From positions 1 through 64,000 of the forward strand of contig NZ_JACNME010000015.1 of assembly GCF_014270065.1 (NCBI RefSeq): DNA of 64,000 bases, written 5' to 3'. Origin of the DNA: Quadrisphaera sp. RL12-1S (GTDB taxonomy: Bacteria; Actinomycetota; Actinomycetes; Actinomycetales; Quadrisphaeraceae). The notes under the pieces are model-generated. The model made no database searches. It saw nothing but the letters and a program-made list of their open reading frames with translations, and was not told the DNA's origin. The position numbers were made by a program, and so were the translations under genes. This document shows, one piece after another, positions 1-64,000 of the stretch (the first letter of the stretch is position 1; each line of letters starts with the position of its first letter).

Positions 1-2612
1 GGGAAGAGCCCGCGCCGGGGGGCGGCGCGGTCGGCGCCGCGGGCGCGCTCGGCCTCGCGGGCCGGCAGCGCGGGTGCGCCGCCGGTGCGCGTGGCGGTGG
101 GCGCGTACGGCTCGGCGGCCTCGTCGAGGGCCGCCAGGGGCGGGGCCTGGAGGGCCGTCGGGCTCGCCTGGGTCACCGGGGGCGCGGCGGTGGGGGCGGC
201 GGTGCCGGAAGAAGTGCCGGAAGAGGTGCCGGGGGCGGGCGCCAGCGGGGCGCGCAGCGCGCTGAGGTCCACCTGCGAGGACCCGCCGCCGGCGGGCTCG
301 AGCTCGCCGCGGCGGGAGGTGAAGGTGCGGAAGACGGCGCTGCGACGGACCACGGCGGGGTCGGCCGGACCCGCCGGGCCTGCGGCGGGCGCAGCGGCGG
401 CCGGGACGGCGGCCAGCACCTCGGCGCCTGCGGTCTCCCGCGCCTCGGTCGGTCCGCCCGGGGCGGGCGCCGTCGCGCCGCTCTCGGCACGCGCCCTGCG
501 GGCCGCCTGCGCGGCCTGCGCCGCGCGCGGTGCGCGCCGCGGGAGGCCGCCCCCGGCCGTCGCCTCCGACCCCGCGGAACCCACCGGGGCCAGGGGGGCG
601 GTGGGCCGGCGGGCCGGCACCGGGCCTGCGGCCAGGGCAGCAGCCGTCTCGGGCAGCCGCACCGCCGGCAGCGCGCCGGTGGCGGTGCCGCGGACCGGCA
701 GCGCGGGCTGGGGCGCGCAGGCGTCGGGGTCGGCGGCCTGCACGGCACCGGCGAACACCGACGACGGCAGGGACACCGCCACCACCGTGCCGCGCGTGGC
801 GCCCGCGTGGACCTCCACGACGGCACCGAGGCGTCGAGCGATCCGGCCCACCACGAAGTACCCCAGCTCGGAGGCGCCCACCGCGGCGCTGGCCGAGGGG
901 TCGGCCAGGCGGGCGGCGACCTCGGCCCGCTGCGCGGACGTCATGCCGATGCCCTCGTCGGTGACGGTGAGCAGCACGCCGCCGGGTGAGGTGGAGGTGG
1001 CCACGCGCACGCGGGTGGACGGGTCGGACGAGCGGGTCGCGTTCTCGAGCAGCTCGGCGAGCAGGTGCGCGGCCGGGAGCGCCAGGTGGCCCAGCACGCC
1101 GGGGTCGGCGCCGAGGGCGAGGTCGACGCGGCGGTAGTCCTCGATCTCGCTGGACGCGGTGCGGACCACGTCGGACAGCGGCATCGGCGCTCGCAGCCGG
1201 CGGCCGCTGTCGATGCCGGCCAGCACCAGCAGCGACTCGGCGTTGCGCCGCATGCGGGTGGCGAGGTGGTCGAGGGTGAAGAGGTCCTCCAGGGTGCCGG
1301 GATCCTCCTCGGCGCGCTCGAGGGTGTCGATGAAGGACAGCTGGCGGGTGAGCAGCGCCTGGTCGCGGCGGGCGACGGTCACGAACGTGCTGGCGATGGC
1401 CGAGCGCAGCGCGGCCTGCTCCCGGGCCACCTGCACGGTGGTGGCGTTGACCTCGTTGAAGGCGGCGGCCAGGCGCCCCACCTCGTCGCGCCCCCTCACC
1501 GGGATGGGCTCGAGGTCGGCCTCCTCCACGGCGTCCTCGGAGCCGTCGCCGGAGTGGGCGGCCTCCACCAGGCGGGGCAGGCGCTCGCGCACGTCACCGG
1601 CGGCGCGGGTCAGGGCGCGCAGGGGCCCGGTGATGCTGCGCGCGATGAGCAGCGCGATGAGCAGGGGGACGACGACGGCGGCGAGCGCGCCGGCGCCCAC
1701 GGCGAGAGCGGTGGTCCGCGCGGTGGTGGCCTGGGCGGCCACCGCGTCGACGCTGGCGGCTGACAGCGCCTGCGCGGACGGGGTCAGCGCGGCGATCTCG
1801 GAGTTGAGGGCCGAGCGCCACGAGTCGACCGAGGGCAGGGCGAAGCCGGCGGCGGGGTCGGCCTCGACGGCGGTGCGCAGCTGGACGAAGGCCACGCTCG
1901 GCTGCGGGATCTGCACGCCCGCGCTGCGCGCCAGGCGCACGGCCTCGCTGCGGTTGGTGGAGATCTGCGCGGTGAGGCCGAGCAGGCTGGAGCGCTCAGC
2001 GGAGTTGATCCCGCCGTTGGAGGCGAGCGCGCGGCTGCCGACGTCGCGCTCGTCGGCCAGGAGCCCCACCTGCTGCTGCACGGCCGTGGCGGCCCGCAGG
2101 GCGTCGGCGGTGGCGGGGTCGGCGTCCTCGGCGAGCGCGCCGGGCAGGTCGCTCTGCGCGCCGATGGCGGCCTCGTAGGCGGCGGACACGAGCGTCGAGC
2201 TCTGCTGGCCCTCGTCGACCAGCGCGCGGGCGTCCCGCACCTGGCCGGAGGTGGTCAGCGCCGCGGCCACGGCGCGCCCCGGCTCCTCGCCGAGGCGCTG
2301 CGTGTCCACCTGCTGCAGCTCGCGGGTCACACCGCCGAGCAGCGAGTCCGTGGCCGCGCGGGCCTGGCTCAGGTCGGTGGAGGCGCCGGTGTCCCCGCCG
2401 AGCACCCGCGTGGAGGCGGTGCGCTCGGCGTCCAGCGCGCTGACCAGCGCCGGGACGTCCCTGGCCACCTGCACGGCCTGCTGCAGCGCGGCGGCGTCGC
2501 GGGCCGCCGCGAGGCCGTTCCAGGAGAAGACGGCCGCCGCCGCCACGAGCACCAGGACCGGCAGGGCCAGCACGGCCAGGATCCGGGACCTGATGCTGAG
2601 GTTGCGGACCAT
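1..2612 (-). CDS. Nitrate/nitrite-sensor-type histidine kinase, C-terminus beyond window
   Basis: This is a membrane sensor histidine kinase of the actinobacterial type with an extracellular nitrate/nitrite-sensing-like (NIT) helical domain. The ATG at 2612 follows a GGAAGGT ribosome site. A transmembrane helix lies at about residues 10-30, followed by a long helical sensor region (about 45-300), a second helix (about 305-330) and a HAMP segment. A kinase core follows with an N-box (ELLENATRSSD, about residue 525) and a G1 box (DEGIGM, about residue 555). The tail is a long Ala/Pro-rich, probably disordered stretch that stays open to the first base of the window, so the stop is missing. I did not find a canonical HExxNP H-box; the segment after HAMP reads RRDQALLTRQLSFIDTLE, as in kinases of this subclass. 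Such genes often sit beside roadblock and small GTPase genes, which would lie outside this window. Confidence 0.88.
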   Translation of the reverse strand, partial: MVRNLSIRSRILAVLALPVLVLVAAAAVFSWNGLAAARDAAALQQAVQVARDVPALVSALDAERTASTRVLGGDTGASTDLSQARAATDSLLGGVTRELQQVDTQRLGEEPGRAVAAALTTSGQVRDARALVDEGQQSSTLVSAAYEAAIGAQSDLPGALAEDADPATADALRAATAVQQQVGLLADERDVGSRALASNGGINSAERSSLLGLTAQISTNRSEAVRLARSAGVQIPQPSVAFVQLRTAVEADPAAGFALPSVDSWRSALNSEIAALTPSAQALSAASVDAVAAQATTARTTALAVGAGALAAVVVPLLIALLIARSITGPLRALTRAAGDVRERLPRLVEAAHSGDGSEDAVEEADLEPIPVRGRDEVGRLAAAFNEVNATTVQVAREQAALRSAIASTFVTVARRDQALLTRQLSFIDTLERAEEDPGTLEDLFTLDHLATRMRRNAESLLVLAGIDSGRRLRAPMPLSDVVRTASSEIEDYRRVDLALGADPGVLGHLALPAAHLLAELLENATRSSDPSTRVRVATSTSPGGVLLTVTDEGIGMTSAQRAEVAARLADPSASAAVGASELGYFVVGRIARRLGAVVEVHAGATRGTVVAVSLPSSVFAGAVQAADPDACAPQPALPVRGTATGALPAVRLPETAAALAAGPVPARRPTAPLAPVGSAGSEATAGGGLPRRAPRAAQAAQAARRARAESGATAPAPGGPTEARETAGAEVLAAVPAAAAPAAGPAGPADPAVVRRSAVFRTFTSRRGELEPAGGGSSQVDLSALRAPLAPAPGTSSGTSSGTAAPTAAPPVTQASPTALQAPPLAALDEAAEPYAPTATRTGGAPALPAREAERARGADRAAPRRGLF

Positions 2613-2744
2613 GTCCACCTTCCGAGGAGCGTGTTCACCACGTGTGCGCCCGTCACCCGACCGGCGCACACCGGGCACATCCTCCCCCAGGTCTGCCTCT
2701 GCGTCGACGGCCCGGCCCCGGCCGCCCCGCGGGAGGATCGCCGG

Positions 2745-3443
2745 GTGCCCCCCGCTGCTGCTCCCCCCGGCGGTCCCGGCGCTGCGCAGCGCGCCGCGTC
2801 GTGGGGGGTGGTGGTCCCCGCCGGCGGACGCGGGTCCCGCCTGGGCGGGGCGGACAAGCCCGCCCTGCTCCTGGGGGGCCGCAGCCTGCTCGAGCGCCTG
2901 CTCGACGGCCTCCCCGCGGGTGTGCCGGCGGCCCTCGTGGGCCCGCGGCGGGAGCTGGCGCTGGCCGTGGACCGCCCCCTGCTGTGGTGCCGGGAGGAGC
3001 CCCCGGGCGGCGGGCCGGCCGCCGCGCTGGCGGCGGGCGCGGCGGCGCTGGCGGCGAGCGGGACGCCCGGCCCTGACGTCGTCGTCGTCCTCCCCGGCGA
3101 CGCGCCGCACGCCGCGGGGGCGGTGCCGGCGCTGCTGGCCGCCCTGCGCACCTCCCCCCGGGCGCGGGCGGCGGTGGCGCTGGACGCGGGCGGGAGGCGC
3201 CAGGTGCTCGTCGCGGCCCACCGCGCCACCGCCCTGGCCGCGCGGGTGGCCGAGCTGGGCGACCGGGAGGGTCCGCGGGGGCTGGCGGGCCTGGCGGCCG
3301 CGCGGCTGCTGCCCGGCGGCGAGGAGCTCGTGGAGGTTCCCGTGCCCGAGGAGCTGCTCGCCGACGTCGACTCCCCCGGCGACCTCGAGCGCCTGGAGCA
3401 GCGGGAGCCCCTCCGCAGGGCGGACGGGCCCGAGCCTGCGTAG
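2745..3443 (+). CDS. MobA-like nucleotidyltransferase (molybdenum cofactor guanylyltransferase family)
   Basis: The protein (232 aa) has the N-terminal nucleotide-binding signature of MobA/MocA-type transferases, PAGGRGSRLGGADKPALLLGG, at about residues 24-43. A PGDAP motif with the expected metal-binding Asp lies near the middle, and a DVDSPGDL motif near the end. The family attaches GMP or CMP to molybdopterin, in the cytoplasm. The GTG at 2745 is chosen because GGGAGG lies 9 bases upstream; an in-frame ATG at 2631 would overlap the divergent promoter region of the histidine kinase. The next gene begins 10 bases after the stop. The exact substrate (GTP or CTP) cannot be read from the sequence. 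Confidence 0.82.
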   Translation: MPPAAAPPGGPGAAQRAASWGVVVPAGGRGSRLGGADKPALLLGGRSLLERLLDGLPAGVPAALVGPRRELALAVDRPLLWCREEPPGGGPAAALAAGAAALAASGTPGPDVVVVLPGDAPHAAGAVPALLAALRTSPRARAAVALDAGGRRQVLVAAHRATALAARVAELGDREGPRGLAGLAAARLLPGGEELVEVPVPEELLADVDSPGDLERLEQREPLRRADGPEPA

Positions 3444-3446
3444 GGT
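3441..3446 (+). promoter_or_regulatory. -10 element (TAGGGT) for leaderless start at 3454
   Basis: TAGGGT ends exactly 7 bases before the GTG start at 3454 and overlaps the stop codon of the upstream gene. There is no Shine-Dalgarno sequence. TANNNT followed by 6-7 bases and GTG is the usual look of leaderless transcription in actinobacteria. Confidence 0.5.
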
Positions 3447-3453
3447 CGATCGG

Positions 3454-4494
3454 GTGCGTGCCGTGGTGGTCCGATCCGCCGGAGGTCCGGAGGCGCTGGA
3501 GCTGGCCGAGGTGCCGGACCCGGAGCCCGGTCCCGGGGAGGTCCTGCTCGACGTGGTCGCCTCGGGCGTGAACCGCGCCGACCTCATGCAGCGCGAGGGG
3601 AAGTACCCACCACCCCCCGGGGCCAGCGAGGTGCTGGGCCTGGAGGTGTCGGGGAGGGTCGCCGCGCTCGGCGCCGGTGTCGAGGAGACCGCCGAGCTGC
3701 GCGTCGGAGACGCGGTCTGCGCGCTGCTGGCGGGGGGCGGGTACGCCGAGCGCGTCGTCGTCCCCGCGGGGCAGGTCATGCCGGTGCCCGCCGGTCTGGA
3801 CCTCGTCGACGCCGCGGCGCTGCCCGAGGTGGCGGCCACCGTCTGGTCGACGGTGTTCATGAGCGCCGGCCTGCGCCCCGGCGAGGTGCTGCTCGTGCAC
3901 GGCGGAGCCAGCGGGGTCGGGACCATGGCCGTCCAGCTGGCCCGCCAGGCCGGGGCCGTGGTGGCGGTGACCGCCGGCAGCGAGCGCAAGCTGCGCGCCT
4001 GCGCGGACCTCGGGGCCACCGTGCTGGTCGACTACTCGCGCCAGGACTTCGTCGAGGAGGTCCGCGCGGCCACCGGCGGTCGCGGCGCGGACGTGGTGCT
4101 CGACGTCGTCGGAGGCCCCTACCTGGGACGGAACCTGCAGGTGCTGGCCACCGGCGGGCGGCTCGTGCAGGTGGGGATGCAGGGCGGCCGGCGCGGCGAG
4201 GTGGACCTCGGCCTGCTGACGTCCCAGCGCCTGTCGCTGCTGGGCGCCACGCTGCGCGCGCGGCCCGTGGACGGGCCCGACGGCAAGGCGGCCATCTGCG
4301 CGAGCGTGGTGGAGCACGTGTGGCCGCTAGTGGCCGAGGGCACGGTGCGCCCGGTGGTCTCCGAGCGGGTGGCCGTCCCGGCGGGCGCCTCCCCCGAGGA
4401 GGCCGCTGCCGCGGTGCGCCGCGCGCACGCCGACCTCGAGGCGGGCGCGCACGTGGGGAAGGTCCTGCTGGTCTGGGAGAGGAGCGCGGCGTGA
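3454..4494 (+). CDS. NAD(P)H:quinone oxidoreductase, PIG3-type zinc-free MDR
   Basis: This medium-chain dehydrogenase/reductase (346 aa) probably reduces quinones or other electrophiles with NADPH in the cytoplasm. It has the GroES-like N-terminal domain with GVNRADLMQREGKYPPPPG, typical of the TP53I3/PIG3 branch. The Rossmann motif HGGASGVGTMAVQLA lies at about residues 149-163. The catalytic and structural zinc cysteines are absent. The GTG at 3454 is supported by the start of the conserved MRAVVV-type N-terminus. The last four bases overlap the bpa start (GTGA), so the two are probably cotranscribed, although no functional link between them is obvious. Confidence 0.88.
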   Translation: MRAVVVRSAGGPEALELAEVPDPEPGPGEVLLDVVASGVNRADLMQREGKYPPPPGASEVLGLEVSGRVAALGAGVEETAELRVGDAVCALLAGGGYAERVVVPAGQVMPVPAGLDLVDAAALPEVAATVWSTVFMSAGLRPGEVLLVHGGASGVGTMAVQLARQAGAVVAVTAGSERKLRACADLGATVLVDYSRQDFVEEVRAATGGRGADVVLDVVGGPYLGRNLQVLATGGRLVQVGMQGGRRGEVDLGLLTSQRLSLLGATLRARPVDGPDGKAAICASVVEHVWPLVAEGTVRPVVSERVAVPAGASPEEAAAAVRRAHADLEAGAHVGKVLLVWERSAA

Positions 4495-5039
4495 GCGAGC
4501 AGTCGGGTGGGCAGCCGGGTGGGCAGCGGGAGCAGCCCGACCCCGTGGTGGTGGTCTCCGGGACGGCGCTGTCCGCCGGCGGGGAGGACTCCGACGCCGC
4601 GCGCGCGGTCGGCAGCGTGGAGCAGCCGGCCAAGGTGATGCGGATCGGCAGCATGGTCCGCCAGCTGCTCGAGGAGGTCCGCGGGGCGCCCCTGGACGAC
4701 GCCGGGCGGGCGCGGCTCGCTCAGGTGCACGAGCGCTCCCTCGCCGAGCTGGAGGACGGGCTGAGCCCGGAGCTCGTGGCTGAGCTGCGCCGCATCTCGC
4801 TGCCCTTCGGGGAGGGCGAGACGCCCTCGGACGCGGAGCTGCGGATCGCCCAGGCGCAGCTGGTCGGGTGGCTGGAGGGGCTCTTCCACGGCATCCAGAC
4901 GGCGCTCGTGGCGCAGCAGGTGGCGGCGCGCTCCCAGCTGGAGCAGATGCGCCGCGCCCTGCCGTCCGGGCACGGTGAGCCCGGCGGGCCCGGTGGACCG
5001 GGCCAGCCGGGGCAGGGGTCCACCGGCCAGTACCTCTGA
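4491..5039 (+). CDS. bpa: Bacterial proteasome activator Bpa/PafE
   Basis: The protein (182 aa) closely resembles mycobacterial Rv3780. It has EQPAKVMRIGSMVRQLLEEV at residues 44-63, the conserved helix SDAELRIAQAQLVGWLEGLF, and the C-terminal GQYL that docks into the 20S proteasome alpha-ring. Bpa is an ATP-independent dodecameric ring that feeds unfolded proteins to the proteasome. Its presence implies that the genome encodes a Mycobacterium-type proteasome, which is not in this window. The GTG at 4491 overlaps the previous stop, with a GAGAGGAGC ribosome site just upstream. The first 40 residues and the Gly/Pro-rich stretch before GQYL look disordered, as in the family. Confidence 0.95.
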   Translation: MSEQSGGQPGGQREQPDPVVVVSGTALSAGGEDSDAARAVGSVEQPAKVMRIGSMVRQLLEEVRGAPLDDAGRARLAQVHERSLAELEDGLSPELVAELRRISLPFGEGETPSDAELRIAQAQLVGWLEGLFHGIQTALVAQQVAARSQLEQMRRALPSGHGEPGGPGGPGQPGQGSTGQYL

Positions 5040-5053
5040 CGGGCGGGCGGCCG

Positions 5054-5509
5054 GTGCCACCCCGGCGGCGGCTGCGCGACGTGCTCGCGCGCCGCTCCCC
5101 GGACGACCTGGAGCTCGGTGAGGGCGGCGTCTGGCGGCGCGTGCACGACAGGTTCCGCCGCGCTGTCGACAGGTACCACCAGCTGCTGGAGGGGGTGCCG
5201 GACGGACCGCTGCGCGACGCGCTGGAGCTGTGCGGCGCGCGCCTGGCGGCCTGCCTGGACGAGGTCCGCGCCGCCTGCGCCGCCGAGCAGGCGGCGCAGG
5301 CGAGCACCGGCCTGGAGGTCCCCGGCGGTGCCGCCGGGGAGCACCACGCGCGCCTGTCCCGGGCCGCCACGCTGGCGGCGCAGGCCGCGGAGGCGGTGAC
5401 GATGGCCCGGGTGCGTGCCCGCACCGACCCCTCGGTGCTCGTCGACGCGTCCGGCGCCGACGCCGCCGACCGGGCCGTGGGCCAGGTCGAGGCCCTCGTC
5501 AGGGCGTGA
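5054..5509 (+). CDS. Conserved hypothetical protein downstream of bpa
   Basis: I do not recognise this 151-residue protein. It starts at a GTG 14 bases after bpa and is probably in the same operon. The composition is helical and rich in Ala, Arg, Leu and Glu, with no membrane segment and no signal peptide. Two Cys lie near the centre (LELCGARLAACLDEVRAACA). A helical-bundle fold is plausible, as for Bpa itself, but this is only an impression from composition. The 3' end overlaps the convergent HAD gene by 11 bases. Codon use is normal for the window, supporting a real gene. Confidence 0.7.
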   Translation: MPPRRRLRDVLARRSPDDLELGEGGVWRRVHDRFRRAVDRYHQLLEGVPDGPLRDALELCGARLAACLDEVRAACAAEQAAQASTGLEVPGGAAGEHHARLSRAATLAAQAAEAVTMARVRARTDPSVLVDASGADAADRAVGQVEALVRA

Positions 5510-6299
5510 GCTGCAGCAGGTGCTCGAGCACCTGCGCGACGCCGTCCTCCTCGCACGGCGGCGTCACCGCGCGCGCGGCGGCCAGCACGTCGGGGTGCCC
5601 GCCGCCGACGGCGTAGGAGCGTCCGGCCCAGCGCAGCATCGGCAGGTCGTTGGGCATGTCCCCGAAGGCCGCCACGTCAGCGGCGTCGACGCCCAGGCCC
5701 GCGGCCAGCTCCGCGAGCGCGCTGGCCTTGCTCACGCCCCGCGCGGAGACCTCCACCAGCCCGTCCATGCCGGAGTGCGTGGGCTCGACGAGGTGCCCCG
5801 CGACGCGCTGGACGACGTCGAGCAGCCGGTCCGACGGCGTGGACTCCTCGCGCAGCAGCAGCTTCACCACGCCGGGGTCGTCGGCGAGCAGCTCGGGCAG
5901 CTCCCCCACCACGGCGGTGCGGCGGGCGTCGAAGCGCGGCGCGTACGCCGGCTCGTGGCGGAACCCCGCGAGGGTCTCCAGCGCGGCCGAGACGCCGGGC
6001 AGCTCGCGGCGCACGGCGGGCACGGCCTCCAGCACCGCCGCCGGGGGCACCGCGTGCGAGCCGATGACCGCGCTGGTGGCCAGGTCGTAGGTGATGGCGC
6101 CGTTGGCGCAGACCACCACCACCGGCCCGAAGAGGTCGGCGAGGTCCACCACCCAGCGGGGCGGGCGGCCGGTGACGGCCACGACGTGCACCCCCGCCTC
6201 CCGGCACGCGTCGAAGGCGGCGCGGGTGCGCGCGGACACGGTGCCGTCGCTGCGGACGACCGTGCCGTCGAGGTCGGTGGCGACGAGCCGCAGGCTCAC
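5499..6299 (-). CDS. HAD-superfamily Cof-type phosphatase (first of two)
   Basis: This haloacid-dehalogenase-type hydrolase (266 aa) belongs to the Cof/YidA subfamily. Motif I is DLDGT (nucleophile Asp9, acid/base Asp11), motif II lies in VVAVTGR, the motif III Lys is in GVSKASALAELA, and motif IV is GDMPND near residue 215. Such enzymes remove phosphate from sugar phosphates or flavin and pyridoxal phosphates. The substrate cannot be told from sequence. The GTG at 6299 lies 10 bases after the stop of the related upstream HAD gene, so both are probably on one transcript. The two proteins are paralogues but clearly diverged, so this is not a recent duplication. Confidence 0.88.
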   Translation of the reverse strand: MSLRLVATDLDGTVVRSDGTVSARTRAAFDACREAGVHVVAVTGRPPRWVVDLADLFGPVVVVCANGAITYDLATSAVIGSHAVPPAAVLEAVPAVRRELPGVSAALETLAGFRHEPAYAPRFDARRTAVVGELPELLADDPGVVKLLLREESTPSDRLLDVVQRVAGHLVEPTHSGMDGLVEVSARGVSKASALAELAAGLGVDAADVAAFGDMPNDLPMLRWAGRSYAVGGGHPDVLAAARAVTPPCEEDGVAQVLEHLLQLTP

Positions 6300-6309
6300 C
6301 GGGCGGTCC

Positions 6310-7107
6310 TCACGAGGCCGCTCGGACCAGCAGGCCCTCGAGGACGTCGGCGAGGCCGTCGTCCTGGACCGGGGCCGTGACCTCGTCGGCGGTCTCGCGG
6401 ACCTCCGCCGGTCCCTGGCCCATGGCGACGCCGCGGGCGGCCCAGCGCAGCATCTCGACGTCGTTGCGGCCGTCCCCCACCGCGAGGGTCTGCGCGTGCG
6501 GCACCCCCAGGCGCACCCGGACCGGCTCCAGGGCGCTGGCCTTGGTGACGCCGAGCGGCGCGAGGTCGAGCCAGGCGGTCCAGCCGACGGCGTAGTTGAC
6601 GCCGTGCAGCCCCACCCGCGCCACCAGCTCCACGAAGTCGGCCGTGGTGTGCTCGGGGCTGCGCACCACCACCCGGGTGGCGCGCTGGCCGGCCAGCTGC
6701 GCGAACTCCACGGTGCGCAGCGCCCCGTCGAGCTCCCCCTCGGGGAAGGCGCCCGCCACGAGCACGCCGCCGTCGGCGACCTCGACGGCGAAGGCGGCGT
6801 CCGGCAGCTCGCGGTGCAGCAGCACGAGCGCCTCGGCCGGGTCGAAGGTGACCACGTCCACCAGCTCGCTGCCTCCGGGCAGCGCCGGGTCGAGGCGGGC
6901 GGTCACCGCGCCGTTGCTGCAGACCGCGTATCCGGAGTCGAGGCCGAGGGCGTCGAGCACGGGCTGGGTGGAGGCCAGGGAGCGCCCGGTGGCCACCACC
7001 ACGTGGTGACCGGCGGCGGCGACGGCGCGGACGGCGTCGCGCACGCGGTGGGACAGGCGGAGGTCGTGGTCGACGATCGTCCCGTCCACGTCGAGGGCCA
7101 CGAGCAC
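6310..7107 (-). CDS. HAD-superfamily Cof-type phosphatase (second of two)
   Basis: This 265-residue HAD hydrolase has motif I DVDGT (Asp6, Asp8), motif II VVATGR, the motif III Lys in GVTKASALEPV, and motif IV GDGRND. It is first in a two-gene transcript with the HAD gene at 5499-6299. The GTG start at 7107 lies 6 bases after a TAGGGT -10 element and has no Shine-Dalgarno sequence, so translation is probably leaderless. The Cof cap domain lies between residues 80 and 180. It could act on phosphorylated sugars from the neighbouring polyol locus, but its separate promoter argues against tight coupling. Confidence 0.88.
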   Translation of the reverse strand: MLVALDVDGTIVDHDLRLSHRVRDAVRAVAAAGHHVVVATGRSLASTQPVLDALGLDSGYAVCSNGAVTARLDPALPGGSELVDVVTFDPAEALVLLHRELPDAAFAVEVADGGVLVAGAFPEGELDGALRTVEFAQLAGQRATRVVVRSPEHTTADFVELVARVGLHGVNYAVGWTAWLDLAPLGVTKASALEPVRVRLGVPHAQTLAVGDGRNDVEMLRWAARGVAMGQGPAEVRETADEVTAPVQDDGLADVLEGLLVRAAS

Positions 7108-7113
7108 GCCCCC

Positions 7114-7119
7114 ACCCTA
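7114..7119 (-). promoter_or_regulatory. -10 element (TAGGGT) for leaderless HAD gene
   Basis: On the minus strand TAGGGT is followed by six bases and the GTG start at 7107. No ribosome-binding site is present. The arrangement matches several other starts in this window. Confidence 0.5.
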
Positions 7120-7189
7120 CGAGGGCGTCCCCGCCCCGAGCCGCCCCGGACCGGCGCGGCGCGCACGACCCGGGTCAGCGCGGCCCGGG

Positions 7190-8293
7190 TCAGCGCGGCG
7201 GGAGCTCGCCGGAGCCGCGCACGATGAGGCGCAGCGGCACCCGCTCGTGCACGGGCGGACGCCGGTCCCCGTCGATGCGCGCGAAGAGCAGCTCCGCCGC
7301 TCGGGCGCCCATCACCTCGACGTCCTGCTCGAGCACCGTGAGCGGGGGGCTGAAGGCGTCGGCACCGGCGAGGTCGTCGACGGCGGCGTAGGCGAGGTCG
7401 CGCAGCCCGAGGCGGGCCATCGCCGAGGCCAGGCCCATCGTGACGCGCGCGACGCCGGACAGCACCGCGGTGATCCCCCCACCCGGTGCGCCGGACGCCG
7501 TGTGCTCGCGCAGCACGTCGACGGCGCGCTCGGTGGTCTCGCTGGGCAGGTATCCCAGCCAGGTGGAGAGCGGCTCGAGGCCGGCCTCGCGCATGGCCGC
7601 CTCGTAGCCGCGCCGGCGCAGCTGCACGGTGGTGGCGGCCGGTCCGGAGCCCACGAAGAGGACGCGGCGGTGCCCGTGGGCCAGGAGGTGCTCGGTGAGC
7701 AGCCGGCCCGCCGCCTCGTTGTCGATGCCGACCGTGTCGGAGTGGCTGCTCGCGCTCGGGGCGTCCACCTGCACCACGGGCAGCTCGGCCGCGAGCGCGG
7801 CCAGGTAGCCCTCGGGCGCACCGGCGGTGCCGGTGGCCACCACGAGGCCCGCGACGCTGCGCGACAGCAGCGGCTCGACCGCCTCCTCCTCCGAGCGGCC
7901 GGACCCGGCGCAGGTGATGACCACGCCGTAGCCGCGCTCGTGGGCGGCCTGCTCGACCTGCGCCACGATGCGGCCGAAGAAGGGGATGGTGAAGTCCTCC
8001 AGCGCCACGCCGATGGCGGTGTCCTTGCCGCGGCGCAGGGTCCGGGCCTGCCGGTTGACGGAGTAGCCGAGCTCGCGCGCCGCCGCGCGCACGCGCTCGG
8101 CGAGCTCGTCGGTGACGCCCGCGCCGCCGTGGAGGACCCGGGAGACCGTGGACGCGCTGGTGCCCGCCGCCGCGGCCACGTCGACCAGCGTGGCCCGCCC
8201 CGCTCGCGCCGGCGCGGTCGGCGGCGCGGACGACGGCGCGGATGACGGCGCGGGGGGTGCGCTGCGGACCACCGGGTCGGCCATGGGGGTCAC
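7190..8293 (-). CDS. LacI-family regulator of the polyol operon
   Basis: This LacI/GalR repressor has an N-terminal helix-turn-helix (ATLVDVAAAAGTSASTVSRV, about residues 34-53), the hinge helix, and a periplasmic-binding-like sensor domain with the conserved DNEAAGRLLTEHLLAHGHRR segment. It is last in the polyol operon. Its GTG start overlaps the stop of the mannitol-type dehydrogenase (GTGA at 8290-8293); an ATG three codons in (8284) is an alternative. The unusual N-terminal extension of about 30 Ala/Pro-rich residues precedes the DNA-binding domain. It probably senses a polyol or its ketose and binds the LacI-like site in the promoter at about 14934-14947. Confidence 0.9.
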   Translation of the reverse strand: MTPMADPVVRSAPPAPSSAPSSAPPTAPARAGRATLVDVAAAAGTSASTVSRVLHGGAGVTDELAERVRAAARELGYSVNRQARTLRRGKDTAIGVALEDFTIPFFGRIVAQVEQAAHERGYGVVITCAGSGRSEEEAVEPLLSRSVAGLVVATGTAGAPEGYLAALAAELPVVQVDAPSASSHSDTVGIDNEAAGRLLTEHLLAHGHRRVLFVGSGPAATTVQLRRRGYEAAMREAGLEPLSTWLGYLPSETTERAVDVLREHTASGAPGGGITAVLSGVARVTMGLASAMARLGLRDLAYAAVDDLAGADAFSPPLTVLEQDVEVMGARAAELLFARIDGDRRPPVHERVPLRLIVRGSGELPPR

Positions 8294-9795
8294 TGTGGCA
8301 GGAGCCGCCGGAGGGTGGCGCGGGCGCCGTCGGCGTGGAGCCCGCGCAGCGCGTCGAGGTAGGCGGAGGTGAACCGCTCGTCGTCCACGAGGTCGCCGAA
8401 GAGCTCGCGGTCGCGCACGAAGGCCAGCTCATCGCCCGCGAGCTGGCGCTGCGCGGCCTCCTGGACGCGGTCGCGGCGGCGGTCGACCACGGTGATGGGC
8501 TCGCCGTGCTCGTCGACGCCCTCGGCGTAGCGGGCCCAGCTCGCGATGACCGCGGCGGCCCGGTGCACGTCGCGCCCCGCGGCGAGGTCGGCGCGCACCA
8601 CGGGCACCAGCCACTTGGGGATGCGGTCGGAGCTCTCCGCGGCCAGGCGCGCGGTGGTGTCGCGCACGTGGGGGTTGCCGAACCGCTCCTCGAGGGTGTC
8701 CTTGTACTCCTCCAGGTCCACCCCGGGCACGGGCGCGAGGGTGGGGGTGGCCTCGACGTCCATGTACGCCCGCACGAACGGCTTGAGGTCGGGGTCGGTG
8801 GCGGCCCCGTCGACGAGCTCGTGGTCGAGCAGGCGCCCGAAGTACGCCAGCGCCTGGTGGCTGGCGTTGAGCAGGCGCAGCTTCATGAGCTCGTACGGCT
8901 CGACGTCGGGCACCACCTGCACGCCGACCTCCTCCAGCGGGGGGCGGCCGGCGCCGAAGGCGTCCTCCAGGGCCCACTGGGTGAACGGCTCGCACACCAC
9001 CGGCCAGGCGTCGGCGATGCCGAACTCGGCCTCGACCAGGGCGACGTCGTCGGGGGTGGTGGCGGGGGTGATCCGGTCGACCATGGAGTTCGGGAACCGG
9101 ACGCGCTCGCGCACCCACTCCCCCAGGGCCTCCTCCCGCAGGGCGGCGAAGGCCGCGAACGCCGTCTGCGCCAGGTGCCCGTTGCCCTGGAGGTTGTCGC
9201 AGCTCATCACCGTGAACGGGTCCAGGCCGCGGTCACGGCGGCGCACGAGGGCCTCCACCACGAGGCCGAAGACCGTGGTGAGCTTCGCGGCGTCGGAGCC
9301 GGCGGCGGCGTCGGCGGCCACCGCGGGGGTGTCGGTGACGAACTCGCCGGTGATGTCGTCGAGGTTGTACCCGCCCTCGGTGACGGTCAGCGAGACGATC
9401 CGCGTGGTGGGGGCGGCCAGCTTCTCCACCACGGCCTCCGGGTCGTCGGGGGCGAAGAGGTACTCGACCACCGAGCCGATGACGCGGGGCTCCAGGGAGC
9501 CGTCGGGGTGCTTGAGCACCAGCGTGTAGAGGTGGTCCTGCGCGGCGAGGGCGTCGCGCATGCGGGCGTCGCCGGGGAGCACGCCCACGCCGCAGATGCC
9601 GTACTCGCGCGCCGCCTCGAAGTCCTCGGTGAGGAGCCGGTCGAGGTACACGGCCTGGTGCGCGCGGTGGAAGCCCCCCACCCCGAAGTGGACGACGCCG
9701 GCGGTCACGGCCGACCTGTCGTAGCCGGGCACCGGGACGCGCGTGCCGATCTCAGCGAGGTTCTGGGCGTTCAGCGCGGTGGCGTTCTCGGGCAT
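8290..9795 (-). CDS. Mannitol dehydrogenase-family polyol dehydrogenase
   Basis: This long-chain polyol dehydrogenase (501 aa) belongs to the family of mannitol 2-dehydrogenase, arabinitol dehydrogenase and fructuronate reductase. The N-terminal Rossmann segment reads VVHFGVGGFHRAHQAVY. The family signature PNSMVDRITP lies at about residues 230-240, and the catalytic region KLRLLNASHQALAYFG carries the conserved Lys, Asn and His. It would oxidise mannitol (or a related polyol) to fructose with NAD in the cytoplasm. It lies between the transaldolase-like gene and the LacI gene in the transporter operon, which supports a catabolic role. The ATG at 9795 follows a GGAGGCACC ribosome site. Mannitol, sorbitol or arabitol cannot be told apart from sequence alone. 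Confidence 0.88.
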   Translation of the reverse strand: MPENATALNAQNLAEIGTRVPVPGYDRSAVTAGVVHFGVGGFHRAHQAVYLDRLLTEDFEAAREYGICGVGVLPGDARMRDALAAQDHLYTLVLKHPDGSLEPRVIGSVVEYLFAPDDPEAVVEKLAAPTTRIVSLTVTEGGYNLDDITGEFVTDTPAVAADAAAGSDAAKLTTVFGLVVEALVRRRDRGLDPFTVMSCDNLQGNGHLAQTAFAAFAALREEALGEWVRERVRFPNSMVDRITPATTPDDVALVEAEFGIADAWPVVCEPFTQWALEDAFGAGRPPLEEVGVQVVPDVEPYELMKLRLLNASHQALAYFGRLLDHELVDGAATDPDLKPFVRAYMDVEATPTLAPVPGVDLEEYKDTLEERFGNPHVRDTTARLAAESSDRIPKWLVPVVRADLAAGRDVHRAAAVIASWARYAEGVDEHGEPITVVDRRRDRVQEAAQRQLAGDELAFVRDRELFGDLVDDERFTSAYLDALRGLHADGARATLRRLLPQ

Positions 9796-9856
9796 CGGTG
9801 CCTCCGGGAGGTGCAGATGAGTGCAGTGGTGGTGCGGGCGGGCAGCGGGTGGTGGG

Positions 9857-10492
9857 TCAGCGGGCAGCCTCGAGGAAGCGCCGGTCGGCGTCCAGCGTCT
9901 GCGGGTGCGTGAAGAGCTCCTCGGCCAGGGCGGTGCCGAGGGTGGCCGCGGGCACTCCTGCCGCGGCGAGCGCCCCCACCGCCGCGAGGCTGCGCAGGCT
10001 CGCGGCGAGCACGGCGCAGCCGCTGCCGTCGAGGGCGCGGTGCATGGCGACGACGACGTCGACGGCGGCGTCCTCGTCGTCGGCGACCTTGCTCACGTAG
10101 GGGGCCACCCAGCGCGCGCCGGCGGCGCCGGCGAGCACCGCGTGGGCGACCGTGTGCGCCGCGGTGAGCAGCGTGGGCACGCCCTCGGCCGCGAGCTGCG
10201 CCGCGGCGGTGGTGCCGTCGAGCGTGGCGGGCAGCTTGACCACCACGCGCTCGCTGAGCCCCGCCAGCTGGCGGCCCCGCCCGGCCATCTCCACGGCGTC
10301 GGCGCCCCAGGTCTGCAGGAACACCGCCTGCGCGCCGTGGGCGACCGCCCAGTCGTGCACGGCGGGCACGTCGCCGCTGCCGAGGCCGGCGCGCTGCAGG
10401 ATCACCGGGTTGGTGGTGATGCCGCGGAAGACGCCCGTGGCCAGCAGCGGCGCGGCTGCGGCGCGGTCGGCGGTGTCGAGGTAGAGCTCCAC
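9857..10492 (-). CDS. Fructose-6-phosphate aldolase/transaldolase-like protein
   Basis: This short (211 aa) transaldolase-family protein resembles FSA/TalC aldolases. It begins MELYLDTADRAAAAPLL and has the ITTNPVIL motif and the Schiff-base lysine in VVVKLPAT. FSA-type enzymes cleave or form fructose 6-phosphate from dihydroxyacetone and glyceraldehyde 3-phosphate. The GTG at 10492 is chosen because it gives the family N-terminus; a longer in-frame extension would run through the end of the SDR gene. In Gram-positive polyol operons such aldolases accompany dehydrogenases that make ketoses. No kinase is encoded here, so the route from ketose to ketose phosphate is unclear. Confidence 0.82.
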   Translation of the reverse strand: MELYLDTADRAAAAPLLATGVFRGITTNPVILQRAGLGSGDVPAVHDWAVAHGAQAVFLQTWGADAVEMAGRGRQLAGLSERVVVKLPATLDGTTAAAQLAAEGVPTLLTAAHTVAHAVLAGAAGARWVAPYVSKVADDEDAAVDVVVAMHRALDGSGCAVLAASLRSLAAVGALAAAGVPAATLGTALAEELFTHPQTLDADRRFLEAAR

Positions 10493-10523
10493 GGGTGCTT
10501 CACGGTCCTTGCGGTCGGGGCGG

Positions 10524-11342
10524 TCAGGAGAACCACATGCCGCCGTCGACGACGACGGACTGGCCGGTGATGTAGGCGGCGTCGGGTGACGCCAGGAAGG
10601 AGACCACACCGGCGACGTCGGCCGGCGTCTGGAGGCGTCCGAGGGCGATCTGGCCGGTCATGGCTGCCATCGGCGCCCCCCGCTCGGCGCCGGTGCGCTC
10701 GGACAGCGAGGCGTCGATGCCGTCCCACATGGGGGTCTGGACCACGCCCGGGCTGTAGCAGTTGGCGGTGATCTGGTGCTCGGCCAGCTCCAGGGCCACC
10801 GCCTGCGTGAGCCCGCGGACGGCGAACTTGGACGCGGAGTAGGCGCTCTGCCAGCGCCCCGCCCGGTGCGCGGCCACGGACGCGGCGCCGATGAGCCGCC
10901 CGCCCCGCCCCTGGTCGACCATGAGCCGGGCCCCGGACCGGTAGCAGTTGGCCACGCCCCGCACGTTGACCGCCAGGGTGGCGTCCCACTGCTGCGCGGT
11001 GGTCTCCAGCAGCGGCGCCGTCACCGCGATCCCGGCGTTGGCGACGACGACGTCCAGCCCCCCGAACGCCTCGGCGTGGGCCCGCACCGCCCGGTCCACC
11101 GAGTCCTCGTCGGTGACGTCCACGTGGTCGCTGCGCACCGCCGCGGCTCCCGCGCCGCCTCCGGGCGTCCCCCCGGACGTCCGGAGGCGGTCCTCGACCT
11201 CAGCGAGCGCGTCGGAGGCGCGCTCCAGGTCGAGCAGGGTCACCGCGAAGCCGTCGGCGCTCAGGCGCGCGGCGACCGCCTGCCCGACGCCGCCGGCTGC
11301 CCCGGTGACGAGCGCGGAGCGCAGCGGCCCGCGCCCGGTCAC
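10524..11342 (-). CDS. Short-chain dehydrogenase/reductase (polyol operon)
   Basis: This classical SDR (272 aa) has the cofactor motif TGAAGGVGQAVA, an NAG motif (VVANAGIA), the catalytic Ser and the YSASK active site, plus the C-terminal ITGQSVVVDGG typical of polyol and acetoin reductases. It probably oxidises a polyol, such as sorbitol or xylitol, or reduces a ketose in the cytoplasm. The GTG start at 11342 overlaps the stop of the upstream permease by four bases (GTGA). The reading frame continues far upstream as an antisense shadow of the permease genes, so the start rests on this overlap and on the SDR N-terminus. Confidence 0.88.
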   Translation of the reverse strand: MTGRGPLRSALVTGAAGGVGQAVAARLSADGFAVTLLDLERASDALAEVEDRLRTSGGTPGGGAGAAAVRSDHVDVTDEDSVDRAVRAHAEAFGGLDVVVANAGIAVTAPLLETTAQQWDATLAVNVRGVANCYRSGARLMVDQGRGGRLIGAASVAAHRAGRWQSAYSASKFAVRGLTQAVALELAEHQITANCYSPGVVQTPMWDGIDASLSERTGAERGAPMAAMTGQIALGRLQTPADVAGVVSFLASPDAAYITGQSVVVDGGMWFS

Positions 11343-12235
11343 TTCACCGCGCCGAGGGACAGGCCCTGGACCAGCTTGTCCTGCGCGGCGAACCCCGCCA
11401 CGAGCACCGGCAGGGAGATGACCACGGCGGCCGCGCACACCTGCGCCAGGAACAGGCCCTGGCTGGTGGCGAAGCTGGTGAGGAACACGGGGGCGGTGCC
11501 CGCGACGGTGCCGGTGAGCGTGCGGGCCAGCAGCAGCTCGTTCCAGCTGAAGATGAAGCAGATGAGCGAGGTGGCGGCGATGCCGGGCAGGGCCACGGGC
11601 GCCACCACGGACCGCAGCATGGTGACGAGCCCGGCGCCGTCCAGCTGGGCGGCCTCCATCATCTCCACCGGGACCTCGGCGAGGAAGCTGCGCATCATCC
11701 ACACGGCGATCGGCAGGTTCATCGACGTGTAGAGCAGGACGAGCAGGTTGATGTTGTCCAGCAGGCCGGTGTTCTTGGCGAAGAGGAACAGCGGCAGCAG
11801 GCCCGCCACGATGGGCAGGAACTTCGTGGACAGGAAGAAGAACAGCACGTCGGTCCACTTGCTGACGGGCTTGATGGACAGGGCGTAGGCGGCGGGGACG
11901 GCCAGCACCAGCACGAGCAGGGTGGACAGGACCGACGCCGTCAGGCTGTTGATGAGCGGGGGCCAGGGCGTGGTGCCGCCGCCGGCGCCGAAGAAGGCGC
12001 GGTAGCCGTCCAGGGTGAGCGGGGCGAAGACCGACGGCGGGTTGGTGGAGGCGTCGGTCTCGGAGTGGAACGACGTCAGCAGCATGAAGAGCACAGGAGC
12101 GACGAAGAGCAGCCCCACCGCCCAGGCGGCGATCCCCCACGCGGGGTGCCCGCCCTGCTCGGGGGTGCGCCGCTTCTTGCGCGCCGGTCCCTTGAAGGAG
12201 GTCGCCGCGACGGCGCTGTTGGTGTGGGTGCTCAT
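11339..12235 (-). CDS. Sugar/polyol ABC transporter permease, MalG type
   Basis: This inner-membrane permease (298 aa) has six predicted helices and the EAA loop EMMEAAQLDGAGLVTMLRSVVAP, which contacts the ATPase. It is the CUT1 family partner of the MalF-type permease, whose gene overlaps it by four bases (ATGA at 12232-12235). Together with the lipoprotein at 13319-14695 it would import a polyol or oligosaccharide. No ATPase gene is in the operon. In actinobacteria a shared MsiK-type ATPase encoded elsewhere usually serves such importers. Confidence 0.92.
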   Translation of the reverse strand: MSTHTNSAVAATSFKGPARKKRRTPEQGGHPAWGIAAWAVGLLFVAPVLFMLLTSFHSETDASTNPPSVFAPLTLDGYRAFFGAGGGTTPWPPLINSLTASVLSTLLVLVLAVPAAYALSIKPVSKWTDVLFFFLSTKFLPIVAGLLPLFLFAKNTGLLDNINLLVLLYTSMNLPIAVWMMRSFLAEVPVEMMEAAQLDGAGLVTMLRSVVAPVALPGIAATSLICFIFSWNELLLARTLTGTVAGTAPVFLTSFATSQGLFLAQVCAAAVVISLPVLVAGFAAQDKLVQGLSLGAVK

Positions 12236-13221
12236 CGGCCGGTCTCCTCGTCGAAGAGGCTGGACACGGTGCGCAGCGCGAAGGTGGCGATGATGATCGT
12301 GCCGATCACCACGACCACGCCCTGCGCCGAGGCGAGCCCGTAGTCCTGCTGCTGGAAGAAGGTCGCGTAGACCGTGTAGGGCAGGTTGGCCGTGCCCAGG
12401 GCGCCCGCGGTCATGATGAACACGGAGTCGAAGGCCTGGACGATGTAGATGGACCCGAGCAGGCCGCCGAGCTCGAGGTAGCGGCGCAGGTGGGGGAACG
12501 TGATGTAGCGGAAGATCTGCCAGCTGCCGGCTCCGTCCATGCGGGCGGCCTCCACCACGTCACCCGGCTTGGACTGCAGGCCCGCGAGCAGGATCAGCAT
12601 CATGAACGGCGTCCACTGCCAGACGAGGGACATCTCGATCGACAGCAGCGGGTGGTCGGACAGCCACACCGGCTGCGGCGGGCTGTCGGAGCCGAAGAGG
12701 GACCAGACCCACGTCAGCACGCCGTTGACGAGGCCGTAGCCGGAGTTGAGGATGCCGTGCTTCCACAGCAGGGCCGCGGCCACGGGGACCACGAGGAACG
12801 GCGCGATCATCATGGTGCGCACGGCCCCGCGGCCGAGGAACTTGCGGTCCAGCAGGAGGGCGATCGCGGTGCCGAGGACCAGGCTGACGAGGACGACGGT
12901 GGCCGTCAGCAGGATCGTGGTGATCACCGAGTTGCGGATGGTCGGGTTGGTGAAGACCTGGACGTAGTTGTCGAGGCCGGTGAACCCGATCTGGTCCGGG
13001 CGCAGTGCCCGGTAGTCCATGAACGAGATGACGATCGTGGCCAGGAACGGCAGCTGCGTGGCGGCGATCGTGAAGATCAGGGCGGGCAGCAGCGGGATCC
13101 TGCGGCGGCGCGCCTCGCGGCGGTCGCGGGCGGCCTGTCCCTGCGGTCGCTGGTAGGTGGTCCTCTGCTCCGGCGTCAGCTCCGACGCCGGCCCGGGGGC
13201 GGCTGGGGCAGCAGTGCTCAT
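12232..13221 (-). CDS. Sugar/polyol ABC transporter permease, MalF type
   Basis: The protein has 329 residues with six helices. Its N-terminal cytoplasmic tail is basic (ARDRREARRRR) and its EAA loop is DVVEAARMDGAGSWQIFRYITFP. It belongs to the binding-protein-dependent CUT1 permeases and pairs with the MalG-type protein encoded immediately downstream. The SBP gene upstream is separated from it by 97 bases that hold a strong hairpin (13258-13290), so the permeases are probably made at a lower level than the binding protein. Confidence 0.92.
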   Translation of the reverse strand: MSTAAPAAPGPASELTPEQRTTYQRPQGQAARDRREARRRRIPLLPALIFTIAATQLPFLATIVISFMDYRALRPDQIGFTGLDNYVQVFTNPTIRNSVITTILLTATVVLVSLVLGTAIALLLDRKFLGRGAVRTMMIAPFLVVPVAAALLWKHGILNSGYGLVNGVLTWVWSLFGSDSPPQPVWLSDHPLLSIEMSLVWQWTPFMMLILLAGLQSKPGDVVEAARMDGAGSWQIFRYITFPHLRRYLELGGLLGSIYIVQAFDSVFIMTAGALGTANLPYTVYATFFQQQDYGLASAQGVVVVIGTIIIATFALRTVSSLFDEETGR

Positions 13222-13257
13222 GGTGGGTCCTTCCGCCGGGCGGTGGGGGTGGGGCCC

Positions 13258-13290
13258 CGCCCGTCCCGGCCTGCGGGGCCGGGACGGGCG
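13258..13290 (-). terminator. Strong hairpin between binding-protein and permease genes
   Basis: A perfect 13-base inverted repeat (13258-13270 and 13278-13290) surrounds a 7-base loop. There is no following T-run. Placed between the SBP and MalF genes, it is more likely to attenuate transcription or protect the 3' end of the SBP message than to be a full terminator. This is a known pattern in sugar ABC operons. Confidence 0.6.
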
Positions 13291-13318
13291 GAGGCGGTGC
13301 CGCTGGGAGGTGCGGGGG

Positions 13319-14695
13319 CTACTTCTTGTTGGCGTCGCCGGCGGCCTGCGCCAGCGGCTGGCCGGTGTCGAGGGCCTGCTGCACGGTCTGCTGGCCGGCG
13401 ATCGCCGCGCTGACGCCCTGGCTCACCTGGGTCGCCATGCCCGCGAACTCCGGGATCGCGACGAACTGGATGCCCGGGGCCGGACGCGGCTGCACGCCCG
13501 GGTTGTTCGGGTCGGCGGCGTTGATGGCCGTCTCGGTGGCCTGGTAGAAGGCCTGCGCGGACTGCTGGTACTCCGGGATGTCGTACGTGGAGGCGCGCTT
13601 GCCGGCCGGGACGTTGGCCCACCCGACCTGCTGGCCGACGAGCTTCTCGTAGTCCTTGCCCGTGGCCCACGAGATGAACTTCCAGGCGGCGTCCTTCTTC
13701 TTAGAGGCCTCCTGGGTGGCGAACGCCCAGCTGTAGAGCCACCCCGAGGACGCCGTCTCCTTGACGGGGGCGGGCACGTAGCCGATCTTGCCCTTCACCG
13801 GGGAGCTGTCGGCCTCCAGGGAGCCGGCGGCCGAGGTCGCGTCGTACCACATGGACACGCCGCCCTGGGTCATGGCGTTGAGGCACTCGGTGAAGCCGGC
13901 GTTGGCGGCGTCGGGCTCGCCGTGCTGCTGCACGAGGTTGACGTAGAAGTTGGTGGCCTCCACGAACGGCGCGGCGCTGACCTGGGCGTTCCAGTCCTTG
14001 TCGAACCAGGTGCCGCCGTAGGTGTTCACCACCGTGGTGAGCGGGGCGAAGACCTGGCCCCAGCCGGACTGGCCGCGCAGGCAGATGCCGCGCATCTTCC
14101 CCTGGCCCTCGTCGGCCTTGGCCGCGAGGTCGGCGACCTGGTCCCAGGTGGGCTTGTCGGGCATGGTCAGGCCCTTGGCCTGGAACACGTCCTTGCGGTA
14201 CATGAGGAAGGAGCTCTCGCCGTAGAACGGCTCGGCGTACTGCGAGCCGTCAGCGCCCTTGAGGCCGTCGGCGATGGGCTTGAGGACGTCGCCCTGGTCG
14301 TACCCGCTGTCCTTGCTGACGTAGTCGTCCAGGTTGGCGATCCACTTGTTCTTGGAGAAGAACGGCGTCTCGTAGTTCGAGATGGTGGCGACGTCGTACT
14401 GACCGGCCTGGCTGGAGAAGTCGGTCTGGATCTTGTCGCGGACGTCGTTCTCCGGGAGCACCGTGTAGTTCACCGTGATGCCGGTCTGCTTGGTGAAGTT
14501 GTCGGCGGTGAGCTTCTGCAGGTCCACCATCTGCGGGTTGTTGACCATGATCACGTTGATCGACTGGGCGCCGCCGCTGCTGGCGTCGCCGCCACCACCG
14601 CCGCCGCTGCCTCCGGCTCCGGCGCAGCCGGCCGTCATCACGGCCAGGCCCGCCGCAGCGGCGATGGAGGCGAGGACACGTCGTCGTGCTGCCAT
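13319..14695 (-). CDS. Extracellular solute-binding lipoprotein of polyol/sugar ABC importer
   Basis: This 458-residue CUT1 solute-binding protein has a lipoprotein signal ending VMTAGC, with the lipidated Cys at residue 24, and then a Gly/Ser-rich linker to about residue 42. The mature part begins SINVIMVNNPQM and shows the family-1 features NYTVLPENDVRDKI, YDVATISNYETPFF and GGVSMWYDAT. Similar proteins bind mannitol, sorbitol or glucitol-type polyols, which fits the dehydrogenases downstream, but the ligand is an inference. It is the first gene of the operon; the ATG at 14695 lies about 220 bases downstream of a promoter at 14919-14948. Confidence 0.9.
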   Translation of the reverse strand: MAARRRVLASIAAAAGLAVMTAGCAGAGGSGGGGGGDASSGGAQSINVIMVNNPQMVDLQKLTADNFTKQTGITVNYTVLPENDVRDKIQTDFSSQAGQYDVATISNYETPFFSKNKWIANLDDYVSKDSGYDQGDVLKPIADGLKGADGSQYAEPFYGESSFLMYRKDVFQAKGLTMPDKPTWDQVADLAAKADEGQGKMRGICLRGQSGWGQVFAPLTTVVNTYGGTWFDKDWNAQVSAAPFVEATNFYVNLVQQHGEPDAANAGFTECLNAMTQGGVSMWYDATSAAGSLEADSSPVKGKIGYVPAPVKETASSGWLYSWAFATQEASKKKDAAWKFISWATGKDYEKLVGQQVGWANVPAGKRASTYDIPEYQQSAQAFYQATETAINAADPNNPGVQPRPAPGIQFVAIPEFAGMATQVSQGVSAAIAGQQTVQQALDTGQPLAQAAGDANKK

Positions 14696-15096
14696 GGGTG
14701 GAGACCTTCTTCCTCAGGGGTGACCGGGGCGCCGGAGGCGCCGGGGGTCGGGCGGTCGGTCGGGGTGGGCGCAGCCCCAGCGGCACCGTCGGGGGTGGCG
14801 CCGGGTGCGGCCGCCCTGCGCGGCCCGCGCGTCGCCGGGTCGTGCAGGAGCCGCGTCGGTGTCTCGGGGAGGGCCCTCTCTGGTCCGCCCCCGCGACGTC
14901 GTCGTCGTGGTGCCGAGGAGTCTGCCGACTCTCTGCAAACGTTGTCAACGCGCCCTGTGTAACGAACGGGTCACGCGCTGTCGGCCTTCCGGGGGGCACG
15001 CTGGCGCGCGGCCGCGTGCGGGCACCGGGTGGACGGGGCGCGACCGGTGTGTGCTCCCATGTGCCGTCAGCGACGACCACCCCTGAGGAGCCCGAC
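14696..15096. other. Divergent intergenic region, polyol operon / alcohol dehydrogenase
   Basis: This 401-base gap separates the minus-strand SBP gene from the plus-strand dehydrogenase gene. It holds the minus-strand promoter and LacI-like operator near 14919-14948 and a GAGGAG ribosome site for the plus gene. The leader of the minus operon would be about 220 bases long and is G/C-rich. I see no gene in it and no riboswitch that I can name. Confidence 0.6.
14919..14948 (-). promoter_or_regulatory. Promoter with overlapping LacI-type operator for polyol operon
   Basis: On the minus strand a perfect -35 TTGACA (14948-14943) and a -10-like CAGACT (14924-14919) are 18 bases apart. The -35 runs into an imperfect palindrome centred on CG (TGACAACGTTTGCA, 14947-14934), the shape of a LacI-family operator. 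The LacI gene at the operon end is the obvious candidate to bind it. Confidence 0.5.
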
Positions 15097-16164
15097 GTGC
15101 GTGCAGCGTTCCTGCCCGGAGCCAGCCGGGTCGACCTGCGACAGGTCCCCGACCCGGTCCCCGGCCACGGCCAGGTGCTGCTGGCCACGAGGGCCTCCAC
15201 CATCTGCGGCTCGGACCTGAGGGCGATCTACCGCGAGCACCTCGGCGAGGGTCCGGAGGCCTACCAGGGCGTGGTCGGCGGCCACGAGCCCGCCGGCCGC
15301 GTCGTCGCCGTCGGCGAGGGGGTGGAGCGGATCTCGGTGGGTGACCGCGTGGTCGTCTACCACATCAGCGGCTGCGGGCAGTGCGACGAGTGCCGCCGCG
15401 GCTACCAGATCTCCTGCACCGGCCAGGGGCGCGCCGCGTACGGCTGGCAGCGCGACGGCGGCCACGCCGACCTGCTGCTCGCCGAGGAGCGAGACCTGCT
15501 GGTGCTGCCCGACGAGCTCACCTTCCTCGACGGCGCGGTGGTGGCGTGCGGCTTCGGCACCGCCTACGAGGCGCTGTGCCGGGTGGACGTCTCCGGGCGC
15601 GACCGGGTGCTGGTCACCGGCCTGGGCCCGGTGGGCTGCGCCCTCGGGCTGCTCGCCAAGGCGATGGGCGCCCTCCTGGTGGTGGGCACCGACCCGAGCC
15701 CGCAGCGGCGGGCCCTGGCGCTGGAGCTGGGTGCCGTGGACCACGCCGTGGGCGGTTCTGACGAGGAGCTCGACGCTCTGCTCGGGGACGGCGCCGAGGT
15801 GGCGGTGGACGCGTCCGGCAACGGCCGCGGGCAGCTGACCGCGCTGCGGCACACCCGGCGCTGGGGCCGCGCGGCGCTGGTCGGCGAGGGCGGCCACCTG
15901 TCCGTGGACGTCTCGGAGGTGCTCATCCACCGCCAGCTCACCGTGCACGGCTCGTGGGTGACCTCCACGGGGCGCATGAGCGAGCTGCTGGCCAACCTCG
16001 CCCGCTGGGGCCTGCACCCCGAGCGGCTGGTCAGCGACACCTTCACCATCACCGAGGCCGCCAGGGCCTACGAGGTGGCCGACGCCGCCACCGGCGGCAA
16101 GGTCGGCATCGTCTGGCCCGACGGGCCTGACGGGCCCGGCGAGCCCGGCGAGCCCGGCGCCTGA
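15097..16164 (+). CDS. Zinc-dependent alcohol/polyol dehydrogenase
   Basis: This medium-chain zinc dehydrogenase has 355 residues. The catalytic zinc ligands are in TICGSD and GGHEPAG, and the structural zinc site is CGQCDECRRGYQISC (about residues 93-107). The coenzyme motif is GLGPVGCALG. Relatives include sorbitol/iditol dehydrogenases and other NAD-dependent polyol dehydrogenases. The GTG at 15097 follows GAGGAG at 15084-15090; an in-frame extension further upstream lacks support. It is transcribed away from the polyol operon and probably shares its inducer. The C-terminus ends in a short GP/GE repeat (ending GEPGEPGA), which looks like a low-complexity tail. Confidence 0.88.
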   Translation: MRAAFLPGASRVDLRQVPDPVPGHGQVLLATRASTICGSDLRAIYREHLGEGPEAYQGVVGGHEPAGRVVAVGEGVERISVGDRVVVYHISGCGQCDECRRGYQISCTGQGRAAYGWQRDGGHADLLLAEERDLLVLPDELTFLDGAVVACGFGTAYEALCRVDVSGRDRVLVTGLGPVGCALGLLAKAMGALLVVGTDPSPQRRALALELGAVDHAVGGSDEELDALLGDGAEVAVDASGNGRGQLTALRHTRRWGRAALVGEGGHLSVDVSEVLIHRQLTVHGSWVTSTGRMSELLANLARWGLHPERLVSDTFTITEAARAYEVADAATGGKVGIVWPDGPDGPGEPGEPGA

Positions 16165-16174
16165 CGCGGAGGGC

Positions 16175-17203
16175 TCAGGGTCGGGGTTCGAGGACCACCT
16201 CCACGCGTCGCCCGGTGCGCAGGGCCTCCACGCCGGCGGTGGTCACCGCGGTGGCCGCGTACCCGTCGTAGGAGGACGGCCCGGCAGCGGTGCCCCGCCG
16301 CGCCGCGTCGGCCCACGCCTGCACCTCGGCGTCGTAGGCGGCTTCGAACCTCTCGAGGAACCCCGCCGGCACCCGGCGCCCCCGCACGGCCGTGTCGGCG
16401 CGGGCGACGAGCGGGCCGCTCTCCGTGCCCACCAGAGCGGTCCCGCGCTCCGCCACCAGCTCGGTGCGCACCTCGTACCCGAGGCCCGTCGCGGCGCTGA
16501 CCTCGACGTCGACCAGGGCCCCGCTCTGCGTCTCGAGCAGCGCGAAGACCGGGTCGGCGAGGCCCTCGGGCGCGCTCCGGCGCCGTCGGGGGGTCCTCAC
16601 GGTGATGGCGGTGACCTCCTCGCCGAGGAGGAACCGCGCCCCGTCGACCTCGTGGACGAGGGAGTCGAGCACCACCGTCTCACTGGTGGAGTAGGGAGGC
16701 ACCGAGGCGTTGCGGTGCGCGCAGTGCAGCAGGAGCGGGGCGCCGAGCTCGTCGGTCTCGACGAGCTGCCGCAGGGCGACGTAGCCGGCGTCGTACCGGC
16801 GCATGAAGCCCACCTGCACGAGGCGCTTCCCCGTCGTCGCGGAGACGGCGGCCTCCGCGCGCACCACCTCCAGGGCCGAGGCGACGTCGGTGGTCATCGG
16901 CTTCTCGCAGAGCACCGGCAGGCCGCGCTCGAGGCACGCCAGCAGCAGCTCGGCGTGGGTGGGGCCGGTGCTGGCGATGACGACGGCGTCGACGTCGTCG
17001 TCGTCCAGGGCGGCGAGCGCGTCGGGGGCCACCCGGACCCCCGGGTGGGCGGCCGCGACGCGCTCGGCGGTCTGCGCGGAGGCGTCGGCCACGAGCACGG
17101 GCCGCGCGCCGACCACGCGGTCGGCGAGGCGCCGCACGTGGTCGGCACCCATGGCGCCCACCCCGACCACGGCGACCCGCAGGTCAGAGGTCTGCTCGGT
17201 CAT
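16175..17203 (-). CDS. iolG: myo-Inositol 2-dehydrogenase, classical IolG type
   Basis: This Gfo/Idh/MocA oxidoreductase (342 aa) has the NAD motif VGVGAMG, the catalytic Lys101 in CEKP, and Asp180 and His184 in VLDSLVHEVD. The HRNASVPPY segment is characteristic of the B. subtilis IolG branch. It would oxidise myo-inositol to scyllo-inosose, the first step of the pathway. It is the last gene of the minus-strand iol operon, 90 bases after iolA and beyond a large inverted repeat that may lower its expression. Two further members of the family are encoded at 28825-29871 and 34945-35964. Activity on scyllo- or chiro-inositol is equally possible. Confidence 0.85.
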   Translation of the reverse strand: MTEQTSDLRVAVVGVGAMGADHVRRLADRVVGARPVLVADASAQTAERVAAAHPGVRVAPDALAALDDDDVDAVVIASTGPTHAELLLACLERGLPVLCEKPMTTDVASALEVVRAEAAVSATTGKRLVQVGFMRRYDAGYVALRQLVETDELGAPLLLHCAHRNASVPPYSTSETVVLDSLVHEVDGARFLLGEEVTAITVRTPRRRRSAPEGLADPVFALLETQSGALVDVEVSAATGLGYEVRTELVAERGTALVGTESGPLVARADTAVRGRRVPAGFLERFEAAYDAEVQAWADAARRGTAAGPSSYDGYAATAVTTAGVEALRTGRRVEVVLEPRP

Positions 17204-17234
17204 GCTCCAGCGCTCCTCGCGTCCAGCGGGCAGA

Positions 17235-17283
17235 GGTGCGCATGACGCCCATGATCACGGTGATCATGGGCGTCATGCGCACC
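17235..17283. repeat. Perfect 24-bp inverted repeat with GTGATCATG core
   Basis: Arms 17235-17258 and 17260-17283 are perfect reverse complements with a single base between them. The centre reads ATGATCAC-G-GTGATCAT. It starts 11 bases after the iolA stop (reading the minus strand) and could act as a terminator or mRNA stabiliser. It shares GTGATCATGGGCG with the repeat at 34798-34848. Confidence 0.9.
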
Positions 17284-17293
17284 GGCGGTCCGG

Positions 17294-18820
17294 TCAGGCG
17301 TTGGTGGGGAAGCCCAGGTCGATGCCGGCGCTGGCCTGGGTGGCCGACGGGTCGGCCCAGCGCGTGGTGACGACCTTGCCGCGGGTGAAGAAGTGCACGC
17401 CCTCCACGCCGTGGGCGTGGGTGTCACCGAACAGGGAGTTCTTCCACCCGCCGAAGGAGTAGTACGCCATCGGCACCGGCACCGGCACGTTGATGCCGAT
17501 CATCCCGACGCTGACCTCGTTGGCGAAGCGGCGCGCCGCACCGCCGTCGTTGGTGAAGATCGCGACGCCGTTGCCGTAGGGGTTGGCGTTGACCAGCTCC
17601 ACGGCGTCGGTGTAGCTGTCCGCGCGCAGCACCGACAGCACCGGGCCGAAGATCTCCTCGGTGTAGGCCCGCGAGGTGGTCGGCACGCGGTCCAGCAGGG
17701 TGGGGCCCAGGAAGAAGCCCTGGTTGTCCGCACCGCCGTCGGCGTCCGGGGTCACGGTGCGCCCGTCCACGACGACGTCGGCGCCGTCGGCGGCGGCCAC
17801 GTCGATGTAGGAGGCCACCTTGTCGCGGTGGACCTTGGTCACCAGCGGGCCCATGTCGCAGCTGCGGCGCCCGTCACCGGTGCGGATCTTCCCGGCGCGG
17901 TCGGCGATCTTGGCGACCAGCTCATCGGCGATCCCGCCGACGGCCACCAGCGCCGAGATCGCCATGCAGCGCTCACCGGCCGAGCCGAAGCCGGCGTTGA
18001 CCGCTGCGTCGGCGGCGGCGTCCAGGTCCGCGTCCGGCAGGACCACCATGTGGTTCTTCGCCCCGCCCAGGGCCTGCACGCGCTTGCCGTTCGCGGTGCC
18101 GCGCTCGTAGACGTACCTGGCGATGGGGGTGGAGCCCACGAAGGAGACCGAGGCGACGTCGGGGTGGTCCAGCAGCCCGTCGACGGCGACCTTGTCGCCC
18201 TGCAGCACGGTGAAGACGCCGTCGGGCAGGCCGGCCTCCTTCCACAGCCGCGCGATGAACAGCGCCGCCGACGGGTCCTTCTCGGACGGCTTGAGCACGA
18301 CGGCGTTGCCGGCGGCGATGGCGACGGGGAAGAACCACATCGGGACCATCGCGGGGAAGTTGAACGGGGAGATCACCGCGGTCACGCCGAGGGGCTGGCG
18401 CACCGAGTGCACGTCCACAGCGGTGGAGGCGTTCTCGGTGAACATGCCCTTGACCAGGTGCGGGATGCCGCAGGCGAACTCCACGACCTCCTGGCCGCGG
18501 GCGACCTCCCCGGCGGCGTCGGACAGGACCTTGCCGTGCTCGGCGGTGATGATCGCCGCCAGCTCGGGGGCGCGGGCGTTGAGCAGCTCCCGGAAGGCGA
18601 ACAGCACCTGGGTGCGCTTGGCCAGCGAGGTGTCGCGCCAGCCCGGGAAGGCGGCCTTGGCCGAGGCGACCGCCGCGTCGACGTCAGCGGGCTCAGCCAG
18701 CACCACCTGACGGGCCACCTGCCCGGTGGCGGGGTCGAAGACGTCGGCGGTGCGGGTGGAGGCGCCGGAGGTGGCGGCCCCGTCGATCCAGTGGGTCACC
18801 GTCTGGGTGGTCTCGCTCAT
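17294..18820 (-). CDS. iolA: Methylmalonate-/malonate-semialdehyde dehydrogenase (CoA-acylating)
   Basis: This aldehyde dehydrogenase (508 aa) belongs to the MmsA/IolA branch, with the nucleophilic Cys in FGSAGERCMAIS (about residue 286) and PFNFPAMVPMWF in the coenzyme domain. In inositol catabolism it turns malonic semialdehyde into acetyl-CoA and carbon dioxide. It can also serve valine breakdown. The ATG at 18820 lies 12 bases after iolD, so it is in the iol operon. The length matches the family. The inverted repeat just downstream may mark the end of the main transcript. Confidence 0.95.
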   Translation of the reverse strand: MSETTQTVTHWIDGAATSGASTRTADVFDPATGQVARQVVLAEPADVDAAVASAKAAFPGWRDTSLAKRTQVLFAFRELLNARAPELAAIITAEHGKVLSDAAGEVARGQEVVEFACGIPHLVKGMFTENASTAVDVHSVRQPLGVTAVISPFNFPAMVPMWFFPVAIAAGNAVVLKPSEKDPSAALFIARLWKEAGLPDGVFTVLQGDKVAVDGLLDHPDVASVSFVGSTPIARYVYERGTANGKRVQALGGAKNHMVVLPDADLDAAADAAVNAGFGSAGERCMAISALVAVGGIADELVAKIADRAGKIRTGDGRRSCDMGPLVTKVHRDKVASYIDVAAADGADVVVDGRTVTPDADGGADNQGFFLGPTLLDRVPTTSRAYTEEIFGPVLSVLRADSYTDAVELVNANPYGNGVAIFTNDGGAARRFANEVSVGMIGINVPVPVPMAYYSFGGWKNSLFGDTHAHGVEGVHFFTRGKVVTTRWADPSATQASAGIDLGFPTNA

Positions 18821-18832
18821 GGCTCTCTCGCC

Positions 18833-20770
18833 TCAGTTCGTCTCGGAGGGCTTCAGGAAGGTGCGCTGACGGGCCTTGTGCTGGTCGTAGACCTCACGGG
18901 CCCGCTGGGTGCTCTCGAGGGTGGACACCTCGCTGACGGGGACCTCCCACCAGCTCTCGCTGGAGGGCGCGTCGACGAAGGGGTCGGTCTCGACGTGGAT
19001 GACGGTGGAGGTCGGCGACGCCTTGGCGTCGAGGATGGCGGCCTCCAGCTCCTTGCGGGTGCTGGTGCGCACCACCTCGACGCCGAGGCTGGCGGCGTTG
19101 GCGGCCAGGTCGACGGGCAGGAGGTCGCCGTCGAGGCGGCCGGAGGAGGTACGGGCCCGGTACCTGGTGCCGAACCGCTGGCTGCCGAGCGACTCCGACA
19201 GCGAGCCGATGGAGGCGTACCCGTGGTTCTGCACCAGCACCACGATGATCTTCACGCCCTCCTGGACGGCGGTCACCAGCTCGGTGGCCATCATGAGGTA
19301 GGAGCCGTCGCCGACCATGACGAAGACGTCCCGGTCCTCGCCTGCGTCCCGGGCAGCCATGGCGACGCCGATGCCGCCGGCCACCTCGTAGCCCATGCAG
19401 GAGTACCCGTACTCGACGTGGTACCCCTTCGCGTCGCGGACCTGCCAGAGCTTGTGCAGGTCACCAGGCATGGAGCCGGCGGCGCACACGACCACGTCGT
19501 GCGGGTCCGACAGCTCGTTGACGGCGCCGAGCACCTGGTTCTGGTCGGGCTGGGCGTCGAGGTCGCCGGTCGAGCCCGAGGCGTCACGGGAGTACACGGA
19601 GGCGACGGTCGCGTCCCAGGCGGCCTTGAGCTCCGCCGTGCGGGCGCGGTGAGCGTCTCCGACGTCGTAGCCCTCCAGCGCCTCCGCGAGCGCCTCGAGG
19701 CCCTCGCGGGCATCGGCGACGACGGCGACGGCGGAGTGCTTCACCGCGTCGAGCGCGGCGACGTTGAGGGTGACGAAGCGGGCGTCGGGGTTGCCGAACG
19801 CCGTCCGCGACGCCGTCGTGAAGTCCTGGAAGCGGGTGCCGACGCCGATGACGACGTCGGCCTCGCGCGCCAGGGCGTTGGCGGCCGTCGTCCCGGTCGA
19901 CCCGATGGCACCGACCGACTGCGGGTGGTCGAAGGACAGCGCGCCCTTGCCGGCCTGGCTCTGGCCGACGGGGATGCCCGTGGCCTCGGCGAGAGCGGCC
20001 AGGGCCGCCTGCGCACCCGAGTAGTGCACGCCTCCACCGGCGACGATGAGCGGGTTCTTCGCCGACCTGATGACCTCGACGGCCCGGGCCAGCGCGGCGC
20101 GCTCGGGCAGCGGGCGCCCGATGTGCCAGGTGCGCTCGGCGAAGAGGTCGTCGTCCCAGTCGTGGGCCTCGGCCTGCACGTCCTGCGGGAAGCAGACCGT
20201 GACGGCGCCGGTCTCGGCCGGGTCGGTGAGGACCCGCATGGCGCCGAGCAGCGCGCCGGGCAGCTGCTCGGGGCGCCAGACCCTGTCGAAGTAGCGCGAG
20301 AGCGGGCGGAAGGCGTCGTTGACGGTGACGTCGCCGGAGTCGGGACGCTCCAGCTCCTGCAGGAGCGGCCCGGCGGAGCGGGTGGCGAAGGTGTCGGCGG
20401 GCAGCAGCAGCACCGGCAGGCGGTTGATGGTGGCCAGCGCCGCACCGGTGAGCATGTTGGTGGACCCGGGGCCCACCGAGGCGGTGACGGCCCAGGTCTG
20501 CAGGCGGTCCTTGGCGCGGGCGTACGCGACGGCGGTGTGGACCATGGCCTGCTCGTTGCGGCCGAGGACGTAGGGCAGCCCGGGCTCCCGTCCGGCCTCG
20601 AGGGCCTGGAGCTCGTCCTGCAGCAGGGCCTGGCCGAGTCCGGCCACGTTGCCGTGGCCGAAGATGCCGAGCGCGCCGGCGAAGAGCTTGGTGCGCACGC
20701 CGTCGCGCTCGACGTGCTGGTTCGCGAGGAACTCCACGGTGGCCTGGGCGACCGTGAGGCGGGTGGTCAC
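18833..20770 (-). CDS. iolD: 3D-(3,5/4)-trihydroxycyclohexane-1,2-dione acylhydrolase
   Basis: IolD (645 aa) is a thiamine diphosphate enzyme that opens the inositol ring, giving 5-deoxy-D-glucuronate. The N-terminal TPP domain starts TVAQATVEFLANQ, with GIFGHGNVAGLG and the glutamate in LGRNEQAMVH. The C-terminal TPP/Mg motif is GDGSYLMMATEL followed by VQNHGYASIG. The GTG start overlaps the iolB stop by four bases. It is in the operon order iolC, aldolase, transaldolase, iolB, iolD, iolA. Confidence 0.97.
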   Translation of the reverse strand: MTTRLTVAQATVEFLANQHVERDGVRTKLFAGALGIFGHGNVAGLGQALLQDELQALEAGREPGLPYVLGRNEQAMVHTAVAYARAKDRLQTWAVTASVGPGSTNMLTGAALATINRLPVLLLPADTFATRSAGPLLQELERPDSGDVTVNDAFRPLSRYFDRVWRPEQLPGALLGAMRVLTDPAETGAVTVCFPQDVQAEAHDWDDDLFAERTWHIGRPLPERAALARAVEVIRSAKNPLIVAGGGVHYSGAQAALAALAEATGIPVGQSQAGKGALSFDHPQSVGAIGSTGTTAANALAREADVVIGVGTRFQDFTTASRTAFGNPDARFVTLNVAALDAVKHSAVAVVADAREGLEALAEALEGYDVGDAHRARTAELKAAWDATVASVYSRDASGSTGDLDAQPDQNQVLGAVNELSDPHDVVVCAAGSMPGDLHKLWQVRDAKGYHVEYGYSCMGYEVAGGIGVAMAARDAGEDRDVFVMVGDGSYLMMATELVTAVQEGVKIIVVLVQNHGYASIGSLSESLGSQRFGTRYRARTSSGRLDGDLLPVDLAANAASLGVEVVRTSTRKELEAAILDAKASPTSTVIHVETDPFVDAPSSESWWEVPVSEVSTLESTQRAREVYDQHKARQRTFLKPSETN

Positions 20771-21714
20771 TGGGCTCCTCCGAGCGGCAGGCGGGGGTCG
20801 GTGGGCTGGTCGGCCCAGGTGGAGCGCACCCAGGCGTGGTCAGGATCGTCGACGATGCGCCAGGCGCGGTCGTCGGCGGGTCCGGCCATGGCGTTGAGGT
20901 AGTACAGGTGGTTGCCCGGCGAGGCCATGCACGGACCGTGCCAGCCGTGGGGCACCAGCACGGTGTCGCGGTCGCGGACCTCGACGAGGACGTCCACCTG
21001 GCGGTCCGCACGCTCGGACGTCGAGTAGGTCCGGTGGTAGCCGACGCCGGGCTGCCCGTCCGGGCCGGGGGCGACCTCGTAGTAGTAGACCTCCTCGAGC
21101 TCGCTCTCGTGCTCGGAGGTCTCGTCGTGCTTGTGCGGCGGGTAGCTCGACCAGTTGCCGCCGGGGGTGACCACCTCGACGGCGACGAGCTTGCTGGCCA
21201 CGTCGACGTCGGCGGAGGCGAAGTTGCGCACCTCGCGGGTGCACGTGCCGGCGCCGCGCAGCTCCACGGCGACCTCGTCGACGCCGATGTGGCGGACGGG
21301 CTTGCGGACCCCCTCGGGCAGCACGCCGGTCCTGGCGCCGGGCACGCCGACGCGCGCGCCGTCGTCGTCCGGGGAGGTGGAGAGCACGGCCTTCGAGCCG
21401 GCGGGCAGGTAGAGGACGTCGGTCGGGCCCGCGAACACCGACGCGCGACCGGCGAGCTCGTAGCGGGCCGGCTCCCCCGCGTCGTCGACGACGACGGTGA
21501 GGCCGCCGCGCAGCGGGACGAGCACCACCTCGTCGTCGCCGGTGTCGAGGTGGAGCTCCTGGCCGGGGGCGAGGTCCGCCGCCCGCAGCGACGTCCACCC
21601 CCACGTCGTGATCTGGGAGGCGACCTCGGGGGTGACGCGGACGTCCCAGACGCCGTCGGCGGTGGCGCCGGCGCGCAGGTGCAGGTCGGTGGCCGTGCCG
21701 GTGCTGCTGGTCAC
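20767..21714 (-). CDS. iolB: 5-deoxy-glucuronate isomerase
   Basis: IolB (315 aa) is a double cupin of the KduI/IolB family that converts 5-deoxy-D-glucuronate to 2-deoxy-5-keto-D-gluconate. The metal-binding region shows YPPHKHDE, followed by EEVYYYEV, and a final VLVPHGWHGPCMASPGNHLYYLN segment with further His ligands. The GTG at 21714 overlaps the stop of the transaldolase gene (GTGA) and its own stop overlaps iolD, so translation is probably coupled across three genes. Confidence 0.96.
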   Translation of the reverse strand: MTSSTGTATDLHLRAGATADGVWDVRVTPEVASQITTWGWTSLRAADLAPGQELHLDTGDDEVVLVPLRGGLTVVVDDAGEPARYELAGRASVFAGPTDVLYLPAGSKAVLSTSPDDDGARVGVPGARTGVLPEGVRKPVRHIGVDEVAVELRGAGTCTREVRNFASADVDVASKLVAVEVVTPGGNWSSYPPHKHDETSEHESELEEVYYYEVAPGPDGQPGVGYHRTYSTSERADRQVDVLVEVRDRDTVLVPHGWHGPCMASPGNHLYYLNAMAGPADDRAWRIVDDPDHAWVRSTWADQPTDPRLPLGGAQ

Positions 21715-22847
21715 GGGGCGGGCACCAGCACGTCGCGGACGATGGCGTCGAGCTGGGCGTCGGCCTCGAGGAACTGGCGCAGCGTGTGGCGGGTGGCGCC
21801 GTACCGCTCGAACTCCTCGACGGACATGCCGCCCTCACCCTCCAGCTCGTAGGCCTTGACGAACTCGGGGATGGTCCGCAGCGCCGCGAGGTGCTCCTCG
21901 GCCACCGGCTCGTCGATCGCGTGGGGGTTGACGGGCAGGTCGTTCTCGTTGAAGCGCGCCTGCCAGTCGAACGGCGGGGAGACGACGAGGTCGCCGCCCT
22001 GCAGCTCGCTCCACTGCATGGAGTTGCGGAAGGCCGCCGACAGGATGCGCACGCGGTAGCCGCGCTCCACGAAGAGGTGGTGCGCCTTCTTCAGCGCCGC
22101 GACGCCGGCCCACTCCAGGTGGCCCGGGTCGACCAGGACGCGGTTCTTGGCGGTCCAGCTCTTCAGCCAGTCGTCCAGGCGGCCGCCCATGATCGTGCAG
22201 ACGTGGCCGAACTCGGGCATCGGGAGGCCCTCGGCCTCGCGGCGGGCCATGCCGCGCTCGATGGCCTCGGCCACGGCGACGGCCTGCGGCACGGTGAAGG
22301 AGACGGTGGCGTTGAGCGAGACGCCGCGGTAGGCCGCCTCCTCCATGGCCTCGATGCCGGTCCTCGTGGCGGGGATCTTCACGATGATGTTCTTGGCGAG
22401 CCCCGAGAACCGCTCGGCCTGGTCGGCCAGCGCCGCGGCGTCGCGGTGGAAGCGCGGGTCGGTCTGCATGGACAGGCGCCCGTTGCGGCCGCCGGAGGCC
22501 TCGAAGGCCGGCTCGAGCAGCGCTGCGGCCTCGACGGAGAGCTCCTCCACGACCATCCAGCCGAGCGCTGACTCGCCCGCGGTGGGGTTCTCCTCCGCCA
22601 GCTCGCGGATGCGCGCGGTCCAGCGGGGCTGGTCGGCCTTGATGGCGGCCAGGGCGATGACGGGGTTGCACGTGGCGCCCACGGCGCCCCAGGCGATCGA
22701 GCGGGTCAGCTCGCCGAGGGCGGCGGAGTCGTTCCACAGCGCGGTGGGGGTGGTGGCCGCGGCGACGGCGGTGGGCAGGTGCGCCTGCGACGGGTCGAGG
22801 CCGGGCAGCGGGTTCGCGCTGGTGGGCGCCGGGGCGGTGGCGGTCAT
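21711..22847 (-). CDS. Transaldolase-family protein in the iol operon
   Basis: This 378-residue protein is a long transaldolase-family member. It has the ATCNPVIALAAI motif, the Schiff-base lysine in NIIVKIPAT and the segment RNSMQWSELQGGDLVVSPPFDWQ. It sits between the Cgl0159-type aldolase and iolB with an overlapping downstream gene, so a function in inositol breakdown is likely. The reaction is not known to me. Possibilities are handling of dihydroxyacetone units from the aldolase step or replacement of a missing aldolase. It differs strongly from the short FSA-type protein at 9857-10492. The start ATG at 22847 has GGAGGAGCTCCCC just upstream. Confidence 0.82.
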   Translation of the reverse strand: MTATAPAPTSANPLPGLDPSQAHLPTAVAAATTPTALWNDSAALGELTRSIAWGAVGATCNPVIALAAIKADQPRWTARIRELAEENPTAGESALGWMVVEELSVEAAALLEPAFEASGGRNGRLSMQTDPRFHRDAAALADQAERFSGLAKNIIVKIPATRTGIEAMEEAAYRGVSLNATVSFTVPQAVAVAEAIERGMARREAEGLPMPEFGHVCTIMGGRLDDWLKSWTAKNRVLVDPGHLEWAGVAALKKAHHLFVERGYRVRILSAAFRNSMQWSELQGGDLVVSPPFDWQARFNENDLPVNPHAIDEPVAEEHLAALRTIPEFVKAYELEGEGGMSVEEFERYGATRHTLRQFLEADAQLDAIVRDVLVPAP

Positions 22848-22883
22848 GGGGAGCTCCTCCTGGAGGTCTGTGCTGCGGGGTGG

Positions 22884-23804
22884 TCAGCGGACGAGGGAGA
22901 CGGCGGTGTCGACGGCTGCGGCGACGTCGTCGTCAGGGGGGAACAGCAGGGCGCGGCCGACGACGAGGCCGCGGACGGAGGGCAGGGCGAGCGCCCGGCG
23001 CCACGACTCGTAGGTCGCGTCGGGGGCGGTGACGGGGTCGCCGCCGAGGATCAGCGTGGGCAGGGTGGTGGCCTCCATGACGCGCTCCATGTCCTCGACC
23101 ACGGGCAGCTTGAGCCACGTGCGGGCCGAGGTGGACCCGAGGCCCTGGCCGACGTGGATGGAGGCGATGACGCCCTCCGGCGTGAGGTCGTTGACGACCC
23201 TGCCGTCGGGGCGGCGGCTGCTGGTGAACGGCTCGACGAGGGCAACCCGGCCGGCGCGGTTGAGGTCGGTGACGGCGCGGGCGCAGGCCTGCAGGGTGGC
23301 GACGGTGCCGGGGTCGTCCCTGTCGATGCGCAGCAGCACCTTGCCGGCGTCGAAGCCGGCCTCGACGATGCCGGGGACGTCGTAGGCGGTCATCCGGTCG
23401 TCCATCTCGAACACCGACCCCGCGAGACCACCGCGGTTCATCGAGGCGATGACCACCTTGTCCTCCAGCGCGCCCAGGAGCAGCAGGTCCTCGGCGACGT
23501 CGGCGGTGGCCAGCAGGCCGTCCACCCCGGGGCGGGCGAGCGCGGCGCGCAGCCTGTCGAGCAGCTCGGTGCGGCTGGCCATGGCGTCGGAGCGCCCTCG
23601 GGCGGAGAGCGCGCCGCGGGCGGGGTGGTCGGCCGCCACCACCATGAGGCGGCCGTCCTCGGGGACGAACGAGGGGCGGCGCACCCTGTCGGCCAGGGCT
23701 GCGGCGACGGCCTCCGGGTGGCGGGCGCGCAGCTCGGTGACCTCGGCGTAGCTGCGGGCCCGGGGCGCCGGCACGACGGCCGGGCGGGTGCTCGCCTCAG
23801 GCAC
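22884..23804 (-). CDS. Cgl0159-family (beta/alpha)8 aldolase-like protein
   Basis: The protein (306 aa) belongs to the TIM-barrel family typified by Cgl0159 of the Corynebacterium glutamicum inositol cluster. It has VVAADHPARGAL near residue 55, VLLRIDRDDP near the centre, the candidate Schiff-base/phosphate segment VALVEPF, and a C-terminal LILGGDP. It probably cleaves 2-deoxy-5-keto-D-gluconate 6-phosphate into dihydroxyacetone phosphate and malonic semialdehyde, the role of IolJ, since no separate IolJ is present in the window. The GTG start at 23804 overlaps the end of iolC by eight bases. Confidence 0.85.
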   Translation of the reverse strand: MPEASTRPAVVPAPRARSYAEVTELRARHPEAVAAALADRVRRPSFVPEDGRLMVVAADHPARGALSARGRSDAMASRTELLDRLRAALARPGVDGLLATADVAEDLLLLGALEDKVVIASMNRGGLAGSVFEMDDRMTAYDVPGIVEAGFDAGKVLLRIDRDDPGTVATLQACARAVTDLNRAGRVALVEPFTSSRRPDGRVVNDLTPEGVIASIHVGQGLGSTSARTWLKLPVVEDMERVMEATTLPTLILGGDPVTAPDATYESWRRALALPSVRGLVVGRALLFPPDDDVAAAVDTAVSLVR

Positions 23805-24804
23805 GGTCGCGCTCCCGCCCGGTGGTCATGTCGGCGTGGGCCGCCACGTGGGCGGCGATCTCCTCGGCCGTCGGCATGGCCGTGGCGCACTCGAGGCGGG
23901 AGGCGACGATGGCGCCGGCGGCGTTGCAGCGCGCCAGGAGCTCCGCCAGCGGCAGGTCCGCCAGCAGGCCGTCCACGAGGGAGCCGCCGAAGGCGTCTCC
24001 GGCGCCGAGGCCGTTGACGACCGCCACGGGGGTGGCGGGGACGACGACGCGCTCGGAGCGGGTGGCGCCCAGCACGCCGCGCGGTCCCTGCTTGACCACC
24101 GCCAGGTCCACGCCGAGCGCGAGCAGGGCGTCGGCGGCGGCGTCGGCGTCGTCCTCCCCCGTCGCCACCCAGCACTCCTCGCGGTTGCCGACGGCGACGG
24201 TGGCGTGGGCGAGCGCTCGCTGGGCCTGGGTGCGGGCGGCCTCGACGCCGCCGTCGGCGGGCCAGAAGTCGGCCCGGTGGTCCAGGTCGAGGACCGTGTG
24301 CCGGCGCGGCCCGGCCGCCGCGGCGCGGGCGGCCAGGGCGGTGTGGTGGGCGGTGCGGCTGGGCTCCTCCGACAGGCCCGTCAGCGTCACCCACAGCAGG
24401 TCGGCACCGGTGACGGCGGCCAGGTCGAGGGCGCTCGCGTCCAGCTGCAGGTCCGGCGTGGTCGGGCGGCGGTAGAACCAGATCGGGAACCGGTCCGGCG
24501 GGAAGACCTCGCAGAACGTCACGGGGGTGAGGTGGTCGGCGTCGGTGGCGACGCGGGAGTCGTCCACGCCCAGCTGGCGCAGCGAGCGCCGCACGAACCT
24601 GCCGAAGGGGTCGTCCCCGACGCCCGAGACCAGGGCGGGCCGGCGGCCCAGGCGCGCCGCGGCCACGGCCACGTTGGCGGCGCTGCCCCCGAGGAACTTG
24701 CCGAAGGTCTCCACGTCCTCCAGCCCGACGCCCGTCTGCAGCGGGTACACGTCGACGCCGCAGCGGCCCAGGACGAGGACCTCGGGCGCGGCGGGCGTGC
24801 TCAC
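23797..24804 (-). CDS. iolC: 5-dehydro-2-deoxygluconokinase
   Basis: IolC (335 aa) is a PfkB/ribokinase-family sugar kinase that phosphorylates 2-deoxy-5-keto-D-gluconate. The N-terminal signature is GRCGVDVYPLQTGVGLEDVETF, cut here to its ends GRCGVDVYP and EDVETF, followed by FLGGSAANVAVAAARLG. The catalytic C-terminal motif is NGLGAGDAFGGSLV, with the Asp base. It is the first gene of the minus-strand iol operon. The GTG start at 24804 has GAGGAGGAC seven bases upstream. Its promoter region is shared with the divergent GntR gene. Confidence 0.93.
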   Translation of the reverse strand: MSTPAAPEVLVLGRCGVDVYPLQTGVGLEDVETFGKFLGGSAANVAVAAARLGRRPALVSGVGDDPFGRFVRRSLRQLGVDDSRVATDADHLTPVTFCEVFPPDRFPIWFYRRPTTPDLQLDASALDLAAVTGADLLWVTLTGLSEEPSRTAHHTALAARAAAAGPRRHTVLDLDHRADFWPADGGVEAARTQAQRALAHATVAVGNREECWVATGEDDADAAADALLALGVDLAVVKQGPRGVLGATRSERVVVPATPVAVVNGLGAGDAFGGSLVDGLLADLPLAELLARCNAAGAIVASRLECATAMPTAEEIAAHVAAHADMTTGRERDRA

Positions 24805-24839
24805 AGCGTCCTCCTCGACGTCGTGCGGGTGGTGGTGGA

Positions 24840-24869
24840 ACCCTCGCGTCCCACCGCGACACCTGTCAA
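24840..24869 (-). promoter_or_regulatory. Promoter of the iolC operon
   Basis: TTGACA (24869-24864) and GAGGGT (24845-24840) on the minus strand are 18 bases apart. The leader to the iolC GTG is about 30 bases. The operator-like TGTCAGGACA lies four bases upstream of the -35. Confidence 0.5.
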
Positions 24870-24873
24870 GTGT

Positions 24874-24883
24874 TGTCCTGACA
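24874..24883. promoter_or_regulatory. Candidate GntR/IolR operator TGTCCTGACA
   Basis: TGTCCTGACA is a palindrome of two TGTC half-sites with a two-base centre. It lies between the divergent iolC and GntR genes. The same sequence, reversed, occurs beside the iolG promoter at 30025-30034, and a one-mismatch copy is inside the promoter at 34860-34890. Confidence 0.5.
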
Positions 24884-24960
24884 TACGGTCCTGCTGTCCT
24901 CCGGAGAGCAGCACCCGCGCGGCGGTGGTCTGCGAGAGGCCGACCTGGGAGGATCCCGTC

Positions 24961-25722
24961 ATGGACCCCTCTGCCGCGCCCGACGTCGTGGCGCGGCTGG
25001 CGCGCGGCATCGACAGGTCGAGCCCCGTGCCGCTGTACCACCAGCTGGCCGAGCAGCTGCGCGCCGCCATCGCCGACGGCACCCTCGCCCCCGGCTCGCG
25101 CCTCGAGAACGAGGTGGCGATGGCGGAGCGGCTGGGCCTGTCCCGTCCGACCATGCGGCAGGCGCTGCAGGAGCTGGTCGACAAGGGCCTGCTGGTCCGC
25201 CGCCGCGGGGTGGGCACCCAGGTGGTGCACCCGCACGTCAACCGCTCGATGGCCCTGACGAGCCTGCACGACGACCTCGCCCGCAGCGGCAGGGCGCCGC
25301 TGACCGAGGTGCTGGGGTACGAGTCCGCCCCCGCGCCGCACGAGCTCGCCGAGGCCCTGGGCGTGGCCCCGGGGACCGAGGTGGTGACGGTCAGGCGGCT
25401 GCGCTCCGCCGACGGCGAGCCGCTGGCCATCATGACCAACCACATCCCCGCCGCGAGCGCCCCCACGCGCGAGCAGCTGGAGACCGAGGGCCTGTACGAG
25501 GTGATGCGGGCGCGCGGGGTGCAGTTCCGGGTGGCGCGCCAGACCGTGGGGGCGCGGCTGGCGACGGCGGCGGAGGCGCGCCTGCTCAACGAGCGGCCGC
25601 GGGCGGCGCTGGTGACGATGCAGCGCACCGCGTACGACGACGCCGGTCACGTCATCGAGGTGGGCGACCACGTCTACCGCGCCAGCCGGTACGCCTTCGA
25701 GACCACCCTCGTCGACCGCTGA
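24961..25722 (+). CDS. GntR-family (HutC/UTRA) regulator, probable inositol regulator
   Basis: This 253-residue GntR regulator has a winged-helix DNA-binding domain (PLYHQLAEQLRAAIADGTLAPG, shortened here to PLYHQLAEQLR, then LGLSRPTMRQALQELVDKG) and a C-terminal UTRA ligand domain ending in DHVYRASRYAFETTL. It is divergent from iolC and is the natural candidate for regulator of the inositol genes, probably responding to an inositol intermediate. The ATG at 24961 has GGGAGGATC upstream. It is not homologous to the DeoR-type IolR of Bacillus. Its likely binding site is TGTCNNGACA (24874-24883). Confidence 0.9.
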   Translation: MDPSAAPDVVARLARGIDRSSPVPLYHQLAEQLRAAIADGTLAPGSRLENEVAMAERLGLSRPTMRQALQELVDKGLLVRRRGVGTQVVHPHVNRSMALTSLHDDLARSGRAPLTEVLGYESAPAPHELAEALGVAPGTEVVTVRRLRSADGEPLAIMTNHIPAASAPTREQLETEGLYEVMRARGVQFRVARQTVGARLATAAEARLLNERPRAALVTMQRTAYDDAGHVIEVGDHVYRASRYAFETTLVDR

Positions 25723-25727
25723 GGGGC

Positions 25728-25760
25728 GGCAGGAGCACCCCGGGGCGGGGCGCTCCTGCC
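25728..25760. terminator. Convergent hairpin terminator
   Basis: Arms 25728-25736 and 25752-25760 form a perfect 9-base stem with a 15-base loop between two convergent stops (GntR gene and ABC ATPase gene). No T-run is visible, as is usual in high-GC actinobacteria. It could serve both strands. Confidence 0.5.
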
Positions 25761-25766
25761 ACCTGC

Positions 25767-26594
25767 TCACGACCGCTGCAGCTCGTGCTCGAGCTCTGCC
25801 AGCTCCGCGCCGCCGGCCATGAGGGCCACCAGCTCGTCGCGGCTGAGGTCGGCCTTGGCCGCGTTCGCGATGGCCCTGCCGCGCTTGAGCACCAGGAAGC
25901 GGTCGCCCACGGGGTAGGCGTGGTGCGGGTTGTGGGTGATGAAGATGACGCCCAGGCCCCGGTCGCGGGCGGCGGCGATGTAGCGCAGCACCACCCCCGA
26001 CTGCTTCACCCCGAGCGCGGCCGTCGGCTCGTCGAGGATGAGGACCCGGGCGCCGAAGTGCACGGCCCGGGCGATGGCGACGCACTGCCTCTCGCCGCCG
26101 GAGAGCGTGCCGATGGGCTGGTCGACGTCGCGCAGGTCGATGCCCATCGCCGCGAGCGCGTCCTTGGTGGTGCGCCGCATGGCGGGCACGTCCATGAAGA
26201 GGCCCTTGCGGAGCTCGGAGCCGAGGAAGAAGTTGCGCCAGATCGGCATCAGCGGGACCACGGCGAGGTCCTGGTAGACGGTGGCGATGCCCTTGTCGAG
26301 CGCCTCGCGGGGGCTCTTGAGGTGGGTCGCCTCGCCGTCGACGAGGAGCTCGCCCTGGGAGTGCTGGTGGGAACCGGCGATGATCTTGATGAAGGTCGAC
26401 TTGCCGGCGCCGTTGTCGCCCAGGACGCACGTGACCTCGCCGGCCCGCACGAGGGTGCTGACGCCGGACAGGGCGATGACGGGGCCGTAGTTCTTGCCGA
26501 CGTCGCGCAGCTCGACGAGGGCGGTGCCGCGGGCCGCGGGCTCGCCGGGGGCCCCGGCGGCGGGAGCGGCGGCGGCCGACTCGGAGGTGGTCAT
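25767..26594 (-). CDS. CUT2 sugar/inositol ABC transporter ATP-binding protein
   Basis: This 275-residue protein holds one ATPase domain: Walker [10 protein letters not shown], signature LSGGERQ and Walker [10 protein letters not shown]. Unlike RbsA, which has two domains, it has one, as in fructose-type FrcA transporters. It powers the permease and lipoprotein encoded upstream. The ATG at 26594 lies five bases after the permease stop; a GTP-like upstream extension is not needed. Its place in the operon with an iolG-like gene suggests that inositol or an inositol relative is the cargo. Confidence 0.92.
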
Positions 26595-26599
26595 GGGGG

Positions 26600-27667
26600 T
26601 CAGTCCCTCTCGCCCGTGGCGCGGCGGCGCACCCAGGAGTTGAGCAGCGTGGCGGCCAGGAGCATCACGCCGAGGAAGAGCTTGTACCAGTCGTTGTCCC
26701 ACTGGGCGGCGGGGATGCCCTGCTTGGTCATGCCGAAGATGAGGGCCCCGAGCGCGGCGCCGATGACGGAGCCGAAGCCGCCCGTGAGCAGGCAGCCGCC
26801 GATGACGGCCGCGATGATGTACTCGAACTCCAGGCCGATGCCGAGGTTGGCCTGCACCGAGCCGGACCGCGACATGACGATCATGCCGACGAGCCAGCCG
26901 CACAGCGACACGGTCATGAAGAGCAGCACCTTGACCCGCGCCACGGGCACACCGGTCTGGCGCGCCGCGGACTGGCCCCCGCCGGAGGCGTAGATCCAGT
27001 TGCCGACCCGGGTGCGGGTGAGCAGCAGCGTGCCCAGCACCACCAGCAGCGCCCACCACAGGACGCTCGCCTTGATGCCCACCGAGCCGACCGTCACCGA
27101 GCCGGCGAAGACGGTCCGCACCGAGTCCCAGCCGTCGAGGGTGCCGATGCCGGTGGCCAGCACCGTGCCGGTGATGAGCTTGGTGACCGCAAGGTTGACG
27201 CCCTGGAGCACGAAGAAGGTGCCGAGCGTGACGATGAAGCTGGGCAGCCTGGTCTTGACCAGCACGAGCCCGTTGGCGGCGCCGACGGCCAGGCTGAACA
27301 CCAGCGCCAGCCCCACGCCGACCCAGGCGTTGAGGGTGAGCTGGTAGGCCACGATCGTCGCGAAGAGCGCGCTCGAGGCCGTCTGCACGCCGGCCGACAG
27401 GTCGAACTCGCCGCCGACCATGAGCAGGGCGACGCCCACCGCCATGATCCCCAGGAGGGAGGCGGCGTCGAGGAAGTTCGCCACACCGGCGCCGGTGCGG
27501 AAGGACGGCGCGGTGTACAGGAAGAACACCAGCACCGCCGCGGCCCCGACGGCCGCCCCCAGCTCGGGGCGGCCCAGCAGGGCCCGTGCGCGGGACGTGC
27601 GGCGCAGCCGCTCGTCCGGCGGGGCGGGGGCGGCCGTGGCCGCCCCCGCTGCGCTCGTCGTCGTCAT
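26600..27667 (-). CDS. CUT2 sugar/inositol ABC transporter permease
   Basis: This 355-residue RbsC/FrcC-type permease has about ten hydrophobic helices, starting after a 33-residue polar N-terminus. It contains the typical [19 protein letters not shown] segment (periplasm-facing, SVG-type in RbsC) and a C-terminal [20 protein letters not shown]. It forms the channel for the binding protein at 27704-28714. The operon order is iolG-like, SBP, permease, ATPase. The start ATG at 27667 has a GAGAGGAGC ribosome site. Confidence 0.93.
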
Positions 27668-27703
27668 GGGGCTCCTCTCACTGCTCCGCGCTGGGCGGAG
27701 GCC

Positions 27704-28714
27704 TCAGCGGGTGCCGCGGGCGGCGTACTGCGCCACCGCGTCGACGTTGTCCTTGGTGACGAAGCCCGGGCCGGTGAGCACCGGCTGGCCACCGCCCACG
27801 GTGTTCGCGTTGTCCTTGTAGAGCTTGAGGAAGACGACGGGCAGGTAGCCCTGCAGGTAGGGCTGCTGGTCGACGGCGAAGAGGATCTTGCCGTCCTTGA
27901 TGGCCTTGGTGACGTCGGAGTCGAGGTCGAAGGTCGCCAGCTTGGCGCTGGAGCCGGCCGCGGCGAGGGCGGCGACGGCGGAGGTGGCCACGCCGTTGTT
28001 GAGGGTCAGGACGCCGTTGATGGACGGGTCCGCCTGCAGCGCCGAGGTGATGGTGTTCTGCGCCTCGGACAGGTTGGACACGTCCACCTGCAGGTTGGTG
28101 GTGGTGCCGCCCAGCGCCTCGGCGGCGCCGGCGCAGCGGTCCTCGAGGCCCGCGTTGCCCGCCTCGTGGATGACGCAGAGGAGCTTGGTGACCCCGGCGG
28201 CCTTGAGCTGCTCACCGGCGCCCTGGCCGGCGGTCTTCTCGGTCTGGCCGACGTGGGTGATGGCGCCGAAGGCCTTGGACTCCTCCTGGCCGGAGTTGAT
28301 GGTGATGACCGGGATGCCCGCGGCGACCGCGGCCTTGACGGCCGTCTCCACGCCGCCCGGGTTGGCCATCGAGACGACCAGCCCGTCCACCTTCTGCGCC
28401 ACGGCGTTGTCGATGGCCTGGCTCTGCTCGTTCGGGTCGCCGGAGCCCTGGTAGGTGACGTTGACGCACTCCGCCTTGCCGGCGTCCTGCGCGCCCTTCT
28501 TGACGATGTCCCAGAAGCTGTCGCCCTGCTTGCCGTGGCTGACCACGGCGATGGTGCCGCTCGGGGAGGAGCAGCCCCCGCCGCCGCTGCCCCCCGCGGC
28601 CGCGGCGCTGGAGCTCGCGGCGGCGGCGGCGCCGCCCTGGGAGCTGCAGCTGGCGAGGGTGAGGACGGCCGCTGCTGCGGCGGCGGTGATCAGGGAGTTG
28701 CGGAACAGACGCAT
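27704..28714 (-). CDS. CUT2 sugar/inositol-binding lipoprotein
   Basis: This RbsB-like periplasmic-binding-protein fold lipoprotein (336 aa) has lipobox LASC with Cys23, and a Ser/Ala/Gly linker to about residue 47. The binding core starts GTIAVVSHGKQGDSFWDIV and includes DGLVVSMANPGGVETAV and VDQQPYLQGYLPVVFL. The family binds pentoses, hexoses or inositol. A role in inositol uptake, like Caulobacter IbpA, is suggested by the neighbouring iolG-like gene but not proven. The start ATG at 28714 follows AAGGAG. Upstream lies a 15-base tandem repeat (28749-28808). Confidence 0.9.
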   Translation of the reverse strand: MRLFRNSLITAAAAAAVLTLASCSSQGGAAAAASSSAAAAGGSGGGGCSSPSGTIAVVSHGKQGDSFWDIVKKGAQDAGKAECVNVTYQGSGDPNEQSQAIDNAVAQKVDGLVVSMANPGGVETAVKAAVAAGIPVITINSGQEESKAFGAITHVGQTEKTAGQGAGEQLKAAGVTKLLCVIHEAGNAGLEDRCAGAAEALGGTTTNLQVDVSNLSEAQNTITSALQADPSINGVLTLNNGVATSAVAALAAAGSSAKLATFDLDSDVTKAIKDGKILFAVDQQPYLQGYLPVVFLKLYKDNANTVGGGQPVLTGPGFVTKDNVDAVAQYAARGTR

Positions 28715-28748
28715 GGTGGCTCCTTCGCCTACGGGTGGTGCGCCGGTC

Positions 28749-28808
28749 GGTCTGGCGGGTGCTGGTCTGGCGGGTGCTGGTCTGGCGGGTGCTGGTCTGA
28801 CGGGTGTC
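28749..28808. repeat. Four tandem 15-bp repeats between iolG-like and SBP genes
   Basis: The unit GGTCTGGCGGGTGCT occurs three times exactly and a fourth time with a few changes, from 28749 to 28808. It fills most of the 110-base gap between the iolG-like stop and the SBP start. It is not translated in a recognised gene. Copy number probably varies between strains. Confidence 0.85.
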
Positions 28809-28824
28809 GGTCAGGTGGTGCTGG

Positions 28825-29871
28825 TCAGGCGGTGGTGAGCGGTGCCGGGCTCGGCACCGGGGTCTGCTCGACGTCGACCGGGCGGCCCTCGCGCAGCGAG
28901 GTCGCGCACGCCTCGGCCAGCTCCAGCGCGTGCAGCCCGTCGAGGGCCGGGCTGGGGTTGTCGGTGCGCCCCGCGACGACGTCCGCGAAGGTGGCCACCT
29001 CGCGGCGGTAGGCGGTCTCCCAGCGCTGCGCGAAGCCGTCCCAGGCCGGGCCGGGCAGCAGGTCCGGGTCGGCCAGGGCGGTCAGCGGGGTGCGGGGTCC
29101 CAGGCCCGAGGCGGCGCACTCCAGCTCACCGCTGAGCTCGATGCGGTTGTCGTAGCCGCTGCCGTTGCTGCGCCCGGTGGTCAGCACCCCCAGGGCGCCG
29201 GAGGCGAAGGTGAGGACCACCGCGGCGGTGTCGACGTCGCCGAGGTGCCCGATCCGCTCGTCCACCAGCACCGACCCGGTGGCGCTGACGCGCACCGCGC
29301 GCTCCCCGAGGACCCAGGGCAGCGCGTCGAGGTCGTGGACCAGCAGGTCCAGGAAGATCCCCCCGGAGCCCGCCAGGAACTCCACCGGCGGCGGCCGGTG
29401 GTCCGCGGCGACCGCCCGCAGCAGGTAGACGGTGCCGAAACGGCCCGCGGCGACGCCGTCGCGCAGGGCCCGCACCTCGGGGTCGAAGCGCCGCTGGAAG
29501 CCCACCACCAGGGGGACGCCGGCGCGGCCGGCGGCGTCGGCGAGGCGCACGACCGTGGCGCGGTCGGTGGCCAGCGGCTTCTCGCAGAGCACCGGCACGC
29601 CGGCGCCCAGGGCCGCCAGCACCGACTCCTCGTGCACGGGGGTGGGGGTGGCCACGAGCGCCCCGTCGGCCCACCCGAGCACGGCGCCCAGGTCGGAGCT
29701 GCCGGTGACCCGTGCGGGGCCGCCGGCGGTGGCGGACAGCTCGGAGGCGGCGGCGCCGGCCCGGGCGGGGTCGACGTCGTAGAGGACGACCTCCTCGACC
29801 TGCGGGCACTGCGCCGCGAAGCGGGCGTGCATGAGGCCGATCCGGCCGACGCCGAGGACGGCGAGCTTCAC
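28825..29871 (-). CDS. Inositol dehydrogenase-like Gfo/Idh/MocA protein (operon with ABC importer)
   Basis: This oxidoreductase (348 aa) starts MKLAVLGVGRIGLMHA and has Lys98 in CEKP, Asp175 and His179 in GIFLDLLVHDLDALPW. These match the catalytic triad of inositol dehydrogenases. The GGIF-D-x3-HD pattern places it nearer the rhizobial IdhA branch than the IolG at 16175-17203. It is first in an operon with the CUT2 importer. The GTG at 29871 follows AAGGAG (29877-29882); an upstream in-frame ATG would cover the promoter and operators and is rejected. Its substrate may be myo-inositol, another inositol isomer or a methyl-inositol. Confidence 0.85.
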   Translation of the reverse strand: MKLAVLGVGRIGLMHARFAAQCPQVEEVVLYDVDPARAGAAASELSATAGGPARVTGSSDLGAVLGWADGALVATPTPVHEESVLAALGAGVPVLCEKPLATDRATVVRLADAAGRAGVPLVVGFQRRFDPEVRALRDGVAAGRFGTVYLLRAVAADHRPPPVEFLAGSGGIFLDLLVHDLDALPWVLGERAVRVSATGSVLVDERIGHLGDVDTAAVVLTFASGALGVLTTGRSNGSGYDNRIELSGELECAASGLGPRTPLTALADPDLLPGPAWDGFAQRWETAYRREVATFADVVAGRTDNPSPALDGLHALELAEACATSLREGRPVDVEQTPVPSPAPLTTA

Positions 29872-29958
29872 GGGCGCTCCTTCGGGCCGTGGGGGGACTG
29901 GTGGCGGGAGGTGCTGCGCGAACGGTCGTTGCGCGGTGCGGCGGTGCAGCGCTTGACT

Positions 29959-29978
29959 GGAGTAGAGCGCTCTACTCC
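29959..29978. promoter_or_regulatory. Perfect 20-bp palindrome, probable LacI-family operator
   Basis: GGAGTAGAGCGCTCTACTCC is a perfect palindrome with the central CG found in LacI-family operators. It lies just after the predicted start point of the minus-strand iolG-like transcript and upstream of the divergent LacI gene. Binding there would block the iolG-ABC operon. Confidence 0.65.
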
Positions 29979-29988
29979 GATGCCGAGG

Positions 29989-30018
29989 AGCATCGGTGCA
30001 CTCGCCCCACCGTGTCAA
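29989..30018 (-). promoter_or_regulatory. Promoter of the iolG-like/ABC operon
   Basis: On the minus strand TTGACA (30018-30013) and GATGCT (29994-29989) are 18 bases apart. A TGTCCTGACA site lies six bases upstream of the -35, the same layout as at the iolC promoter. Confidence 0.45.
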
Positions 30019-30024
30019 GGCCTA

Positions 30025-30034
30025 TGTCAGGACA
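30025..30034. promoter_or_regulatory. Candidate GntR/IolR operator TGTCAGGACA
   Basis: This is the exact reverse complement of the site at 24874-24883. It lies between the divergent iolG-like and LacI genes, 9 bases before the LacI ATG, so it may control both. Confidence 0.45.
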
Positions 30035-30043
30035 GCAGGACAG

Positions 30044-31120
30044 ATGACGACTCCGCAGGACGCCTTCACGCCCCGCGCCGCCGGGGCGCGCCGTCCCACG
30101 CTGGAGGACGTCGCCCGTCTCGCCGGTGTCTCCCGCGCGCAGGTGTCCCTGGTGGTCAGGGGGTCGGCGCGGGTCAGCGACGCCAGCCGCGAGCGCGTGC
30201 TGAGCGCCTGCCGGGAGGTGGGCTACCGGCCCAACCTGCACGCCCGCACCCTCGCCCAGACCGAGAGCGGCATCCTCGGCGTGCTGGTCTCCGACCTGCA
30301 CAACCCCTTCTTCGCCGAGGTGGTCGACGGGCTGCAGGAGGGGGTCCGCCCGGCCGGGAAGCAGCTGGTGATGGCCAGCGGCGGGCGCTCGCCCGAGGTG
30401 GAGCGCGAGGCCCTGGAGATGCTCCTGTCGCTGCACCCCACCGGCGTGGTGGTGCTGGGCTCGGTGCTGGCCGACGCCGACCTGGAGGAGCTGCTCGGCC
30501 GCGGGCTCCCGGTGCCGGTGGTCTCGGTGACGCGCGTGGTCGGGTCCGCCCTGGTGGACAGCGTGAGCATCGACGAGGCGGCGGGGGCGGAGCTGGCGGT
30601 GGCGCACCTGGCGGAGCTCGGGCACCGGCGCATCACCCACCTCGACGGCGCCGGCGGTGCGGGCGCCGCCGACCGCGCGGCGGGGTACCGCGCGGCGATG
30701 CGGCGGCACGGGCTGCAGGACCGGGCCGAGGTCTGCCCGGGCGGGTTCACCGAGGCGGCGGGGGCGGCGGCGGCCGAGGAGCTGCTGCACCGCTGCGGCG
30801 AGGACCTGCCCACGGCGCTCTTCGTGGCCAACGACATCGCCGCCGTGGGCGTGCTGTCCCGGCTCGCCGAGGCCGGCGTCGAGGTGCCCGGCCGGGTCAG
30901 CGTGGTCGGCTTCGACGACAGCTGGGTGGCGGGCAGCCGCTTCACCGCCCTCACCACGGTCCGCCAGCCCAAGCTGCGGATGGGCCTGCTGGCGGTCGCC
31001 GCCGTGCTGGAGCGCGCCGCGGGCCGCCGGGAGCCGTCGCGCACGGTCGTGGAGCCCGAGCTGGTGGTGCGCTCCACCACGGCGCCACCAGCGCGGGTCG
31101 GGCGGGGCGGTCAGGGGTGA
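30044..31120 (+). CDS. LacI-family regulator divergent from iolG-like/ABC operon
   Basis: This LacI-family repressor (358 aa) has the helix-turn-helix at about residues 19-40 (TLEDVARLAGVSRAQVSLVV) and a hinge ending YRPNLHARTLAQ. The sensor domain includes LGVLVSDLHNPFFAEVVDGL and SVVGFDDSWVAG. The ATG at 30044 follows a GCAGGA ribosome site; an ATG at 29996 would place extra residues over the promoter. It probably binds the palindrome at 29959-29978 and senses an inositol or sugar ligand. It may be cotranscribed with the MFS gene 52 bases downstream. Confidence 0.9.
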   Translation: MTTPQDAFTPRAAGARRPTLEDVARLAGVSRAQVSLVVRGSARVSDASRERVLSACREVGYRPNLHARTLAQTESGILGVLVSDLHNPFFAEVVDGLQEGVRPAGKQLVMASGGRSPEVEREALEMLLSLHPTGVVVLGSVLADADLEELLGRGLPVPVVSVTRVVGSALVDSVSIDEAAGAELAVAHLAELGHRRITHLDGAGGAGAADRAAGYRAAMRRHGLQDRAEVCPGGFTEAAGAAAAEELLHRCGEDLPTALFVANDIAAVGVLSRLAEAGVEVPGRVSVVGFDDSWVAGSRFTALTTVRQPKLRMGLLAVAAVLERAAGRREPSRTVVEPELVVRSTTAPPARVGRGGQG

Positions 31121-31172
31121 CCCGCCAGGTCCTGCTGGTCCACGCGGCCGCCCGTCCCGGGGAGCGCACCCC

Positions 31173-32372
31173 GTGACGGAGGCGCTGGAGCGGCGCCTCC
31201 TGGTGCCGGGCAGCGCCCTGCTGTGGGGACTGCAGTTCGCCGTCCTCGTGCCCTCCCTCGCGCTGCTGCTGGTGGCCCTCTACGGGGCGACACCGGCCCA
31301 GGTCGGCTGGGTGCTCGCGGTCTACAACGGCGCCGGCTTCGTCGCGGCCCTCGTCGTCCCCGCGCTCGCCGACCGGCGCGGTGACTACCTCGCGCCGATG
31401 CTCGGCTGCGCCGTCCTCACCCTGCTGCTGGCGGCGGCGCTGTGGGCGGTGACGTCGCTGCCCCTGGCCGTGGTCGCCCTCGTGGTGCTCGGGGCCCCCG
31501 CGGGCGTGGGGGTGTCGCTCCTCTTCGCCCACCTGCGCTCGGAGGGAGCCGGCACCCCGCAGGTGACGAGGGTGCGGGCCCTGGTCTCGTTCGCGTGGGT
31601 CGCGGGGCCGCCACTGGCCGCGTTCCTCATCGCCGGTGCCGGAGAGCGCGCGGTGCTGCCGGCGCTGGCCGTGCTCGCCGTGCTCAACGGCCTGACGACC
31701 GCGGCCCTCGTGGCCCGCCGCCGGCGCCGGCTCGCCGAGGGCGTCCCGACAGCGGGCGCCCCCGACGACGCCATCGCCGTCTCCCGCGGCGGCGTGCTGG
31801 TGGTGGCCCTCGGCTTCGTGCTGCTGCAGTCCGCGAACGCCACGGTGGTCTCGGTGATGGCGCTGTTCACCACCCGCGACCTCGGGCTGGACGTGGTCTG
31901 GTCGGGCGTCGCGCTCGGGGTGGCGGCTGCCGCGGAGGTCCCGGCGCTGCTGCTGCTCGGTCGGGTGGGCCGCCGCTCCTCGGACCTGGCGCTGGTCGTG
32001 TCGGACAGCGCCGTGGGGGTCCTGTACTTCCTGCTCATGGCCGTGGTGACCGGCCCCGTGGGCCTGGTGTCGGTGCAGCTGCTCAACGCCTGGTCGTTCG
32101 CGGTCATCGCCGGCACGGGGCTCGGGCTCTTCCAGAGGGTCGTGGCCCGCCCCGGGCTCGCGTCGGGGCTCTACGCCAACACCCGACGCCTCGGCGGAGT
32201 GGTCAGCGGCCCGGTCGTCGGGCTCGGCGGGGCGACGACGTGGGGGTACGGCGCGGCGTTCCTCGTCTGCGCAGGGCTCACGGCGCTCGGTGTGCTGCTC
32301 GTGGCGCTCGCGCTGCGGACCGCCTCCCCCTCCTCCGCGGCGGGCGCGGGGGTCACCGCAGGGGGACGTTGA
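31173..32372 (+). CDS. MFS transporter, sugar-efflux type
   Basis: This membrane protein (399 aa) has about twelve hydrophobic helices and an MFS loop between helices 2 and 3 (ADRRGDYLAP). The pattern resembles SetB-type sugar transporters (LLFAHLRSEG, then GLYANTRRLGGVVSGPVVG). It may move inositol or a sugar, in or out. The GTG at 31173 is preceded by GGGGAG. It follows the LacI gene on the same strand, and its last 20 bases overlap the convergent LacI gene at 32353-33453. Direction of transport cannot be read from the sequence. Confidence 0.85.
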   Translation: MTEALERRLLVPGSALLWGLQFAVLVPSLALLLVALYGATPAQVGWVLAVYNGAGFVAALVVPALADRRGDYLAPMLGCAVLTLLLAAALWAVTSLPLAVVALVVLGAPAGVGVSLLFAHLRSEGAGTPQVTRVRALVSFAWVAGPPLAAFLIAGAGERAVLPALAVLAVLNGLTTAALVARRRRRLAEGVPTAGAPDDAIAVSRGGVLVVALGFVLLQSANATVVSVMALFTTRDLGLDVVWSGVALGVAAAAEVPALLLLGRVGRRSSDLALVVSDSAVGVLYFLLMAVVTGPVGLVSVQLLNAWSFAVIAGTGLGLFQRVVARPGLASGLYANTRRLGGVVSGPVVGLGGATTWGYGAAFLVCAGLTALGVLLVALALRTASPSSAAGAGVTAGGR

Positions 32373-33453
32373 ACCGCGTCACCACCTGGACCGGGGCCGC
32401 CCACGACCGCGGCGGGCCGGGCAGCCCCCCGCGGGACTGCAGGAGCACGCGCGCGGCGCGGCGCAGGTGCGTGCGCAGGTCGTGGTGGAGCACCGCGGAG
32501 ACCCGGCCGGCGCGCAGCAGCGCCAGGTGCTCGGCGGCGAGGTCGTGGACGACGACGACGCGCGGCTCCTGCCCGTGCCGCGCGAGCGCGTCGAGCACGG
32601 CGGTGGCGCCGCCCGCACCGGCGTACATCGCGTAGACGGCCCCGACGCCTCCGCCCGCGTCGTCGTCCTCGAGGGTCTCGCGCAGGTCGTCGAGCACTGC
32701 GCGGGAGCGGGTCTCGTCGTCGCGGACTTCCAGCACGCGCCGCGGGCCGAGCACCTCGGCGAACCCGGCGGCGCGCTCGTCCTCACCCAGGTCCACCCCG
32801 CTGCTGCGGACCACGAGCACTGCCTGCCTGTGGTGATCATGCAGAAGACCCGCACTGCGCTGCTCGGGGTGCGGGTCTTCTGCATGATCACCGATGTGGT
32901 CGAGCGGGCCCAGCCACTGGTCGACGAGGTGGGCCGCGGTCCGGCCGGCACCGCGGTTGTCCAGCCCCACGTACGCCGCCCGCTCGGAGCCCGGCAGGTC
33001 GGTGACCAGGGTGACCACGGGTACCCCGGCCTCGGCCAGCCGACCGACGGCGGCCACCACGTCGGGGTGCAGCGGCGCCTTGAGGACCACGCCGTCGGAG
33101 CGGGCCGTCGCAGCCCCGCGCAGCGCCGCCACCACGGGGGCGGGGTCCGAGCCGTCGAGCAGGTGGAAGCGCGCCCTCACGACCGCGGGCCGCAGGCCGG
33201 GCAGCTCGGCCTCCAGGGCCGTGCGCACCTCCACGGAGAAGCGCAGCGGGGCCTGGACCACCACGTCGAGCACCCAGGTGCGCCCGCCGAGCTGCAGCTG
33301 GTCGGCCTGGCGCTGCAGGTCGGCGACGGCCCGCTCCACCTGCCGGGCGGTGGAGGGCCGCACGCCGGGGCGGCCGTGCAGCACCCGGTCGACGGTGGCC
33401 TCGGACAGGCCGGCCTGAGCGGCGATCTCACGCACGCGGAAGGGGTGGCGCAC
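32353..33453 (-). CDS. LacI-family regulator with palindrome-encoded insertion
   Basis: This 366-residue regulator has the LacI helix-turn-helix (VREIAAQAGLSEATVDRVLHG, residues 7-27) and a sensor domain ending VQVVTRFNVPLR. Residues about 188-208 (GDHAEDPHP...LLHDHH) are encoded by the large inverted repeat 32832-32892. They interrupt the segment between QWLGP and VLVVRSSG, where this family normally has only a short loop. The frame stays open, so the protein is longer than usual by about 20 residues but not broken. The GTG at 33453 gives the standard N-terminus. It is divergent from the dioxygenase gene and probably controls that operon. Confidence 0.85.
   Translation of the reverse strand: MRHPFRVREIAAQAGLSEATVDRVLHGRPGVRPSTARQVERAVADLQRQADQLQLGGRTWVLDVVVQAPLRFSVEVRTALEAELPGLRPAVVRARFHLLDGSDPAPVVAALRGAATARSDGVVLKAPLHPDVVAAVGRLAEAGVPVVTLVTDLPGSERAAYVGLDNRGAGRTAAHLVDQWLGPLDHIGDHAEDPHPEQRSAGLLHDHHRQAVLVVRSSGVDLGEDERAAGFAEVLGPRRVLEVRDDETRSRAVLDDLRETLEDDDAGGGVGAVYAMYAGAGGATAVLDALARHGQEPRVVVVHDLAAEHLALLRAGRVSAVLHHDLRTHLRRAARVLLQSRGGLPGPPRSWAAPVQVVTRFNVPLR
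32832..32892. repeat. Perfect 24-bp inverted repeat inside LacI coding sequence
   Basis: Arms 32832-32855 and 32869-32892 are perfect reverse complements with a 13-base loop. The outer ends read GGTGATCATG, shared with the repeats at 17235-17283 and 34798-34848, while the inner part of the stem is different. It lies wholly inside an open LacI reading frame and is translated. Confidence 0.92.
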
Positions 33454-33570
33454 TGCTCCAGGATGACGCGTCCTGATGGCTTGCTGAGGGGTTCGGCGGC
33501 CGCGCCGGGGGTCGCGCGCTCGTAGCGTCGTCACCAGCCACGGACCCGCTCGACGACGAGAGGCACCCAG

Positions 33571-34794
33571 ATGACCGCCACCCCGCTGCGCCCCACCTCC
33601 TCGACGCCACCGGCGCGCACGCGCGTCCCCACCGGCTGGTACTCCCCCGCCGACTGCTCCCTCGACGACTTCCGGTCGATCGTCGAGGGGGGCCTGGCCG
33701 AGACGTCCCTGGACGACCACCCGTACGCCGACGCGCTCGAGCAGGGCGTGCTCGTCTACGGCTCCCGGTTGCGCGAGCACACGACCACGGCCGAGGGCCG
33801 GCGCGACGTGCAGGCCGAGCTGGCGCGGGCCCTGGCGGACGGGCCCGGGATCGTGGTGTTCAAGGGCGCCTTCGACCACGACGACGTCGACCGCGCGACG
33901 GGCGTCTTCGCCGCGATGATCGAGGAGCAGAGGGCCGCGGGCACGGCCTCCGGGGACCACTTCGCCAAGCCCGGCGCCAACGACCGGGTGTGGGGCGCGC
34001 TGGACAAGCTGGCCGTGCGCGCCCCGGAGGTGTTCGCCCGCTACTACGCCAACGACGTCCTGGCCCTCGTCTCCGAGGCCTGGCTGGGCCGCGGCTACCA
34101 GGTGACCTCGCAGGTCAACGTGGTCAACCCCGGCGGCCAGGCGCAGACCGCGCACCGCGACTACCACCTGGGGTTCATGGACCAGGCGCAGGCGCTGGGC
34201 TACCCGGCCCAGGTGCACGCGCTCTCCCCGGTGCTCACGCTCCAGGGGGCGGTGGCGCACGTCGACATGCCGGTCGAGACCGGCCCGACGCTGTACCTGC
34301 CGCACTCGCAGAAGCACCCCGCCGGCTACATCGCCTTCCACCGGCGCGAGTTCACCCAGTACTTCCTCGAGCACTCCGTGCAGCTGCCGCTGGCCAAGGG
34401 CGACGCGGCCTTCTTCAACCCCGCCCTGTTCCACGGCGCCGGCACCAACCGGAGCACCGACGTGCGCCGCATGGCCAACCTCCTCCAGGTGTCGTCGGGG
34501 TTCGGCCGGGCGATGGAGGACGTCGACCGGGTGGCGGCCTCGAAGGCGCTGTTCGGCGCGCTGAGCGCCCAGAAGGCGGCGGGGGTGGACGAGCGGTCGC
34601 TGCGCAACGTCGTGGCGGCCTCGGCGGAGGGCTACGCCTTCCCGACCAACCTCGACAGGGACCAGCCGATCGACGGTCTGGCACCGCAGACCCAGGCCGA
34701 GCTGGTCTGGCAGGCGCTGTCCGAGGGGTGGGACGCCGCGCGCTTGGAGGAGGCCCTCGACGCCCAGGCCGCCCGCCGCCGCTCCGCCGTCTGA
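33571..34794 (+). CDS. Phytanoyl-CoA dioxygenase (PhyH)-family Fe(II)/2-oxoglutarate oxygenase
   Basis: This 407-residue protein belongs to the PhyH family of iron/2-oxoglutarate oxygenases. The metal triad is visible: His195 and Asp197 in TAHRDYHLGF, and His288 in NPALFHGAGTNRS, followed by an Arg that would hold 2-oxoglutarate. It lies at the head of a plus-strand group with iolG, a sugar isomerase and iolE, and beside inositol-type regulators, so its substrate is likely an inositol derivative. Oxidative demethylation of O-methyl-inositols such as pinitol is one idea; hydroxylation of another cyclitol is another. The ATG at 33571 follows GAGAGGC. A perfect inverted repeat begins four bases after the stop. 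Confidence 0.88.
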   Translation: MTATPLRPTSSTPPARTRVPTGWYSPADCSLDDFRSIVEGGLAETSLDDHPYADALEQGVLVYGSRLREHTTTAEGRRDVQAELARALADGPGIVVFKGAFDHDDVDRATGVFAAMIEEQRAAGTASGDHFAKPGANDRVWGALDKLAVRAPEVFARYYANDVLALVSEAWLGRGYQVTSQVNVVNPGGQAQTAHRDYHLGFMDQAQALGYPAQVHALSPVLTLQGAVAHVDMPVETGPTLYLPHSQKHPAGYIAFHRREFTQYFLEHSVQLPLAKGDAAFFNPALFHGAGTNRSTDVRRMANLLQVSSGFGRAMEDVDRVAASKALFGALSAQKAAGVDERSLRNVVAASAEGYAFPTNLDRDQPIDGLAPQTQAELVWQALSEGWDAARLEEALDAQAARRRSAV

Positions 34795-34797
34795 CCC

Positions 34798-34848
34798 CCG
34801 TGATCATGGGCGGTCGGACACCTGGTGGCCGACCGCCCATGATCACGG
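34798..34848. repeat. Perfect 20-bp inverted repeat with GTGATCATG ends
   Basis: Arms 34798-34817 and 34829-34848 are perfect reverse complements around an 11-base loop. The outer end is CCGTGATCATGGGCGG. It begins four bases after the dioxygenase stop and ends 12 bases before the -35 of the next promoter, so it could be a terminator insulating the two. Related repeats are at 17235-17283 and 32832-32892. Confidence 0.9.
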
Positions 34849-34859
34849 TCGGTGGGGTC

Positions 34860-34890
34860 TTGACGGTATGACCTGACAACTCGCTAGCAT
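34860..34890 (+). promoter_or_regulatory. Promoter of iolG-isomerase-iolE with internal operator
   Basis: TTGACG (34860-34865) and TAGCAT (34885-34890) are 19 bases apart. TGACCTGACA (34869-34878), one base different from the TGTCCTGACA sites, lies in the spacer, where a bound repressor would exclude RNA polymerase. The iolG start follows about 55 bases later. Confidence 0.5.
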
Positions 34891-34944
34891 CGCCGGCGGC
34901 GCCCCGGCGCACCTGCACCATCTCGACGACGAGGAGCCCCTCCG

Positions 34945-35964
34945 GTGACCAGCCCCGCCACGCCCGTGCGCATCGCCCTCGTCGGCAGCGGCCGCATCGG
35001 CCAGGTCCACGCGGCCACGGTGCACCGCTCCGAAGGCGCGGTGCTGCAGGTCGTGGCCGACCCGTTCATCGCCGGTGCGGAGTCGGTGGTGTCCCGCTTC
35101 GGCGGCAGGGCCACCACCGACGCCCTCGAGGCCATCACCGCCGACGACGTCGACGCCGTGGTGGTCGCCTCCCCCACCTCCACCCACGTGGACCTCATCG
35201 CGGCCTGCCTGGACGCCGGCAAGCCGGTGCTGTGCGAGAAGCCGATCGACCTGGACATCGCTCGCGTCGACGGGCTGCGCGCCCGCGCCGCGGCGGCGTC
35301 GGTCCCGGTGGCCCTCGGCTTCAACCGGCGCTTCGACCCGCACTTCGCCGAGCTGCACCGCCGCGTCCAGGCCGGGGAGATCGGCCCGCTGGAGCAGCTG
35401 ACCATCGTCAGCCGCGACCCGGCGCCCGCCCCGGAGGACTACATCAAGGTCTCCGGCGGCATCTTCCGCGACATGACCATCCACGACTTCGACACCGCGC
35501 GCTGGTTCGTGCCCGACGTCGTGGCCGTCACCGCGGTGGGGCTGAACCAGTTCTCCGACGTCATCGCGCAGCACGACGACTACGACGGCGCCGTGGTGAC
35601 CCTCGTCGGCGCGGGTGGGCAGTCGGTGACCATCACCAACTCCCGCCACTGCGCGGCCGGCTACGACCAGCGCCTGGAGGCCACCGGCCCGCTGGGCACC
35701 CTGTCCGTCGGCAACGTCACCGACACCCTGGTGCGCTCGTCCACCGGTGCCTCCGGCGACTCCGGCGCGCCCTTCCAGAACTTCTTCCTGGAGCGCTACG
35801 CCCGCGCCTACTCCGCCGAGCTGGAGTCCTTCCTCACCGCCGTCCGCGGGGGCGAGCTGACGGGCCCCGGCTTCGAGGACGGCCGCGCCGCCCTGGTGCT
35901 CGCGGACGCCGCGGGGGTCTCGGCCCGCGAGGGCCGCACCGTCCGCGTCGACCTGTCCGCCTGA
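34945..35964 (+). CDS. iolG: Inositol 2-dehydrogenase, IdhA-type
   Basis: This Gfo/Idh/MocA protein (339 aa) has GSGRIGQVHA near the N-terminus, Lys99 in CEKP, and Asp176 and His180 in GGIFRDMTIHDFDTARWF. This last pattern is close to the rhizobial myo-inositol dehydrogenase IdhA. It oxidises myo-inositol, and perhaps other isomers, with NAD. It heads the transcript iolG-isomerase-iolE; the GTG at 34945 has GAGGAG ten bases upstream. It is one of three inositol-dehydrogenase-like proteins encoded in the locus, and the best candidate for the main myo-inositol enzyme because it is with iolE. Confidence 0.9.
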   Translation: MTSPATPVRIALVGSGRIGQVHAATVHRSEGAVLQVVADPFIAGAESVVSRFGGRATTDALEAITADDVDAVVVASPTSTHVDLIAACLDAGKPVLCEKPIDLDIARVDGLRARAAAASVPVALGFNRRFDPHFAELHRRVQAGEIGPLEQLTIVSRDPAPAPEDYIKVSGGIFRDMTIHDFDTARWFVPDVVAVTAVGLNQFSDVIAQHDDYDGAVVTLVGAGGQSVTITNSRHCAAGYDQRLEATGPLGTLSVGNVTDTLVRSSTGASGDSGAPFQNFFLERYARAYSAELESFLTAVRGGELTGPGFEDGRAALVLADAAGVSAREGRTVRVDLSA

Positions 35965-35977
35965 GCCCCCGCGCGGC

Positions 35978-36868
35978 ATGACCTCCCCGGCGCTGGTCGC
36001 CAGCTGCTGGACGACCGCCGGTGACGCGCTGCCGGCGGGAGACCGCGAGCGCAGCCCTCTGCCGCTGCCCGAGCGCGTCCGCGCCGTCGCCGCCACCGGC
36101 TGGGTCGGCCTGGGCCTGCTCCACGCCGACCTCGACGGCCTGTCCCCCGCCGACCTCGCCGCGCTCGGAGGGCTGGTCCGCTCCCAGGGCCTCACCCACG
36201 TGGAGGTGGAGCTGCTCGACGGCTGGTGGGACGACGACGAGGGCGCGTGGCGGCCGCGGTGGGACCTGCTGCTCGCCGCCGCCCGTGAGCTGGGAGCGGC
36301 GCTGGTCAAGGCCACGCCACCCCCGGCCGGGCACACCGGAGACCTAGTCGTCCGCCTGCGCGCCCTCGCCGAGGAGGCGGCCGCCTCCGGAACGCGCCTC
36401 GCGCTCGAGCCGGTGCCGTGGGCGGCGGTGGCGAGCATCCCCGCCGGCGCCGACCTCGTCCGCGAGGTCGGCCACCCGGCGTTCGGTCTGGTGGTCGACG
36501 CGTGGCACGTCTTCCGGGCCGGGACGTCGCTGGAGGAGCTGGCCGCGTCGCTGTCCGGCGGCGACCCCGTCGTCGTCGCGGTGGAGCTCGACGACGCCGA
36601 CGCGACCGTGGTCGGCACCCTCTTCGAGGACACCCGCGACCGCCGCCGCTACTGCGGCGAGGGGGTCTTCGACCTGCCCGGTCTCGTGCGCGTGCTGCGC
36701 GGTGCCGGGTTCGAGGGGCCGTGGGGCGTGGAGGCGCTCTCCACCGAGCACCGCGCCCTCCCCCTCGACGCCGGGCTCGCCCGCGCCCGCGACGCCGCCA
36801 TCGCCGTCCTGACAGCCCCTCCTCAGCCCCGCACCCCGCTCGACCCCCAGACCCGGAGGCCCTCGTGA
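35978..36868 (+). CDS. Sugar phosphate isomerase/epimerase-family TIM barrel protein
   Basis: The protein (296 aa) has the AP-endonuclease-2/xylose-isomerase-like TIM barrel. Likely metal ligands are in LALEPVPW, FGLVVDAWHVFRAG (Asp and His) and WGVEALSTEH (Glu). Members of this group near iol genes act as inosose isomerases (IolI) or as IolH-type proteins. The ATG at 35978 lies 13 bases after iolG, and the stop overlaps the start of iolE by four bases, so it is in the operon. I cannot decide between an inosose isomerase and another epimerase. Confidence 0.82.
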   Translation: MTSPALVASCWTTAGDALPAGDRERSPLPLPERVRAVAATGWVGLGLLHADLDGLSPADLAALGGLVRSQGLTHVEVELLDGWWDDDEGAWRPRWDLLLAAARELGAALVKATPPPAGHTGDLVVRLRALAEEAAASGTRLALEPVPWAAVASIPAGADLVREVGHPAFGLVVDAWHVFRAGTSLEELAASLSGGDPVVVAVELDDADATVVGTLFEDTRDRRRYCGEGVFDLPGLVRVLRGAGFEGPWGVEALSTEHRALPLDAGLARARDAAIAVLTAPPQPRTPLDPQTRRPS

Positions 36869-37746
36869 CCGACCTGAAGATCGCTGGCGCACCCATCACG
36901 TGGGGCGTGTGCGAGGTGCCCGGCTGGGGCGCGCAGCTGCCCGTGGAGCGCGTGCTGCGCGAGATGCGCCAGCTCGGGCTGACGGCCACCGAGTTCGGCC
37001 CCGAGGGGTTCCTCCCGGTCGACCCCGCCGACCGCGCCGCCGTGCTGCGCGAGAACGGCCTGGCGGCGGTCGGCGGCTTCGTGCCCGTCGTGCTGCACGA
37101 CCCCCAGCGCGACCCGCTGCCCGCGCTCCAGTCCGAGCTGGAGGCGTTCGTGGCCGCCGGCGCCGGCGTCGTCGTCCTGTCGGCCGACTCGGGGCTGGCC
37201 GGCTACGACGAGCGCGTGGAGCTGGACGAGACCGGCTGGTCGACGCTGCTGGGCAACCTCGTCCGCCTGCGCGACGCCGCCGCCGAGGTGGGCGTGCTCG
37301 CGGTGCTGCACCCGCACGTCGGCACGCTGGTCGAGTCGAAGGACGACGTCGAGCGCGTCATCGCCGGCTGCGACGTCGGGCTCTGCCTGGACTCCGGCCA
37401 CCTGCTCATCGGCGGGACCGACCCCGTCGCCCTGGCGCAGGCCCACCCCGAGCGGATCCGCCACGTGCACCTCAAGGACGTCGACGCCGCCACCGCGCAG
37501 CGCGTCCGCGATGGCGAGCTGACCTACTACCAGGCGGTGCAGGAGGGCCTGTACCGCCCGCTCGGCCAGGGCGACGTCGACGTGCGGTCCCTGCTCCGCT
37601 CGCTCCTGGCCGCCGGGTACGACGGCTGGTTCGTGCTCGAGCAGGACACCGTGCTGCAGCTGCTGCCCGAGGACGGCGAGGGCCCCGTGGCCGACGCCTC
37701 CGCGAGCGCCGACCACCTGCGTCAGCTGGCCGCCGAGCTGGCCTGA
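36865..37746 (+). CDS. iolE: myo-Inosose-2 dehydratase
   Basis: IolE (293 aa) dehydrates scyllo-inosose to 3D-(3,5/4)-trihydroxycyclohexane-1,2-dione, the IolD substrate. It starts VTDLKIAGAPITWGVCEVPGWG, cut here to IAGAPITWGVCEVPGWG, a signature of the family. Metal ligands are in VLHPHVGTLVES, GLCLDSGHLLIGG and RHVHLKDVD, with a final FVLEQD. The GTG at 36865 overlaps the previous stop (GTGA). A strong hairpin follows the stop (37772-37811). Confidence 0.95.
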   Translation: MTDLKIAGAPITWGVCEVPGWGAQLPVERVLREMRQLGLTATEFGPEGFLPVDPADRAAVLRENGLAAVGGFVPVVLHDPQRDPLPALQSELEAFVAAGAGVVVLSADSGLAGYDERVELDETGWSTLLGNLVRLRDAAAEVGVLAVLHPHVGTLVESKDDVERVIAGCDVGLCLDSGHLLIGGTDPVALAQAHPERIRHVHLKDVDAATAQRVRDGELTYYQAVQEGLYRPLGQGDVDVRSLLRSLLAAGYDGWFVLEQDTVLQLLPEDGEGPVADASASADHLRQLAAELA

Positions 37747-37771
37747 CCGGCGGCGCCGTCGAGGTCGGGGT

Positions 37772-37811
37772 CGGGGCGGGGGGACCCCTCGGCTGGAGTC
37801 CCCCCGCCCCG
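37772..37811. terminator. Bidirectional terminator between iolE and ppsA
   Basis: A perfect 14-base stem (37772-37785 and 37798-37811) with a 12-base loop fills the gap between the two convergent genes. It is very GC-rich with no T-run. It probably ends both transcripts. Confidence 0.7.
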
Positions 37812-37814
37812 GTC

Positions 37815-40258
<2,444 letters not shown>

Positions 40259-40262
<4 letters not shown>

Positions 40263-41122
40263 GGGGACTCATCTCCGGACAGGCGCTCTCGGCGCAGCTC
40301 GAGGGACTGGAGGATCACGGCGGACATCTCCTCCACGCTCTTGGTGGAGGAGTTCACGAAGGGGATGCGGTTGCGCTGGTAGAGCTGCTCGGCGCGGCGC
40401 AGCTCGAGGGTGCACTGGGCCAGGGAGGCGTAGCGGGACGAGGGGCGGCGCTCGTGCCGGACCTGGCTCAGCCGCAGCGGCGTGGTGGTCACCCCGAAGC
40501 AGCGGCCGGCGTACGGGGCGACCAGCGGTGGCAGCCCGTCGGTGGGGAAGTCGTCGTCGGTGAGGGGGTAGTTGGCCACGAGCACCCCGTGCTGCAGCGC
40601 GAGGTACATCGTGGTGGGGGTCTTGCCGCAGCGGCTGGGAGCCACGATGATCACCTCCGCCTGGTCGAGGGCGCGCGTGCTCTGCCCGTCGTCGTGCTCG
40701 ATGGCGAACTCCACGGCGCGCATCCGCGCGAAGTACGCCGTGGTGTCACCGAGGGTGTGGAACTGGCCCAGCTGCTCCGACGCCGTGGTGTCCAGCACCT
40801 GCTCCAGCTCGGTGAGGTGCCCTCCCAGCAGGTCGATCCGGTCTCCCGGGGCCGCGGCCAGGGCCGCGAGCACCGCCGGGTCCTTGACGGTGGTGAAGAC
40901 CACCGGTGCCAGGCCCGCGGCCTGGGCGCGCTCGAGCGCCCTGACCACCTGCGCCGCGCCGCGACCCCCCTCGACGAAGGGCAGCGTGCGGCGCACGAAC
41001 TGCACGCCGGGGAAGTTCGCGAGCAGCGCGTTGCCGAGCGTCTGAGCCGTGATCCCCGTGCTGTCCGAGACGAAGAAGGCCGCGCGCCGCACGGGTGCCG
41101 CTCCCGGCGGGGTCAAGCCCAC
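40259..41122 (-). CDS. ppsR: PEP synthase regulatory protein (bifunctional kinase/pyrophosphorylase)
   Basis: This DUF299 protein (287 aa) phosphorylates (inactivates) and dephosphorylates (activates) PEP synthase using ADP and phosphate. It has [19 protein letters not shown] at the N-terminus, the P-loop [15 protein letters not shown] at about residues 160-175, and YANYPLT-like and [16 protein letters not shown] segments (here [12 protein letters not shown]). The coding sequence runs directly into ppsA with a four-base overlap, and its start overlaps the upstream unknown gene by 10 bases. The linked target ppsA makes the assignment firm. The ATG or GTG at 41122 is followed by a short proline-containing N-terminus that may be trimmed. 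Confidence 0.93.
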
Positions 41123-41802
41123 GCGACGGGCGACCCGCAGCTCCAGACCTCGGAGCCACCGCGGAGCCGGACGCGCAGACGCCTGCCCTCGGGCCAGGCG
41201 ACGTCATCGCGCAGGGGGTGGCCGTGCTCGTCGTCCAGGGGCAGGCCCACCGAGTGGACGAGCGCCGTCCACGGCTCCCCCGCCTCGATGCGCTCCAGCG
41301 CTGCCCGGCCGACGTGCGCCTCCTCGCCGAGGGACAGGACCGCCACCGGGGAGTCCGTGAAGAGCACCCCCAGCTCCGGCCCCGGTGCACCGTTCCCGTC
41401 CACGGCGAAGGGCACCAGCCACGCGGTCCGACCCCGCGAGGCGCCGCTCAGCGCGCGCAGCGCCGCGGCCTCGCGCTGCTCCTCGTCAGCGGGCTCGGGG
41501 GTGCCGGGTCCAGCGGCGACGTCGAAGTCGCGCAGGTCGCGCAGCTCCGGGACGAGCAGGTCGTCGAGGGGCAGGTCCGAGAGGTCGGCGGCAGCCGAGG
41601 AACCTGCGGGCCTGCGGAACGTGCCCCAGCGCACTCCGGTGGCGGCCAGGCGGTGGCGCTGCTCGCCAGAACCGTCGACCAGCTCCACCGCGGCCGGGCG
41701 CAGGATGCGCCGGACGCGCATCTCCCAGGTGTGCAGGTCCCGGCGGACCGCTGCCAGGTGGGGCTCGGTGCTGGAGCGGTGGCGCTGCGCGAGGACGGTC
41801 AC
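41113..41802 (-). CDS. Hypothetical protein upstream of ppsR
   Basis: I do not recognise this 229-residue protein. It starts MTVLAQRHRSSTEPHLAAVRRD and has a basic N-terminal third, an acidic middle (PADEEQREAAALRAL) and a beta-rich C-terminal half containing WLVPFAVDGNGAPG and [12 protein letters not shown]. No membrane segment, signal or known motif is apparent. The GTG at 41802 has a GAGGAGAAC ribosome site, and the 3' end overlaps ppsR by 10 bases, so it is probably in the same transcript. Codon use fits the window. Function unknown. Confidence 0.65.
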   Translation of the reverse strand: MTVLAQRHRSSTEPHLAAVRRDLHTWEMRVRRILRPAAVELVDGSGEQRHRLAATGVRWGTFRRPAGSSAAADLSDLPLDDLLVPELRDLRDFDVAAGPGTPEPADEEQREAAALRALSGASRGRTAWLVPFAVDGNGAPGPELGVLFTDSPVAVLSLGEEAHVGRAALERIEAGEPWTALVHSVGLPLDDEHGHPLRDDVAWPEGRRLRVRLRGGSEVWSCGSPVAWA

Positions 41803-41900
41803 GCGTTCTCCTCAGGTCCGATGAGCGGGAGTCCGAGGATCTGTGGAGCCGGCAGCGCTCCGCCAGGACGTTTTGGTGTGAAGTTCGGCGGTTCTTGCGG

Positions 41901-41923
41901 TCTGGTCAGGAACGAGGACCAGA
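41901..41923 (-). terminator. Weak hairpin after thioesterase gene
   Basis: A 7-base stem (41901-41907 and 41917-41923) with a 9-base loop lies shortly after the thioesterase stop on the minus strand, in a 138-base gap that otherwise shows nothing recognisable apart from the ribosome site of the next gene. Confidence 0.3.
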
Positions 41924-41940
41924 GACCCCTCCGTCAGCCC

Positions 41941-42450
41941 TCACGGCGCGCTCGGTCCCCCCGCGACCCCCTCGCCCGGGGCCCCCTCGCCCGCGCGCGG
42001 GAACCCCGCCACGGGCATCCGGTGCCTGGGCACCCGGTCGCGCGCGTACGTCACCTCGGTGTACCCGTGCGGAGCCGGACGCCCGTCGTCGCCGAGGTTG
42101 ACGAAGACGATCTGGTCGATGGTGACGATCTCCTCGCGCGTGACCATGTTGCGCACCTCCGCGCGCACGGTCAGGGACGTCCGACCGAAGCGGACCACCC
42201 GCAGCCCCATCTCCACGAGGTCCCCCACCTGCGCCGGGGCCGTGAAGACCGCGGACGAGATGAGCTTGGTGACCACGCGGTGGCTGCCCAGCTGGAGGAT
42301 CGCGTAGATCGCGGCCTCCTCGTCCACCCACCGCACGATGCTCCCGGCCGAGGTGGTGCCGTTCGCGTTGAGGTGCTCGGGCCTCACCCAGGTGCGGGTG
42401 CGGAAGCTGATGGGTGCGACGTCGTCACCCCGGTCTGCTGAGCCGAACAC
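41941..42450 (-). CDS. Acyl-CoA thioesterase, hotdog fold
   Basis: This 169-residue hotdog thioesterase resembles YciA-type acyl-CoA hydrolases. It shows TRTWVRPEHLNANGTTSAGSIVRWVDEEAA, cut here to VRPEHLNANGTTSAG and IVRWVDEEAA, with the catalytic Asp in the latter, and VVTKLISSAVFTAPAQVGDLVE. It would release free fatty acids from acyl-CoA. The GTG at 42450 lies 7 bases after TAGCGT, so it is probably leaderless. The C-terminal 25 residues are Gly/Pro/Ala-rich. Confidence 0.88.
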   Translation of the reverse strand: MFGSADRGDDVAPISFRTRTWVRPEHLNANGTTSAGSIVRWVDEEAAIYAILQLGSHRVVTKLISSAVFTAPAQVGDLVEMGLRVVRFGRTSLTVRAEVRNMVTREEIVTIDQIVFVNLGDDGRPAPHGYTEVTYARDRVPRHRMPVAGFPRAGEGAPGEGVAGGPSAP

Positions 42451-42457
42451 CCGCCCG

Positions 42458-42463
42458 ACGCTA
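42458..42463 (-). promoter_or_regulatory. -10 element (TAGCGT) for leaderless thioesterase gene
   Basis: TAGCGT on the minus strand ends seven bases before the GTG at 42450. There is no ribosome-binding site. Confidence 0.5.
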
Positions 42464-42483
42464 CCCGGGGAACCTGTGGATGA

Positions 42484-43149
42484 TCACTGGGTGGGGTGGT
42501 CCCTGCCCTGGGGCGTGCAGACGCAGACCCGGTCTCCGCCGGGGTCCGTCAGCACGGTGAAGGCGGGGGCCGCGCCGGTGTCCACCGCGGCTCCCGCGGA
42601 GGCGGCGGCGGCGACCACGTCCCCGGCGGCCTCGGCCGCCACGCTGACGTCCAGGTGCCACCGGCTGGGCGCGGGGGTGTCCGTGCGCTGGAACCACACC
42701 GACGGGCCGCGGTCGTGAGGGTCGACGAGCGAGCCGTCGCTCCCGCGCACCACGTAGCCCAGGGCCGCCTGCCACACGCCCTGGACGCGCTCGGGGTCGG
42801 AGGTGTCCAGCGCCAGCTCGAGGGAGCGCGGCAGCGCCGGCTCGGCGACGGCGCCGAGGCCGGCCGCCAGCTGCGAGGTGCGCCGCGCCGCCGTGACGTC
42901 GAGCGCGGTCACCCGCCAGCCGGCGCTGTGCGTGGTCCAGCTGAGGAAGACCAGGTCGTAGCGCCAGTCGAGGCTGGGGTGGTGGTCGAGCTCCTCGGAC
43001 AGCGCCCCCACCCCGGCCACCAGCTCCAGGGCGAGGGCCGGCGAGGGCGCCCGGAAGGCCGTGCGCAGCGCGCCGAGGCGGCCTCGCCAGTCGGGGAGGG
43101 AGTCCAGCGCGGCCTGGGCGGCCGTGGCGTCGAGGGGCGTGCGGTCCAC
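42484..43149 (-). CDS. Pterin-4a-carbinolamine dehydratase fused to glyoxalase-like domain
   Basis: This protein (221 aa) has two parts. The N-terminal half (about 1-95) resembles pterin-4a-carbinolamine dehydratase, with ELDHHPSLDWRYDLVFLSWTTHSAGWRVTALD, here the key pieces ELDHHPSLDWRYD and HSAGWRVTALD. The C-terminal half (about 105-220) is a VOC/glyoxalase-like fold with LELALDTSDPERV and WHLDVSV. Similar fusions are known in actinobacteria. The start GTG at 43149 is chosen because TAGCCT ends seven bases before it; a GTG or ATG ten codons further up would span that -10 element. Whether the C-terminal domain has activity is unknown. Confidence 0.8.
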   Translation of the reverse strand: MDRTPLDATAAQAALDSLPDWRGRLGALRTAFRAPSPALALELVAGVGALSEELDHHPSLDWRYDLVFLSWTTHSAGWRVTALDVTAARRTSQLAAGLGAVAEPALPRSLELALDTSDPERVQGVWQAALGYVVRGSDGSLVDPHDRGPSVWFQRTDTPAPSRWHLDVSVAAEAAGDVVAAAASAGAAVDTGAAPAFTVLTDPGGDRVCVCTPQGRDHPTQ

Positions 43150-43156
43150 GGCGGTG

Positions 43157-43162
43157 AGGCTA
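43157..43162 (-). promoter_or_regulatory. -10 element (TAGCCT) that decides the start at 43149
   Basis: TAGCCT is followed by seven bases and the GTG. It lies inside the alternative longer reading frame, which argues for the shorter, leaderless product. Confidence 0.5.
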
Positions 43163-43253
43163 GCCAGGTGCGCCCACACCGGGCCTGACCTGAGCGGTGG
43201 CCCCCACCGACCGTGGTCACCGCGACGGGGGTCGGGGACCGACCCGCGCCGCG

Positions 43254-44513
43254 TCAGCGGACGGGCTCGAGCACCTCGAGGCCGCCCATGAAGGGGCGCA
43301 GCGCCGCGGGGACCACCACGGAGCCGTCGGGCTGCTGGTGGTTCTCGAGGATGGCCACCAGCCAGCGCGTCGTGGCGAGGGTGCCGTTGAGGGTGGCCAC
43401 GGGGCGCGTGGCGCCGTCGTCGCTGCGCTCGCGCACCGACAGGCGCCGCGCCTGGAAGGTGGTGCAGTTCGACGTCGAGGTGAGCTCGCGGTAGCGGCCC
43501 TGCGACGGGACCCAGCCCTCGCAGTCGAACTTGCGGGCGGCGCTGGTGCCGAGGTCGCCGGCGGCCACGTCGATGACGCGGTAGGGCACCTCGACCGCCT
43601 GGAGCACCTCCTCCTCCCAGGCGAGGAGCCGCTCGTGCTCGGCGGCGGCGTCCTCCTGCCGGCAGAAGCTGAACATCTCCACCTTGTGGAACTGGTGCAC
43701 GCGGATGATGCCGCGGGTGTCCCGCCCGTGGCTGCCGGCCTCCCGGCGGTAGCAGGCCGACCAGCCGGCGTAGCGCTTCGGCCCGGCCGCGAGGTCGAGG
43801 ATCTCGTCGGCGTGGTAGCCGGCTAGGGCCACCTCCGAGGTGCCCACGAGGTACAGGTCGTCAGCGGCGAGGCGGTAGACCTCGTCGGCGTGCTCGCCGA
43901 GGAACCCGGTGCCGGCCATGACCTCGGGCTTGACCAGCGTGGGGGTGATCATGGGGCTGAAGCCGTTGGCGACGGCGCGGTCGACCGCCAGGTTGAGCAG
44001 GGCGAGCTCCAGCCGCGCTCCCACCCCGGTCAGGAAGTAGAACCGCGAGCCCGAGACCTTCGCGCCGCGCTCCACGTCGATGGCGCCCAGCAGCTCGCCC
44101 AGCTCGAGGTGGTCCTTCGGGGCCTCCAGCGAGGGCGGGGTGCCCACCTCGCGCAGCACCACGAAGTCGTCCTCGCCGCCGGGAGGGGCGCCCTGCACCA
44201 CGTTCGCGAGGCTGCGGATGAGCCGGTCGTACTCGGCGCCCTGGGCCTCGGCCTCCGCGGCGGCGGTCTTCGCCTGCTCGGCGAGGTCCTTGGCGCGGGC
44301 GAGCAGCGCGGCCTTCTCGTCCCCCTTCGCCTGGGCGACCTGCTTGCCGAGCGCCTTCTGCTCCGCGCGCAGCCCCTCGGAGGTCGTCATGGCCGCTCGG
44401 CGGGCAGTGTCGGCCGCCAGCACGGCGTCGACGACGCCCTCGTCAGCTCCGCGGGCGCGCTGGCTGGCGCGCACCGACTCCGGGTCATCGCGCAGGAGGC
44501 GCACGTCGATCAC
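43254..44513 (-). CDS. serS: Seryl-tRNA synthetase
   Basis: SerS (419 aa) charges tRNA-Ser. The N-terminal coiled-coil arm (about residues 27-100) is clear: [20 protein letters not shown], then [16 protein letters not shown]. The class II core has motif 2 in [23 protein letters not shown], cut here to [15 protein letters not shown], and motif 3 in [17 protein letters not shown]. The GTG at 44513 begins [12 protein letters not shown], the standard N-terminus, and follows TAGTCT by 7 bases, so it is probably leaderless. No tRNA-Ser gene is visible nearby. Confidence 0.97.
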
Positions 44514-44520
44514 CCCGGCA

Positions 44521-44526
44521 AGACTA
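44521..44526 (-). promoter_or_regulatory. -10 element (TAGTCT) for leaderless serS
   Basis: TAGTCT on the minus strand ends seven bases before the serS GTG. It is only 30 bases from the divergent TAGCGT element, so two promoters share this 55-base gap. Confidence 0.5.
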
Positions 44527-44555
44527 GTCGCGCTGCCCCGCGCGCCTCACGCCGA

Positions 44556-44561
44556 TAGCGT
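44556..44561 (+). promoter_or_regulatory. -10 element (TAGCGT) for leaderless lipid-kinase gene
   Basis: TAGCGT ends seven bases before the GTG at 44569. No ribosome-binding site precedes that start. Confidence 0.5.
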
Positions 44562-44568
44562 TCCGCGC

Positions 44569-45717
44569 GTGACGACCACCGAGCTGATCTCCCTGGTCGT
44601 CGCCGTCGTCGCGCTCGCGCTGGCGGTCATCTCGACGACGGTGGCGGTGCAGCTGCGCCGCAGCATCGCCGAGCGGATCGCCCAGCGCGCCGCGGCCCTC
44701 GAGCGCACCGCGCCGGACCGGCGGCCGCTGGCCGCCGTCGTCGTCAACCCGACCAAGGTGGGGGACGTGGGCGGGGTGCGCACGGCCCTGGACCGGGCGT
44801 GCCGGGACCTGGAGTGGCGCGAGCCGCTGTGGCTGGAGACCACCGCGGAGGACCCCGGCACCAGCCAGGCGCGGCGAGCGCTGGCCGCGGGAGCCGACGT
44901 CGTGGTGGCCTTCGGGGGTGACGGCACCGTGCGGCGGGTGGCGGCGGTGCTCGCGGGCACGGGGACCCCGCTGGGGCTGGTCCCCGCGGGCACCGGGAAC
45001 CTCCTGGCGCGCAACCTCGACGTCGTCACCTCCCGCGCGGCGGAGATCGCCCCGGACGACGTCGAGGCGGCCATGCGCGTGGTGCTGTCCGGCATCGACC
45101 GGCGCATCGACGTCGGCTGGATCTCCCTGGAGCGCCCCGGCGCCGAGCAGCCCGACGCCGAGGAGTGCTTCCTCGTGATGGCCGGCATGGGGTTCGACGC
45201 GGAGATCATGGCCGGCGCGCCCGAGGCGCTCAAGGCCCGGGTGGGGCCGGCCGCGTACTTCGTGTCGGGCCTGCAGCGGTTCAACGGGGACCGCGTGCGC
45301 ATGGACATCACCGTGGACGGCGTGCCGCACCGCCGCCGCGTGCGCACGGCCGTGGTCGGCAACGTGGGCCGCGTGCAGGGCGGCCTGGCGCTGATGCCGG
45401 ACGCCGAGGTGGACGACGGCTACCTCGACGTGCTCGCGATCGGCCCGCGCGGGGTGGTGGGCTGGCTGGACGTGGCGGGCCGCGTCATCACGCGCCGCAC
45501 CTGGGGCGACCAGCGCCTGGCCCACTGGCGCGGCCAGCGCATCGACCTGGAGGCCGAGCAGCCCCAGGAGGCGCAGATCGACGGCGACCCGATCGGGGAG
45601 GTGCTGTCCATGCGCGTCCGGGTGGACGAGGGGGCGCTGGTGGTGCGCGTGTCCAACCGCGCCCCGCGCCGACCGGTCAGCGCTCGGGCGCGGATCCGGG
45701 CGCTGCACCTGCGCTGA
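44569..45717 (+). CDS. Diacylglycerol/sphingosine kinase-family lipid kinase
   Basis: This 382-residue protein has one N-terminal membrane helix (residues 5-28) followed by a DAGK catalytic domain. It has VVVNPTKVGD near residue 60, the ATP-binding GGDGTVRRVAAVLAG, and the PAGTGNLLARNL motif. The C-terminal lobe holds GMGFDAEIMAG and a final QIDGDPIGE. It probably phosphorylates a lipid such as diacylglycerol at the membrane. It resembles Rv2252/YegS proteins but has the extra N-terminal helix. Its 3' end overlaps pheA on the other strand by 41 bases. Confidence 0.88.
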   Translation: MTTTELISLVVAVVALALAVISTTVAVQLRRSIAERIAQRAAALERTAPDRRPLAAVVVNPTKVGDVGGVRTALDRACRDLEWREPLWLETTAEDPGTSQARRALAAGADVVVAFGGDGTVRRVAAVLAGTGTPLGLVPAGTGNLLARNLDVVTSRAAEIAPDDVEAAMRVVLSGIDRRIDVGWISLERPGAEQPDAEECFLVMAGMGFDAEIMAGAPEALKARVGPAAYFVSGLQRFNGDRVRMDITVDGVPHRRRVRTAVVGNVGRVQGGLALMPDAEVDDGYLDVLAIGPRGVVGWLDVAGRVITRRTWGDQRLAHWRGQRIDLEAEQPQEAQIDGDPIGEVLSMRVRVDEGALVVRVSNRAPRRPVSARARIRALHLR

Positions 45718-46639
45718 GCAGCGCGGCCAGCCAGTCGCGGGCGGCGGTGAAGTCGCTGTCGGCCGTGCCGGCCGGCGGCACGGGCGCGAGGCCGTCGGCG
45801 CGCGGGTAGGAGCCCAGGAACCGCACCTGCGGGCACACGCGGTGCAGGCCCATCAGCGCCTCGGACACCCGCGGGTCCGCCACGTGCCCCTCGCAGTCGA
45901 TGGAGAACGTGTACCGGCCCAGCTCGGTGCCCTGCGGGCGCGACTCGATGCGGGTCAGGTTGATGCCGCGCGTGGCGAACTGCTCCAGCAGCTCCAGCAG
46001 GGCCCCGGAGCGGTCCTGCGCCAGGGACGCCGCCACGGTGGTCTTGTCGGACCCGGTGGGCGGCGGGGGTGCGGTGGCCCTGCTGACGACGACGAAGCGC
46101 GTGACGGCGCCGGCGTTGTCCGCCACGTCGCGGGCCAGGACGTCCAGGCCGGCGGCGGCGGCGGCAGGCTCGGCGCACAGGGCGGCGTCGTAGGGGGCGT
46201 CGGGAGCGGCACCGCCGAGGACCTGGGCGGCGGCGGCCGTCGACAGCGCCGGGACGGCCACGGCGAGGGGGAGGTGCTGGGACAGCCAGCCGCGGCACTG
46301 GGCGAGGGCGTGCGGGTGGCTGCCGACGCGCCGCACGCCGGTGAGGGCCGTGCCGGGGCGGGCTGCGAGCACGAACGCCACCGGGACGAGCACCTCGGCG
46401 CGGATGGACAGCGGACGTCCCGCCCCGAGGGCGTCCAGGGTGGAGGTCACGCCGCCCTCGACGGAGTTCTCGATGGGGACGACGGCGAGGTCGGCGGCTC
46501 CCTCGCGGACGGCGTTGAGGGCGGCGTCCACGCTGGCCACCGGGATCCTCTCGGCGTCGGCCGCACCCGGGGCGCGTCCGGCGGCCACCTCGGTGAACGT
46601 GCCGGGCGGGCCCAGGTAGACCAGGCGGGGAGGGGTCAC
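45677..46639 (-). CDS. pheA: Prephenate dehydratase
   Basis: PheA (320 aa) converts prephenate to phenylpyruvate in phenylalanine synthesis. The periplasmic-binding-like catalytic region shows YLGPPGTFTEVAA, VPIENSVEGGVTSTLD and the TRFVVVSRA motif with the essential Thr. The regulatory ACT domain (about 205-285) includes GALLELLEQFATRGINLTRIESRP, cut here to LLEQFATRGINLTRIESRP, the phenylalanine-binding region. The GTG at 46639 follows TACGGT by six bases. The enzyme lacks a fused chorismate mutase, as is usual in actinobacteria. Confidence 0.95.
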   Translation of the reverse strand: MTPPRLVYLGPPGTFTEVAAGRAPGAADAERIPVASVDAALNAVREGAADLAVVPIENSVEGGVTSTLDALGAGRPLSIRAEVLVPVAFVLAARPGTALTGVRRVGSHPHALAQCRGWLSQHLPLAVAVPALSTAAAAQVLGGAAPDAPYDAALCAEPAAAAAGLDVLARDVADNAGAVTRFVVVSRATAPPPPTGSDKTTVAASLAQDRSGALLELLEQFATRGINLTRIESRPQGTELGRYTFSIDCEGHVADPRVSEALMGLHRVCPQVRFLGSYPRADGLAPVPPAGTADSDFTAARDWLAALLSAGAAPGSAPER

Positions 46640-46645
46640 CCCCGC

Positions 46646-46651
46646 ACCGTA
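46646..46651 (-). promoter_or_regulatory. -10 element (TACGGT) for leaderless pheA
   Basis: TACGGT is followed by six bases and the pheA GTG at 46639, with no ribosome site. Confidence 0.45.
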
Positions 46652-46661
46652 CCGACCCTGC

Positions 46662-47129
46662 TCAGGCGCCCAGGCGGTGCTCGACGGACTGCGCCGCCGC
46701 CGGGGCGAAGGGGACCAGCGCCCACACCGTGCGGTGCCCCGCGGTGTCGACCGAGGTGCCCCAGCGGCGTGCGATCTCCTCGACGATGTAGAGCCCGCGG
46801 CCGCAGGTGTCGAGCGGGTCGGCGTCGTGGGCCTCCAGCTCGCGCGGAGGTCCGTCCCCCCCGCCGCCGTCGACCACCTCGACGGCCACCTCCTCCCCCG
46901 TGAGGCGCCAGCGCACGAGCAGGCCGCCGTCGAGGGGCGTGCCGTGCCGCACGGCGTTGCCGACGAGCTCGCTGGTGACCACCGCGACGTCGTCGGCGAC
47001 CGGCGAGGTGCGCGGGTCGCGCAGGAGGTCGTCGTGGAGGGCGCGCCGCACGGAGGACACCTCCTGCGGCTCGTGGCGCACGCGCACGCACCGCACGGTG
47101 CTGGCGGGCACTTCGATGCTGACCGGCAC
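46662..47129 (-). CDS. RsbW-like ATP-binding protein (anti-sigma factor family)
   Basis: This small GHKL ATPase (155 aa) belongs to the RsbW/SpoIIAB-like group widespread in actinobacteria. It has VVTSELVGNAVRHGTPLDGG (N-box) and DTCGRGLYIVEEIARRWG (G2-like box). Such proteins bind and inhibit sigma-B/F-type factors or phosphorylate their antagonists. The GTG at 47129 gives an N-terminus VPVSIEVPAST of family type; a longer in-frame start at 47270 would include the promoter. A GAGGGG ribosome site lies upstream. A sigma-B/F-like promoter precedes it (47181-47204), suggesting feedback control. The partner sigma factor is not in this window. Confidence 0.8.
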   Translation of the reverse strand: MPVSIEVPASTVRCVRVRHEPQEVSSVRRALHDDLLRDPRTSPVADDVAVVTSELVGNAVRHGTPLDGGLLVRWRLTGEEVAVEVVDGGGGDGPPRELEAHDADPLDTCGRGLYIVEEIARRWGTSVDTAGHRTVWALVPFAPAAAQSVEHRLGA

Positions 47130-47180
47130 GCTGATCGACCCCTCGTCTCGGCCTCGTCTCGACTCCGACCCTGGGGTGAG

Positions 47181-47204
47181 TACCCCCGGTCCGCCCGGTG
47201 AAAC
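47181..47204 (-). promoter_or_regulatory. Sigma-B/F-type promoter before the RsbW-like gene
   Basis: On the minus strand GTTT (47204-47201) and GGGTA (47185-47181) are separated by 15 bases, matching the GTTT-N14-16-GGGTA pattern of sigma-B/F-family promoters. The predicted start point lies about 45 bases before the GTG at 47129. GTTT is rare in this DNA. Confidence 0.55.
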
Positions 47205-47240
47205 CGCCGGATCGGCCCGGTGGGGGGATCGTGACCGGAC

Positions 47241-47258
47241 CGCGACCACCCGGTCGCG
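47241..47258 (-). terminator. Hairpin after quinone oxidoreductase gene
   Basis: A 7-base perfect stem (47241-47247 and 47252-47258) with a 4-base loop lies 28 bases after the quinone oxidoreductase stop on the minus strand. No T-run follows. Confidence 0.4.
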
Positions 47259-47285
47259 CAGGAGGAGCACGTCACGGGCCCCGGC

Positions 47286-48296
47286 TCAGGCGGTCGCGTC
47301 GACGAGGACCTTGCCCACGGTCCCGCCCTCCACGGCGGTGTGCGCCTGGGCGGTCTCGGCCAGCGGGAGCACGGTCAGGGGCAGACCGGCCTCCCTGCCC
47401 ACCCGCACGGCGCCCGCGTCCACGGCGGCCGCGACGTCCTCGACGGCGGCCGCCTTCGCCGCCCGGGGGGCGGTGTAGACCAGCACGAAGTGCCACTGGG
47501 CGTTGAGGGTCATCTGGTCGCGCAGCGGCACGGTGAGCTGCTCGCCGGGAGTGCCCGCGTACAGGGCGACGGCTCCGTGCTGGGCGAGGACCGCGGAGTC
47601 GAGGGCCGCGTTGGCCCCGGAGACCTCCACGACGACGTCGACACCGCCGGGCACCACCTGCCGCACCCTCGCGGCGACGTCCTCGCGGCGGTAGTCGATG
47701 ACGTCGTGGGCGCCGGCGGCCGCTGCCAGCTGCGCCTTCTCGGGCCCGGAGACGGTGGCGAGCACACGCGCACCGGCCCACGCGGCCAGCTGCACGGCGG
47801 CGTTGCCGACGGCTCCGGCACCGCCCTGCACCAGCACGGTGCGCCCCTCGAAGGTGCCGGGCGCCACGCGGGAGGGTGCGGACTCCCCGAGGGTGAGGCA
47901 GCGGTGGGCGGTGAGGAACGGGATGCCGAGCGCCGCCCCCAGCTCGAAGGAGGCGTGGTCGGGCAGCGGCACCACGTGGGTGGCGGGGACGAGCACCTGC
48001 TCCGCCGCGGTGCCCCACGGGCGCCCGAAGGCCGCTTCCCAGACCCAGACCCGCCGGCCCAGCAGGGCGGCGTCGACGCCCTGCCCGACGGCGTCGACCA
48101 CGCCGGCGCCGTCCTGGTCCGGCACCTGCCAGCCCGCGGCGGGCGCGGTGGTGGAGCGGGACTTCCAGTCCGTGGGGTTCACCCCGGAGAACGCGACCCG
48201 CAGCCTGACCTCGCCGGGACCGGGATCGGGGACGTCCCGCTCGACCAGCTGGAGGACCTCGGGGCCACCGGCCCGCTCGTAGACGACAGCGCGCAC
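47286..48296 (-). CDS. NADPH:quinone oxidoreductase-like MDR protein
   Basis: This zinc-free medium-chain reductase (336 aa) starts VRAVVYERAGGPEVLQL. It has GVNPTDWKSR in the GroES-like domain and the Rossmann motif QGGAGAVGNAAVQLA. It probably reduces quinones or enones with NADPH. It is distinct from the PIG3-type protein at 3454-4494; the two are diverged paralogues. The GTG at 48296 follows GAGGAT by six bases, which could be a -10 of a leaderless message or part of a ribosome site. Confidence 0.85.
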   Translation of the reverse strand: MRAVVYERAGGPEVLQLVERDVPDPGPGEVRLRVAFSGVNPTDWKSRSTTAPAAGWQVPDQDGAGVVDAVGQGVDAALLGRRVWVWEAAFGRPWGTAAEQVLVPATHVVPLPDHASFELGAALGIPFLTAHRCLTLGESAPSRVAPGTFEGRTVLVQGGAGAVGNAAVQLAAWAGARVLATVSGPEKAQLAAAAGAHDVIDYRREDVAARVRQVVPGGVDVVVEVSGANAALDSAVLAQHGAVALYAGTPGEQLTVPLRDQMTLNAQWHFVLVYTAPRAAKAAAVEDVAAAVDAGAVRVGREAGLPLTVLPLAETAQAHTAVEGGTVGKVLVDATA

Positions 48297-48382
48297 CCCC
48301 TCATCCTCGCGGTGATCGGCTGCCGCGCACGGCGGACGCGTCGTGCGGTGGGGAGAGCGCGGGGATGGCCGATGATGGAGCG

Positions 48383-48598
48383 GTGAGCGGTGGCATCCAC
48401 ACACAGGTGCGCGTCGACGTGGTCCCGCTGACGTGCGCGCGCTGCCGGCTGCCCGTCCCGGCGGGCCAGCGCCACCTGCGGCACGTGGACACGCGCGCCA
48501 CGCCCGCCGTGCGCTTCGTGGAGTGCGGTGACTGCGCGCGGCGCGCGGGCCGCGGCGACCTGCTCGACGCCCGTCCCGGCGCGCGCCAGGCCCCCTGA
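48383..48598 (+). CDS. Small protein with two CxxC motifs
   Basis: This 71-residue protein has LTCARCRLPV near the N-terminus and VECGDCARRAG near the C-terminus, a zinc-ribbon-like arrangement of four Cys. No other domain is visible. The GTG at 48383 lies six bases after GATGAT; an ATG at 48365 would add six residues and is possible. It is transcribed away from the quinone oxidoreductase gene. I do not recognise the family. DNA, RNA or protein binding are all open. Confidence 0.55.
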   Translation: MSGGIHTQVRVDVVPLTCARCRLPVPAGQRHLRHVDTRATPAVRFVECGDCARRAGRGDLLDARPGARQAP

Positions 48599-48624
48599 CC
48601 GTCTCCCGACGGTGCGCGAGCGGG

Positions 48625-49905
48625 TCAGGTCTGGGGCGCGGTCCACTGCTCCCAGCTCAACACCCAGTCACCCAACCCGTTCGTCAGCTCCATCGCACGA
48701 TCCGTCCCCGTCACCTCCACCACATCCCCCCGCCGAGACAGGTCGAAGAACCACTTCGCGTTCGCATCCGAGACGTTCAAGCACCCGTGCGAGACGTTGC
48801 GGTGCCCCTGCGCAGCCACCGACCACGGCGCCCCGTGCACGAACTCCCCCGAGTTCGCGATCCGCGTGGCCCACTTCACCTGCGTCGCGTAGTCCTGCCC
48901 CACCGTGCGCCCGTCCATCAAGAAGTCCGCGTGCTTCTCCAGCACCAGGTGCACCCCCGACCGCGTCACGAACGCCGGATCCGCATCCTCCCGACCCGCC
49001 GAGATCGGGATCACCCGCGCCACCGCCCCGTTGACCCGCACCGTCATCTGGTGGGAATCCGTATCAGCGGTCGAGACGTGCGCATCCCCCACGGTGAAGT
49101 CCGCCGCCCGGTCCGAAGACCCCCACCGACCCCCCACCCGCACCTGCGTCATCGCCGCCTTCACCGACACCACCGTCCCCGCCGGCCAGTACACCCGCGG
49201 ACGCCAGTGCACCTCCGAGTCCGTCACCCACCGCCACGCACCCTCCACCGCCGACCCGTCAGGGGCCTTCGTGCTCACGGACACCGCACCGGTCACCCCC
49301 GCACGGTCAGCCACCGGCACCGGCACCGCGAAGATCAGCGCCACCGGCATCCCGACGCCCACCACCTCACCGTCCAGCGGCATCATCTTCACCCCCGCCA
49401 CCTGGTCAGCCCCGGCCACCGTGAACGCGACCTGCGCCGAGGCGGCACCGGGAGCGGCAGCAGCACCGGTGGCGGACGGCGAGGCGCTCCCGGAGCCCGA
49501 CGGGCTGGAGCTGGCGGCCGCGCCCGCCGGGGCAGCCGTGGCCGTGGCGGTGTAGGCGGCACCCAGCGCCAGCGGCGCCGTGGGGCTCCAGGTGCCGTCG
49601 GAGCCCAGGGATCCCTCCACCGCGGCGCCGTCTGCCCCGGTGACCACCACCGAGGCCAGCGAGCCGCCCGTGACGGACGCCCTCACCACGGGCCGCCGAG
49701 ACGCCACCTGCCCAGCGGAGACGCCGTCCACCGCCACCTGGACCTGCACCGGGACGGGGGCGGGGGCGCTGGAGGAGGGCGAGCCGGCCGCCGAGGACCC
49801 CGAGGGGCCGCACCCCGCCAGCAGACCGCCGCCTCCGAGCGCACCACCGGCCAGGGCCAGCAGGAACGCCCGCCGACCCGTGCCGACCACCACCCCGTGC
49901 TCCAC
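48625..49905 (-). CDS. L,D-transpeptidase lipoprotein (YkuD with Ig-like domains)
   Basis: This lipoprotein (426 aa) makes 3-3 cross-links in peptidoglycan. The signal sequence has twin Arg (GRRAFLLALAGG) and a lipobox LLAGC with Cys32, followed by a Ser/Pro linker, an Ig-like domain, a Ser/Ala-rich spacer, a second Ig-like domain and the YkuD domain. The catalytic site is GAPWSVAAQGHRNVSHGCLN, with His and the nucleophilic Cys. The domain plan is that of LdtMt2. The GTG at 49905 follows TACCCT by six bases. From about 49400 down to 48640 codon use changes to GGG, ACG, GAT, TTG and CGT, unlike the 5' part and the neighbours. Confidence 0.93.
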   Translation of the reverse strand: MEHGVVVGTGRRAFLLALAGGALGGGGLLAGCGPSGSSAAGSPSSSAPAPVPVQVQVAVDGVSAGQVASRRPVVRASVTGGSLASVVVTGADGAAVEGSLGSDGTWSPTAPLALGAAYTATATAAPAGAAASSSPSGSGSASPSATGAAAAPGAASAQVAFTVAGADQVAGVKMMPLDGEVVGVGMPVALIFAVPVPVADRAGVTGAVSVSTKAPDGSAVEGAWRWVTDSEVHWRPRVYWPAGTVVSVKAAMTQVRVGGRWGSSDRAADFTVGDAHVSTADTDSHQMTVRVNGAVARVIPISAGREDADPAFVTRSGVHLVLEKHADFLMDGRTVGQDYATQVKWATRIANSGEFVHGAPWSVAAQGHRNVSHGCLNVSDANAKWFFDLSRRGDVVEVTGTDRAMELTNGLGDWVLSWEQWTAPQT

Positions 49906-49911
49906 CGCTCC

Positions 49912-49917
49912 AGGGTA
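49912..49917 (-). promoter_or_regulatory. -10 element (TACCCT) for leaderless L,D-transpeptidase gene
   Basis: TACCCT is followed by six bases and the GTG at 49905. No ribosome site is seen. Confidence 0.45.
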
Positions 49918-49989
49918 GGTCGCCGACCGCCTCCACCCGGGTGCTTCGCGAGCAGCGCTCGGACCCGTCCACCGTCGCCGCACGTCAGC

Positions 49990-50760
49990 TCACCGGCCCG
50001 CGACGACCGGGTCCGCCACGAGGAGGACGACGGACGTGGACGCGCACCCGGTGATCCCGCTGGCGGGCACGAACGCCGCGGCCGTCTGACCGGGCGGGTA
50101 CACCCGCAGGCCCGTCGCGGCCTGCGGCCGGCACTGGGAGCTGTCGTAGTTCCCGGCCTCGGCCACGCTGATGTTCGCGTAGGCGGACGCGCCGGCGCCG
50201 AGCCGCACGAGCGACGGCGTGCCCTCGCGCGAGGCCGCCGCCCCCAGCTGCTGGCCCGAGCTCCCCGTCACCAGGGACACGCCGGGGTTGCCGTAGAGGG
50301 TGCAGGCGGACCCGCCCTGGTTGGTGAACTGGATCGTGTAGTGCTGGTGGCCGGCGCTCGCGCCGCCGTCCCCGGGCAGGAGCGACAGGGCCAGCTGGCC
50401 GGTGCTGCACACCGGCGTCCCACCACCGCCACCACCGGCGCCACCACCGGCGCCACCACCACCGGCAGCGGCGCTCGAGCTGCCGCCGCCCGCCGGCGTC
50501 GTGGACGGGACGGAGGCGGGGGAGGTGGTCGAGGTCTGACCGGGAGCGCTCGTCGTGTCCGAGGGCGCCGGGCTGGACGGGGCGCCGGAGGGGGTGCTGG
50601 CCGAGGCGCTGCTCAGGGGTGCGGTGGAGCTGGGGGAGGCGTCCTGGACGCTCCCGGAGAACGAGCACCCGCTGACCAGCGCCACCAGCGCGCCTGCGCC
50701 GCCCAGCACCGCCCACCGGCGTGCGGCGTCACGGGTGGGGCCTGTCGTCGTCCTGATCAC
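49990..50760 (-). CDS. DUF4232-type lipoprotein
   Basis: This secreted protein (256 aa) has a lipobox ALVSGC (Cys32), a long Ser/Thr/Pro/Gly linker to about residue 115, and a C-terminal DUF4232 domain. That domain shows PVCSTGQLALSLL, a YTIQFTNQGGSACTLYGNPGVSLV segment (cut here to QFTNQGGSACTLYGNPG) and a final GITGCASTSVVLLV, with four Cys likely to form disulfides. The function of the family is unknown. The GTG at 50760 follows TACCGT by six bases. It lies between the L,D-transpeptidase gene and a histidine kinase gene, which suggests a cell-envelope role. Confidence 0.82.
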   Translation of the reverse strand: MIRTTTGPTRDAARRWAVLGGAGALVALVSGCSFSGSVQDASPSSTAPLSSASASTPSGAPSSPAPSDTTSAPGQTSTTSPASVPSTTPAGGGSSSAAAGGGGAGGGAGGGGGGTPVCSTGQLALSLLPGDGGASAGHQHYTIQFTNQGGSACTLYGNPGVSLVTGSSGQQLGAAASREGTPSLVRLGAGASAYANISVAEAGNYDSSQCRPQAATGLRVYPPGQTAAAFVPASGITGCASTSVVLLVADPVVAGR

Positions 50761-50766
50761 AGATGA

Positions 50767-50772
50767 ACGGTA
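50767..50772 (-). promoter_or_regulatory. -10 element (TACCGT) for leaderless DUF4232 gene
   Basis: TACCGT is followed by six bases and the GTG at 50760, with no ribosome site. Confidence 0.45.
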
Positions 50773-50847
50773 GGTCGCCGGGGCGACCTGCGCCGGTCAC
50801 CGGTGTGACGGCCCTGCCACGCTCCGGTGCGGTCCTGTGACACGGGC

Positions 50848-51852
50848 TCAGCCGGGACCCTGAGCGCCGTCGGCGGCCGGGAGGACCAGCCGCACGGCGG
50901 TGCCGCGCCCCACCCGGCTCTCCACGGTGGCCGACCCCCCGTGCCGCTCCGCCACGGCCCTCACCAGCGCCAGCCCGAGGCCGCTGCCGGGGACGGCGCG
51001 GGTGCGGGGGCTGCGGTAGAGCTCCTCCCAGACCTGCTCCAGCTCCTCGGCGGCGATGCCGGGTCCGGTGTCGGCCACCTCGAGCACCACGTCCCGCCCG
51101 GAGTGGCGCGCCCGGACCTCGACGGCGCCGTCGGCGGGGGTGTACTTCACGGCGTTGTCGAGCAGGTTGACCACCGCCAGCTCGAGCACGTCGTGGTCTC
51201 CGAGCACAGGGGGCAGCGGCCACGGCGCCCGGGGCAGGTCGAGGTGCACCGACGGGCCCCGCGGGGACTCGACCACGGACACGGCGTCCTGCAGGAGCGC
51301 CGAGAGGTCGACCGGGGAGCGCTCGAGGGCTCCGGAGCGCACGTCCGCGATCTTGCGCAGGTCCCCGGTGAGGCGGCTCAGCCGCACCGCCTGCTCCTCG
51401 ATGCTCGCCAGCGCCGCCGCTGCACCGCGGTCGTCGTCGTCACCTCCCCGGCCGGCGGAGACCCGGGTGCTGGAGAGGTTGGCGACGGCGGCGCGCATGG
51501 CGGTCAGCGGGTTCTTCAGCTCGTGGTCGAGGCGTGAGAGCAGCAGGCGCCGCTCCTCGGCGGCGGCGGCCACCAGCTCCGCCGCCCGCCGCCGCGCCCT
51601 GGCCTCCCGGCGGGCCAGCAGCCCCAGCACCACCAGCCCCACCGCGCTCGGCACGGCGCCCGCGGCGAGGAACCAGTCGTGCGGCTGAGCGCTCAGCGCA
51701 ACGCGCACGCGCTCGTCGGGCAGCTGCCCCGTCACGGCCGCCGCCGCGAGCGCGGCGCCCACCAGCAGCGGGAGGAGGACGACGACGACGGCGAGCACCC
51801 ACCGCCGCCTGCTGCGGCGCCGGGCGGCCGCGCCGTCAGGCGGGCTCGACAC
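50848..51852 (-). CDS. Sensor histidine kinase of two-component system
   Basis: This 334-residue kinase has two hydrophobic segments (about 18-40 and 60-80), a short extracytoplasmic loop and a HisKA domain with His110 in SRLDHELKNPLTAMR. The ATPase domain follows with N-box VNLLDNAVKYTPADG, G1 DTGPGIAAEEL and G2 GSGLGLALVRAV. The GTG at 51852 overlaps the response-regulator gene by 17 bases, so the two proteins form a pair. The small external loop suggests sensing within the membrane or of envelope stress. Confidence 0.93.
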   Translation of the reverse strand: MSSPPDGAAARRRSRRRWVLAVVVVLLPLLVGAALAAAAVTGQLPDERVRVALSAQPHDWFLAAGAVPSAVGLVVLGLLARREARARRRAAELVAAAAEERRLLLSRLDHELKNPLTAMRAAVANLSSTRVSAGRGGDDDDRGAAAALASIEEQAVRLSRLTGDLRKIADVRSGALERSPVDLSALLQDAVSVVESPRGPSVHLDLPRAPWPLPPVLGDHDVLELAVVNLLDNAVKYTPADGAVEVRARHSGRDVVLEVADTGPGIAAEELEQVWEELYRSPRTRAVPGSGLGLALVRAVAERHGGSATVESRVGRGTAVRLVLPAADGAQGPG

Positions 51853-52543
51853 GTCCGGCGAAGCGGTAGCCGGACCCGGGGGCGGTGACGATCATCGCGG
51901 GGTCGGAGGAGTCGTCCTCCAGGACGCGGCGCAGCTCGGCCACGCGCGTGTCCACGGAGCGGGTGCTGGTGGCGTACGACCAGCCCCACACGGCCTCGAG
52001 CAGCCGTTCGCGGGTGAGCACCTCGTCAGGGTGGGTCATGAGGTACGCCAGCAGCGTGGTGGCGCGCGGGGTGAGCACCACCTCCCTGCCGTCGCGGGTG
52101 ACGCGCTGGGAGGCGCGGTCCAGCACCACGGGCCCGCTGCGCAGCCGCTGGGCGCTGGCCAGGCCGGCCTGGGCGGCGTCACCGCCGCGGCGCAGCACCG
52201 CGCGGATCCTGGCGATGAGCTCGTAGGGGTCGAACGGCTTGTTGAGGTAGTCGTCAGCGCCCTCCTCCAGCGCCATGGCGCGCTCGGAGGACTCCCCCAC
52301 CTGCGTCAGCAGGATGATCGGCGTGGTGCGCCCCTCGGCGCGGGCGGTGCGCAGCACCTCCCGGCCGTCGGTGCCGGGGAGCATGACGTCGAGCACGACG
52401 AGGTCGTACGCGCCCGCCCGCAGCCTCGACAGGGCGGCGTCACCGTCGGCGGCCACGTCCACGGTGAACCCGGAGCGGCGCAGCAGCGGGGCGAGGTTGT
52501 CGGTGATGGCGGTCTCGTCGTCCACGAGCAGCAGCGCGACCAC
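51836..52543 (-). CDS. OmpR-family response regulator
   Basis: This regulator (235 aa) has an N-terminal receiver domain (acidic pocket VDDE, phosphorylated Asp52 in LDVMLPGTDG, Lys102 in NKPFDPYEL) and a C-terminal winged-helix DNA-binding domain with VLTRERLLEAVWGWSY and TRSVDTRVAELRRVLEDD. It is the partner of the kinase at 50848-51852. The GTG start at 52543 gives VVALLLVDDE. Targets may include the neighbouring envelope genes, but no shared site is evident. Confidence 0.94.
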   Translation of the reverse strand: MVALLLVDDETAITDNLAPLLRRSGFTVDVAADGDAALSRLRAGAYDLVVLDVMLPGTDGREVLRTARAEGRTTPIILLTQVGESSERAMALEEGADDYLNKPFDPYELIARIRAVLRRGGDAAQAGLASAQRLRSGPVVLDRASQRVTRDGREVVLTPRATTLLAYLMTHPDEVLTRERLLEAVWGWSYATSTRSVDTRVAELRRVLEDDSSDPAMIVTAPGSGYRFAGRVEPA

Positions 52544-52571
52544 CGCGCGGACCAGCCCTCGTCAGCCGGCG

Positions 52572-52901
52572 TCAGATGACGCGGGGCTCGCTGCCGTCCT
52601 CGGAGACGACCGGGCGGCCGGCGTCCTGCCAGGCGCCCATGCCGCCGTCGACCACCACCGCGTCGTAGCCGTTCTCCTGCAGCCAGGTGGCGGCGCGCGC
52701 GGCGCGCCCGCCGGCGCGGCAGAGCACCTGCAGCTCCGCGTCCCCCGGGAGCTCGCCCACGCGGGAGGGCAGGTCGCCGAGCGGCACGTGGATCGCGCCG
52801 GGGGCGTGGCCGGCGTCCCACTCGTCCTGCTCGCGGACGTCCAGCAGCACGGCGCCGTCGGGCACCTGGTCGGCGGTCACCACGGGGGCGGGCTCGGTCA
52901 T
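52572..52901 (-). CDS. Rhodanese-like domain protein
   Basis: This single-domain rhodanese (109 aa) has LLDVREQDEWDAGHAPGAIHVPL near the start, cut here to DVREQDEWDAGHAPGAIHVP, and the active-site loop LCRAGGRAARA with Cys61. It probably transfers sulfane sulfur or acts as a thiol carrier in the cytoplasm. Its ATG overlaps the stop of the CNNM/CorC gene (ATGA at 52898-52901), so the two are cotranslated. Confidence 0.9.
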   Translation of the reverse strand: MTEPAPVVTADQVPDGAVLLDVREQDEWDAGHAPGAIHVPLGDLPSRVGELPGDAELQVLCRAGGRAARAATWLQENGYDAVVVDGGMGAWQDAGRPVVSEDGSEPRVI

Positions 52902-54289
52902 GCGGGGCTCCTCGTCGGCTCGGGCTGGTCGTCCTCGGCGCCGCTGGCGCGACGGGCGCCGCGCTCGGCGGCGTCGCCGTCCTCGGCGGCGTCGCCACCA
53001 TCCTGCGCCAGCGGCTCCACGCGGATGCGGGAGGGTCGGCGCCCGTCCAGCTCGACCACCGTGAACCGGTGGCCGAGGTCCCGGACCTCGTCCCCCAGGC
53101 CCGGCAGCACGCCGAGGGAGGTCATGACGAACCCGGCCAGGGTCTCGTAGGGCCCCTCGGGCAGCTCCACGCCCGTGGCCTCCTCGACCTCGTCGCGGTG
53201 CAGCAGGCCGTCCAGCTCCACGGGGCCGGTCGCGGCGCCCGTCCAGCGGGGCTCACCGGCGTGCGGGTCGTACTCGTCCTCGATCTCCCCGACCAGCTCC
53301 TCCACGAGGTCCTCGAGGGTGACGATGCCGTCGGTGCCGCCGTACTCGTCCACGACCACGGCCAGGTGGCGCCCGCTGCGCCGCATCTCCGAGAGCGACG
53401 GCAGCAGCGTCTTGCTGCCCGGCAGCAGCGCCACGGGCCTCACGAGGTCGGCCACGGTGCCCCGCTGACCGCGGTGGGCGGCGGTGAGCAGGTCGCGCAC
53501 GTGCACGAAGCCGAGGACGTCGTCGGAGGACTCGCCGGTGACGGGGTAGCGGGAGTGCGGCTGGTCCTCGACCACGGAGACCGCCTCCTCCAGGTCGAGG
53601 TCGGCGGGGAGGAAGTCCACCTCCGTGCGCGGCACCATCACCTCGGACAGGCGGCGGTCGGCGGCGTCGAAGACGTCCGCGACGATGCGGCGCTCGGTCT
53701 CGTCGAGCTGCTCGTGGGTGGAGACCATGTCCCGCAGCTCCTCCTCGGTGACCTCCTCGCGCGTGGCGTTGGGGTCCAGGCCGATGAGGCGTCCCACGGC
53801 GTCGGTGGAGCGGCCCAGCAGCCACACCACGGGCCGGGTGACCGTGGCGATCCGGTCGAGCACCGGGGCCACCACCAGCGACACGCCCTCGGCCCGCTGC
53901 AGCGCCAGGCGCTTGGGCACCAGCTCGCCGAGGACCAGCGACACGTAGGTGACCAGCGCGGTCACCGCGATGAGCGCCACCACGTCCGCCACGCCCTGGC
54001 CCATCCCGAGCGACACCAGCCAGGGGGCCACGACGACGGCGATCTGGCTGCCGCCGAAGGCCGAGGCCAGGAAGCCGGACAGCGTCACGCCGATCTGCAC
54101 CGCGGACAGGAACCGGTTGGTGTCGCCGGTGAGGCGCTCCACCGCGGTGCCCCGGCCCCCGCGGCCCGCCATCGCCCGGACCTGGCTCTCGCGCAGCGAG
54201 ACCACCGCCAGCTCCGAGCAGGAGAAGAACCCGCCGATGAGCACCAGGACGACGACGACGGTCACGTTCAGGAGCAAGCCCGGTTCCAC
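52898..54289 (-). CDS. CNNM/CorC-type membrane protein with CBS domains
   Basis: This 463-residue protein of the hemolysin C/CorC family has a DUF21 membrane region with about four helices (residues 1-195), two CBS domains (about 215-330, including MVPRTEVDFLPAD and VVVDEYGGTDGIVTLEDLVEELVG, cut here to VDEYGGTDGIVTLEDL), and a C-terminal CorC_HlyC domain. Such proteins take part in magnesium or cobalt export or ion homeostasis. The GTG at 54289 is chosen because a helix starts right after it and CAGACT ends seven bases before it; an upstream in-frame extension has no domain support. The C-terminal tail is acidic and variable. Confidence 0.9.
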   Translation of the reverse strand: MEPGLLLNVTVVVVLVLIGGFFSCSELAVVSLRESQVRAMAGRGGRGTAVERLTGDTNRFLSAVQIGVTLSGFLASAFGGSQIAVVVAPWLVSLGMGQGVADVVALIAVTALVTYVSLVLGELVPKRLALQRAEGVSLVVAPVLDRIATVTRPVVWLLGRSTDAVGRLIGLDPNATREEVTEEELRDMVSTHEQLDETERRIVADVFDAADRRLSEVMVPRTEVDFLPADLDLEEAVSVVEDQPHSRYPVTGESSDDVLGFVHVRDLLTAAHRGQRGTVADLVRPVALLPGSKTLLPSLSEMRRSGRHLAVVVDEYGGTDGIVTLEDLVEELVGEIEDEYDPHAGEPRWTGAATGPVELDGLLHRDEVEEATGVELPEGPYETLAGFVMTSLGVLPGLGDEVRDLGHRFTVVELDGRRPSRIRVEPLAQDGGDAAEDGDAAERGARRASGAEDDQPEPTRSPA

Positions 54290-54551
54290 GCCGTCCAGTC
54301 TGGGGCAGACAGGGGGTGCGGACCCGTCGGCTGTCATCCGCCCGGAGGCCCACCCCGTCCGTGGTCGACGACCGCGCCCGTGCGCGCGCGGGCGAGCTCG
54401 GCCCGGCCTCCGCCCGTCAGCGGCAGCTGTCTCACGTCGTCGATCGTCGACGAGTCCACGGTGGTCGGGAGCTGCCCGGTGGTGACCGACGACCACCCCC
54501 CGGTCGCCGCCTCGTCGTGGACCGCTGCGCGGTCACGCCGAGGCGCGCCCG
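54290..54551. other. Intergenic gap with no recognised feature
   Basis: This stretch lies between the CNNM/CorC start and the SnoaL-like stop. I see no gene, RNA or repeat here apart from the CAGACT element (54297-54302) that may serve the CNNM gene. Confidence 0.5.
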
Positions 54552-54962
54552 TCAGCCCGGCTGGCGCCAGGAAGGACGACCCGTCTCCGCTTCGAAGGCG
54601 GGGCGGACCGACACGGTGTCGTAGACGATGTGCAGGCGGTCGATCAGACCGTCGGAGGTCAGTCGGGCCACGTCGACGACGTCGAAGGGCGCCGGGCGTC
54701 CCGAGGGCAGCCGCCAGTCGAAGTGGAAGAAGAAGCTCACCAGCCGGGCGCCGGCGACGTCCTCTCCGCTCATCGTCCCCATCAGCTGCAGGTGGGAGGC
54801 GGAGGTGTCGGAGAAGAGCACGGGGTAGAAGTCCCTGGGGTGGAGGGGGCCGTACAGGGGCGAGTGCACGACGGCGTCGTCGCTGAACAGCGACACCGCG
54901 AGGTCCGCGTCTGCCGTCCTCAGGGCGTGCAGGTAGGTCGCTACCAGGGAGTCGCCATCCAT
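54552..54962 (-). CDS. SnoaL/NTF2-like small protein
   Basis: This 136-residue protein has an NTF2-like/SnoaL fold pattern: VATYLHALRTADADLAVSLFSDDAVVHSPL, cut here to YLHALRTADADLAVSLFSDD, then FDVVDVARLTSDGLIDRLHIVYD. Members are polyketide cyclases, isomerases or ligand-binding proteins. No catalytic residues can be assigned. The ATG at 54962 gives MDGDSLVATY; a GTG two codons earlier is also possible. It stands alone, with gaps on both sides. Confidence 0.75.
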   Translation of the reverse strand: MDGDSLVATYLHALRTADADLAVSLFSDDAVVHSPLYGPLHPRDFYPVLFSDTSASHLQLMGTMSGEDVAGARLVSFFFHFDWRLPSGRPAPFDVVDVARLTSDGLIDRLHIVYDTVSVRPAFEAETGRPSWRQPG

Positions 54963-55128
54963 GCGGACATCGAAGCGCAGCGGGACACGGGCGTGAGCGG
55001 TAGGGGTGCAGCGCTGCTGCCGTCGAGGACCGGGGGCGGCGAGCGGAGATCGACACGAGGTCCGCTGGTCGCCGCTGCCGTTCCGAGTGCTGGCTGATGC
55101 TCCACGGAGAGACCCCGTCCCGGGGTGG

Positions 55129-56034
55129 TCAGCGCAGGAACTTGGAGGTGCGCCGGTCGGCGAGCGGCTTCCCTCCGGTCTGGCAGGTGGCGCAGTACTG
55201 CAGCGACCGGTCCGCGAACGACACCTCGCGCACCACGTCACCGCAGACGGGGCAGGTCTCACCCGTGCGGCCGTGCACCCGCATCCCGGCGCGCTTGGCG
55301 TCCTTGAGCTGGGACGCCGGCTTGCCGGACGCCGCGGCGACCGCCGACGCGAGCACGTCCTTGAGGGAGGCGAACAGGCGCGACACCTCGTCGTCGTCGA
55401 GCTTTCCGGAGATCGCGAACGGGGAGATCCGCGCGGCGTGGAGCACCTCGTCGGAGTAGGCGTTGCCCACCCCCGCCAGCACGGACTGCTCGCGCAGCAG
55501 GCCCTTCACCTGCTGGCGCGACCCCGCGAGCAGGGTCTGCAGCGCCGCGAGGTCGAAGGAGCCGTCCAGCGGGTCCGGCCCGAGCGAGGCGATCGCCGGC
55601 ACCTGCTGCGGGTCGCGGACCACGTGGACCGCCAGCCGCTTCTGGGTCCCCTGCTCCGTGAGGTCGAAGCCGGGGCGCCCGCCGTCGGCCTCGCTGTCGA
55701 TGGCGAACAGCACGCGCAGCGCCAGCGGGCTCTTGCCGGGCCGCACCGGGGTGGTCGGCAGCTGCTCGGACCAGCGCAGCCACCCCGCGCGCGACAGGTG
55801 GACCACGAGGTGCAGCCCGTCGAGGTCGACGTCCAGCCACTTGCCGTGCCGGGCCACCCCGGTCACCGGCAGCCCCGCGAGCGCGGACGGTGGCGGGTCG
55901 AACGTCTTCAGCACGTTGATCGCGCCGACGCCCACCTCGGCGACGACAGCGGCGCCGCCCTCGGCGGCGGGGCGATCCACCAAGCGCTGGCGCAGGAAGC
56001 CGGCCAGCGCCTCGACCTCGGGCAGCTCGGGCAC
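55129..56034 (-). CDS. Formamidopyrimidine-DNA glycosylase/Nei-family protein
   Basis: This base-excision glycosylase has 301 residues. After loss of the first Met the N-terminus is PELPEVEAL, with the catalytic Pro and Glu of the Fpg/Nei family. HGKWLDVDLDGLHLVVHL follows, then the helix-two-turn-helix region VLAGVGNAYSDEVLHAARISP and the C-terminal zinc finger CPVCGDV...CATCQTGG. It removes damaged bases and cuts the strand. The GTG at 56034 is fixed by the requirement for an N-terminal Pro; upstream in-frame Met codons would destroy this. It is more like the actinobacterial Fpg-like branch than E. coli MutM. Confidence 0.92.
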   Translation of the reverse strand: MPELPEVEALAGFLRQRLVDRPAAEGGAAVVAEVGVGAINVLKTFDPPPSALAGLPVTGVARHGKWLDVDLDGLHLVVHLSRAGWLRWSEQLPTTPVRPGKSPLALRVLFAIDSEADGGRPGFDLTEQGTQKRLAVHVVRDPQQVPAIASLGPDPLDGSFDLAALQTLLAGSRQQVKGLLREQSVLAGVGNAYSDEVLHAARISPFAISGKLDDDEVSRLFASLKDVLASAVAAASGKPASQLKDAKRAGMRVHGRTGETCPVCGDVVREVSFADRSLQYCATCQTGGKPLADRRTSKFLR

Positions 56035-56136
56035 GTCCGCCAGCGTGCCAGGGGCTGGCCACCCGGGCACCGCTGCGCGGGCGACCACGCCCCAACGGCG
56101 CAGCGCCCGCGGCAGTCCGGGGCCACCCGGCGGAGC

Positions 56137-56970
56137 TCAGGCGGTCGCCCGCCCTCGCCGGAGCCCGGGGAGCCCGGGGAGCCAGCGGTGCCCGGGGAGG
56201 CTGGCGGCGCGGGCGGCGGCGTACAGCAGGGCGCTGGTGGCGGTGACGAAGAAGCCAGCCGGCCAGTCGGTCCAGTACGACAGCGCGATCGCGGTCCAGA
56301 CCGTCACCAGGGCCAGGGTGACCGAGACGGCGACCGTGGCGAGGGGACGAGCCGTGACGAACCGCGCCGCCGCAGGCGGACCGACGAGAAGCGCGAACAT
56401 CAGCAGCGCTCCCACCACGGGCAGCGCGGTGGTGGTGGCAGCGGCGACGAGCAGGGCGAACGCCACGGTGACGGCTCCCGGCCGGACCCCGCGGGAGGGG
56501 GCGACGGCGGGGAGCACCGAGGCCAGCAGCAGCGGCCGGAAGAGGGTCGCGCAGACCGCGATGCAGAGGACGGCGATCACGGTCATCGGCAGGACCTCGG
56601 CGTCGCTGACGCCCAGCACCTGCCCGAACAGGAGCGCGAAGACCTCTGAGGAGTACTCCGTGCTGCGGCTGAGGAACAGCGCGCCGAGGGCCAGCATCGA
56701 CGCCAGCACGAGAGCGGTGATGACGTCGGACCGCGCTCGCCGCCCGAGCAGGGAGATCGTCAGAGACCCGACCAGCGCGAAGGAGGCCAGGCCCAGGAGG
56801 GGGTTGATGCCCACGAGGGTCGCCCCCGCCGCGCCGGCGAAGGCGCCGTGCGGGACGGCGTGCGCGAGGAAGGACTCCCCCCTCAGCACCACGAAGCAGC
56901 CGACGACGCCGGCGGTGACCGCGACGACGGTCCCCGCGGTCCAGGCGTTGAGCATGAAGGGCTCGAACAC
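56137..56970 (-). CDS. Metal ABC transporter permease (ABC-3 family, second)
   Basis: This 277-residue permease has eight or so helices and the ABC-3 family segments GCFVVLRGESFLAHAVPHGAFAG, cut here to VLRGESFLAHAVPHGAF, and VVGALLMFALLVGPPAAARF. It begins one base after the stop of the first permease gene, so the importer uses two different permeases. It belongs with the ATPase and binding protein encoded upstream in the order SBP, ATPase, permease, permease. Confidence 0.92.
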   Translation of the reverse strand: MFEPFMLNAWTAGTVVAVTAGVVGCFVVLRGESFLAHAVPHGAFAGAAGATLVGINPLLGLASFALVGSLTISLLGRRARSDVITALVLASMLALGALFLSRSTEYSSEVFALLFGQVLGVSDAEVLPMTVIAVLCIAVCATLFRPLLLASVLPAVAPSRGVRPGAVTVAFALLVAAATTTALPVVGALLMFALLVGPPAAARFVTARPLATVAVSVTLALVTVWTAIALSYWTDWPAGFFVTATSALLYAAARAASLPGHRWLPGLPGLRRGRATA

Positions 56971-57891
56971 TCAGCCCACCTCCTCGAGCGGCCCCGCGAG
57001 GACCGCTCCCCCGCTGGGCGCTCCCGAGCCCCCCAGGCCCCGCCGGCGCCGGAGCGCGGCGGCGCCGCGCGAGGCCAGGTACACCAGCAGGACCAGGACG
57101 ACGATGGAGAAGCTGACGGGCCAGTTCCCGCCGCCGCCGCTCCAGTAGTAGCTCTCGAACGCGACGAAGCAGCCCGCCACGGTGACGGCCACCGAGATCG
57201 CCGCGGAGACCACGACGGCGAGGCCGGCCCGCTTGGTCATGAGCAGGGCCGAGGCAGCGGGTCCGACCAGCAGCGCCGTGGCGAGGATCGCTCCCACGGT
57301 GAGCGCGGCCAGCTCCACGGCCAGCGCCAGCACCACCAGGAACAGCAGGCCCGTCAGGCGCGGGGAGGCTCCTCGTGCGGCGGCGAGGTCGGGGTGCAGG
57401 GAGTCGGTGAGGAGGCGCCGGTGCAGCAGCACCACCAGCGCCAGCGAGACAGCGCTCAGCCCGAGCACCACGGGCACGACCCGCGGGTCGATGACGAAGA
57501 GGGAGCCGAAGAGCACCGAGACGGCCGCGTCGCTGGTGCCGCTGCGGGAGGTGTCCCAGTAGAGGAACAGCGAGGTCAGACCGAGCCCGAAGGCGAAGAC
57601 GACTCCGGTGGCGATGTCACGTCCTCGCAGCCGCGTGATCCCGATGCCGTCCATGGCGAGGGCGGCGAGGACCCCCGCGGCCACGAACCCCCACAGCTGG
57701 TCCAGGCCCACCAGGAGGGCGCCCGACCCGCCGACCGCCCCGAGCTCGGCGAGGGCGTGACCGGCGAAGGACTGCCCCCGGATGACGGTGAAGACCCCGA
57801 CGACGCCGGTGACGACGGCGACGAGGACGCCGACGGCGAGCGCCGAGCGCACGGTCGGGCTGAGCCAGAAGGCGTCGAGCGCGGCGGTCAT
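56971..57891 (-). CDS. Metal ABC transporter permease (ABC-3 family, first)
   Basis: This 306-residue permease shows GVFTVIRGQSFAGHALAELGAVGG near the N-terminus, cut here to IRGQSFAGHALAELGAVG, and ATALLVGPAASALLM, typical of ZnuB/MntB-type transporters. It overlaps the ATPase gene by four bases (ATGA at 57888-57891). The C-terminal tail (about 30 residues) is Gly/Arg-rich and probably cytoplasmic. Confidence 0.92.
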   Translation of the reverse strand: MTAALDAFWLSPTVRSALAVGVLVAVVTGVVGVFTVIRGQSFAGHALAELGAVGGSGALLVGLDQLWGFVAAGVLAALAMDGIGITRLRGRDIATGVVFAFGLGLTSLFLYWDTSRSGTSDAAVSVLFGSLFVIDPRVVPVVLGLSAVSLALVVLLHRRLLTDSLHPDLAAARGASPRLTGLLFLVVLALAVELAALTVGAILATALLVGPAASALLMTKRAGLAVVVSAAISVAVTVAGCFVAFESYYWSGGGGNWPVSFSIVVLVLLVYLASRGAAALRRRRGLGGSGAPSGGAVLAGPLEEVG

Positions 57892-58718
57892 GCGCGCGGC
57901 TCCCCACCGGCGAGCGCGGGCGCGGACTCGGGCACCGGGGCCTCCTGGTCGGCGAGGACGACGAGGCGGCCCCCGGCCCGGAGCACCTGGATGGGACGGC
58001 CGTAGAGGCGGGTGAGCACCTCCGGACGCACGACCTCCTCCGGCGTTCCCGTCACGGCGCGGCCACCGGCCAGGTACACCACGCGGTCGAGCACGGGCAG
58101 GAGCGTGGTGATCTCGTGCGCGGTGAGGACCACCGCGACGCCGCGCTCGCGGCGGATCCTCGCGAGGAGCGCGATGACGTCCGCCGCGTTCGCGGGGTCG
58201 AGGTTGGCGAGCGGCTCGTCGAGCAGCAGCACCGCGGGCTCCGCCACCAGTGCGTGCGCGATGAGCACGCGCTGCTGCTGCCCGCCGGAGAGCTCACCGA
58301 CGCGGCGGTCGGCCAGGTGGAGCGCGCCGACGGCGTCGAGGGCGTCCTCCACGCGCCGGCGGTCGGCCGAGCGGCGCAGTGGGATCCCCAGGCGGCCGCC
58401 GTCGATCCCGAGCTGGACGACGTCGCGGACCCTCAGGGGGGTGTCTGCGTCGAGCGCCACCTTCTGCGGGAGGTAGCCGAGGCCCGCGGGGCCGCGTCGG
58501 CCGTCGCCGCGCACGACCGCCCCCGTCGTCGGCCGCTGGAGCCCGAGCAGGACGCGCAGCAGCGTCGTCTTCCCGGCGCCGTTGGCGCCGATGAGCCCGA
58601 CCAGCTGACCCGAGTCGATGCTGACGTCGACGCCGTCGAGCACGCGGTGGCCGCCGAGGTCCACCCGGACGTCCTGGGCGAGGAGGACGGGCGTGGAGGC
58701 CCGCTGCTGCGCGTCCAC
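57888..58718 (-). CDS. Metal ABC transporter ATP-binding protein
   Basis: This 276-residue ATPase has Walker A GANGAGKTTLLR, signature LSGGQQQRVLIAHAL and Walker B VLLLDEPLANLD. It resembles ZnuC/MntA proteins of zinc and manganese importers. The gene lies 4 bases after the binding-protein gene and overlaps the first permease gene. Residue Gln at the signature end (QQQ) is usual in this group. Confidence 0.94.
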   Translation of the reverse strand: MDAQQRASTPVLLAQDVRVDLGGHRVLDGVDVSIDSGQLVGLIGANGAGKTTLLRVLLGLQRPTTGAVVRGDGRRGPAGLGYLPQKVALDADTPLRVRDVVQLGIDGGRLGIPLRRSADRRRVEDALDAVGALHLADRRVGELSGGQQQRVLIAHALVAEPAVLLLDEPLANLDPANAADVIALLARIRRERGVAVVLTAHEITTLLPVLDRVVYLAGGRAVTGTPEEVVRPEVLTRLYGRPIQVLRAGGRLVVLADQEAPVPESAPALAGGEPRA

Positions 58719-58722
58719 CGGC

Positions 58723-59703
58723 TCAGAGGTGCTCGGTCGAGGTGCCGCTGCTGATGGCGCTGTCCAGCGCCTTCACCTCGGCGAGCATCCACCGCTGGTA
58801 GTCGTAGCCCGACGGCATCGTCTCGTAGACGCCCACCACGGGGATCCCGTTGGCCTTGGCCAGGGAGAGGTACCGGGCGGTGGTGGAGTCGGTGACCTGC
58901 TGGTTGTAGAGGAAGACCTTGACCTGGCGACCGGTGAACAGCGCGTCCTGCGCGGCGGAGTCCTGCGGCGACGGGTCGGTGTCGTTCATGATCGCCGCCT
59001 GCAGGGAGAAGGGGGTCTTGATGTCCACCCCGGCGGCCTGGAGCGCGTAGTCGGCGACGGGTTCCGTCACGGCCACGGGGACGCCCGGGTGCTGCGCCTT
59101 GAGCGCGGCGAGCGCGTCGTCCCAGGGCTGGAGCGAGGCCGTGAAGCTCTGGAGGTTCTTCTCGAAGTAGGCCTTGTGCTCGGGCTGCAGCGCGCTGAGC
59201 GCGGCGGCGATCTTGGCTCCGACGGCGGGCATCGTCTTCGGGTCGTACCAGAGGTGCGGGTTCGGGGCGCTGTCGGGCAGCCCCAGCACGTCCTGGGCGA
59301 CGATGACGGTGCGGCCCGTGCCGGGGGAGGCCTGCTCCAGCTTGGTCATGAAGTCGTCGTAGCCGACGCCGTTCTGGACGATGAGCTGGGCCTTGCTGAT
59401 CTCCTCCGCGACGCTCGGGCTCGCCTCGAAGGTGTGGGGGTCGGTGTTGGGGTCGCTCATGATCGCCTGCGCCTCGACGTACTGCCCGCCGATCTGCGCG
59501 GCCACGTCGGAGTACTCGTTCTCCGCACCCACGACGCGGATCTTCGCCGAGCTCGACGTGTCGGTGGCCGTGCTCGACGTGCTCGACGGGGAGGCCGTCG
59601 AGGTCGGCGGCTGCGCCGCGTTCGACGCTGAGCACCCGGCCAACGACGCGACGACCACCAGCGCCACTCCCGCCAGGACCACCGCTCCCTGCCTGCGCAC
59701 CAT
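58723..59703 (-). CDS. Metal-binding lipoprotein of Zn/Mn ABC importer (cluster A-I)
   Basis: This 326-residue binding protein has a lipobox LAGC (Cys24) and a Ser/Thr linker to about residue 53. The metal ligands appear to be His in DPHTFEASP, His in NPHLWYDP, Glu in VTEPVADYAL and an acidic residue in GVYETMPSGYDY. A His-His-Glu-Asp/Glu set is typical of manganese-type PsaA proteins; zinc-type ZnuA usually has a third His. There is no His-rich loop. The ATG at 59703 is preferred since it directly precedes the basic MVRRQG signal start and has GGGAAGG upstream; an upstream ATG at 59778 would cover the operator. Confidence 0.88.
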   Translation of the reverse strand: MVRRQGAVVLAGVALVVVASLAGCSASNAAQPPTSTASPSSTSSTATDTSSSAKIRVVGAENEYSDVAAQIGGQYVEAQAIMSDPNTDPHTFEASPSVAEEISKAQLIVQNGVGYDDFMTKLEQASPGTGRTVIVAQDVLGLPDSAPNPHLWYDPKTMPAVGAKIAAALSALQPEHKAYFEKNLQSFTASLQPWDDALAALKAQHPGVPVAVTEPVADYALQAAGVDIKTPFSLQAAIMNDTDPSPQDSAAQDALFTGRQVKVFLYNQQVTDSTTARYLSLAKANGIPVVGVYETMPSGYDYQRWMLAEVKALDSAISSGTSTEHL

Positions 59704-59744
59704 GCACCGCACCTTCCCGGGGACATGCCCCACTCCACTGATGA

Positions 59745-59758
59745 TGAGAACGGTTCTC
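59745..59758. promoter_or_regulatory. Fur/Zur-family-like palindrome before the metal importer
   Basis: TGAGAACGGTTCTC holds a perfect 6+1+6 palindrome (GAGAAC-G-GTTCTC, 59746-59758) about 45 bases upstream of the binding-protein ATG. The AT-rich halves are unusual here and resemble Zur or other Fur-family boxes. The regulator gene is not in the window. Confidence 0.45.
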
Positions 59759-59861
59759 CCACTCATCGTTGAGAGCATCCTGTGATCATGGTGGGCGGCA
59801 CCTCGGAGCCGCGGTGGGCTCGAGCACGCGCCCCCCGGTCGGAGCGGGCAGCATCGTCACC

Positions 59862-61331
59862 GTGCCGGACCAGCGAGACCCCCTCTCCGGCGACCAGGTC
59901 CACCAGGACGACGACGGACGCGGCCGCGCCGACGGGGTGGCGCTGGCCTCGCGCACCGGCCGCGCGGTGCTCGTGGCGAGCACGGCCGGCTCGGCGGTGG
60001 CGTTCCTGGACGCGCAGGTGGTGTCGGTGGCGCTGCCCAGCATCGGCCGAGACCTGGGCGCCGACCTCGGCGTGCTCCAGTGGACGGTGAACGCGTACAC
60101 GCTGGCGCTCGCGGCGCTGGTGCTGCTCGGCGGCGCGCTGGGCGACCGGTGGGGCCGGCGCCGCGTCTTCGTCGTCGGCGTGGTGTGGTTCGCGACCGCC
60201 TCGGCCGCGTGCGCGCTGGCCCCCACCGCCGAGGTCCTCGTGGCCGCCAGGGCGCTGCAGGGCGTGGGAGCGGCACTGCTCACCCCCCTGTCCCTGGCCC
60301 TGCTGCAGACGGTGCTGCGCCGCGGGGACCGCGCCCGCGCCATCGGCCTGTGGTCGGGCGCCACCACGCTCGCCACCGTGGCCGCCCCCGTCGTGGGAGG
60401 GGCGCTGGTGGCCCTGGACTGGCGCCTCGTGTTCGCCCTGAACCTCCCCGTGGCCGCCGTCGCCGTCGTCCTGGCCCAGCGGAGGGTCCCCGACACCCGC
60501 GACGAGGCGGCACGCACCCACCGTCTGGACCTGCCCGGCGCGGCCCTCGGCGCCGCGGCGCTCGCAGCCCTGACGTGGGCGCTGACCCGCGCCGGAGCGT
60601 CCGGCGCGGACGCCGCGGTGGTCGTCACCGGGGCCGCGGCGGTGGCGCTCGCGGCGGCCTTCGTGCTGCGAGAGCGGCGCACGGCCTTCCCCGTGGTGCC
60701 GCCGGCGCTGTTCGCCGACCGCACGTTCTCGGTCGCGAACGGGTTCACGCTGCTCGTCTACGCGGCGCTGTCGGGGATGCAGCTGCTGGTGGTGCTGCAG
60801 CTGCAGGTGTCCCTGGGGTGGACGCCGCTGCAGGCGGGGCTGGCCACGCTGCCCTCGTCGCTGCTGCTGGGGCTGCTGTCGGGTCGGGCCGGCGCGCTGG
60901 GTCAGCGCGTCGGCGTGCGCACCATGCTCACCGCCGGCGCCGCGACCGCCGCCGGGGGCCTGGTGCTGCTCTCCGGGGCCTCCCCGGGAGACGCCTACGC
61001 GACCTCGGTGATGCCGGGGGTGCTGGTCATGGGCCTGGGGTTCGCCGCGTTCGTCGCACCGCTGACCGCGGGGGTCCTCGCCGCCGCGCCCGGTGAGCTG
61101 GCGGGGGCCGCCTCCGGGGTCAACAACGCCGTCGCGCGCACGGCGGGTCTGCTCGCGGTGGCGGCCCTGCCCGCCGCGGTGGGCCTGTCGGGCAGCGCCT
61201 ACACCGACCCGGCGCTGCTGACGCCGGCCTTCCGCACCGGGATGCACGTCTGCGCCGCGCTGGTGGCGGCCGGCGCGGTCCTGGCCCTGGTCGCCCTGCC
61301 GCGCGCCGGGGCCCGCGCTGCGGGACAGTGA
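59862..61331 (+). CDS. MFS drug transporter, DHA2-type
   Basis: This 489-residue membrane protein has a polar N-terminal 35 residues and about 14 helices. The MFS loop GGALGDRWGRRRVFVVGV, the helix 1 motif FLDAQVVSVALPSIGRDLG and the antiporter motif-like LWSGATTLATVAAPVVGGAL are present, typical of EmrB/QacA-type exporters. It probably pumps out drugs or dyes by proton antiport. The GTG at 59862 follows CAGCAT by seven bases. It is divergent from the metal importer; a lone GTGATCATG (59782-59790) lies in the gap. Confidence 0.88.
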   Translation: MPDQRDPLSGDQVHQDDDGRGRADGVALASRTGRAVLVASTAGSAVAFLDAQVVSVALPSIGRDLGADLGVLQWTVNAYTLALAALVLLGGALGDRWGRRRVFVVGVVWFATASAACALAPTAEVLVAARALQGVGAALLTPLSLALLQTVLRRGDRARAIGLWSGATTLATVAAPVVGGALVALDWRLVFALNLPVAAVAVVLAQRRVPDTRDEAARTHRLDLPGAALGAAALAALTWALTRAGASGADAAVVVTGAAAVALAAAFVLRERRTAFPVVPPALFADRTFSVANGFTLLVYAALSGMQLLVVLQLQVSLGWTPLQAGLATLPSSLLLGLLSGRAGALGQRVGVRTMLTAGAATAAGGLVLLSGASPGDAYATSVMPGVLVMGLGFAAFVAPLTAGVLAAAPGELAGAASGVNNAVARTAGLLAVAALPAAVGLSGSAYTDPALLTPAFRTGMHVCAALVAAGAVLALVALPRAGARAAGQ

Positions 61332-61335
61332 GGGC

Positions 61336-61527
61336 GTGGCTGCCGCAGGAGGACTGGTCCGCCCCCGCAGGGGCAAGGTCATCGCCGGTGTGTGCGCCGG
61401 CCTGGCGCGCCGCTGGGGCATGAGCCCCACGCTGCTGCGGGTGCTGGCAGTGCTCTCCTGCCTGCTGCCCGGCCCGCAGTTCGTGGCGTACATCGCCCTG
61501 TGGGTCGTCATGCCGAAGGAGCAGTAG
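61336..61527 (+). CDS. PspC-domain small membrane protein
   Basis: This 63-residue protein is almost entirely a PspC domain: [19 protein letters not shown], then [14 protein letters not shown] and one hydrophobic helix ending [12 protein letters not shown]. Such proteins take part in envelope stress responses. The GTG at 61336 is only a few bases after the MFS stop; GACAGT six bases upstream could be its own -10. Confidence 0.88.
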
Positions 61528-61601
61528 CCCCACCCCCCGGACTCCCCGTGCGGGGGGCCCGCCGTTGCGCCGCCCACGTGCGTCGCGGTGGGATGGCGGG
61601 C

Positions 61602-63254
<1,653 letters not shown>

Positions 63255-63278
63255 GTCCACCGCCTGGGAGGATCAGGC

Positions 63279-64000
63279 ATGGGATCTGCCACCGCCAGGC
63301 CGTCGCGCCTGGTGCGGTGGGCCGTCCCCGTCGTCCTCGGCCTGCTGGTGGCCGCCCTGGACTGGTACCAGGGCGGCCCCGGTGTCCAGTACCCCGGCAC
63401 GCTGGTGGCGGTGCCCCTGCTGGCAGCCACGCTCGGTGGTCCCTTCACGACCGCGGGGGCGGGCGTGGTGGCCCTGCTCCTGTCCCACGGCATCGCCGTG
63501 GCGGAGTCCCTGCGGTCGGGCTACCAGCCCTACAGCTCCGCTGCGATGACCAGGCTCACCATCATCGCCGTGATCACCCTCGTCGCGGTGGTCGCCTCCT
63601 GGCACCGCACGCGCCGCGAGCGCAGCGCGGGCCAGGTGGCGGCCGTGGCCGACGCCGCCCAGCTGGCCATCCTCGAGCCGCCGCCGCGGCGCATCGGGGG
63701 CCTGCGGTGCGCGAGCGCCTACCGCTCGGCCACCCAGCTGGCGCGCATCGGCGGCGACCTCGTGGCCGTGGTGGAGACCCGGCAGGGCGTGCGCGCCCTG
63801 GTCGGGGACGTGCAGGGCAAGGGCCTGGACGCGGTCCGGCTGGCCGGCTACGTGCTGGGCAGCTTCCGCGAGCGCGCCCACGACGACCTCGAGCTGGACG
63901 AGCTCGCCGGCGCTCTCGACACGACGGTGCGCCGGGCCTCCCTGGGCCAGGAGGTCTTCGTCACCGCGACGCTGGTCCAGGTGGACGGCGCCACCGGGTC
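63279..64000 (+). CDS. SpoIIE-type PP2C phosphatase, 3' end beyond window
   Basis: This gene begins at ATG 63279 with a GGGAGGA site. The first 110 residues hold about three helices (WAVPVVLGLLVAALDW, YPGTLVAVPLLAATLGG, TIIAVITLVAVVASW). The SpoIIE/PP2C catalytic domain starts near residue 140 with RIGGDLVAVVETRQGVRALVGDVQGKGLDA, cut here to GGDLVAVVE and VGDVQGKGLDA, with the metal-binding Asp residues. Such phosphatases act on anti-sigma-factor antagonists, like partners of RsbW-type proteins. The frame is open to the window end at 64000. Confidence 0.88.
   Translation, partial: MGSATARPSRLVRWAVPVVLGLLVAALDWYQGGPGVQYPGTLVAVPLLAATLGGPFTTAGAGVVALLLSHGIAVAESLRSGYQPYSSAAMTRLTIIAVITLVAVVASWHRTRRERSAGQVAAVADAAQLAILEPPPRRIGGLRCASAYRSATQLARIGGDLVAVVETRQGVRALVGDVQGKGLDAVRLAGYVLGSFRERAHDDLELDELAGALDTTVRRASLGQEVFVTATLVQVDGATG

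Follow-up and report, generated by a model that had tools for sequence, protein, structure and literature searches.

A REP-like palindrome inserted in frame in a LacI-family gene of Quadrisphaera and its possible pairing with a DUF559 nuclease gene

A LacI-family regulator gene of Quadrisphaera sp. RL12-1S carries in its reading frame a member of a palindromic repeat family of the genus. Two palindromes of the same type bound a gene of the DUF559 type, and repeats are found in excess at the flanks of DUF559-type genes. Whether the lacI segment is a solo copy of a REP-like palindrome family whose partner enzyme is a nuclease and not a RAYT is in our judgement an evenly balanced question. The spread of REP-like palindromes where RAYTs are missing still calls for an explanation, and DUF559 has no assigned function. 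A causal pairing would provide a mechanism for the spread of the palindromes and a function for DUF559, and it predicts that the cognate palindrome is cut. The lacI alleles can also be seen as a natural experiment in which a terminator-like palindrome becomes protein sequence.

The lacI gene and its palindrome

The window (the whole stretch of DNA that was analysed, 64,000 nucleotides) holds the gene, its neighbours and the palindrome at these positions:

31173..32372, plus strand: convergent MFS transporter gene, its 3' end overlapping the lacI 3' end by 20 bp
32353..33453, minus strand: gene of a LacI-family regulator, with the palindrome in its reading frame (Pfam and orthologue comparison)
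32832..32855, plus strand: left arm of the palindrome, 24 nt
32856..32868, no strand: centre of the palindrome, 13 nt between the arms
32869..32892, plus strand: right arm of the palindrome, full complement of the left arm
33571..34794, plus strand: divergent PhyH gene, with the next gene (Gfo/Idh/MocA) the synteny marker of the locus across the genus

The lacI gene starts with GTG and codes for a product of 366 amino acids, in which the Pfam families LacI (PF00356) and Peripla_BP_4 (PF13407) are both over cut-off. The initial annotation described a 61-base perfect palindrome at 32832-32892, translated in frame inside this gene. The palindrome is real, with coordinates, frame and flanking residues as given; it lies wholly within the gene, and the reading frame is open with no internal stop. 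The word perfect applies to the two 24-nt arms, which are 100% complementary, but not to the 13-nt centre, which is largely unpaired. LacI residues 188-208 are the translation of the palindrome, GDHAEDPHPEQRSAGLLHDHH.

Hairpins were scored in 864 kb of genus DNA, consisting of the window and 40 stretches, each 20 kb long (774,761 bases predicted as coding and 89,239 non-coding). At a score of at least 18 there is one hairpin in predicted genes, the lacI one, against 34 in non-coding DNA, and palindromes closely similar to it recur elsewhere in the same genome; the lacI palindrome is thus more than a chance structure. A known RNA family was considered for the hairpin and rejected, the three matches (E 0.0047, 0.04 and 0.49) being all far under the gathering scores.

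The predicted LacI model has a mean pLDDT of 65.3, which is low confidence, and shows residues 185-207 unstructured with a helix on one side and a strand on the other. This is in line with the proposal that the extra segment forms a loop; as the model is poor, the placement of the loop is indicative only.

Alleles with and without the insert

The genus set consists of six genomes: G000 (Quadrisphaera sp. RL12-1S, the source of the window), G008, G009, G010, G011 and G012. The named relatives closest to the source genome are Quadrisphaera sp. INWT6, 'Streptomyces' sp. NP160 and an Actinomycetales MAG; NP160 is apparently misnamed and falls within Quadrisphaera in genome searches. Orthologues of lacI are found in five of the six genomes, the exception among them being G008, and they make six alleles with the two copies of G010. 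The adjoining PhyH and Gfo genes are syntenic in all six. Pairwise dN/dS lies between 0.14 and 0.28 in 15 of 15 pairs, and by this measure lacI is still under purifying selection.

The insert lies between the segments ...VDQWLG and VLVVRS..., which are 29 residues apart in G000 and 27 in both G011 and G012. The insert-free linkers have 8 residues in G009 and 10 and 9 in the two G010 copies, so the short loop that was said to part these segments normally is indeed found. It had also been proposed that an insertion would show up as some 60 bases missing from orthologues with similar flanks; about 57-63 nt are absent from G009 and from both G010 copies, while flanking identity is good and synteny is kept. 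Because these three syntenic alleles have no insert, and linkers of 8-10 as against 29 codons, we conclude from the alignment that the palindrome was inserted in frame into a variable loop of 8-10 codons in the LacI sensor domain and was tolerated. The three carriers have an identical reading frame, and the position of the left side agrees within one codon. No target-site duplication could be read at the insert, the linker being too variable among the alleles.

By symmetric count 4 of 24 pairs are mismatched in G011 and 5 in G012; G000 has one mismatched pair, in the centre. The perfect arms of G000 favour a copy which is recent, refreshed or maintained in that genome. The initial annotation held that orthologues having the extra residues without DNA palindromy would speak against an insertion. 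G011 and G012 do carry the residues, but their palindrome is decayed, not absent. The difference between perfect and decayed arms would also suit a recruitment of the in-gene copy as an attenuator or terminator, either in the lacI mRNA or in an antisense transcript of the MFS gene. The 20-bp overlap of the MFS and lacI 3' ends, present in G000 and G012, leaves no room for an intergenic terminator. However, the MFS neighbour is missing in G011, which does have the insert, and neither G009 nor either G010 copy has an insert; we regard recruitment as very unlikely.

A tree from the flanks of three shared sites joins G000 to G009 with a split support of 98, and G011 to G012 with 100. The tree of lacI itself has poor resolution; in the PhyH tree one G010 copy groups with G011/G012 (support 100). 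Set against the distribution of the insert, these trees would be compatible with two gains in the one loop, with one gain and at least two losses, or with recombination. It should be noted that G010 (NP160, filed as Streptomyces) has two diverged lacI-PhyH-Gfo clusters, on C102 and C132; one of them is nearer to G011/G012 by PhyH, and this suggests a transfer.

The palindrome family in the genus

The DNA search found lacI-type palindromes in at least 60 places in all six genomes; among the places listed 8 are in G000, 12 in G008, 10 in G009, 6 in G010, 13 in G011 and 11 in G012. Places were accepted down to E ~0.004. Two weak G000 matches (on C9 and C2) were dropped, and eleven more weak model matches in G000, all intergenic, stand outside the count. 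An exact 15-mer of the palindrome was looked for in 198 genomes of the order and is present in 6, each of which belongs to the genus. A covariance-model search of 59 genomes of the order gave matches in 39 (E <=0.1), those outside the genus having at most 50 bits; the latter, of which one sequence (from G007) was inspected, are taken as generic terminator-like hairpins and not as members.

According to a codon-based gene caller 57 of the 60 listed places are intergenic, with 33 between convergent, 23 between tandem and 1 between divergent gene pairs. The only places in genes among the 60 are the lacI sites of three species (G000, G011, G012). A genome search for further palindromes, suggested in the initial annotation, thus finds closely similar copies, those in genes being limited to lacI. 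The view of a mobile palindrome in the gene stands in so far as a member of a repeat family has been inserted. With one gene hit, 57 of 60 listed places intergenic and many conserved orthologous sites, it is not an element that jumps freely into genes.

Pairing was analysed in 57 of the 60 listed copies, three half or short copies being left out. It is kept in 86.9% of cells, and 19 of 28 pairs have changed on both sides (0/500 shuffles). The spacing of the arms is near-constant across unlinked copies, and the inner stems vary from copy to copy yet remain palindromic. Most stems fold with about -35 to -69 kcal/mol, and many intergenic copies form a stable hairpin just 3' of stop codons, within tens of bases.

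Three groups of copies are found at the same place in all six genomes, which points to slow spread; others are common to two or three genomes. In a comparison made for concerted evolution, two copies from one genome resemble each other slightly more than two from different genomes (difference 0.016, 0/2000 permutations), and the likeness of orthologous copies (0.765) is barely higher than that of non-orthologous ones (0.747). One fixed site, G000:C4:436854 with its orthologues (L090, L175-L180), has a lacI-type palindrome in G000, G009 and G010 and a near-identical ACGAGGGCCCCTCCACCGCGCGGTGGAGGGGCCCTCGT palindrome, quite different from the lacI type, in G008, G011 and G012. Palindromes are thus exchanged at fixed chromosomal sites.

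These properties could be explained without a dedicated enzyme if the palindromes are a genus-specific bidirectional terminator under selection, and if the lacI copy arose by chance recombination or a template switch. Such a terminator would account for the high share of convergent places (33 of the 57 listed intergenic copies, against 83 of 517 background gaps of at least 20 bp in the 864-kb sample), for the stability of the stems and their nearness to stops, for the compensatory changes and the old orthologous sites, and for the one site at which three genomes have the lacI type and three another palindrome. Template switching is able to create and repair hairpins (PMC8794818). The terminator explanation leaves unaccounted for the recurrence at unlinked sites, the near-constant arm spacing, the sister family's 31/32-bp iterons in tandem and inverted order and the flank repeats of DUF559 genes, both described below, and by eye there is no clear T-run after the stems. 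We consider it rather unlikely.

The sister family

A second, more abundant family, here called TGATCATGGGC, has the outer TGATCATG in common with the lacI-type family. It was counted 27 times over 464 kb of G000, and 200 kb each of G009 and G011 hold 2 and 5 copies. The half-sites occur as 31/32-bp tandem pairs, as inverted pairs in either orientation, and as pairs bounding 0.2-1 kb of DNA. In the window we find:

34798..34848: related palindrome of the other abundant family, situated between PhyH and Gfo, with outer arm CGTGATCATGGGC and an inner stem of a different kind
17235..17283: second TGATCATGGGC-family palindrome, with half-sites in the opposite (inside-out) arrangement

At L227:2849-3835 a gene which we take to be hisF-like has tandem pairs of the TGATCATG iteron at each end, an arrangement also seen for the DUF559-type gene of locus L217. 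At L240:7290-7560 and L220:18014-18230 inverted tandem iterons enclose units of about 0.2 kb in which there is no large gene; these are possibly deleted forms of larger cassettes.

DUF559 genes and their flanking repeats

In G000, G011 and G012 two lacI-type palindromes bound both ends of a DUF559 gene, the palindrome centres lying 25-39 nt from the ends of its stop-to-stop open frame. The left palindrome of the G000 cassette is degenerate, with 6 mismatched pairs of 24. The neighbours of the cassette presumably are a DinG-type helicase and HflX, which they resemble. In G009 and G010 this interval is taken up by another DUF559-like gene, which runs the opposite way and comes with other palindromes; G008 has a 5'-truncated DUF559-like gene with a palindrome after the gene. 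Among the genomes having a lacI orthologue, a small number, the lacI insert is present in 3 of 3 with the cassette and in 0 of 2 without it.

The palindrome might also be a MITE of an ordinary insertion sequence in the genus, being short, palindromic and repeated with one polymorphic insertion in a gene. No transposase is evident, however, among the neighbouring proteins of the three loci examined, the gene between two lacI-type copies is DUF559, no target duplication can be read in the variable linkers, and inner stems which differ and stay palindromic are unlike an internally deleted insertion sequence. A MITE thus seems improbable.

PF04480 has 22 matches in the six genomes; the interval genes of G009 and G010 are just under the DUF559 cut-off, and Pfam gave no family for the L217 protein. 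Three genes of the interval described above (the key interval) and two more that came from the sample, among them L217 with its bounding TGATCATGGGC pairs, bring the number of DUF559-type genes to 27. A left/right flank repeat score of at least 18 is reached by 15 of these 27 and by 7 of 325 control genes (Fisher 2.6e-14); the controls were not chosen to represent accessory genes, which is the main weakness of the comparison. Of 80 controls that have a gap of 60 bp or more on each side, 3 share flank repeats, as against the 15 of 27. When independent loci are defined by flanking homology, 9 of 12 qualify in at least half of their genomes, and two of these nine (the key interval and L217) had been found via the repeats. 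In the key interval the score reaches the required 18 in G000 (19), G011 (22) and G010 (18), but not in G012 (17, just under the limit), G009 or G008.

At G000:C3:32893 (L202) a DUF559 gene lies between near-identical direct repeats of about 100 bp, each holding a palindrome. Two distant DUF559-like plasmid genes were examined; the one in Arthrobacter is flanked (score 22 and a palindrome), the one in Nonomuraea is not. On the plasmid of Arthrobacter sp. StoSoilB13, outside the genus, an unannotated DUF559-like gene (L260, 543924-549502) has repeats shared between its flanks and a palindrome with a 27-bp stem. Judged by titles and abstracts, none of the DUF559 literature found is on repeats, in a search that was thin in subscription papers.

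A search with one sequence showed 6 of the 60 listed lacI-type palindromes to adjoin a relative of the cassette DUF559 gene. At least 12 lacI-type palindromes in G008, at least 10 in G009 and at least 6 in G010 occur in genomes without a cognate DUF559 gene in the interval, so the number of copies is not tied to the presence of the gene. Where the genomes were sampled, six other flank repeats gave 0 or 1 exact copies in the sample, and most flank repeats are thus not dispersed.

The DUF559 protein

Residues D216, E227 and D229 are invariant and E184 nearly invariant across the 27 DUF559-type proteins. The predicted model of the cassette protein has a pLDDT of 91.6. Its residues 178-286 match I-Bth0305I (Z 11.9, 97 residues, 3.0 A) and Vsr (Z 11.4, 103 residues, 2.4 A), and residues 1-176 match an AbiEi antitoxin (Z 11.1, 150 residues, 4.3 A); the N-terminal part also matches nucleotidyltransferase toxins with Z up to 10.2. 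Foldseek alone gave no match to the model at E < 0.001. The protein is predicted to consist of an AbiEi-like N-domain and a Vsr-like PD-(D/E)XK nuclease domain. A Caulobacter DUF559 protein has been described as Vsr-like (PMC12907096).

A model for the spread of the palindromes

The model supposes that the Quadrisphaera palindrome is an inverted pair of half-units of about 31 bp with the consensus half TGATCATGCAGAAGACCCGCAC, and that the cassette is built as palindrome, DUF559 gene, palindrome. The nuclease would recognise its cognate repeat, or the hairpin formed by the repeat, and cut. Repair or template switching would then copy the palindrome to new sites and keep the arms matched, so that copying by the nuclease may be compared with the role ascribed to RAYT proteins for REPs. 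A solo copy would have been inserted in frame into the variable loop of lacI and tolerated there. After the stops of convergent genes the symmetric hairpin could terminate both genes.

The position of the DUF559 gene between the repeats and the joint change of gene and repeat type suggest a causal role for the nuclease. The copies without a cognate gene, the bounded hisF-like gene and the undispersed flank repeats speak against it. In its widest form the model states that actinobacterial DUF559 (AbiEi/Vsr-like) nuclease genes are the autonomous members of a REPtron-like system, in which each has its own palindromes at its ends, recognises them, exchanges them at fixed chromosomal sites and sometimes spreads them as solo copies, one of these being now in a LacI protein; a homing-type nuclease would stand in for the RAYT. 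This wider form we put forward tentatively, as possible and somewhat short of an even chance.

Comparison with known systems

RAYT genes are bounded by their own palindromes. The lacI-type palindromes resemble the REP/RAYT system in being dispersed intergenically after genes (57 of 60 listed places, 33 of them convergent), and in that an enzyme gene, here DUF559 in place of a RAYT, is flanked by its own palindromes. The bounded gene is different, since its product has an AbiEi/Vsr-like fold with a PD-(D/E)XK site and is not a HuH enzyme. RAYT (Y1_Tnp, PF01797) was found in 0 of 6 genus genomes, the control rings being positive in 5 of 14, and a RAYT-driven REP was ruled out as mobiliser. By eye no conserved GTAG/CGTC tag is present in the 57 aligned copies. 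By analogy the lacI palindrome may work like REP/RAYT; with no RAYT and no tag it is not a member of that system. REPs are short palindromes, single or in dimers, that lie for the most part 3' of genes, in tandem or convergent gaps, with some in genes (PMC3733652), and REP repeat types and RAYT enzyme types co-evolve (PMC8266576).

The initial annotation likened the insert to the palindromic elements of Rickettsia proteins (RPEs), which are about 150 bp long, occur in unrelated genes and are nearly half in ORFs (PMC10969869). In both cases a palindromic repeat has been inserted in frame in a protein gene, but the Quadrisphaera element has 61 bp and affects one gene (orthologous lacI, 3 of 60 listed places) in a family that is otherwise intergenic. 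With one gene only it is not an RPE, and the likeness is one of analogy only.

The pneumococcal SPRITE is a terminator-like repeat with 30 copies, enriched near gene 3' ends (PMC3049150). It shares with the present family the terminator-like form and the low copy number. SPRITE is AT-rich with a U-rich tract, whereas the Quadrisphaera palindromes are symmetric and rich in GC, and their family is linked to a nuclease gene.

The genes of I-Bth0305I and Vsr are found in an intron or beside a methylase gene. The C-terminal domain of the DUF559 protein is like these two in predicted fold and in its conserved acidic residues; the DUF559 gene differs from them in that it also codes for an AbiEi-like N-domain and lies between palindromic repeats.
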